A stretch of 27,467 nt of DNA from the IMG/VR virus record IMGVR_UViG_3300007734_000925, positions 1 to 27,467 of that record. The stretch is one strand, 5' to 3'. The notes below the pieces were generated by a model. It worked only from the letters and a program-made list of their open reading frames with translations. It did no database searches and was not told where the DNA came from. The stretch is from a virus. Within the stretch, counting starts at the first letter, position 1; the number at the start of each line of letters is the position of its first letter. Positions 1 to 27,467 of the stretch are shown here, piece after piece. A program made the position numbers and the translations under genes.

Positions 1-670
1 GTTCGTCCAGAGACACCTGACGCGACCGCGTTTCATCAAGTATTTGAGCAGTCAACTCCTCGTGAGCGAGTACGGTTGCTCGCAGCTCGTCTACGCGACG
101 TCGAGTAGCTGTCGGCGGCTTCGGTGCCGCCTGGCGATCAGCGAGTTCAAGTTGATACTCGAGTTGTTCGATGCGCCGCCGACGCTTGTTTGCCTCCCAG
201 TCCATACGCTGCTTGAACCCGGCGACGCTTTTGACCTCGGCGCGCAGTTCCTTGATGGTCGCGCGCAGTCCCTTGATATGGGCCGTCATGCGTAGCCGCT
301 GAGCGATTGCGTGCTCCGCTATGGCTTTGGCCTCACGCGCTTCCTTACGAGCGGCGTCGAGTTCTGCAGCATCACCGACCAGCGGTGCGTTACGGAAGAC
401 CACGCGCCGGTCCGACCGTTGAAGCATGTACTGCGCAGCGGTGGGGCGCAGCCCGAGGCCGAGTTCAGCGGCAGCAACGTGCGCCCGGCGGACGATGCCA
501 CGCCCATCGCGGAGTGCGAGATACTCGCCGTCAGCGATGCCCATGGTCTGCGCCACCGCCGCCTGGGTGAACCCGCACCGAAGGGCGTACGCGTGCAAGT
601 CGCACAGGCGCAGTCGGAGGCGCTCTCGGGCGCCACGTCGAGGTCCAGCGTATCGTTTCGAGAAGTCCAT
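1..670 (-). CDS. HTH-like / coiled-coil protein, 3' end cut by window edge
   Basis: An uninterrupted leftward frame runs from ATG at 670 to the left edge (223 codons, no stop). Residues about 33-60 (GFTQAAVAQTMGIADGEYLALRDG) resemble a helix-turn-helix of the Xre type: a TQxxVAxxMGI helix pair followed by a short turn. From about residue 100 to the edge the protein is a charged, heptad-like helix rich in Ala, Glu, Arg and Leu, broken by a proline-rich hinge near 181-190 (AAPKPPTATRRR). This suggests a DNA-binding head on a coiled-coil oligomerisation stalk. No Shine-Dalgarno sequence precedes the ATG; a promoter-like pair sits so close that the transcript could start at the ATG itself. It diverges from the RHH gene at 754, the usual geometry for a pair of phage regulators. 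The family is not recognised; the HTH call is inference from pattern. A nucleoid-associated or replication accessory role is an alternative. Confidence 0.7.
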   Translation of the reverse strand, partial: MDFSKRYAGPRRGARERLRLRLCDLHAYALRCGFTQAAVAQTMGIADGEYLALRDGRGIVRRAHVAAAELGLGLRPTAAQYMLQRSDRRVVFRNAPLVGDAAELDAARKEAREAKAIAEHAIAQRLRMTAHIKGLRATIKELRAEVKSVAGFKQRMDWEANKRRRRIEQLEYQLELADRQAAPKPPTATRRRVDELRATVLAHEELTAQILDETRSRQVSLDE

Positions 671-676
671 GCACGC

Positions 677-704
677 AGTGTACTTGCGTTGCGTTGGAGG
701 TGAA
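677..704 (-). promoter_or_regulatory. Candidate leftward promoter, possibly leaderless
   Basis: Read on the minus strand, TTCACC (704-699) and TACACT (682-677) are separated by 16 bp, each matching four of six bases of the sigma70 -35 and -10 consensus. The -10 ends six bases before the ATG at 670, so transcription would begin at or next to the start codon. That fits the lack of a ribosome binding site there. Weak consensus, so only a candidate. Confidence 0.35.
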
Positions 705-709
705 ACCCT

Positions 710-737
710 TTGCGCATGCAGCGAGTAGGGGTATGGT
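710..737 (+). promoter_or_regulatory. Candidate rightward promoter for RHH gene
   Basis: TTGCGC (710-715) and TATGGT (732-737) lie 16 bp apart, upstream of the ATG at 754. The predicted transcript start near 744 coincides with the GAGAGG ribosome binding site at 744-749. The element lies back to back with the leftward promoter candidate, so one bound regulator could control both directions. Confidence 0.35.
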
Positions 738-753
738 GGGGCTGAGAGGTCAC

Positions 754-1230
754 ATGGCACGTCCAAGAGCAGCATCGGAATCGTGGCGGGAGTTGATAGA
801 GGCGCGTTCAGCGGAGAAGGTCGCACCCGTGACCGTCACCTCGAAAGCGGCGCAGACCATGTTTGAGTTGCGCGTGGACCCGCTGCTGTCGCGGAAGCTC
901 TCGCACTTCCGAACGTCGAGCGGCATGAGCAACAGCGGCATCCTGCGCGTACTCATCGAGTGGTGTAGGCCTTCGCTCGACGAGCTCTGCCACCGCACCG
1001 AGCCATACACGGGCAACCTCGAAGACGTCATCGGCGGAGAGCCATTCGGGATCGACGGGTTTTGTCACGATACCCTATGGAAGTGGGGTGAACGCGTGGG
1101 CATGACTCCCTCCCGGCTGTTCGCAGCGTTGTGGAACAACTTCGGCGGCATGATCCGCTCCACGAGCCCGTCGAAGGTTCCTGCCGCTACCATCACTGCC
1201 ATCCGCGTCCGCCTGGAGAAGCGAGCGTGA
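754..1230 (+). CDS. Ribbon-helix-helix-like putative regulator
   Basis: A 158-residue protein starting at ATG 754, chosen because GAGAGG at 744-749 sits four bases upstream; an upstream in-frame ATG at 734 and TTG at 694 overlap the promoter-like region and lack such a site. Residues about 36-70 follow the ribbon-helix-helix plan: a short alternating strand (MFELRVDP), a basic helix (LLSRKLSHFRTSSG), a turn (MSNSG) and a second hydrophobic helix (ILRVLIEW). The remainder (about 75-158) has no recognised domain and ends in a basic stretch. RHH proteins are dimeric DNA binders that usually repress their own promoter, which fits its place opposite the leftward HTH-like gene. The stop overlaps the GTG start of the next gene (GTGA). 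The DNA-binding call is inference from pattern. Confidence 0.7.
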   Translation: MARPRAASESWRELIEARSAEKVAPVTVTSKAAQTMFELRVDPLLSRKLSHFRTSSGMSNSGILRVLIEWCRPSLDELCHRTEPYTGNLEDVIGGEPFGIDGFCHDTLWKWGERVGMTPSRLFAALWNNFGGMIRSTSPSKVPAATITAIRVRLEKRA

Positions 1231-1952
1231 TTGCCGTCCTACTCACGCCGCAGCAGTGCCTACACCGGGCATCGAGCGCCATCATGCGCACGGCTGAGAT
1301 ACTCAAGGGCCACGGCGTCAACCGCGTCCTCGTGCCGGCAAGCGGACTGCGCGGGCTCGACCGCCGGCAGGACATGCTCGTCGGTGTGGCGCAGTTGTTC
1401 CATGCGCAAGGCCTCGACGTGGGGTTGCACATGGACATGTCCTCGCTCGAGGAGTGGAGCGGCAAGGCGTTGTACCTCGGCGACACCGGGCGCCGTACGG
1501 GCGGGTGGGATAGCATCGTCATTGACGTAGACGCCGTCGAGGGAGCAGCAAAACACGGCAACTCGCTGTCGAGGCTATCAAGTTCCTACGTCCCGGTGGA
1601 CATCGTCACGTCGCAGGCTGGGCTCGGATCGGCTAGAGTGCAACACGCACTTGGGCTGGGGGTCGTTCGCCGTGTCTACGTCGCGCCACGGGGGAGGGGG
1701 CAATCGCACGCCGTCGCGCGGGCGTCCGCCCAGTGCCGGAGCAAGTTTCACCGGTTCAACACCGGAAAGCAGTTCGGCGCCGTCCTTCAAGCGCACCGTC
1801 ACGGTAAAGGTGGCTGGACTGCAGCCGAGATACTCGCTGCCGAGCACTACGCCAACCGCGAAGGTCCAGTCCTATACACCGACTGCGCCGCCATCACCGC
1901 AACGAGCACCGGGCGCGTTCTCGCGGCCATTTGGAGGCAACAACGTGGTTAA
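1227..1952 (+). CDS. Unknown alpha/beta protein, possible barrel fold
   Basis: A 241-residue product from GTG 1227, which overlaps the stop of the RHH gene as GTGA and has GGAG shortly upstream. The first two thirds alternate hydrophobic strands and helices: NRVLVPA, then a helix, LDVGLHMDMS, then DSIVIDVD, VPVDIVTS and RRVYVAP. Acidic residues follow several strands. That rhythm resembles a (beta/alpha) barrel such as those of glycosidases, but no catalytic motif is identified and the family is not recognised. The last 100 residues are rich in Arg, His and Gln. An alternative frame (position 1531 onward) is also open all the way into the next gene, so the true C-terminus is uncertain: a frameshift near 1640-1660 would swap it for a Pro/Ser/Thr-rich tail. 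Confidence 0.6.
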   Translation: MIAVLLTPQQCLHRASSAIMRTAEILKGHGVNRVLVPASGLRGLDRRQDMLVGVAQLFHAQGLDVGLHMDMSSLEEWSGKALYLGDTGRRTGGWDSIVIDVDAVEGAAKHGNSLSRLSSSYVPVDIVTSQAGLGSARVQHALGLGVVRRVYVAPRGRGQSHAVARASAQCRSKFHRFNTGKQFGAVLQAHRHGKGGWTAAEILAAEHYANREGPVLYTDCAAITATSTGRVLAAIWRQQRG

Positions 1953-2178
1953 GCTCATTCCCATCTGGTGGGCCGTCATCACGGGGCTTCTGGCGGCGCT
2001 GCTGACCATCATCACCATCTCGCTGTCGGTCGGTAGGCAACTCGCGGTGCTTGAGCGCCTCCCAGCGGCTCTCGACCGAATCGAACGCCACGAAGTCCGC
2101 CTCTCCGTCCTGGAGATGCAGATTGCAAGCAATACCAAGAAGATAGCGGCGTCCTCGTCGCTAGGGGGTGAGCCATGA
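1945..2178 (+). CDS. Small membrane protein with cytoplasmic-type helical tail
   Basis: A 77-residue protein from GTG 1945. GGAGG at 1933-1937 lies seven bases upstream, a near-ideal site that fixes this start despite the same frame being open further upstream. Residues 5-29 form one strong transmembrane segment (IPIWWAVITGLLAALLTIITISLSV). Residues 30-70 form a charged amphipathic helix with regular leucines and isoleucines (VLERLPAALDRIERHEVRLSVLEMQI), probably a coiled coil. Such one-span proteins with a helical tail occur near phage lysis genes as holin, antiholin or spanin-like partners, but position and topology alone do not decide. It overlaps the previous gene by eight bases and the next by ATGA. 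Confidence 0.75.
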   Translation: MVKLIPIWWAVITGLLAALLTIITISLSVGRQLAVLERLPAALDRIERHEVRLSVLEMQIASNTKKIAASSSLGGEP

Positions 2179-2729
2179 CTCGACCAGCCATGAACGAGCG
2201 CCACATCGCGCGCACCTACCGGAGCCTGTTCATCCGCGCCAACGAGTGGTCGGTCGGCGCCGCAGGCGGTTCAATCTCAAGTGGTGTGATCACGTTGGCG
2301 GTGGGTGAATATGTCGGATGCCTGTTCGTCCCGCCATATGACCTTGATCCGTCATTCCCGATCAAGTTTCGGGTTCACTTCATCGCAGCCGGCACAGCAA
2401 CGAACGCGTTTCTGCTGAAGACGAACCTGTCGAACAACGATGGAACGGCCGAGGCATTCAATACAGACCCGTCAAGCACTACGGCGCTCACGACTCCGAT
2501 TCCCAACACGAGCACTACAGCACCTATGGCATCAAAGGCATGCGTTAGCGGCGCTGGTAGCCTGACACTCACGAATACAACGCGCCGCAACTGGGCTGCA
2601 GGGCTGTACCTGACCGGAGCGACGGCATCAAATGCGCCCACAATCACGGGCGTCGAGATTGCATACGTACCCATGATTGCGGGCGTGTTCCACGATGTGG
2701 CTCCGAGCGCGGCGGCGTGGGCGTCGTGA
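2175..2729 (+). CDS. Beta-rich virion-type protein, paralogue of 16496 gene
   Basis: A 184-residue protein starting at ATG 2175 inside ATGA with the upstream stop. Predominantly beta with many Thr, Ser, Gly and Asn. It is similar to the protein encoded behind the coat gene: residues 56-69 (DLDPSFPIKFRVHF) match DLDYSNPMYFRVHW, residues 105-110 (LTTPIP) match exactly, and near the C-terminus VEIAYVPMI matches LEVLYAPLI. The order and spacing of these blocks agree, so the two are paralogues. The other copy sits next to the coat gene, suggesting a head decoration or other surface role; this is inference. Its place between two membrane-protein genes on the lysis side is odd. It lacks the roughly 80-residue insertion of its paralogue. 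Confidence 0.75.
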   Translation: MTRPAMNERHIARTYRSLFIRANEWSVGAAGGSISSGVITLAVGEYVGCLFVPPYDLDPSFPIKFRVHFIAAGTATNAFLLKTNLSNNDGTAEAFNTDPSSTTALTTPIPNTSTTAPMASKACVSGAGSLTLTNTTRRNWAAGLYLTGATASNAPTITGVEIAYVPMIAGVFHDVAPSAAAWAS

Positions 2730-2932
2730 AGCTAAACCCCGCCTATCTCGTGATGGCCGGCGCCGTCGTGGCCGTGTGGAAGCTCCGAAGCTGGGGCATG
2801 TCGGAGGAGCAAGCCAACACGGTGCTGACGTTCCTTGTGCTCGGGCTCGGGTTCACGCCCGCGCCGGGGCAGGCCTCGGGCACTCCGAAGGTCGAGCCCC
2901 ACGTCGAGGTGACGCGGGTGGACGCCCCGTGA
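2726..2932 (+). CDS. Small two-span membrane protein, holin-like
   Basis: A 68-residue protein starting at GTG 2726, overlapping the upstream stop as GTGA; an in-frame GTG at 2717 is a less likely start. Hydrophobic segments lie at about residues 6-19 (AYLVMAGAVVAVWK) and 32-46 (TVLTFLVLGLGFTPA), joined by a short charged loop (RSWGMSEEQAN) and followed by a polar tail. Size, two short spans and position two genes before the endolysin fit a class II holin, which would make lethal membrane lesions that let the endolysin act. No family-specific motif is recognised, so the holin role is inference from context. Confidence 0.65.
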   Translation: MKLNPAYLVMAGAVVAVWKLRSWGMSEEQANTVLTFLVLGLGFTPAPGQASGTPKVEPHVEVTRVDAP

Positions 2933-3303
2933 GCAACACCGATGCACACCCTGTCCCTCGACCCGGCGCCTACTGGCCGCCCGGGTTCAAGGATCGCGCG
3001 GAGGCGCAGGCCTTCGCGCTAGCCGAGCGGGACCGCCTCAGAAGCTCGTGCTCGTGCTCGTGCCACGCAGCAACCCGGCTCATCATCAAAGGGGCCGTAG
3101 TGGCGCTCGCATCGGTGCTCCTGACGGCGCTGCTGCTCGTGGCCATCGTCGGCTGTACCCCGGCGACCACCCTGGCCCTCTGCGACACGTCGGGCGTCGT
3201 CCTCGAGACGGCTCAGCCGGCGAGTTCGGGCGGGAAACTGGCCGCTCAAGTCGGGCGGTTCCTGCGTGCGATGTTCTGCCCGAAGGCAGCCCCTATCCCC
3301 TGA
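2929..3303 (+). CDS. Membrane protein with lipobox-like motif
   Basis: A 124-residue product from GTG 2929, again overlapping the previous stop as GTGA. It has a soluble N-terminus with a CxCxC cluster (Cys 41, 43, 45), one transmembrane segment at 51-75 and a C-terminal polar domain. The membrane segment ends in VAIVGC, where I73-V74-G75-C76 fits a lipobox. An internal in-frame GTG at 3100, five bases after AAAGGGG (3088-3094), would produce a 67-residue protein whose hydrophobic start ends at that cysteine, like a lipoprotein signal, although it lacks the usual positive charge. This could be a spanin or Rz1-like product, or simply a bitopic membrane protein. It precedes the endolysin by 14 bases. 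Function unproven. Confidence 0.65.
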   Translation: MSNTDAHPVPRPGAYWPPGFKDRAEAQAFALAERDRLRSSCSCSCHAATRLIIKGAVVALASVLLTALLLVAIVGCTPATTLALCDTSGVVLETAQPASSGGKLAAQVGRFLRAMFCPKAAPIP

Positions 3304-3317
3304 CCTGAGAGGCGCCC

Positions 3318-4157
3318 ATGACCGCGAGCGAGTACAACGCGTCCGTTGCCGGCAAGCTGTGGCACGTCGAGCAACTCCCCGAGGCGCTGCGCGTGGCGTG
3401 GCATTCGTCGCCGCTCGCGTTCGTTTCCCGTGTCGCGGAGCTCCAGCGGCTCGTGGGGCTGCCGGAGGATGGAAAGCTCGGGCCGGACACCCTGAAGCGC
3501 GTTGGGGGCGTCTCTGCTGCCGCGCCAAGACCCCTGGGCATCGATGTCTCTGGCTGGCAGCCCATCGATCACTTCAGTGAGCGCAACTTCGCGCGCTCCG
3601 AGGTGGCGTTCGCCTACGTCAAGGTGAGCGAGGGGGAGAAGGACTCAAACAAGTACGCTGCCGAGCAGACGAGCCTCTTTCACACCTGGGGCATCGCGGT
3701 GGGCTTCTATCACTTCGGCCGCGTCGACCTCGACCCGGTGAAACAGGCGGACATTCTGTGCGAGCGGGGGGCGTCCCTCGCCCGGGGGATGAAGTTGTTG
3801 CCCTACGCGCTCGACCTCGAGTGGCACAAGAAGCACAACGCGCTCCCCGATGCGGCGTTCCGAACCTGGGCGGGGGCGTTCCTCCGCCGACTTCGGGACA
3901 ATGACGGGCGACTGCCGCTCCTCTACAGCGGGCCGAGTTTCTGGGCCGAGCACGTCGCGGGCCGAATCGACGCCGACTACCTGCTCTGGACGGTCGATTA
4001 CTCGCACCCAGAGGCGCCCCCCACGCTCCCACCTGGCCACAACGCGTGGACCCTCCGGCAGTGGACGAACAAGGGGCGTCTTTCCATCTATGACGGCGAC
4101 CTCGACCTCAATCACTTCAACGGCACCATGGCCGAGCTGACAAAGCTCCTGGCATGA
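3318..4157 (+). CDS. GH25-type lysozyme (endolysin) with N-terminal PG-binding-like part
   Basis: A 279-residue protein from ATG 3318, with GAGAGG at 3307-3312 five bases upstream. Residues about 36-62 (ELQRLVGLPEDGKLGPDTLKRV region) match the helix-loop-helix of peptidoglycan-binding domains: LQ..LGL..DG..GP.T. From residue 72 onward the sequence follows the glycoside hydrolase family 25 barrel: GIDVSGWQ with Asp76, YVKVSEG with Glu105, GFYHFGR, ALDLEW with Asp166 and Glu168 as the expected catalytic pair, PLLYSG, and LRQWTNKGRL followed by DLDLNHFNG. Family members cleave the beta-1,4 bond between N-acetylmuramic acid and N-acetylglucosamine. Following three membrane-protein genes, it is the likely cell-lysis enzyme. 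There is no signal peptide, so a holin would be needed for export. A virion-associated role is less likely. Confidence 0.93.
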   Translation: MTASEYNASVAGKLWHVEQLPEALRVAWHSSPLAFVSRVAELQRLVGLPEDGKLGPDTLKRVGGVSAAAPRPLGIDVSGWQPIDHFSERNFARSEVAFAYVKVSEGEKDSNKYAAEQTSLFHTWGIAVGFYHFGRVDLDPVKQADILCERGASLARGMKLLPYALDLEWHKKHNALPDAAFRTWAGAFLRRLRDNDGRLPLLYSGPSFWAEHVAGRIDADYLLWTVDYSHPEAPPTLPPGHNAWTLRQWTNKGRLSIYDGDLDLNHFNGTMAELTKLLA

Positions 4158-4167
4158 GGGGGCGTCC

Positions 4168-4620
4168 ATGTCCGTGAACCAAGTCATCATCGACGGCATG
4201 GTGTTCGACCTGCCCACAATCGTGACCTCGCAGTCAGGAAAGCCCGTGGCGCGGTTCCGAGTGGCTCATTCGGCCGGAACCAAGAAGCCCGATGGCACCT
4301 GGGATAACCAGAGCCACTACTTCGACGTGACCGCAGTGGGCGAGGCTGGCGCGTGGGCAGCCGAGCATGTCAAAGAGCGATCGATCGTCGAGGTTACAGG
4401 CAAGCTGGAGCAGCGATCGTGGGTAGACAAGACCACCGGGCAGAAACGCTATGCCGTCGGCATCCTGGCGTTTCAAGCTCGCTTCGCTGACCGCTCCGTG
4501 CGGGCGCCTGCGGGCCCTTCTGGGGGCGTCCATGCCGGCGGGGGCGTCAGTACAGCGCAGAACGCCCAAGCGGGCGCAGGGGGCCGTCCTAGCCCCCAGG
4601 ATGATGACATTCCGTTCTAG
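4168..4620 (+). CDS. ssb: Single-stranded DNA-binding protein
   Basis: A 150-residue SSB. The first 108 residues form an OB-fold domain typical of bacterial and phage SSB: VNQVIIDGMVF, ARFRVAHS, HYFDVTAVGEAGAWAAEHVKE and IVEVTGKLEQRSW. A Gly/Ala/Pro-rich linker follows (110-143), then the acidic tip DDDIPF at 145-150 that recruits replication and repair partners. It coats single-stranded DNA during replication and recombination. ATG 4168 follows a GAGGGGG ribosome binding site by six bases, ten bases after the endolysin stop, so it appears to be carried on the lysis transcript. The TAG stop shares CTAG (4617-4620) with the stop of the leftward gene that meets it. Confidence 0.95.
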   Translation: MSVNQVIIDGMVFDLPTIVTSQSGKPVARFRVAHSAGTKKPDGTWDNQSHYFDVTAVGEAGAWAAEHVKERSIVEVTGKLEQRSWVDKTTGQKRYAVGILAFQARFADRSVRAPAGPSGGVHAGGGVSTAQNAQAGAGGRPSPQDDDIPF

Positions 4621-4847
4621 TACGCGTCGACGTCCGCAGCCGTGGCGAGGCGCATGCCGCGCCCTTGGCCGAGCATGATTTCGCGCTCGCCAGCGATGAG
4701 CCGCTCAAGGGCGTCCATCATGCCGGCATCGTCCTCGTTGTAGAACCGAATCGCGCCCAAGGTCAGAATCTCATCGATGTATGTCTCTCCGTCTGCGTTG
4801 ACGTCAAACACTGCGACCATTCGCCGCAAGTCGTTAGGGTAAATCAC
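4617..4847 (-). CDS. Small protein of unknown function
   Basis: A leftward 76-residue protein. GTG 4847 is preferred because GGAGG at 4859-4855 lies seven bases upstream, whereas the in-frame TTG at 4853 is only one base from it. The start is also overlapped as GTGA by the stop of a 16-codon ORF. The product is acidic and probably folded: VIYPNDLRRMVAVFDV, DGETYIDEILTLGAI, then a helix (DAGMMDALERLIAGEREIML) and a short tail. No family is recognised. Its TAG stop overlaps the SSB stop on the opposite strand. Codon use is ordinary for the window. A regulatory or host-interaction role is possible but unsupported. Confidence 0.65.
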   Translation of the reverse strand: MIYPNDLRRMVAVFDVNADGETYIDEILTLGAIRFYNEDDAGMMDALERLIAGEREIMLGQGRGMRLATAADVDAY

Positions 4848-4894
4848 GGCCAAACCTCCATAAGTACGAGACGTGTAAGAGCGGTGTAGTCCAT
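4844..4894 (-). CDS. 16-residue micro-ORF upstream of and coupled to 4847 gene
   Basis: A leftward ORF encoding MDYTALTRLVLMEVWP. ATG at 4894 is preceded by GGAG (4904-4901) with a six-base spacer, a good ribosome binding site. Its TGA (4846-4844) overlaps the GTG of the next gene as GTGA, so translation of that gene could be coupled to it. It may be a leader peptide, a microprotein or only a coupling device. Peptide existence is not shown. Confidence 0.4.
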   Translation of the reverse strand: MDYTALTRLVLMEVWP

Positions 4895-4940
4895 GGGATG
4901 CTCCGTTGACCCTGTGGCGGGTCAGTCAAGGTTGGAGGAT

Positions 4941-4965
4941 GCTCCCGCCGGGTTAGGGCGGGAGC
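4941..4965 (-). terminator. GC-rich hairpin between two leftward genes
   Basis: GCTCCCGCC (4941-4949) and GGCGGGAGC (4957-4965) form a perfect nine-base stem with a seven-base loop, starting five bases beyond the stop of the leftward 4971 gene. It has no uridine tract, so it may be a partial or Rho-assisted terminator or an mRNA-stabilising hairpin separating the two leftward genes. Confidence 0.5.
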
Positions 4966-4970
4966 GGGGC

Positions 4971-5174
4971 CTAGTTCTTGGTGATGATAACCCGCGTTCC
5001 GTCGGTCCGTTCCACCGTCGACTCGTGGGGCTCACCCCAGTTGAGCGTCGTGGTAGTCACGCACCGCAGCTCGGGGCCCATGTAGTCCGCGATCCGGCGG
5101 GCGACTTCACGGAGGCTAGCGCCGGTCGTGATGGTAGTTGTCAGAAGGTCAGAAGTGATCGTGTAGGTAATCAT
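4971..5174 (-). CDS. Small protein of unknown function
   Basis: A leftward 67-residue protein from ATG 5174. AAAGGAG on the minus strand lies seven bases upstream, which decides this start over the ATG at 5219. The product begins with a Thr-rich beta strand (MITYTITSDLLTTTITTG), has a basic amphipathic helix (LREVARRIADYMG), then two beta strands (RCVTTTTLNW and GTRVIITKN). Small alpha/beta layout; no family recognised. It is followed by a GC-rich hairpin and faces the rightward genes, so it probably belongs to a different expression class from the SSB and lysis genes. Confidence 0.6.
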   Translation of the reverse strand: MITYTITSDLLTTTITTGASLREVARRIADYMGPELRCVTTTTLNWGEPHESTVERTDGTRVIITKN

Positions 5175-5346
5175 GGCGGGCTCCTTTGCTCTGTGGCGAG
5201 CGGCTAGGGACACCGGCATTCCATCGGTCGACGGCTCCGATGTCCATCATTTTTTTGGGGCGATGCGGCGATTGTTCGTAACTCGCCGTGATTGCTCGGG
5301 GTAAATCGGGTGAACGGCTGACAGGGCAACTTGGAGCATGTCGGAA

Positions 5347-5619
5347 ATGTCCGTTTTGAGCGTTCTGAGCTTAAGTCAAGGTCACGGACTCGGCTCAGGA
5401 CGGGAGGACCGGAAGTGTAGAGAAAATACACACTCAAGGTGGGGAAGGATGACGGGCAGAAGTGAAGGGGGGGATAGATGACCGTCCGGTCACCATTTCT
5501 AACCAATGCCGGTTGCCTGGCGGGCGCCCTGACAGCTACCGGGCAAGGGCTCGTGCTCGGCTGTCCGGCATGCTCTGCAGTCCTTCTAGGTACTGAACAC
5601 GGGCGGTCAAAACGGACAT
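5347..5619. repeat. 13-bp inverted repeat, widely spaced
   Basis: ATGTCCGTTTTGA at 5347-5359 is the exact reverse complement of TCAAAACGGACAT at 5607-5619. The arms are 247 bp apart in the gene-poor region. Such pairs can be binding sites for one protein that loops DNA, or iterons in opposite orientation. Confidence 0.6.
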
Positions 5620-5705
5620 CGGGCAGAGGCTCCGTTCTGCTACTCGGGAAACCATCAATGGTTCTAGGCTGTTACGTACACGATCCGATAAGAGTCATTA
5701 TGTAA
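5478..5705 (+). CDS. Doubtful small ORF
   Basis: ATG 5478 follows AAGGGGGGGA by four bases and opens a 75-codon frame that begins MTVRSPFLTNAGCLAGAL and is hydrophobic and Cys/Gly-rich in its first half. The start lies inside the TGACCG/CGGTCA palindrome, so a regulator bound there would block it. Third-position composition is much flatter than in neighbouring genes and no family is recognised, so this may be a chance ORF in regulatory DNA. Confidence 0.25.
   Translation: MTVRSPFLTNAGCLAGALTATGQGLVLGCPACSAVLLGTEHGRSKRTSGRGSVLLLGKPSMVLGCYVHDPIRVIM
5479..5492. promoter_or_regulatory. Palindromic operator-like site
   Basis: TGACCG-TC-CGGTCA is a perfect six-base inverted repeat with a two-base centre, overlapping the start of the doubtful ORF. 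It is of the size bound by dimeric repressors. A partner protein is not known; the HTH-like and RHH proteins of this phage are candidates. Confidence 0.4.
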
Positions 5706-5909
5706 ACTCGGCGGGCTCGACGTGCTGTCACCAATGGTTACGGGCAGTTGTCTCTTCGGGCGGTGCATCATGGTGGGCGGCGCGTGGTGCGCCGTGCGTA
5801 GTTAGAAGGAGCGCACGCTATGCGGGGCGTGTGACGGGCTGGGCCTACAGCTCGACGCGGCACCCGGTCGCAGGGCTCGAGTTCGAGGGGGGCACCTGTA
5901 TAAAATCAG

Positions 5910-5990
5910 GTTCCGCCCCCTCCCACTCTTACCCCTCTTTTCGGTAGCTGACCTTCTCCCTCTCCCTTTCCTCCTCGCCCCTGCTTCCTG
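5910..5990 (+). other. Pyrimidine-rich tract next to TATAAAAT
   Basis: About 80 bases are almost entirely C and T on the plus strand; from 5952 to 5990 only three purines occur. Just upstream, TATAAAAT (5899-5906) is flanked by ACCTG and CAGGT inverted arms (5894-5898, 5907-5911). Mirror-like purine/pyrimidine tracts can form triplex DNA, and the TATA element with flanking arms could be an operator-covered promoter. No -35 element is evident. Confidence 0.4.
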
Positions 5991-6315
5991 CCGTGCTACG
6001 CCGTGCTCCTCACCAGCCCGAGCTTCGTCGAGGTGTTGCTGTCGGCTGCGACCTTCCGGCGGCTGTCTCTCTTGTTGCTGTGCTCGGGGCTCGGCTCGCC
6101 CATACGCCTGTGGCTGCGGAGGATCGGTGGCACCTGATCTCCACGTCGGAGATGAGCCGTGGTCTGGCTCCTGTTCCTCCCCTTTTAAAAGAAAGAGAGA
6201 AAAAACGGCGGGAACCCTCTCGGACTTCAACGGGCGGTGTAGCGGCTCCGTCAAGGCGGACGTCGGCCTGGGTACCCGGGCTGCCGGCTTCTGCTGGATC
6301 GGTGCCCTCAGCCCG

Positions 6316-6351
6316 TTGGGCTTTCGGGCCTGTTAAGTATAGTACTATAAT
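6316..6351 (+). promoter_or_regulatory. Promoter-like region with TATAGTACTATA palindrome
   Basis: TTGGGC (6316-6321) and TATAGT (6338-6343) lie 16 bp apart, and a perfect TATAAT occurs at 6346-6351. The two -10-like boxes share a perfect 12-bp palindrome, TATAGTACTATA (6338-6349), so the site reads as a -10 on both strands and could also be an operator. It is the best promoter candidate upstream of the rightward gene block at 6481, leaving a leader of about 125 bases. This is an AT spot in an otherwise GC-rich sequence. Confidence 0.5.
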
Positions 6352-6480
6352 TGCAACTCCTGGGCCAACGTGTGATTACGGGGAGTTACACGACAGCAAG
6401 GTGCTTGCAGAATAGCCCGTACTTCGGTGGCGCGTTTGTAAAGTAAATGCCCCTGAGCGTGGGTGGTGTAGGCTTTGGGG

Positions 6481-6870
6481 ATGAGCAAGACCACCCTGCA
6501 GCCCCCGGTGATTCCCGACGCGATTGCCCTTCCCCGCAAGGTGCCCGAGCAGTTCAGCAAGCTGCTGTCCGCCGCGCTGAAGTCGGGCAAGGCCCCCTCG
6601 CGGCACGAGCTGAGAGTGCGCGCCGCCCTCGACGTCGAAGAGGCGGTGCTCAACGCCGAGGCCTCCGGTGCCGTGGATGGAAAGGATGCCTACGCCGGAG
6701 CTTTGGCACTGGCGAAGATTCGGACCCAGCAGCTTGCCATGCTCTCGCCGCTCATGGTCGAGCAGACCGGGCATAACTTGGACGCGCTGCTCTCACTGGT
6801 CGAGGCGGCGCCCGAGCGCACAGGGCCCACGGACGACCTCCACGTCACGGTGAGAAAACGTACCGGGTAG
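6481..6870 (+). CDS. Alpha-helical protein of unknown function
   Basis: A 129-residue, largely helical protein. ATG 6481 is immediately preceded by GGGG with no properly spaced ribosome binding site; TTG 6475 is an alternative start with GGGTGG eight bases upstream. Helices: PEQFSKLLSAALKSG, RHELRVRAALDVEEAVLNAEA, GKDAYAGALALAKIRTQQLAML and VEQTGHNLDALLSLVEAA, ending in a basic tail (VRKRTG). It heads the rightward block with the packaging genes. Small helical proteins at this position include small terminase subunits, but no DNA-binding head is evident, so that assignment is only a possibility. Confidence 0.65.
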   Translation: MSKTTLQPPVIPDAIALPRKVPEQFSKLLSAALKSGKAPSRHELRVRAALDVEEAVLNAEASGAVDGKDAYAGALALAKIRTQQLAMLSPLMVEQTGHNLDALLSLVEAAPERTGPTDDLHVTVRKRTG

Positions 6871-6871
6871 C

Positions 6872-6902
6872 TTGCATGATGCTTGCACCCATGTAAGCAT
6901 GG
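6872..6902. promoter_or_regulatory. Operator-like repeats before RHH gene
   Basis: The 36-base gap before the RHH gene contains ATGCTT (6879-6884) and AAGCAT (6895-6900) as inverted arms, plus a tandem GCTTGC (6870-6875 and 6881-6886). RHH repressors commonly bind such short repeats upstream of their own gene, so this may be an autoregulatory operator. Confidence 0.35.
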
Positions 6903-6906
6903 ACTC

Positions 6907-7107
6907 ATGGCTGAACCCATGAGAACGCTCACCTTTCGCATTCCCCACGGCTTGCTCGCGCGCCTCGACGCGCACGTTGAACGTGTCCGGCGCCGCTACC
7001 CGGTGCAGGTCATCTCCCGCGAGTCCGTGCTCCGCAACATCATCTTCCGCGCGACGTCCCGCCCGGTGAAGGCCGGGGTGGCTGATGGCGAAGACCACGC
7101 TCAGTAA
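6907..7107 (+). CDS. Ribbon-helix-helix DNA-binding protein
   Basis: A 66-residue protein from ATG 6907. Residues 7-43 give a clear RHH pattern: strand TLTFRIP, helix HGLLARLDAHVERVRRRY, a turn and strand-like PVQVISRE, then helix SVLRNIIFRA. These proteins dimerise through the strand pair, which inserts into the major groove. The start is not marked by a strong ribosome binding site; TTG 6883 and ATG 6919 are alternatives. Its end overlaps the next gene by 23 bases in another frame. It probably regulates phage genes, perhaps the rightward block, by binding the repeats just upstream. It is the second RHH-type protein of the window; the other is at 754. Confidence 0.75.
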   Translation: MAEPMRTLTFRIPHGLLARLDAHVERVRRRYPVQVISRESVLRNIIFRATSRPVKAGVADGEDHAQ

Positions 7108-7963
7108 CGTCGACTGGGGCTGCCACCCGCTCGGGCTCGTATCTGACAGCTTCATCGCAAAATCGCTGGGATGTTCCGACGTGTTGGTTGGCTACGCTCG
7201 GCGACAAGCTCGCATCGAGAAGGGCCCTCGCCACGCCATCATCGGCATCGGCAAGAACCCCTGGTGCTGGCGCCTGTGGATTACGTCGTGGGGAGAGGAG
7301 CGCGTGCTGGCCTACCTCGGCAAGTACCACCCGAAGCTGGTGCCAGTATTTGAAAAGCACCGCCCCGACATCTGGGAAGGCATCTCACTCGACGAACGCC
7401 TCGAGCGCGCCCGGCTACACCACGAGCGCGCCGAAGCGGTCCGCAAAGGCCTGCGCGAGAAGCGCAAGGCGAGCGACAAGCCGCGCACCGGGCAGGCGCC
7501 CCGCACCGGAGAGGCGCTCCGTCGGTGGAAGCTCGGGCTCAAACTCACGCCCGAGGAGCGCAAAGCCAACTCGCTTGCAAACCTCGCCAAAGCCAACGCA
7601 GCCAACGCGGAGATGCGTGCAAAGCTCAAGGCGGCAGAGCCAGTGGTCCATGCCGCCATCCGCCGTAACGTGGCTGCAGTGGCAAAGCTAGCTTCCGTGG
7701 AGCCGCCGAAGCCACTCGTGGGCCGCCCACAAGTGCGCAAGCCAGAGAAGCGGCAAAAGCCCCGGCTTGTCGCATCGGTGAAGTCCGCCGTGGGCAAGGA
7801 AAAGGTGGTCGACCCCGAGGTGCTCACGCGGCACGCAGCGGAGGAGGTCGCCCGCGCCACGAGCTCCATCGAGGAGTTCATGCGCCGACACGGTGTGAAG
7901 GTGCTCGCCCCAGCGGGGAGCGGCAAGAACGTCGGTCAGGTCATCGCGGTGAGGCGGGCATGA
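7085..7963 (+). CDS. HTH-like protein with long basic rod
   Basis: A 292-residue, strongly basic protein from ATG 7085 (GGGTGG upstream). Residues 11-44 (WGCHPLGLVSDSFIAKSLGCSDVLVGYARRQARI) follow a pattern common in phage proteins where PLG.VSD..IA..LG.S...V..AR..R.I is a homeodomain-like HTH. Residues 55-100 contain a Trp-rich segment (NPWCWRLWITSWGEERVLAYLG). From 110 onward there are long Arg/Lys/Ala helices, with proline-rich basic linkers. It ends in ATGA overlap with the resolvase gene. DNA binding is probable. Candidate roles are transcription control or recognition of packaging DNA, since no conventional small terminase lies beside the large subunit; both are inference. Confidence 0.7.
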   Translation: MAKTTLSNVDWGCHPLGLVSDSFIAKSLGCSDVLVGYARRQARIEKGPRHAIIGIGKNPWCWRLWITSWGEERVLAYLGKYHPKLVPVFEKHRPDIWEGISLDERLERARLHHERAEAVRKGLREKRKASDKPRTGQAPRTGEALRRWKLGLKLTPEERKANSLANLAKANAANAEMRAKLKAAEPVVHAAIRRNVAAVAKLASVEPPKPLVGRPQVRKPEKRQKPRLVASVKSAVGKEKVVDPEVLTRHAAEEVARATSSIEEFMRRHGVKVLAPAGSGKNVGQVIAVRRA

Positions 7964-8490
7964 TCTACTTCATCGGCATCGACCCCGGCGCGCTCGGCGC
8001 CATCGTGGTCGTGGACGAGAACGGCAAGTGTGTGATCTCCGAGCTCGCGCCCCGCTACCTCGGCGTGTTTGACATTCGCATGGCAGCGAAGGTGCTCGAC
8101 CCCCTGGGTATGGGCCCCTTCTACGGCGTTATCGAGAAGGCGGCGACACGTCGCCATAAGGGGCAGGCCCCCGGCTACATGGACACGGGATTCATGTCCC
8201 TGCGCCGGAGCATCTCGATGTGGGAGGCGGCGACCGGCGTGCCGCTCCACCAGATCCCCGCGCGCAAGTGGCAGGCGAAGGTGCTCGGCAAGTTCCCGAC
8301 GGGTGAGTCAAAGCGGTTCAGCATCGACTGGTGCTGGCGCAACGCGCCCGACGTGGACCTCGTCCCCGGCAAGAAGCGCGTGCCCCAGGATGGAATCGCG
8401 GACGCCCGGTGCCTCGCCGAGTACGCCCGGGTCCACCTGAAGCGCGACATCCCCCCATACCACCGCAAGGGAAAGAAGGTGCTGAAATGA
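7960..8490 (+). CDS. RuvC-like Holliday junction resolvase
   Basis: A 176-residue RNase H-fold nuclease. MIYFIGIDPGALGAIVV gives the first catalytic Asp (D8) and the glycine turn of the RuvC family, VIEKA gives Glu59, and PQDGIADARCLAEYA near the C-terminus gives Asp144 and Asp148. Spacing and overall length match RuvC-type enzymes, including phage members that lack the bacterial operon context. Such enzymes cut four-way junctions in recombining or replicating DNA and can debranch DNA before packaging. The start overlaps the previous gene (ATGA), and the stop overlaps the next start, so it is in the middle of a translationally coupled chain. The basic C-terminal tail (YHRKGKKVLK) may bind DNA. 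Confidence 0.9.
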   Translation: MIYFIGIDPGALGAIVVVDENGKCVISELAPRYLGVFDIRMAAKVLDPLGMGPFYGVIEKAATRRHKGQAPGYMDTGFMSLRRSISMWEAATGVPLHQIPARKWQAKVLGKFPTGESKRFSIDWCWRNAPDVDLVPGKKRVPQDGIADARCLAEYARVHLKRDIPPYHRKGKKVLK

Positions 8491-8699
8491 TTGAGTTCTC
8501 GAAATCAGACATACGGTATCTGAAATGGCTAAAGGCGCACCCGCACCGCGAGCGCCCCGAGGCGCACCTTGTGAAGCAGGGACTCGTCGTCAACAAGGGT
8601 GGGCTGTGGAGCATCACCAAGGAGGGCGAGGCGCTCGTCGCCCGCTTCGACTCGGCAGAGCAACTCGAGCGCGAGTTCATCATCGGAAAGGCGAACTGA
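8487..8699 (+). CDS. Small winged-helix-like protein
   Basis: A 70-residue protein from ATG 8487, overlapping the resolvase stop as ATGA. It contains a helix (SDIRYLKWLKAHP), a second region (PEAHLVKQGLVVNKGGLWSITKEGEALV) whose L..QGLV....G.WSIT..G pattern resembles the recognition helix and wing of a winged-helix domain, and a charged C-terminal helix (SAEQLEREFIIG). DNA binding is likely but no family is recognised. It is carried in the chain of tiny genes between resolvase and terminase. Confidence 0.7.
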   Translation: MIEFSKSDIRYLKWLKAHPHRERPEAHLVKQGLVVNKGGLWSITKEGEALVARFDSAEQLEREFIIGKAN

Positions 8700-8700
8700 C

Positions 8701-8886
8701 ATGAGCTACGACGAAGACGACCGTGAGCCCGACTCCGAGCGCATGGACGACCTCCCGCGCCGCCGCAGGTACTCCTGTGGACCAGAGCGCCTGTGCGGTG
8801 CAGACGACTGCTGTAGCTGCTTCCCAGGGGAGCACGAGCCCGACGAAGTCCAGCAGGACGACGACGACGATGAGGTGACGCCATGA
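8701..8886 (+). CDS. Small acidic cysteine-rich protein
   Basis: A 61-residue protein from ATG 8701, one base after the previous stop. It opens with an acidic segment (MSYDEDDREPDSERMDDLP), a basic patch (RRRR) and then five cysteines at 26, 32, 37, 38 and 40, followed by a poly-Asp tail. The Cys cluster could bind zinc or be oxidised; the acidic flanks might mimic DNA, as seen in some phage anti-host proteins. No homologue is recognised. Its TGA overlaps the next ATG (ATGA). Confidence 0.65.
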   Translation: MSYDEDDREPDSERMDDLPRRRRYSCGPERLCGADDCCSCFPGEHEPDEVQQDDDDDEVTP

Positions 8887-9107
8887 TTGACACGCTGACG
8901 TTCGGCAACTGCCTGAACGCGTTCGCGACGGTCGAGGACTTGCTCGCGTTCCTTGTCGCCGCGCAGCCCGAGGAACTGCGCCTGGTACTCGACCGGGAGA
9001 CGGAGGCGTACTCGGCCGGCGTGCTCGCTCAGCCGGTTGATGCATGGCAGCCCGAGAACATCGCGCTGGTGCGGTCGTTCGTCGAGAGCGGCGGGGTGGC
9101 GCCATGA
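8883..9107 (+). CDS. Small acidic helical protein, unknown
   Basis: A 74-residue acidic protein from ATG 8883 inside ATGA. Sequence segments such as VEDLLAFLVAAQPEELRLVLDRETEAY and NIALVRSFVESG suggest three helices. The middle segment (PEELRLVLDRE) resembles a short protein-protein interaction helix. No family is recognised. Its stop overlaps the next start as ATGA, so it is translated with its neighbours. Confidence 0.65.
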   Translation: MIDTLTFGNCLNAFATVEDLLAFLVAAQPEELRLVLDRETEAYSAGVLAQPVDAWQPENIALVRSFVESGGVAP

Positions 9108-9331
9108 ACGCCGAACGAGAACTGCGCCGGATATTCGACCGGCTCTACAAGATGGGCGTGGCATCGGCGTTCATCAACGTGTGCGACGAGGAGAACTGCG
9201 CCGGGTGCGGCGTGTGCATCATCGACAGCGACGAAGTCTTACGCGTCCTCGGCGAAATGATGAACGTCGCCACGCCCGGCATCACGATTGAGCGCGTGCT
9301 CGACGCGGCGAAGAAGGCGGGGGTGTACTGA
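9104..9331 (+). CDS. Small protein with CX4CX2CX2C cluster
   Basis: A 75-residue protein from ATG 9104 in ATGA. A helix (ELRRIFDRLYKMG) precedes strand SAFINV and then a cluster, CDEENCAGCGVC, with cysteines at 27, 32, 35 and 38. Four cysteines in this spacing could bind iron-sulfur or zinc. A helical C-terminal half follows (EVLRVLGEMM, TIERVLDAAKKAG). The CX2CX2C part recalls ferredoxin-like clusters, but the usual second half is absent. Function is not known. The stop and the next start overlap as TGATG. Confidence 0.7.
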   Translation: MNAERELRRIFDRLYKMGVASAFINVCDEENCAGCGVCIIDSDEVLRVLGEMMNVATPGITIERVLDAAKKAGVY

Positions 9332-9390
9332 TGAACCTCGTAGACGAACTGCAGGCGGCGCTCAACGCGCTGGGGGAGCAATACAAATGA
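9331..9390 (+). CDS. 19-residue micro-gene
   Basis: ATG 9331 shares its first base with the previous stop (TGATG), and its TGA (9388-9390) overlaps the ATG of the next gene at 9387. The peptide is MNLVDELQAALNALGEQYK, a single amphipathic helix. The ribosome binding site of the next gene (GGGGAG, about eight bases before 9387) lies inside this ORF. It may be a real microprotein, a coupling device or both. Confidence 0.45.
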   Translation: MNLVDELQAALNALGEQYK

Positions 9391-9626
9391 GCGTCTCACG
9401 CACTGACCGCTGGCGGGACGACATCAACGAGACAGAGCTCGACCTCGTGGACATGGGCGAGGGGCGAGTCTCGGTCGGCGTGATGCACCTGTCGTGGGAC
9501 ATGAACGCCGATGAGCCAGTGAAGATTCGGAGCTTCACCGAGCTGCGCTTCGAGCGGCTGGAGTTCATCGAGTGGGTCAACAAGGCGGTGCTCCCGCTGT
9601 ACGAGGCAGCCAAAAATGGACAGTAA
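9387..9626 (+). CDS. Small protein of unknown function
   Basis: A 79-residue protein. ATG 9387 is preferred to upstream in-frame starts because it follows GGGGAG and overlaps the micro-gene stop (ATGA). It is acidic in the first half (DDINETELDLVDMGEGRVSVGVMHL) with beta-strand character, followed by a helix (RLEFIEWVNKAVLPLYEAAK). Such layouts occur in many small phage proteins with no assigned role. It overlaps the next gene by 11 bases. Confidence 0.65.
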   Translation: MSVSRTDRWRDDINETELDLVDMGEGRVSVGVMHLSWDMNADEPVKIRSFTELRFERLEFIEWVNKAVLPLYEAAKNGQ

Positions 9627-9819
9627 CGTCACAGCCTCCGTCAAGGACGGCATGGTTCTACTCACCGACGGACAGACGACGTGGGGGTTCGAGCCCGACC
9701 GCGCGAAGCAACTCGCGCACGTTCTCTACGCGATGGCGCCTCGCGCTCGAGTCGCCATCGAGGAGGACCGCACCGTGTCGGTTCCTGCCGTAACGAGCCG
9801 CCCGGTGAACGATGGATGA
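9616..9819 (+). CDS. Small protein of unknown function
   Basis: A 67-residue protein from ATG 9616, starting before the previous stop. Beta strands (SVKDGMVLLTDGQTTWGF) lead into a helix (DRAKQLAHVLYAM) and a last strand (RVAIEEDRTVSV). The strand-strand-helix layout resembles other small alpha/beta phage proteins that sit before the large terminase. Function is not recognised. It overlaps the terminase start by eight bases, so it is probably translated with it. Confidence 0.65.
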   Translation: MDSNVTASVKDGMVLLTDGQTTWGFEPDRAKQLAHVLYAMAPRARVAIEEDRTVSVPAVTSRPVNDG

Positions 9820-11542
9820 CAAACTGACAGCCATCCTGAAGCGGTGCCAGTTCGACTTCGAGGCATTCTGTCGTGTGGCGCTGCGCATCCGCGTGGCGGA
9901 CGGCCCGATGTGGCGCTTCGTCCCGTTCGTGCTCAACAGCGAACAGGTGGACGTCTACGGCAAGATTGCCGAAATGGAAGCGACCGGGCGCTCCGCGCGC
10001 CTCGTGGTGCTGAAGTCTCGAAAGCTCGGCATCTCGACGCTCGTGCAAGCCATCGCCTACCACCGCGCGACGTACAACGCCGGCTACAAGGCGCAGACCA
10101 TCGCACACGTCAAGGAGGCGACCGACGAGATTGCCGGCATCTGCCGCACCTACGCCGACTACATCCCCGAGCCGCTGCAGGGCACGTTCGGCGCCACGCC
10201 GGTCAACGGTGGGCTGCTGTGGAAGAACGGCAGCACGCTCCGAGTGATGACGCAGGGCGGGCGCGACCAGGGGCGTGGCTCGTCGCCGTCGCTCATGCAC
10301 TTGTCCGAGGTGGCGCTCTGGGAGATGGGGCGCGCTCGCTCGTCGGGCTCCGACCCGCTCTCGTCCATGCTCGGGTCCGCCGAAGAGGCGGGCACGCTCG
10401 TCGTCATGGAGTCCACGGCCAAGGGCGCCCGAGGCGTGTTCTTCCGGCAGTGGAACATGGCGCAGCGGGCGAACGCCAAGTACAAGCCGGTGTTTCTCCC
10501 GTGGCATACGTCGATGCGGCACCAGCCCCCGATGAACCCCGAGGAGCGCGCGGCGTATGAGGCGCTGCTCGACGGCGAGGGCGCGTCCGCCTACCAGAAG
10601 CTGGGCATCACGGGCGAGTGGTTTGACCGCGCCGTCAAGTTCAAGCTGACGCCGTCCCAGGTAACGTGGGCGCTCGGCAAAATCGAGGAGCTCGGCGGCA
10701 AACTCGAGAAGTTCGACGAGGAGTTCCCGCTCTCGCCCGACCACGCCTTCCTGAGTTCCGGTCGCCCCGTGTTCCGCCGAGAGCACGTCGAAGCGGTCCG
10801 CGTCGAGGACTCGCCCATCCACACAGCGGGGCTGCTCAACGTCAACGCCAGCAGCATCAAGGACACGTCGAACGCGCCGGGGGACTCGTGGCTGTTCTGG
10901 CGCGAGCCTGAGCCAGGGCAGTGGCGCTACGCCATCGGCGTCGACATCGCGTCCGGTGGCGGCGGCGACATGGACTCCTCGTGCATCCAAGTCTTCGACC
11001 GCGCTCGCCGAGAGCAAGTCGCCGAGTTCATCAGCAACGAGATTCCGCCCGACCAGCTTGGGTTTCAGGTGCTCGCCGTGTGGCGCCTCTACCACGGGCT
11101 CGTGTGCCCCGAGGCGAACAACCACGGGCCGATGGTCGTCCGCGCGCTTCTCGACACGAACGTCCCGATGGTGCGCCGGGCGCAACTCAACAACGCATCG
11201 TCGACCTCGTGGATGCAGGAGTGGGGCTACTGGACCAGCAAGGCCACGCGGACGCCGCTGCTCGAAGCGATGGCGGCCGACGTGCGCGCGGGGCTCGTGG
11301 TAATGAAAAGTGCCCGGCTACAGGACGAGATGAGGGAGTTCGCCTACGATGCAAACGGCATCATGGACCACGGGTCCGACGGCCATGACGACGCCATCGT
11401 GGGGTTCGCGCTCGCGCTCGAAGCGCACCGGCAGTCCTCCCCAGTGGAGGCGCCGAAAGATGCACCGGCCTCGGTGCCAAGCTGGCGTTTGGCTCTTGAC
11501 AGGCGCAAGAAGGCTCGCAGGGTAAGCAAATGGGCAGTATAA
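9812..11542 (+). CDS. terL: Large terminase subunit (packaging ATPase/nuclease)
   Basis: A 576-residue large terminase. The N-terminal ATPase has a variant Walker A (VVLKSRKLGIST, residues 65-76) and Walker B LMHLSEVALW (161-170) with S165-E166. A coupling-like motif is LVVMESTAKG (196-205). The C-terminal RNase H-like nuclease contains Asp378 in GVDIASGG, Glu434 in CPEANNHG, and Asp526/527 in HDDAIVGFALAL. It translocates DNA into the prohead at the portal and cuts the concatemer. The length is ordinary for the family. It begins inside the preceding small gene, and no standard small terminase gene lies directly upstream. The last 30 residues are basic (RKKARRVSK). Confidence 0.95.
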   Translation: MDDKLTAILKRCQFDFEAFCRVALRIRVADGPMWRFVPFVLNSEQVDVYGKIAEMEATGRSARLVVLKSRKLGISTLVQAIAYHRATYNAGYKAQTIAHVKEATDEIAGICRTYADYIPEPLQGTFGATPVNGGLLWKNGSTLRVMTQGGRDQGRGSSPSLMHLSEVALWEMGRARSSGSDPLSSMLGSAEEAGTLVVMESTAKGARGVFFRQWNMAQRANAKYKPVFLPWHTSMRHQPPMNPEERAAYEALLDGEGASAYQKLGITGEWFDRAVKFKLTPSQVTWALGKIEELGGKLEKFDEEFPLSPDHAFLSSGRPVFRREHVEAVRVEDSPIHTAGLLNVNASSIKDTSNAPGDSWLFWREPEPGQWRYAIGVDIASGGGGDMDSSCIQVFDRARREQVAEFISNEIPPDQLGFQVLAVWRLYHGLVCPEANNHGPMVVRALLDTNVPMVRRAQLNNASSTSWMQEWGYWTSKATRTPLLEAMAADVRAGLVVMKSARLQDEMREFAYDANGIMDHGSDGHDDAIVGFALALEAHRQSSPVEAPKDAPASVPSWRLALDRRKKARRVSKWAV

Positions 11543-11766
11543 CAGACGAGGACGAGCCACCGGACGTTCCGGTACACCTCGTTCCGAAGTTCCTCAGCGC
11601 ATGGGAGAAGCACCGCCATGGGTTGGCTATCACTGATTCCAGACCTGTTGAAGATGCTCCCCGGGTTAGGAGGCTCAGAACAGTCGAAGGCTCCGACGCC
11701 ACAGAAGCAGTCACCCCAGTTCTCCCCGATGTCAGGCGCAGGACTCGGGGCTGGTCAGTCCCCTAA
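11530..11766 (+). CDS. Doubtful small ORF overlapping terminase and next gene
   Basis: ATG 11530 lies in the last codons of the terminase and opens a 78-codon frame. The first 30 residues (MGSITDEDEPPDVPVHLVPK then FLSAWEKHRHG) look protein-like, but the rest, past 11618, is read through a second open frame. Either it is a short real gene with a long overlap, or only its beginning is a leader. A weak AGGG precedes it. Confidence 0.35.
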   Translation: MGSITDEDEPPDVPVHLVPKFLSAWEKHRHGLAITDSRPVEDAPRVRRLRTVEGSDATEAVTPVLPDVRRRTRGWSVP

Positions 11767-11854
11767 CCCAGTGCAGCCGCCCGTTATGGCGCCAATGCAG
11801 TCGCCGCAGCAGGCGGCGCTATCATCGCTCCGGCAGCGGCTCGGGCTCGTATGA
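11618..11854 (+). CDS. Small Pro/Gln-rich virion-type protein
   Basis: A 78-residue protein from ATG 11618, with GGGAG ten bases upstream. It begins with a hydrophobic helix (MGWLSLIPDLLKMLPGLGG) followed by a Pro/Gln/Ser-rich segment (APTPQKQSPQFSPMSG, NPVQPPVMAPMQSPQQAAL) and a final helix (SLRQRLGLV). Such sequences are common in small proteins between terminase and portal in podoviruses, with unknown roles; ejected or connector-associated proteins are possible. It overlaps the previous doubtful ORF extensively and the next gene by ATGA. Confidence 0.6.
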   Translation: MGWLSLIPDLLKMLPGLGGSEQSKAPTPQKQSPQFSPMSGAGLGAGQSPNPVQPPVMAPMQSPQQAALSSLRQRLGLV

Positions 11855-12099
11855 ATAGCGTCAGCGAGGCAATGTCTGGGCAGATACAGCGCCTTGCAGC
11901 ACTTCGGGCCAATGGCAGCACTGGCACCACGAGCCCATCCATCGCGCTCGCCATGGCCAATGCCAAAGCCTCGGGCGGACAGATGCTGCCTGAGCCGCCG
12001 AGCAACGAGATGATTGAAAAGATGCGTGAAGCCGGGATGAGCACGGGTCAGATCCTTGCCATGCTGAACCAGCTTGGCGCCACAGGGGGTATGGGATGA
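11851..12099 (+). CDS. Small protein of unknown function before portal
   Basis: An 82-residue protein from ATG 11851, overlapping the previous stop as ATGA and the portal start as ATGA. Predicted helix MSGQIQRLAALRANG, a Ser/Thr/Ala segment, then helices NEMIEKMREAGMSTGQILAMLNQLG, with a Gly-rich end. The region MIEKMREAGMSTGQILAML reads like a short helix-turn-helix dimerisation motif. No family is recognised. Location between terminase and portal suggests a packaging or head role. Confidence 0.65.
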   Translation: MNSVSEAMSGQIQRLAALRANGSTGTTSPSIALAMANAKASGGQMLPEPPSNEMIEKMREAGMSTGQILAMLNQLGATGGMG

Positions 12100-14243
12100 C
12101 CACGGCAATCGAGGCGACCTACGAGCGCACTGGCTCGAGCACAGACTACCAGCAGCCGGAGAAGATGCGAAAGCTCGCGGCGTACGTCGACCAGCAGGTA
12201 GACGAGTCCGAGCGGATGGCAATGTTCTTCCGACGCCAAGCGGCGGAGAACTCGGCCTACTACTCCGGCTTCCAGTGGGTCGACTACGATACGGTCACTG
12301 ACCGAACGACGCAGCAAGCCGCCGAGCCGTGGCAGGCTCAGATGGTGCTCAACTACATCCGCCCGAAGGTCGACACCCTTGTGGCGAAGCTGACGCAGGA
12401 GCGCCCATCGTGGCTCGTGGCGCCGCGTACGTCCGAAGATGATGATGCCGAGCGCGCACGCGCGTGCCAGAAGCTCCTCGACTTCCTCTATGAGAACTTG
12501 GAGATGCCGGTACTTTCAAACGAGTGGTGCCAGTTCGCCGCCATCACCGGCCTCGGAGTGATGCGCGTACAGTGGGATCCGATGGGCGGACAGGAGTTTG
12601 AAAGCATCATCACCAAGGAGTCCGAGGAGGAAGACCCCGAGACAGGCGAGACGCTCAAGGTGCAGACCGACACCGTCGAGCAGCGTCAGACTGGGTGGCC
12701 TCTCATCACCGTGGTTCCCCCGCAGTATTTTGCACGCGACCCCGGCTCGAAGCGTCACGACCTAAAGGACTGTCGGTGGGTCGCCGAGACGACGTGGATG
12801 CATATCGACGACGTCCGGCTCAGGTGGCCGAAGACAGCAAAGCACATCGTCCCCGAGGCGTCCTATACCCGGGACTCGCTTGTGGCGGGAACGTCGCTGC
12901 AAGACCCATTCGTGACGGGCGAGAGCGCGAACGCATCCAAGGTCGACCGATGCAAGGTGGTGACCTACATCGAGCGCGAGAGTCCGCGCTACAAGAAGGG
13001 GCTCTACGCGGTCGTGTGCCAGGGCTACGTTCTAGAGTCTGAGGAGGAGATGCCCTGCGAGGGCGAACTCCCCTACGTTGTCCTCCGCGTCGACCGGACC
13101 CCCGGCGCCTTCGCCGGGCAGGGGCTCCCGACTCGGCTCATGCCGGCGCAGGACATGCTCAACCGTCAGATCAGCCGACGCCTCGAAGTGGTCGCGCTGA
13201 ACGCCACGCCGAAGTGGGCAGTCGAGAAGGGCAGCATCGACGGCGGCGCGCTGACGAACGAGCCCGGCGAAGTCATCATGGTGAACAAGGGCTACAAGGC
13301 GCCGGCCCCCATTGCGCCCCCACCCGTGTCGCCGGAGTTCGCCGCGCTCGAGCAAGCCGCCATTGAGCACATCGAGCGCATCAGCGGCATGATCGAGGTC
13401 AACGCGGGCGTGCTCACGAACACGACGCAGAGCGGCCGAGCCATGGCGTACCAGCAGGAGATCCAAGCGGCGAAGCTCGGATCCATCGTCAACGAGCTCG
13501 AGTCGTCCATGCGGCGCCTCGGGAGCATGCTCCTCAAGCTGTGGCAGGAGTACATGCCCATCGACATGACGGTCCACATCCTCGGCGAGTCGAAGAAGCT
13601 CGAAGCGGTGACGTTCCAGATCGAGGACATCAACTCGACCGACGTCCGAATCGAGCCCGGCTCCATGCTCGCAAAGTCGCTCACCGTCCAGCGCGAGCTC
13701 GCCAACCAGGCGTTCGAGCGGGGTGGATACGGCCCCCCGACCGACCCAAGTGCAGTGCGGCAGTACCGCAAGGACATGGAGTTCGGCTCGCTCGACTTCC
13801 TTTACGGGGACGACGCGAATGGCGAACGCACCTACGCGCGCGAGGAGAATACGGTGCTTATGGCGGGCGGTGACTCGACGCCGCAGCCGACGGAGGACCA
13901 CGAGGTCCACATCGATGAGCACAAGAAGATGCTCCACTCGGTGCAGATGCGGCAGGCGCAGCTCGAGCAGCCAGACCTATTCAATCGCGCCATGACGCAC
14001 GTTGCCGAGCACGAGCGGTGGCGGTCGATGGCTCAGTCGGGTCAGCCGTGGTGGCAGACGTATCTCCCGCAGGAAGCGGCACTCGTCCCTCCGCCCAATA
14101 GCGAAGCTCCTCCCGGCGCCTCTCCCGCTCCAAATAGCGGTGCTGGCATGGTGCAGCCACCGCCCATCAAGACGTCGCTCGGCGGTGCTATGCCGGGAGT
14201 AGAAAGCGCGCAAGGCCCCGGTATCCCAGCAGGTGGTGAATAA
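12096..14243 (+). CDS. Portal protein (P22-like)
   Basis: A 715-residue portal, the ring through which DNA enters and leaves the head and to which terminase and tail attach. N-terminal helical region (MRKLAAYVDQQVDESERMAMFF, YYSGFQW), then a wing-type domain with VLNYIRPKVDTLVAKLTQERPSW and VVPPQYFARDPGSKRHDLKDCRWV, stem-like region ISRRLEVVALNATPKW, and HIERISGMIEVNAGVLTNTTQSGRAMAYQQEI, characteristic of P22-type portals. The last 60 residues are low-complexity Pro/Gly/Ala. It overlaps the small gene upstream (ATGA), follows the terminase module and precedes scaffold and coat genes, which is standard order. Confidence 0.92.
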   Translation: MTTAIEATYERTGSSTDYQQPEKMRKLAAYVDQQVDESERMAMFFRRQAAENSAYYSGFQWVDYDTVTDRTTQQAAEPWQAQMVLNYIRPKVDTLVAKLTQERPSWLVAPRTSEDDDAERARACQKLLDFLYENLEMPVLSNEWCQFAAITGLGVMRVQWDPMGGQEFESIITKESEEEDPETGETLKVQTDTVEQRQTGWPLITVVPPQYFARDPGSKRHDLKDCRWVAETTWMHIDDVRLRWPKTAKHIVPEASYTRDSLVAGTSLQDPFVTGESANASKVDRCKVVTYIERESPRYKKGLYAVVCQGYVLESEEEMPCEGELPYVVLRVDRTPGAFAGQGLPTRLMPAQDMLNRQISRRLEVVALNATPKWAVEKGSIDGGALTNEPGEVIMVNKGYKAPAPIAPPPVSPEFAALEQAAIEHIERISGMIEVNAGVLTNTTQSGRAMAYQQEIQAAKLGSIVNELESSMRRLGSMLLKLWQEYMPIDMTVHILGESKKLEAVTFQIEDINSTDVRIEPGSMLAKSLTVQRELANQAFERGGYGPPTDPSAVRQYRKDMEFGSLDFLYGDDANGERTYAREENTVLMAGGDSTPQPTEDHEVHIDEHKKMLHSVQMRQAQLEQPDLFNRAMTHVAEHERWRSMAQSGQPWWQTYLPQEAALVPPPNSEAPPGASPAPNSGAGMVQPPPIKTSLGGAMPGVESAQGPGIPAGGE

Positions 14244-14275
14244 TCTAGGGCACACGTAAACGTACGCGCGCTCAG

Positions 14276-14281
14276 CATAAT
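14276..14281 (+). promoter_or_regulatory. Possible promoter before scaffold and coat genes
   Basis: CATAAT (14276-14281) matches five of six bases of a -10 box in the 98-base gap between portal and scaffold genes; the -35 region 17 bases upstream (CACGTA) is weak. The gap also contains a GCGCG/CGCGC hairpin (about 14314-14329) just before the AAGGAG ribosome binding site. A separate promoter for the coat region would be reasonable because the coat protein is needed in large amounts. Confidence 0.35.
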
Positions 14282-14341
14282 TGACTGGCGGCTCAAGCGA
14301 GACTCACGCTCCAGGCGCGCATTCACGCGCAAGGAGTGACC

Positions 14342-15157
14342 TTGAACGACTTTCAGGACGATAGCGGCTCTGCCGCAGCGGCGGGCTCGTCCGACGCCGC
14401 AGTCGATGAGTCCACGCAAACCGCCACCGAGAGCGACAACTCGGGCGAGGACGCATCTAGCGACGCTGACGACGATGTGTCAGAGGAGGAGCGTAAGTTC
14501 GTCCCCGAGTCCTTCCAGAAGCGGTTCACCGAGTCGCGCCATGAGCTCAAGTCGCTCAAGACGAAACTTGCGGAGCTGCAGAAGCAGGCGCTCGGCAACG
14601 AGACGAAGTCCCAGGAGGCAGCGCGAGTCGCGCAAGAGAATGCGGTACTGAAGCAAGTACTCAAGCTCGTTTCGGAGAATGGGCCGGTCAAGCCAGAGGC
14701 CGTTCCGAAGGAGCCAGAGTGGGAGTTCGACCTCGACGATTCCGACCCAGCAATGCGGGCAGCCGCAAAGATGGAGCGGCGTCTCGCGGCTCTCGAAGGC
14801 AAGGTTGCGCCCGTCTCGAAAGCGGCGGAGCAGGCCAACTTCCACATCGAGAAGCAGCGTCATGAGGCGCAACTCACGGCGCAGTACAACTCGTCTCTGG
14901 CGAAGCACGCGCACTTGAAGGACAACGCCGAGGCCCAGCGCCTCGCGTTCACACTGGCTCACGCCGGCAAAGACCTCTCCGAAGCCTTCGACGAAGTTGC
15001 CCGGCTCATCGCACCGGGTGGCACTCAGCGCGTTGTCAAGGAAGCACCCCGGGTGATTGCTCCGGCCCGTAGTGGGCCGGCACCGACGGCCCAAATCAAG
15101 AGCCTCGCCGACGCCATTAAGGCGGCGGACAAGATGCTCGACATCAAGAAACGATAA
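14342..15157 (+). CDS. Scaffold-like protein
   Basis: A 271-residue protein, acidic at the N-terminus (Asp/Ser/Ala) and strongly helical afterwards. TTG 14342 is preferred since AAGGAG at 14331-14336 is five bases upstream; the in-frame GTG 14336 overlaps that site. Coiled-coil heptads run through ESRHELKSLKTKLAELQKQAL and VLKQVLKLVSE, then a segment with ERRLAALEGKVAPVSKAAEQ. The C-terminus is basic and helical (SLADAIKAADKMLDIKKR), as in scaffolds where a basic helix-turn-helix binds coat protein. Position directly before the coat gene supports scaffold. It would guide prohead assembly and then leave. No protease gene was identified, so release rather than cleavage is likely. Confidence 0.8.
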   Translation: MNDFQDDSGSAAAAGSSDAAVDESTQTATESDNSGEDASSDADDDVSEEERKFVPESFQKRFTESRHELKSLKTKLAELQKQALGNETKSQEAARVAQENAVLKQVLKLVSENGPVKPEAVPKEPEWEFDLDDSDPAMRAAAKMERRLAALEGKVAPVSKAAEQANFHIEKQRHEAQLTAQYNSSLAKHAHLKDNAEAQRLAFTLAHAGKDLSEAFDEVARLIAPGGTQRVVKEAPRVIAPARSGPAPTAQIKSLADAIKAADKMLDIKKR

Positions 15158-15169
15158 GGCGGACACACC

Positions 15170-16411
15170 ATGGCGACGACCTCTACCACCTACGACGCGC
15201 TCCTCAAGAACGTGTACGGGCCCGGCATCGCGGCCGAACTCAACACGACCCACCCGATCCTCGACAACCTCGAGGATCTCGACACTCTCTCCGAGGGTGG
15301 TCGTCAGTTCATCTGGGCCGTACAGTACGACCGGAACAAGTCGTTCCGTGGCGTTGCCGAGTCCGGCACGCTCCCGACGGCTGGAACTTCGACGAACGTC
15401 AACGGCTCGGCGACCACGGTCACCCTGGCTGGTCGCGTCGAGCTCACCAAGCAGATCATGGACAAGAGCAAGAAGGGCGACAAGTCGGCCTTCGCGGCAG
15501 CGATGAAGCGCGAGATGGCGGTGCTCAAGGAGTCCGCCATGAACGACTTCCACCGCCAGCTCTGGGGGACGGACATCAGCGGTATCACGACCACGGGTGT
15601 CATCACCAAGGTCACGACCGGCGCGACCTCGGCGGACATCGTGTTCGACTCGGTGGAGAACATCGAGGCGGGGCAGCTCCTCGCCATCGGCACGGCGGCG
15701 GAGCTCACCGGCACAGGCTCCCCGGTGTACGCGGTCGTCTCGTCCGTCGCGGTGTCCACCAAGACCGTGACCTTCACTGGCGCGGTCACGGTTGTGACAG
15801 GCGACCTCGTGGTCCTCGGCGAGTCCACGGGCACGTCGTATGGCAACGAAATCTTCGGCCTCGACTACATCATCAACAATGCTGACGACAACCTGTTCGG
15901 CATCGACACGGGCAACTACCCTCGGTGGAAGTCCACGGTCCTGAGCAACGGCGGCACGGGCCGTGATCTCACGCTCGACCTCATGCAGCAGCTCATCGAT
16001 GATGTGGCGCGCACGTCTGGCGAGGAGGGTGGCGACCTCTGGATGAGCACGGCGATCCGCCGTGAGTACATCGCGCTGCTCCTCCCCGATGTTCGCTTCT
16101 CCCCGCAGCAGCTCAAGGGTGGGTTCCAGCAGCTCACGTTCTCGGGCGGAACCAGCAAGCCGACGCCGCTCTACGTCGACTGGAAGTGCCCGAACGGGAA
16201 GCTCTTCTACATCAACAAGAACTACCTCAAGAAGTACGTCGACTACGACTGGGGTTTCATGGACGAGGACGGTCGTGTTCTCCGCAACGTGGCGAACAAG
16301 GCCAACTTCGAGGCTACGTTCATCACCGAACGTAACATGGTCACCACGCGCCGCACGGTCCACGGCAAGCTGACCGACCTCAACTACACGCTCACGTCGT
16401 CGGGCGCGTAA
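15170..16411 (+). CDS. Major capsid protein
   Basis: A 413-residue coat protein of probable HK97 fold. The N-arm (TYDALLKNVYGPGIAAELN) leads into EGGRQFIWAVQYDRNKSF, an E-loop-like stretch, then a spine-like helix (FAAAMKREMAVLKESAMNDF). A beta-rich insertion spans about residues 141-222 (VITKVTTGATSADIVFDSV, then VVSSVAVSTKTVTFTGAV), similar in position to an insertion domain. The C-terminal part (DLWMSTAIRREYIALLLPDV, FEATFITERNMVTTRRTVHGKL) completes the P-domain. AAGGCGG lies upstream of ATG 15170. It assembles the icosahedral shell with the scaffold product. A strong hairpin terminator follows the gene. The subfamily is not identified. Confidence 0.85.
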   Translation: MATTSTTYDALLKNVYGPGIAAELNTTHPILDNLEDLDTLSEGGRQFIWAVQYDRNKSFRGVAESGTLPTAGTSTNVNGSATTVTLAGRVELTKQIMDKSKKGDKSAFAAAMKREMAVLKESAMNDFHRQLWGTDISGITTTGVITKVTTGATSADIVFDSVENIEAGQLLAIGTAAELTGTGSPVYAVVSSVAVSTKTVTFTGAVTVVTGDLVVLGESTGTSYGNEIFGLDYIINNADDNLFGIDTGNYPRWKSTVLSNGGTGRDLTLDLMQQLIDDVARTSGEEGGDLWMSTAIRREYIALLLPDVRFSPQQLKGGFQQLTFSGGTSKPTPLYVDWKCPNGKLFYINKNYLKKYVDYDWGFMDEDGRVLRNVANKANFEATFITERNMVTTRRTVHGKLTDLNYTLTSSGA

Positions 16412-16426
16412 CCAACTAGTGCATCA

Positions 16427-16451
16427 GCCGGGCGGGATTGACCCGCCCGGC
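16427..16451 (+). terminator. Rho-independent-type terminator after coat gene
   Basis: GCCGGGCGGG (16427-16436) and CCCGCCCGGC (16442-16451) form a perfect ten-base stem with loop ATTGA, 15 bases after the coat stop, followed by GTTCTCT. A partial terminator here would set higher expression of the coat than of downstream tail genes. The uridine content is modest, so efficiency is uncertain. Confidence 0.75.
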
Positions 16452-16495
16452 GTTCTCTAGAATCCCGGCAACGGGGGCAAACTCAAGGAGTTGTT

Positions 16496-17374
16496 ATGAT
16501 TCTGAATCGCAACATCAAGCGGCAGTGGAAGTCGCTGTTCTTCCCATGGCAGGTCTTCTCGTCCACGCAGAAGGTCGTCTCGGTCGGAGATGGAGGCGGG
16601 ACGAACGTCACGTCGTCGATGGCTAACTTCGTCCAGGCGGCGAACATCGGTGCCGAAATCAACTCGTCGGGGCTCTCTGGAATCAAAATCAATACCGCGA
16701 CCCATGCTGTCCGCCATGTCACGGCGCTGCCAATGGACCTCGACTACAGCAACCCCATGTACTTCAGGGTGCATTGGACGTCAGGCTCATCCGACACGGC
16801 CGATACCATTACGTGGAAGGTGACCCATGGGGCGGTAAGTCAGAATGTGTCCATCGTCAATGGGACGATCCCACGCCTGCTGACTACTCCGATCCCCGAG
16901 GATACTGTCCCGGTCGCGACGGCATACATCCACTGCGTGACCAGCAAGGGCACGCTTGCTCCGGCAGATACATTCGTCACGTCCGGCCGCGATGGAGTGA
17001 CGACCTCGGCGAGCGCCACATCCCACACGTTCACGAGTGCATCTGCTGCATTCTCTTCATCCGGCGTCATCACGGGCGACGCGTTCGTCTTCGGTGGCAC
17101 GGAATACGTCGTCTTGTCGGTAAGCACGACGACACTCGTGTTCGCCAAGGCTGACTCGTCATCGTTCAACCCAGGCGCCGCGACAGGGATCTCGTTCTCG
17201 ATTCGTCATCCCGGCATCAAGCCACAGCAGCCGACGAAACTGGCTGTCCAGCTTGCTGCCTTCGCATCGGGATTGTCCGAGGACAAGTTCTTCATCGGGC
17301 TCGAGGTGCTGTACGCTCCGCTCATTGGCACTGACTTGAATGCTGCCATGCCGGCGCTTCCGAGCGGGTGGTAA
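16496..17374 (+). CDS. Beta-rich virion protein with inserted module, paralogue of 2175 gene
   Basis: A 292-residue protein from ATG 16496, with AAGGAG five bases upstream. It shares DLDYSNPMYFRVHW (81-94), LLTTPIP (118-124) and LEVLYAPLI (near 269-277) with the 184-residue protein at 2175, in the same order. It has an additional module at about 160-238 (GVTTSASATSHTFTSASAAF, GDAFVFGGTEYVVLSV, LVFAKADSSSF) of Ser/Thr-rich beta strands. Its location directly behind the coat gene suggests a head decoration protein or an early tail-joining protein; this is inference from order. No known family is recognised. It follows a terminator, so its expression may depend on read-through. Confidence 0.75.
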   Translation: MILNRNIKRQWKSLFFPWQVFSSTQKVVSVGDGGGTNVTSSMANFVQAANIGAEINSSGLSGIKINTATHAVRHVTALPMDLDYSNPMYFRVHWTSGSSDTADTITWKVTHGAVSQNVSIVNGTIPRLLTTPIPEDTVPVATAYIHCVTSKGTLAPADTFVTSGRDGVTTSASATSHTFTSASAAFSSSGVITGDAFVFGGTEYVVLSVSTTTLVFAKADSSSFNPGAATGISFSIRHPGIKPQQPTKLAVQLAAFASGLSEDKFFIGLEVLYAPLIGTDLNAAMPALPSGW

Positions 17375-17377
17375 GAT

Positions 17378-17926
17378 ATGGGCCTCGACTTGACCAAGAC
17401 TCCAGCGCCCCCGACCATCAGCGAAGCCGCCTACCGGGCGGTGGAGTCGCTCGGGTGGCGCAACGAGTACACGGCACAGGTGTCGCGTGAGACGGGGGTG
17501 GGCACATTTTGTATGGCCTACAACCCGCACCGGCATGTGTGGCTCCTCGCCAACCGCATTCGTATGCGAGTGGCGGCGGGGTTTAAGGCCGAGGCCTCCC
17601 CTCGTTACGAGTTGGTCCCGTATGTATGGGGTGAGTGGCGCGACAACAACGGTCTACCGCTCGCCCCGTACGACCCGCGTCTCGTGGCGTACGTCCGCAA
17701 GTGCGACCTCCACAACGACGAGGTGCAGAAGGCGTCCGCCGTCGCCGAGCTCGCTATGCGCGAGTCGCAGCAGCGGGAATCTGACAGCCGGCTCGAAGCC
17801 ATCGCGAGCGACGAACAGCACCGCCGAGCGGTCGCGGCGTTCGCAGACTCAGTGGGGCATTCTCCCCACCGTCTCGATGGCAACGAAGGCGGGCGCATCG
17901 CGAACACCGCACTCTGGAGGGGGTAA
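17378..17926 (+). CDS. Unknown protein between head and tail genes
   Basis: A 182-residue protein from ATG 17378, three bases after the previous stop. The N-terminal half has mixed strand and helix character with Trp and Tyr (YRAVESLGWRNEY, GTFCMAYNPHRHVWLLANRI, YELVPYVWGEWRDNNG). The C-terminal half is a charged helix (DEVQKASAVAELAMRESQQRE, DSRLEAIASDEQHRRAVAAF), likely a coiled coil. Its site between decoration-like and adaptor genes suggests a head or tail connector role, but no family is recognised. Confidence 0.7.
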   Translation: MGLDLTKTPAPPTISEAAYRAVESLGWRNEYTAQVSRETGVGTFCMAYNPHRHVWLLANRIRMRVAAGFKAEASPRYELVPYVWGEWRDNNGLPLAPYDPRLVAYVRKCDLHNDEVQKASAVAELAMRESQQRESDSRLEAIASDEQHRRAVAAFADSVGHSPHRLDGNEGGRIANTALWRG

Positions 17927-17929
17927 CCC

Positions 17930-18637
17930 GTGGCTGCGCTGACGTACGCCGAAGTTCGCACCTTGGCGCAGACAATCCTCGACGATACCAACACCGCTAC
18001 GGGCATCACGGCGGCGCAGTGGCTCACGCTCATCAATGCCGCACACCGCCATGTGTGGACGCTACTTGTGGATGCCGCGCCATCGTGGTTCGCTTCGTCG
18101 AATACCATCACTTGGCCCGCGAACACCGAGAACGTGGATATCTCGGGCTCGTCCTACCTGAATCTGAATCCCTACAAGGTGCTCACGGTCGAGGTAACGC
18201 CTACCACGGCGGCGCTCGGGCCGGGCAACCTGCCGCGCCAACTCACCGAGATGCGCTATGAGGACCGGGCGAATCGTCTTAGCCAAGACCCATCGTGGGT
18301 ATACGGGTCGAGCGGCTCAAACAGTCCGCAGTGGTTTACGATGGTGTCGAGTTACAACATGACGGTAGCGCCGATACCGTCCTCGGCGGTGGTCATGCGG
18401 CTGACGTGGGTGACGTCGCTTGCGGCGCTGACCGGATCCGAGACGTCGATGTTCGGTGGTCGCGCGCCTGAGTTCAACGACTGCGTGGCGTACCGGGCTG
18501 CACTGCTCGCCAACATGAAGCGCGAGGGCACAAATCCGCTTGCTCAGGCGATGTGGCAGGAGTCGCTCGACCGCATTCAGAATGCCGCTGCCTCGCGGGT
18601 AATCTCGGGTCCGCGTACCATCCGGTGGGTGCGATGA
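17930..18637 (+). CDS. Tail adaptor (head-tail connector) protein
   Basis: A 235-residue protein from GTG 17930, with GGAGGGGG upstream. N-terminal helices (TYAEVRTLAQTILDDTNT, TAAQWLTLINAAHRHVWTLL) lead to a beta-rich middle (NTITWPANTENVDISG, NPYKVLTVEVTPT, WFTMVSSYNMTVAPIP, VMRLTWVTSLAAL) and C-terminal helices (EFNDCVAYRAALLANMKREG, MWQESLDRIQNAAASRV). This layout matches podovirus adaptor proteins of the SU10/T7 gp11-like type that bind beneath the portal and form the upper tail. Genes for portal, coat and hub in the same order support it. The stop overlaps the next ATG (ATGA). The assignment is by pattern, not a search. Confidence 0.75.
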   Translation: MAALTYAEVRTLAQTILDDTNTATGITAAQWLTLINAAHRHVWTLLVDAAPSWFASSNTITWPANTENVDISGSSYLNLNPYKVLTVEVTPTTAALGPGNLPRQLTEMRYEDRANRLSQDPSWVYGSSGSNSPQWFTMVSSYNMTVAPIPSSAVVMRLTWVTSLAALTGSETSMFGGRAPEFNDCVAYRAALLANMKREGTNPLAQAMWQESLDRIQNAAASRVISGPRTIRWVR

Positions 18638-20559
18638 ATCAGGTGGTGCTCAAGGGCCCCTGGCGGGGGATGGACTGCCGCGAGAACGACGCAGCGGAGA
18701 ACACCTACCCCATCGGGATGAACATCGACACGAGCAACGCGAACCTCGAGGCACGTAGGCCTTTCGGCTCGACTGGCGCGACTGTCCCCAAGCGGGCGCG
18801 GCTGCATCACTGCAGCTTCCCCGGCTCTCCGAGCGCGCTCCTCGTGGTGGGTCCGTCCGAGCTCACGAACACGTCCGACATCAAGCTGCGGGTGCTCGAC
18901 CCGGTGAGCTACTCCGCGCTGTCGTCGACCATCAACCTGACCTCGTCGTTCGGCGAGCGCCCGGTCGGCGTGGACTTCGTCTGCACGTTCATCGACACGT
19001 TCCTCGCCCCGATCGGTGGCGTGGGCAACCGCCCGGTGACGCTCATCGTGACGCCGACGCAGACGTACGTCTTCGAGCCGAGCATCAACCTGACGACGGT
19101 GCGGCTGGCAGCCCCGGCAATCGACGCCATCCGCTTCAACTCCGCCAACTTCCCCTACTGGTCGACCGTCCCGTTCGGCGGCATCGCGGCGACGTTCCAG
19201 ACGCGTACCTACTACGCCGGCTTCAAGTACGGCGACTCGGTCCGCATCACGAGTAGCCTGCCGCAGCTTCAGAACGACGTGCCCGAGGTCTACCTCAAGG
19301 GCGACCGGCAGACGTTCGATATGGCACCACATATGGTCGCTTTTTCAGACGAGCACGACCCCTTCGGCGTCATGGGCAAGAGCTTCATCTGGGCGACACC
19401 CGGCGAGCGCGTGACGGGGCTCCACGCTACGAGCGAGGCGCTACTCGTGTTCACCGACCGCGCCATCCACGCCACGTCGGACGGGTTCAGCCTGCGTAAG
19501 CTGTTTGACTGCGACGGCTGCGTGAGCCACGCGAGCATCGTGACCGTGGCGGGCGTGACTTACTACGCCGGCAAGCGAGGCATCTACGCCTTCGGCGGAC
19601 TCGGCAGCCCCGAGGCAGTCAAGCTGACCGAGTGCATCAGTCCGTACTGGAACGGGTGGACCGGGTTTCAGACGTTCCTCCCCGACGGCTTCATCGGCAC
19701 TACCCGCCTCTCGGCGTTCGGCTGGCCGTGGACGTTCAGCCCTTCGGACTTCGACGCCATCGTCGGGCGGCACATGCCGAGCCAGAACCAAATCTGGTGG
19801 TCGATGCCGTGCAACTCGACCTCGGTGTTCACGCAGCACTGCATGCCGCTGACGCTCGTGTACGACCTCGAGCACCGCGCGTGGCACGTCTGGTTCCAGT
19901 CCACGCGCTCGGGCGCAGCCGCTGTCTCGTGCTTCTGCGATGGAGTGGAGGTGGACGGAACCATCCTCACGACCGACGGCAACGGACGCTTGCAGCAGTA
20001 CGGGCTCGGACCGAGCGACGGCGTGTTCCCGGCAGCGACCCCCGACCGGCGCCAGGGCGTTCCGGTGTACTGGCTCTCGGGGCGTATCGACGGCGACGAC
20101 GCCAACTTCACGCTCATGTACGACGTATGGGTGAAGATGCTCTCGACCGGATACATCCAGACGTCGCAGTCGGGTGGCGGTGGCGGGCCAACAGCCATCG
20201 GCTCGGGCTCGGTGCCCATCGATATCCCATACTTCATCCTCAGCGCCGAGGGCGAAGCATGGGACATGCAGGACGACATCGCGGCGACGCAGACCTACGG
20301 CGCCCGCAAGACGGTGACGGCCCGGCTCAAGTGTCACCCGAATGAGGGTGGCGACTACTTCTGGGGGACGGGGCTCTGGGGCACGTTCCCATGGACGGGC
20401 ATCGACTGGTTCACGAGCCGCGTCGAAGGCCAGCTCACGGCGCGTACTTTTCGTGTGGGCTTCGTCGACCACGGCTATAACAGCCCGCTCCGCGCCCCCA
20501 TGGTCACTGTCGCGAGCATCAGCGTTGGGCTCAAACCGACCGGGACGCCGCACCGATGA
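18634..20559 (+). CDS. Tail hub/nozzle protein (large, beta-rich)
   Basis: A 641-residue protein from ATG 18634, overlapping the adaptor stop as ATGA; an upstream in-frame start inside the adaptor gene is unlikely. It begins VLKGPWRGMDCRENDAAENTYPIGMNID, typical of podovirus tail hub proteins, and contains repeated beta segments such as TGLHATSEALLVFTDRAIHATSDG, HASIVTVAGVTYYAGKRGIYAF and LVYDLEHRAWHVW that suggest a beta-propeller core. A C-terminal domain (ESLSAEGEAWDMQDDI region onward) may carry tailspike contacts. P22 gp10 and similar nozzle proteins have this role: they extend the tail tube and hold spikes. Identification is by size, position and repeats. Confidence 0.78.
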   Translation: MNQVVLKGPWRGMDCRENDAAENTYPIGMNIDTSNANLEARRPFGSTGATVPKRARLHHCSFPGSPSALLVVGPSELTNTSDIKLRVLDPVSYSALSSTINLTSSFGERPVGVDFVCTFIDTFLAPIGGVGNRPVTLIVTPTQTYVFEPSINLTTVRLAAPAIDAIRFNSANFPYWSTVPFGGIAATFQTRTYYAGFKYGDSVRITSSLPQLQNDVPEVYLKGDRQTFDMAPHMVAFSDEHDPFGVMGKSFIWATPGERVTGLHATSEALLVFTDRAIHATSDGFSLRKLFDCDGCVSHASIVTVAGVTYYAGKRGIYAFGGLGSPEAVKLTECISPYWNGWTGFQTFLPDGFIGTTRLSAFGWPWTFSPSDFDAIVGRHMPSQNQIWWSMPCNSTSVFTQHCMPLTLVYDLEHRAWHVWFQSTRSGAAAVSCFCDGVEVDGTILTTDGNGRLQQYGLGPSDGVFPAATPDRRQGVPVYWLSGRIDGDDANFTLMYDVWVKMLSTGYIQTSQSGGGGGPTAIGSGSVPIDIPYFILSAEGEAWDMQDDIAATQTYGARKTVTARLKCHPNEGGDYFWGTGLWGTFPWTGIDWFTSRVEGQLTARTFRVGFVDHGYNSPLRAPMVTVASISVGLKPTGTPHR

Positions 20560-21680
20560 GACTGACGCCCACCGGTAGACCTGTCCCGAGTGCGGGGCTC
20601 GGTAGCCGCACCAACGGGCTGCCGTGGGTGAAGGACCGCGTGGTGGAGTCATCCCCGGGGTCGCTCGACGCGGCGCGTACGGCAACATCCATCTCCAACA
20701 TCCAGTGGCGCCTCGACGCGCTCGGAGTGGTCTGCACGCCCGGGATGGGACTCGCCAACGCCATCCTCACGGCATCGACCCCGAACGGCGGCGGCAAGAC
20801 TCGGGTGCTACTCGCCGAGGGAACGTGGGACTTCGTCTCTGGGTTGACCATCGACCAAGACAACGTCGAGCTCATCGCTCTCTCACCGGCAAATACGTTT
20901 TTCAGAGCACGCACGGCGGGTGCGCTCCCGATGCTCACCGTGACGGGCGACTACTTCAGAATCCAGGGGGTCACTTTCGTCGACCAGTCACTCGGAACCT
21001 CACCTGCGCTTTACATCCGAGGTAACTACGCCACAGTCGACGACTGCATATCCCTTGAAGGGCGCGGGATAAGCATCGCCCCCGTGGGATCCGGCCGATG
21101 CGACGGCGTGGTTGTGCGGGACTGCCTGTTTGGAACCGCGTCGACCGGCAGCATCGACATCACGGGAACGTGCAATCTCTGCCAGTTTGAAGGCAATCGG
21201 TTTCTGGCGACGGGCTCTATCAACGTCAACTCGGCGCTCGTGACGAACACGGTTATCGTTGGCAACTCGCTCGTCAGCCCAGGGACCATCAACTACCCAT
21301 TCGGCTACGGCACGGTCGATGTGGGCAACACCCCGTCTGGCGGCCCATTGTCTGGCACGTTCACGCTAGCCAACAACCAGGTGGCTCAGGCAGACGTTGG
21401 CGCTACAGCAGTGTGGAATGTGTCGAAGACCTACGGCGTGACGCTCGAGTACAGCCTCTACCGGGGAAACACGCCGGACATCGAAACCGGGTTGCTACAC
21501 CTGGCGATGAACTCGGCCGAATGCACCGTGACCCCGAGTAAGGGGACCACATCTTCGTCGCCAGGCGTGACGTTCTATGGAGCGGTATCAGCCGGTTTTG
21601 CCTATCTCCAGTACACCACCACCGCCACCGGGTTTGCTGCCACGCTGCGCCTTTCGGTGGTGCAGGAGAGAAATTACTGA
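20556..21680 (+). CDS. Beta-helix tailspike
   Basis: A 374-residue protein from ATG 20556 in ATGA. After an N-terminal extension (about 1-50) with an amphipathic helix (SISNIQWRLDALG), residues 75-260 repeat short strand-turn units such as KTRVLLAEGTWDF, DNVELIALSP, YFRIQGVTFVDQ, YATVDDCISLEG, DGVVVRDCLFG and NTVIVGNSLV, as in right-handed parallel beta-helix pectate-lyase-like tailspikes. A C-terminal beta-sandwich-like domain (LEYSLYRGNTPDIETGLLHL, GVTFYGAVSAGFAYLQYTTT) is a form common at the ends of phage structural proteins. It probably binds, and may cleave, host surface polysaccharide. The small size suggests a short spike. No catalytic residues can be assigned. Confidence 0.8.
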   Translation: MRLTPTGRPVPSAGLGSRTNGLPWVKDRVVESSPGSLDAARTATSISNIQWRLDALGVVCTPGMGLANAILTASTPNGGGKTRVLLAEGTWDFVSGLTIDQDNVELIALSPANTFFRARTAGALPMLTVTGDYFRIQGVTFVDQSLGTSPALYIRGNYATVDDCISLEGRGISIAPVGSGRCDGVVVRDCLFGTASTGSIDITGTCNLCQFEGNRFLATGSINVNSALVTNTVIVGNSLVSPGTINYPFGYGTVDVGNTPSGGPLSGTFTLANNQVAQADVGATAVWNVSKTYGVTLEYSLYRGNTPDIETGLLHLAMNSAECTVTPSKGTTSSSPGVTFYGAVSAGFAYLQYTTTATGFAATLRLSVVQERNY

Positions 21681-21754
21681 TGGCCGGCGACCATCCAAAC
21701 CAGGGCGCTATCATCATGAATGACATGGTCATGCGCTGGGAGCAAAGCGCGTAA
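21680..21754 (+). CDS. 24-residue micro-gene
   Basis: ATG 21680 shares a base with the tailspike stop (TGATG), and AGGAG lies 11 bases upstream. The 24-residue product begins MAGDHPNQGAIIMNDMV and ends MRWEQSA. It ends 12 bases before the next gene. The Met-rich short helix is not recognised. It may be a real microprotein or a coupling ORF. Confidence 0.4.
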   Translation: MAGDHPNQGAIIMNDMVMRWEQSA

Positions 21755-21766
21755 GGTGGCGTAACT

Positions 21767-22255
21767 ATGGCACTCACGATACCAAACACGTTCTCAACGG
21801 GCGTCGCCTCTTCGGCTGCGGCAGTCAATGCTAACTTCCAGGCAGTCGTCGACTGGTCCAATGGGAATATTGACACGGCGAGCCTGAGTGCCCCGTACTG
21901 CACGATGTCCATCGCGTTCTGCGTGCCGGGCGCGGTGGGGACGCAGACCTACCGGTGGCGCATCACGGTTCCGACTTCGACGACGTGGGTGCCGCTCGTG
22001 TTCGACTATTCCGCGCAGACCATCGCGGCCGGCACGACCATCACGTTCACGCTCACGGGTGACGCGACCAACTCGTTCACGTCGCCGCTCGTGCTCACGG
22101 ACACCGACGACGCCACGGCGAAGTCCTCGACCGCGTTCGGCGGGCTGTCGACCTACGTTGCCGGCACGGTCCTCACGCTCACAGCGGTGGTTGCTGTCTC
22201 GACGGCGACCGACCTCTCCGCGTACCTTACCGTCAAGACGCTGATTCGGAGTTGA
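21767..22255 (+). CDS. Fibre-like structural protein
   Basis: A 162-residue protein from ATG 21767 (AAGGTGG upstream). It opens with MALTIPNTFSTGVASSAAAVNANFQAV, a motif common at the head-proximal end of phage fibre and tail proteins (NTF..G..A....VNANF). The remainder is beta-rich with many Thr residues (TYRWRITVPTSTTWVPLVFDY, TTITFTLTGDATNSFTSPL, GTVLTLTAVVAVST). Such short proteins can trimerise on the tail or head. Its gene follows the tailspike, so it is probably a tail accessory. A receptor-binding role is possible but not shown. Confidence 0.7.
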   Translation: MALTIPNTFSTGVASSAAAVNANFQAVVDWSNGNIDTASLSAPYCTMSIAFCVPGAVGTQTYRWRITVPTSTTWVPLVFDYSAQTIAAGTTITFTLTGDATNSFTSPLVLTDTDDATAKSSTAFGGLSTYVAGTVLTLTAVVAVSTATDLSAYLTVKTLIRS

Positions 22256-22257
22256 CC

Positions 22258-23547
22258 ATGCCTAACCCATCGTTCATGGCTACTCCCCGCGCTCCGATGC
22301 GGGGGCAGGCAAAGGCGCCCATCGCGGGGCAGGGAACTGCTCCGGCTGTCAGCCCGGCTGAGAGCATCTCCGCGCTGGCGCAGGCGCGGACCGCATCTCC
22401 CCAGCGCCAGATGGAGAACCAGTTCGCCCCTGCTTTCCCTGCGCCACGAGCTGTTGGCGGCGGGCAGTACCAGGCGCCCAAGCCGGCGACCCCCACGCCC
22501 AACCCGTATAAGGCGGCGCTCGACACCGTGTCCCAGGCTCAAGCAGGACAGAACGCCACGGGGCTCAACGGGAACACCGGTTCGGCCGCAGGGCATCGCA
22601 TGCTGAACCCAACCCAGCCAGAGCAGAACACTATCTCGCTCCCGGGCAGAACGGGTAACTCGCTTGCCGGACAAGCCATGGCCAACGCCGGAGCCACGCC
22701 TGAGATGGCCACGAGCGCGTACTACGGTGACACGCAGCAGAAAAACAAAGAGGCACAGGCTCGTGCGCTGTACGACGCTCTCACTGGCTCGAATATGGAC
22801 TACTCCGCGATGACTCCCGAGATGCTCGCGGCGCAGTCGCAGAAGCTGAACGCGGCGGGCATCCAGCAGCAGTACGACATGCAGCGTGCGCTCGCGGCGC
22901 AGGGCATCGGTAGCGGCATGGGCTCGGCGGACATCGCGGGGCTCGGCGTGCAGACTGCGCGCAACGTCTCGGACGCACAAACGGCAGCGGCACTCCAAGG
23001 GCAGGAGGCGCGCATGCAGGCCATTCGCGACCTCATGCAGGGCGTGTCGTCAAGCCGCTCGGGCGACCTGGCGCAGCAGCAACTCGACTACCAGAAGCAG
23101 CAGGACGCGCTCGCCAACAAGTGGACGCAGGCGGTCAACGCACTCGGTCTTACGGGCGGGGATCAGTTCAGCACCTCGACACTAGCGGCGCTGCTCAATA
23201 TCCCGGCTGACCAGATGGACGCATTCACGGCTGCGGTTGAGCGAATGGTGCGCACGAAGAACCCAGACGGAACCATTTCCGTTTCGCTTCAGACGACCAA
23301 CCCACAGAACCAAGTCAAACAGGACTCGTACGAGACCCTGAGTACGGATCAGCAGGACGTTGTGCATTGGCTTGACACCAGCGGGTCTAAGAATGGCTGG
23401 TCAATGAAGACACCTCCGCCCTCACTACCGCAAACGCCTGAGCAGCAGGCGGCATGGGAAGCCATGAGCGATGCCAACAAGGCCGATGCTTGGCTCTTCT
23501 ACCTCACCACCAACGGGATCGACCCGCGGCAGGAGGTGCCCGTATGA
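22258..23547 (+). CDS. Putative internal virion (ejection) protein
   Basis: A 429-residue protein from ATG 22258, with GGAG six bases upstream. It is rich in Ala, Gln, Asn, Pro and Gly, with a low-complexity N-terminal third (about 1-90, PAFPAPRAVGGGQYQAPKP) and a helical, Gln-rich centre (MTPEMLAAQSQKLNAAGIQQQ, DAQTAAALQGQEARMQAIRD, QQQLDYQKQQDALANKWTQA). Composition and position after the tail genes and before two more such proteins fit the podovirus ejection proteins that are released into the cell with the DNA. No catalytic motif is evident. The stop overlaps the next ATG (ATGA). Sequence evidence is compositional, so the assignment is inference. Confidence 0.7.
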   Translation: MPNPSFMATPRAPMRGQAKAPIAGQGTAPAVSPAESISALAQARTASPQRQMENQFAPAFPAPRAVGGGQYQAPKPATPTPNPYKAALDTVSQAQAGQNATGLNGNTGSAAGHRMLNPTQPEQNTISLPGRTGNSLAGQAMANAGATPEMATSAYYGDTQQKNKEAQARALYDALTGSNMDYSAMTPEMLAAQSQKLNAAGIQQQYDMQRALAAQGIGSGMGSADIAGLGVQTARNVSDAQTAAALQGQEARMQAIRDLMQGVSSSRSGDLAQQQLDYQKQQDALANKWTQAVNALGLTGGDQFSTSTLAALLNIPADQMDAFTAAVERMVRTKNPDGTISVSLQTTNPQNQVKQDSYETLSTDQQDVVHWLDTSGSKNGWSMKTPPPSLPQTPEQQAAWEAMSDANKADAWLFYLTTNGIDPRQEVPV

Positions 23548-25262
23548 CCATTCCGAATGTCGTAGGCAACATCGCCGCAAACGCCCAACAACAGCGTTTT
23601 GCCACCGCCAACTTTGAGCGCGAGCTCGCTGCAAAAAAGGAAGCGGACGCCAAGGCGCTCCGCGACCAGATCCTCACAGGGCTCCTGAACACCGGCATCA
23701 ACACCGCCGTGGACTTCGGAAAGAAGGCCTACGACGAGTCGACGTCGGGCGCTCGAGCACAGGCTGACCTCGCCATCCGGCAGGCAGCCGAGGGGCGTGA
23801 CAAGGAGAAGTACGGGTTCGGGCTCGCCGAGGCGTACCCCGCGATGTTCGGGTACACGCCGGATAAGCCCGCCGACCCGGCGCCAACCCCACCACTCGTG
23901 CAGCAGCCCGACCCGGCGCGCACGGCGGCGCTCAACGCGTTTCAGGAGACGCTCGGTCCGGTCGGCAAGGCTCCGATGCCGGCGTGGTACACGAGCACGT
24001 TCGGCACGCCCAAGTTGAAGTCGCAGGAGGCGCCGCCACCACCTGCACCGACAGTGGCGCCTCCGCCTGCGCCACCCGTTACCGCAGCACCGGCGCAGAC
24101 CTACGGCACCATGACGCCCGAGGAGCGGCAGCTTCAAGTGGGCAAGCTTGCCGGCGCGAAGGCGGCGGCAGCAGCGAGGGCGGCAGCGGACAAGGAGGAC
24201 TTCCGGCGCAAAGCCATCATGGAGACGCAAGCCACGCAGCGCCTCGGGCAGCAGGGCACGGCGAACCAGGCGCCCATCAAGTACGACAAGCGCGGCAACG
24301 TCCTCGCTGCCCGTCCGAAGACCTACACCGGGGCGAAGGACACCGAGTGGGGTCCGGTCACGCAGTTCACGGACACGGTCGTTCCTGAGCGCGCGGCGGG
24401 TGGTGGAGCGGGTGGCGGCAGCGGGATGCCGGATGCGATGAAGGACGTCGTGCTCAACCTGCAGTACGCCCGACTCGGAAAGGGCGGGCGCCCCGAGAAG
24501 GGTGCGTTCTCCGCCAACACGTTCAACGGGCAGTCCATCTGGAGGAACCTCAACTCGTCTCCGATCACGTTCGGGCTGTCTCCGTCCGAGGCGGATGATG
24601 TGCGGGCGGCATACGCTGCCGGAGACGTCGAGGCGGCGAACCGGATGCTCGTCGCATCTACCGAGGCCATGTCGAAGGGCAAGGCGAATATCGGTGACGC
24701 AGGGGCCACAAGCGCCGCAGACGTCGAGCGCCGGGCGCAGGCCAAGGCGGACAAGGAGGCGTCAGCCGTAGAGCGCAAGGCGGCGAAGGATGAACTCGCC
24801 AAGATGCGCGAAGAGAAGAACCAGGCAGTAGCGTCCGAGAAGTCTGACCGCAACGCCAGGGCGGGCGCACTTGCCGAGGTGCTCGCCGGTCAGCCGAAGG
24901 CCGACGGAAAGAGGAGTTTCCTCGGCAGGAACAAGGTGCCGGCACTTGATGCCCGAGGGAACCCGCCGCTCACGCGCGACCAGATTGTATCCGCCATCAA
25001 CGGTGACAAGGCGCCAACGCCCGAACTTCAGCCGGCGTACGACTTCGCGCGCAAGTCGTATCTCCGCCGGGTTCAGCCGGCACCGTCCGCTCGCTCGCGC
25101 ACCGTACCCAGAGCGGCGCAGCCAGCTCCGGCGCAAAGCGGAGAGACGAACGCGAATGGCGTGCCGCTGTCAGACCCGCGCATCCGTGCCATCATCGAGC
25201 GGGCGAAGACCGAGCCGAACGTAAAGGCGAACCTCGACGATTGGATCGACGGCATTTACTAG
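23544..25262 (+). CDS. Putative internal virion (ejection) protein with Pro/Ala linkers
   Basis: A 572-residue protein from ATG 23544 in ATGA; an upstream in-frame start lies within the previous gene and lacks support. It has an N-terminal helical region (NVVGNIAANAQQQRFATANFE, REALAAKKEADAKALRDQI-like), a Pro-rich linker (about 150-185, PPPPAPTVAPPPAPP), a coiled-coil-like Lys/Glu/Ala segment (about 395-440, ADVERRAQAKADKEASAVER) and an Arg/Pro-rich tail ending in a short helix (VKANLDDWIDGIY). The chain of long, helical, low-complexity proteins fits ejection proteins. No enzyme motif is seen. It ends nine bases before the giant last gene. Confidence 0.68.
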   Translation: MTIPNVVGNIAANAQQQRFATANFERELAAKKEADAKALRDQILTGLLNTGINTAVDFGKKAYDESTSGARAQADLAIRQAAEGRDKEKYGFGLAEAYPAMFGYTPDKPADPAPTPPLVQQPDPARTAALNAFQETLGPVGKAPMPAWYTSTFGTPKLKSQEAPPPPAPTVAPPPAPPVTAAPAQTYGTMTPEERQLQVGKLAGAKAAAAARAAADKEDFRRKAIMETQATQRLGQQGTANQAPIKYDKRGNVLAARPKTYTGAKDTEWGPVTQFTDTVVPERAAGGGAGGGSGMPDAMKDVVLNLQYARLGKGGRPEKGAFSANTFNGQSIWRNLNSSPITFGLSPSEADDVRAAYAAGDVEAANRMLVASTEAMSKGKANIGDAGATSAADVERRAQAKADKEASAVERKAAKDELAKMREEKNQAVASEKSDRNARAGALAEVLAGQPKADGKRSFLGRNKVPALDARGNPPLTRDQIVSAINGDKAPTPELQPAYDFARKSYLRRVQPAPSARSRTVPRAAQPAPAQSGETNANGVPLSDPRIRAIIERAKTEPNVKANLDDWIDGIY

Positions 25263-25271
25263 GAGTGAACC

Positions 25272-27467
25272 GTGGGCAAGTACGACTACCTTCTCGGCGA
25301 AGCAGCTACGCCCACGCCGAAGCCGAGTAAGTACGGCCATCTCCTCGAGCAAACGGAGCCCACGCCGCCGAGCAAGTACGCGCACCTTCTGGGTGAGGCG
25401 CCTGCACCTACGTCCAACCTCGTCGCCGACCTGTTCCAGCCGCCGAAGTTGGACATCAGCGACCCGAACCAACTGGCGCCGGTCGCTGCGCCGAAGCAGG
25501 ACTGGTCACGATTCGACGACATGTCGAAGATGTCGCTCAAGCCTCCGATTGCCGTGCCACCCGCGCCGCCCGCTCCCGAACCCGCCGGAGGTGGGTGGAC
25601 CGAGGTTCCGCCGCTCACACTCCCAGCGTTTCAAGAGCGCATGGGCGATCTGCTCACTCGTGGCTTCAAGGGGCAGGAAGTCGACCCCGAGCAAACGGGC
25701 ATCGCCACGAAGAACGACCAGGGCATGCTGAGCGAGAACAGCAAGCTCGAGTCGTTGGTGGGTGGCGCCGTGATGGCGGCACCTGCCGCACTCCAGGGCG
25801 CGGCCGACGTCGCGTACGAGAGCGCCAGTCCCTTTGTGGAGCACATCACCGGGCAGCGCCCTGAGCATCTCAACTTCACCGGGGCCCGTCGTCTTCCTGG
25901 TTTCGCAGGCGGCGTGCAGGACGCAGCAAAGGCAGCGTCAGGCGCAGTCATGGGAGCAGGCAAGACCGTCGGTGGGCTCCTCGACGCCGCCGCGCAGCAC
26001 GACTGGACAACGCAAGACCTCAACCCGTTGGGCGCGTTTGCCGGTGCGGGGCGTGCCATCGGGCGACAGTACGACTACGTCACCGGAGAGACGGACGTCG
26101 CGCCCGAGAGTCAGCCGTCGCAGGAGGACAGCATCTGGCAGAAAGCGGGCGAGATGGCAGTCAACGCCCCGCTTGCCGTCGCGCAGAACGTCGTGGACGC
26201 TGCGCCGGCAGCAGCCGGGCGTGCGTGGGATGCCACCGGGAACATGTGGGCTGGCAAGAGCAACGCGCAGTCCGAGGGGCTCACCGACCTCCTCGTCAAC
26301 TCCGCGATGGCGCTGCCGGGCGAGCTTACGGCGTTCGCCGCGATGCCGCTTCAGCTTGCCGACGCAGGCTGGCGCGGAGCGAGCGAGGCGGCGCGCGGCG
26401 TCCCGCTCCTCGATGCCACCAAGGGACTCGGAACCACAATCGCTGACACGGCGGCGGGGATGGTTGGACAGCCTATTGAGATGGCCCTAGACCCGGTGCG
26501 CGCCATCGAGAAGGGCCCGATGGGCGTGGCCATGACGGCAGGGCAGCTTCGCCCCGCGTTCCGCAAGCTGTCAGAGGTGGGCGCCAACCCGAACGCGCTT
26601 CCCGCCGCCCGCGCCCGCATGGAGTCCGCCACTGCGAACCTTGCCCCGCTCGCCGCCGAGCACGCCGCGCTCGTGAATATCGAGGCGGCGCGGGAGTCCC
26701 GCGTCCCTGCAGCGAAGGAGAAGTGGCTGTCAGCAGAGGAGGAGCTTGCCGCGCTCGACCGCTCGGGTCCAGCGATGCTCCCGGCCGTTGTGGAGCGTCG
26801 CGCAACCCTCGAAGTGCAGGCGCGCAACGCACGCGAGGAGTACCTCAAGACATCGCAGGACCACGCGGACGCGTGGCTCGCTCTCGCCGACTTCAAGGTC
26901 AAGCGTGGCGAGGACATGGGGCTGCTCGCACGGGACCGCGCCGACGCACGGACGGAGCTCACCAAGGCAGAGAACGCGCAGGCGCTCCGCAACTACATCG
27001 CGGACGCAGGCGGCATTGTTGCCACGGGCGGGCTCAAGCTGGCGGTCGACGGCGCGGCGCTGTTGGTCAACAAGCTGCTCTCGATGGAGGGCCCCTACGC
27101 AACCGAACGCGAGACGGTCAAGAGCCAAATCAAGTGGGCGCTGAACGCCCCGTCGAACATCGCTACGGTGGCGCGCAAGCGAGCCATCGCGCGCGAGGTG
27201 CTCGGACGCCCGCTGTTCGACCCTGCCTCGGCGGTCGACGACCTCATGGCGAAGGTTCCCGAGGCGGACCGCGTCACGCTCACCGAGATCATGCAGGCAC
27301 AGCGCGGTGCAGAGGAAGGCGGCGCCTGGTCGCCTGGCAACACGACCAATACTCACTTCCAGCGTTACGACGAGGCGCGGCAGGAGTTCGTCCGCACCCC
27401 ACACGGCGACGATGTCCGGCGAGAGCGCGACGCGGAGATTGCCGACCCACGGACGCCACCCGAGAAG
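25272..27467 (+). CDS. Giant virion protein, 3' end cut by window edge
   Basis: A frame of at least 732 codons from GTG 25272 to the right edge without a stop. AGGAG at 25261-25265 lies six bases upstream and fixes the start. The N-terminus has three copies of KYxxLL: GKYDYLLGEA (2-11), SKYGHLLEQT (about 19-28) and SKYAHLLGEA (about 34-43), joined by Thr/Pro linkers. The middle has Ala/Gly-rich hydrophobic helices (GGAVMAAPAALQGAADVAY, GGVQDAAKAASGAVMGAG), and the later part long charged helices (LSAEEELAALDRSG, RNAREEYLKTSQDHADAW). Large, helical, with amphipathic segments, and at the end of the structural block: consistent with the largest ejected protein of podoviruses. The catalytic domains often found in such proteins may lie beyond the edge. 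Confidence 0.75.
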   Translation, partial: MGKYDYLLGEAATPTPKPSKYGHLLEQTEPTPPSKYAHLLGEAPAPTSNLVADLFQPPKLDISDPNQLAPVAAPKQDWSRFDDMSKMSLKPPIAVPPAPPAPEPAGGGWTEVPPLTLPAFQERMGDLLTRGFKGQEVDPEQTGIATKNDQGMLSENSKLESLVGGAVMAAPAALQGAADVAYESASPFVEHITGQRPEHLNFTGARRLPGFAGGVQDAAKAASGAVMGAGKTVGGLLDAAAQHDWTTQDLNPLGAFAGAGRAIGRQYDYVTGETDVAPESQPSQEDSIWQKAGEMAVNAPLAVAQNVVDAAPAAAGRAWDATGNMWAGKSNAQSEGLTDLLVNSAMALPGELTAFAAMPLQLADAGWRGASEAARGVPLLDATKGLGTTIADTAAGMVGQPIEMALDPVRAIEKGPMGVAMTAGQLRPAFRKLSEVGANPNALPAARARMESATANLAPLAAEHAALVNIEAARESRVPAAKEKWLSAEEELAALDRSGPAMLPAVVERRATLEVQARNAREEYLKTSQDHADAWLALADFKVKRGEDMGLLARDRADARTELTKAENAQALRNYIADAGGIVATGGLKLAVDGAALLVNKLLSMEGPYATERETVKSQIKWALNAPSNIATVARKRAIAREVLGRPLFDPASAVDDLMAKVPEADRVTLTEIMQAQRGAEEGGAWSPGNTTNTHFQRYDEARQEFVRTPHGDDVRRERDAEIADPRTPPEK

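Follow-up and report, generated by a model that had tools for sequence, protein, structure and literature searches.

The window analyzed here covers the whole of an IMG/VR record (27,467 bp) that is classed as linear and is probably a fragment. Its gene content is that of an uncultured, podovirus-like tailed phage. Genes for a GH25 lysozyme and an SSB lie in the left part of the contig, and the rightward gene order further on is a match to a phage Holliday-junction resolvase family followed by TerL, portal, capsid, and more structural genes. The proteins encoded at 2190-2729 and 16496-17374 share a stretch with 30% identity over 77 residues (E = 1e-6 for the pair), and the two may be duplicated virion genes. 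A gene-poor gap of 1.3 kb (1306 bp, 4.8% of the contig) lies about 3.3 kb upstream of TerL. The gap and the genes that flank it are as follows.

4617 to 4847, minus strand: second leftward gene, 76 aa, from the gene call; codon score of +0.49 on 4622-4850
4971 to 5174, minus strand: first leftward gene beside the gap, 67 aa; codon score of +0.39, no family match
5175 to 6480, unstranded: non-coding junction, the whole region, defined by six-frame codon scores, the period-3 signal, and negative Pfam, PHROG, and Rfam searches
6481 to 6870, plus strand: first gene of the rightward operon, 129 aa; codon score of +0.39, no PHROG match

The gap lies between divergent transcription units, with a leftward gene start at 5174 and a rightward operon start at 6481. 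The motif AAAGGAG is found directly upstream of the ATG at 5174, and the gene at 6481 opens an operon that runs through TerL, portal, and capsid. A preliminary description of this DNA had stated that the region separates leftward from rightward genes. The divergence exists at the gap itself, but the leftward side consists merely of the two small genes at 4617-5174, to the left of which the SSB, GH25 lysozyme, and other genes are again rightward.

Coding capacity of the gap was evaluated using a codon model trained on the contig itself, in which trusted genes score +0.24 to +0.77 bits per codon. Every open reading frame in the gap has a negative score (-0.41 for 5204-5506 minus, -0.45 for 5802-6254 minus, and -0.39 for 5993-6415 plus, in bits per codon) and none matches a Pfam or PHROG family, on which grounds a hidden gene was rejected. 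The gene caller places a single weak 36-aa open reading frame in the gap. The earlier statement that the region has no convincing gene is therefore upheld, no conserved protein-coding gene was found, and the gap is non-coding. The flatter composition attributed to the region is evident in its period-3 signal of 1.7 compared to 6.9-61 in 18 of 20 contig blocks of 1306 bp. The other low values are 2.0 in a block overlapping the gap and 1.3 in the first block of the contig (1-1306), where the signal is almost nil although open reading frames are called there.

The elements detected in the gap are listed by position.

5208 to 5245, minus strand: predicted leader hairpin of the leftward mRNA (-22.2 kcal/mol, z = -2.8)
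5347 to 5362, minus strand: left arm of an inverted repeat (94% over 16 nt) with a GACA pair at a period of 9
5361 to 5402, plus strand: hairpin with an 11-bp outer stem, inside an 81-nt fold (-26.7 kcal/mol, z = -2.7)
5378 to 5477, plus strand: most purine-rich 100 bp of the contig (26% C+T, the contig minimum)
5479 to 5492, unstranded: operator-like palindrome TGACCG-TC-CGGTCA from the palindrome search
5604 to 5619, plus strand: right arm of the inverted repeat, CGGTCAAAACGGACAT, from the inverted-repeat search
5650 to 5663, unstranded: operator-like palindrome AACCAT-CA-ATGGTT from the palindrome search
5872 to 5936, unstranded: strong mid-gap hairpin (minus strand, -37.1 kcal/mol, z = -4.1; plus strand, -31.2 kcal/mol, z = -3.0)
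5911 to 6010, plus strand: most pyrimidine-rich 100 bp of the contig (82% C+T)
6271 to 6276, unstranded: GGTACC, the only copy in the contig
6335 to 6352, unstranded: imperfect 18-nt palindrome with a 12-bp perfect core at 6338-6349, overlapping a TATAAT at 6346-6351 (plus strand)

Two compositional features of the preliminary description are borne out. The pyrimidine tract at 5911-6010 is the maximum among 100-bp windows of the contig, and the AT-rich patches are reflected in the gap containing 37% of the top 1% of AT windows (50 bp) in the contig. The descriptions of palindromes and repeated words hold in part. Five palindromes have arms of at least 6 bp compared to 2.3 ± 1.6 in shuffled sequences, which is slightly higher than chance, and no arm reaches 7 bp. 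The repeated short words are mostly chance-like with one exception, a 13-bp perfect inverted repeat inside the arms at 5347-5362 and 5604-5619; among shuffled copies, 11-12% also contain inverted repeats of 12 or 13 bp. Each arm of the gap repeat contains one copy of AAAACGGACA, a word found nowhere else in the contig. One copy is within a pair of units with a 9-bp period; reading the minus strand from 5357 downward gives AAAACGGACATTTCCGACATGC, which contains two units 9 bp apart.

The TATAAT in the 6335-6352 palindrome is the only exact copy in the contig and lies about 130 bp ahead of the start codon of the rightward operon. This site is the most likely candidate, judged from its sequence, for a rightward -10 element and operator. 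No sigma-70-like promoter in the gap reaches 9 of 12 consensus positions, one looser match faces leftward, and no consensus -35 accompanies the TATAAT. A promoter at this position would consequently depend on an activator, on a different sigma factor, or on a host with different preferences. The word TATAAAAT is unique in the contig and is located at 5899-5906 on the plus strand, in and beside the loop of the 5872-5936 hairpin. The single GGTACC in 27.5 kb compares to about 6.7 copies expected at equal base frequencies, hinting at avoidance of the site.

Hairpin stability depends on the strand at the left edge of the gap. The 5208-5245 hairpin is about 34 nt upstream of the start codon at 5174 and is stable only as leftward RNA, the plus strand giving -13.1 kcal/mol with z = +0.6. 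A plus-strand terminator at 5208-5256 was considered and rejected: a run of seven T residues is present, but the plus-strand fold is no more stable than those of shuffled sequences. The mid-gap hairpin at 5872-5936 is stable on both strands and may be a transcription barrier that separates the two transcription units.

The nearest annotated phages by portal and capsid infect Arthrobacter, Microbacterium, and Cellulosimicrobium, with about 22-34% identity in local matches. The nearest uncultured contigs have TerL, portal, capsid, and several of the following genes in common with the window, and their main proteins are 31-38% identical. No relative was found in sequenced bacterial genomes or prophages by searches with the portal alignment and the capsid protein. 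Single queries with TerL, the 6481 gene, the 4971 gene, and the resolvase returned no close relative in the collections searched, and the SSB retrieved distant SSBs only. The gap DNA has no relative in phage records, and its best match in the fetched loci has E = 0.12.

The junction upstream of TerL was compared across uncultured relatives (L153-L190 and G001-G014), in which genes were called with a self-trained codon model. A typical relative has a leftward block, a gene-poor stretch, usually one leftward and one rightward gene, and then TerL. Gene-poor stretches at the junction between the leftward block and the TerL operon measure 1352 + 773 bp in G001, 647 + 419 in G002, 579 in G006, 1043 in G010, 1014 in G011, and 640 in G014, and the range is 0.6-2.2 kb among relatives with enough upstream sequence. 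G007 and G008 have no long gap, and TerL adjoins other leftward genes. A long gap upstream of TerL is thus common in the group and recurs in distant relatives, so the window gap fits the pattern by position and its location is not peculiar to this contig. Because an extra leftward gene separates the gap from TerL in most relatives, the junctions correspond in position rather than by demonstrated homology. The 6481-6870 product has no detectable kinship to the helix-turn-helix (HTH) gene upstream of TerL in relatives, and no orthology was detected between the flanking or possible ribbon-helix-helix (RHH) genes of the window and the Arc-like and HTH genes of relatives. L171 and L173 differ from the window in that TerL has the capsid and tail genes on its other flank, encoded on the opposite strand.

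Some of these junctions contain short tandem repeats. Units of CTGACA(A/G)AA or close variants are arrayed at the junctions of G001, G009, G010, G014, L156, L157, and L161 (some records overlap), and CGGACA-containing units at those of G002, G011, and L172. All arrays have a period of 9 bp with units of the form C(T/G)GACAnnn, and not every relative carries them. The arrays of G010 and G014 directly adjoin the gene for an Arc-like repressor candidate, and the product beside the G010 array matches PHROG 582 with E = 6.7e-6 and Pfam RHH_5 only below the cut-off. RHH repressors bind tandem short operators, which makes an operator role for the 9-bp repeats plausible.

AAAACGGACA is also present in the 9-bp-period junction arrays of one subgroup of relatives. 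A further match in L118 is inside an open reading frame and is probably due to chance. When the contig is scored with a matrix built from the repeats of the relatives, the top three sites for one form of the motif are in the gap. Gap sites take second, fourth, and fifth place for the two-unit form, and the best gap score is reached by 2.8% of shuffled gaps, in a comparison where the 9-bp motif was chosen after viewing several repeats and the gap sites overlap or copy each other. The absolute motif scores of the gap sites fall within the range of array-free relatives. The link between the window and the repeats of its relatives through AAAACGGACA is suggestive only.

The relatives also contain an 11-bp element, GGGTACCTTRG, whose placement is strict. 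A single copy is present in each of 14 loci (L154-L162, L165, L167, L170, L179, and L190) that represent about nine independent groups, and the element is absent elsewhere among 283 loci apart from copies of the same records. It is always 1.0-1.8 kb upstream of TerL in a constant orientation, and a TATAT...GACATC-like stretch is often found about 30 bp downstream. The element is possibly a packaging, promoter, or recombination site. The window contains no exact match, and matches with two mismatches are no more common than in shuffles. The GGTACC at 6271 was rejected as a version of this element.

We interpret 5175-6480 as probably being the divergent transcription-control region of a podovirus-like phage. 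Its gene-free sequence, its position and orientation between the two units, its sequence elements, and the recurrence of a gap at this place in relatives are the observations from which we infer promoter, operator, and RNA functions, including the insulating role of the central hairpin. One or more leftward promoters would drive the genes at 4617-5174 and produce an mRNA whose leader bears the stable hairpin. One or more rightward promoters, most likely at about 6335-6352, would drive the operon from 6481 through TerL, portal, and capsid. Regulators encoded by the phage or the host would bind the palindromes and the AAAACGGACA inverted repeat, and the 5872-5936 hairpin may keep the two transcription units apart. 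A length of 1.3 kb is long for promoters alone, and a leftward side of just two small genes also argues against this interpretation. The preliminary description had suggested a master control region, an origin, or structured RNAs; of these, the best supported is a control region separating leftward from rightward genes, and there is little positive evidence for the other two. An origin, a packaging site, and an abundant non-coding RNA are each compatible with promoters in the gap and could coexist with them.

A replication origin, alone or with promoters, in which a DNA-binding initiator opens an AT-rich patch, is unlikely, although it comes first among the alternatives. The length of the non-coding stretch, its AT-rich patches, its strand-asymmetric tracts, and the inverted pairing of short repeat units would suit an origin, and an SSB gene is nearby. 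Cumulative GC skew climbs steeply across 5000-5750, a trend that cannot be interpreted genome-wide because the contig is a fragment. DnaA-box-like sites with up to one mismatch are absent from the gap, however, and no initiator or polymerase gene was recognized in the window. Tandem repeats in the gap are low-scoring only, with no strong iterons and one weak inverted pair of 9-bp-period units. That pair figures in the next alternative, also unlikely, that an uncultured phage group has a conserved control site upstream of TerL and the gap is a rearranged version of it, in which 9-bp repeats bound by a phage repressor would switch leftward and rightward transcription, replication, or packaging. 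The inverted pair of 9-bp-period repeats, about 260 bp apart, could close a DNA loop in such a site.

It is improbable that the gap is a pac/cos packaging site or terminus, as might be proposed from its location 3.3 kb upstream of TerL and from the family-restricted GGGTACCTTRG at the junction of relatives. Fourteen of 32 related contigs (L153-L190, L086, and L088) end 1.0-2.0 kb upstream of TerL, near the junction. The window is without GGGTACCTTRG and does not end at the gap, and the contig ends of the relatives could be either genome ends or assembly breaks. The same is true of an apparent repeat of about 98 bp, read by eye near both ends of G003 and finishing at GGGGTACGTAGTACC; an exact prefix-suffix test of G003 finds no terminal repeat because the first bases differ.

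Abundant production of one or more structured non-coding RNAs is improbable to the same degree. Three hairpins have z-scores of -2.7 or lower, and non-coding regions are highly transcribed in Rhodococcus phage WC1 (PMC10986025). Local hairpins fall below -3 at three places, but the two strands of the gap have mean folding z-scores of -0.30 and -0.25, similar to those of control windows, which argues against one large structured RNA. No Rfam family reaches the gathering score in the contig or in ten relatives, an E-value limit of 5 yields one chance-level match outside the gap, and no known RNA or tRNA was found in the gap. Least likely of all is a decayed or unrecognized gene or a functionless recent insertion, for which the flanking genes without close relatives in the collections searched would fit a mosaic region, but no open reading frame in the gap retains a family trace and relatives have a gene-poor stretch at a similar location.

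The divergent control region favored here is a control junction of the ordinary phage kind, and no demonstrated feature sets it apart. Such junctions determine the order in which phage genes are expressed, and the 1.3-kb region is a defined target for transcript mapping. The relatives yield the more specific discovery, namely an 11-bp element with strict placement and, beside a probable repressor gene, short tandem repeats.

A literature search on bidirectional promoters in podoviruses returned only the paper on WC1, and one on the origin transcript of phage c2 gave nothing usable. WC1 is a phage of an actinobacterium whose intergenic non-coding loci are highly transcribed (PMC10986025). The window likewise contains an intergenic non-coding locus; transcription was measured in WC1, whereas the window locus is described here from its sequence. 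Cluster O mycobacteriophages (Corndog and relatives) have divergent promoters in an AT-rich intergenic region, and the palindromic repeats of their genomes are suggested to bind dimeric regulators (PMC4351075). The window resembles them in having an AT-rich intergenic region that separates leftward from rightward units close to where the structural operon begins, a likeness that claims no sequence relation. SigA-like promoters are strongly predicted and mRNAs are leaderless in Cluster O (PMC4351075), whereas the window has no consensus -35 and about 130 bp separate its candidate -10 from the start codon. The uncultured relatives (L153-L190 and G001-G014) have a gene-poor stretch at a comparable place, flanked by a leftward block and the operon that contains TerL. 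Between the gap and TerL they usually have genes for an Arc-like repressor candidate and an HTH protein, and many have GGGTACCTTRG; the window junction differs in having neither a detectable homologue of these genes nor the element. The left end of Arthrobacter phage Jasmine (Jasminevirus) differs in its gap of about 470 bp as annotated, its Lsr2-like leftward gene, and a portal and capsid 23-27% identical to those of the window, but its layout is that of the window, with a leftward gene, a gap, and a rightward operon leading to TerL, portal, and capsid.
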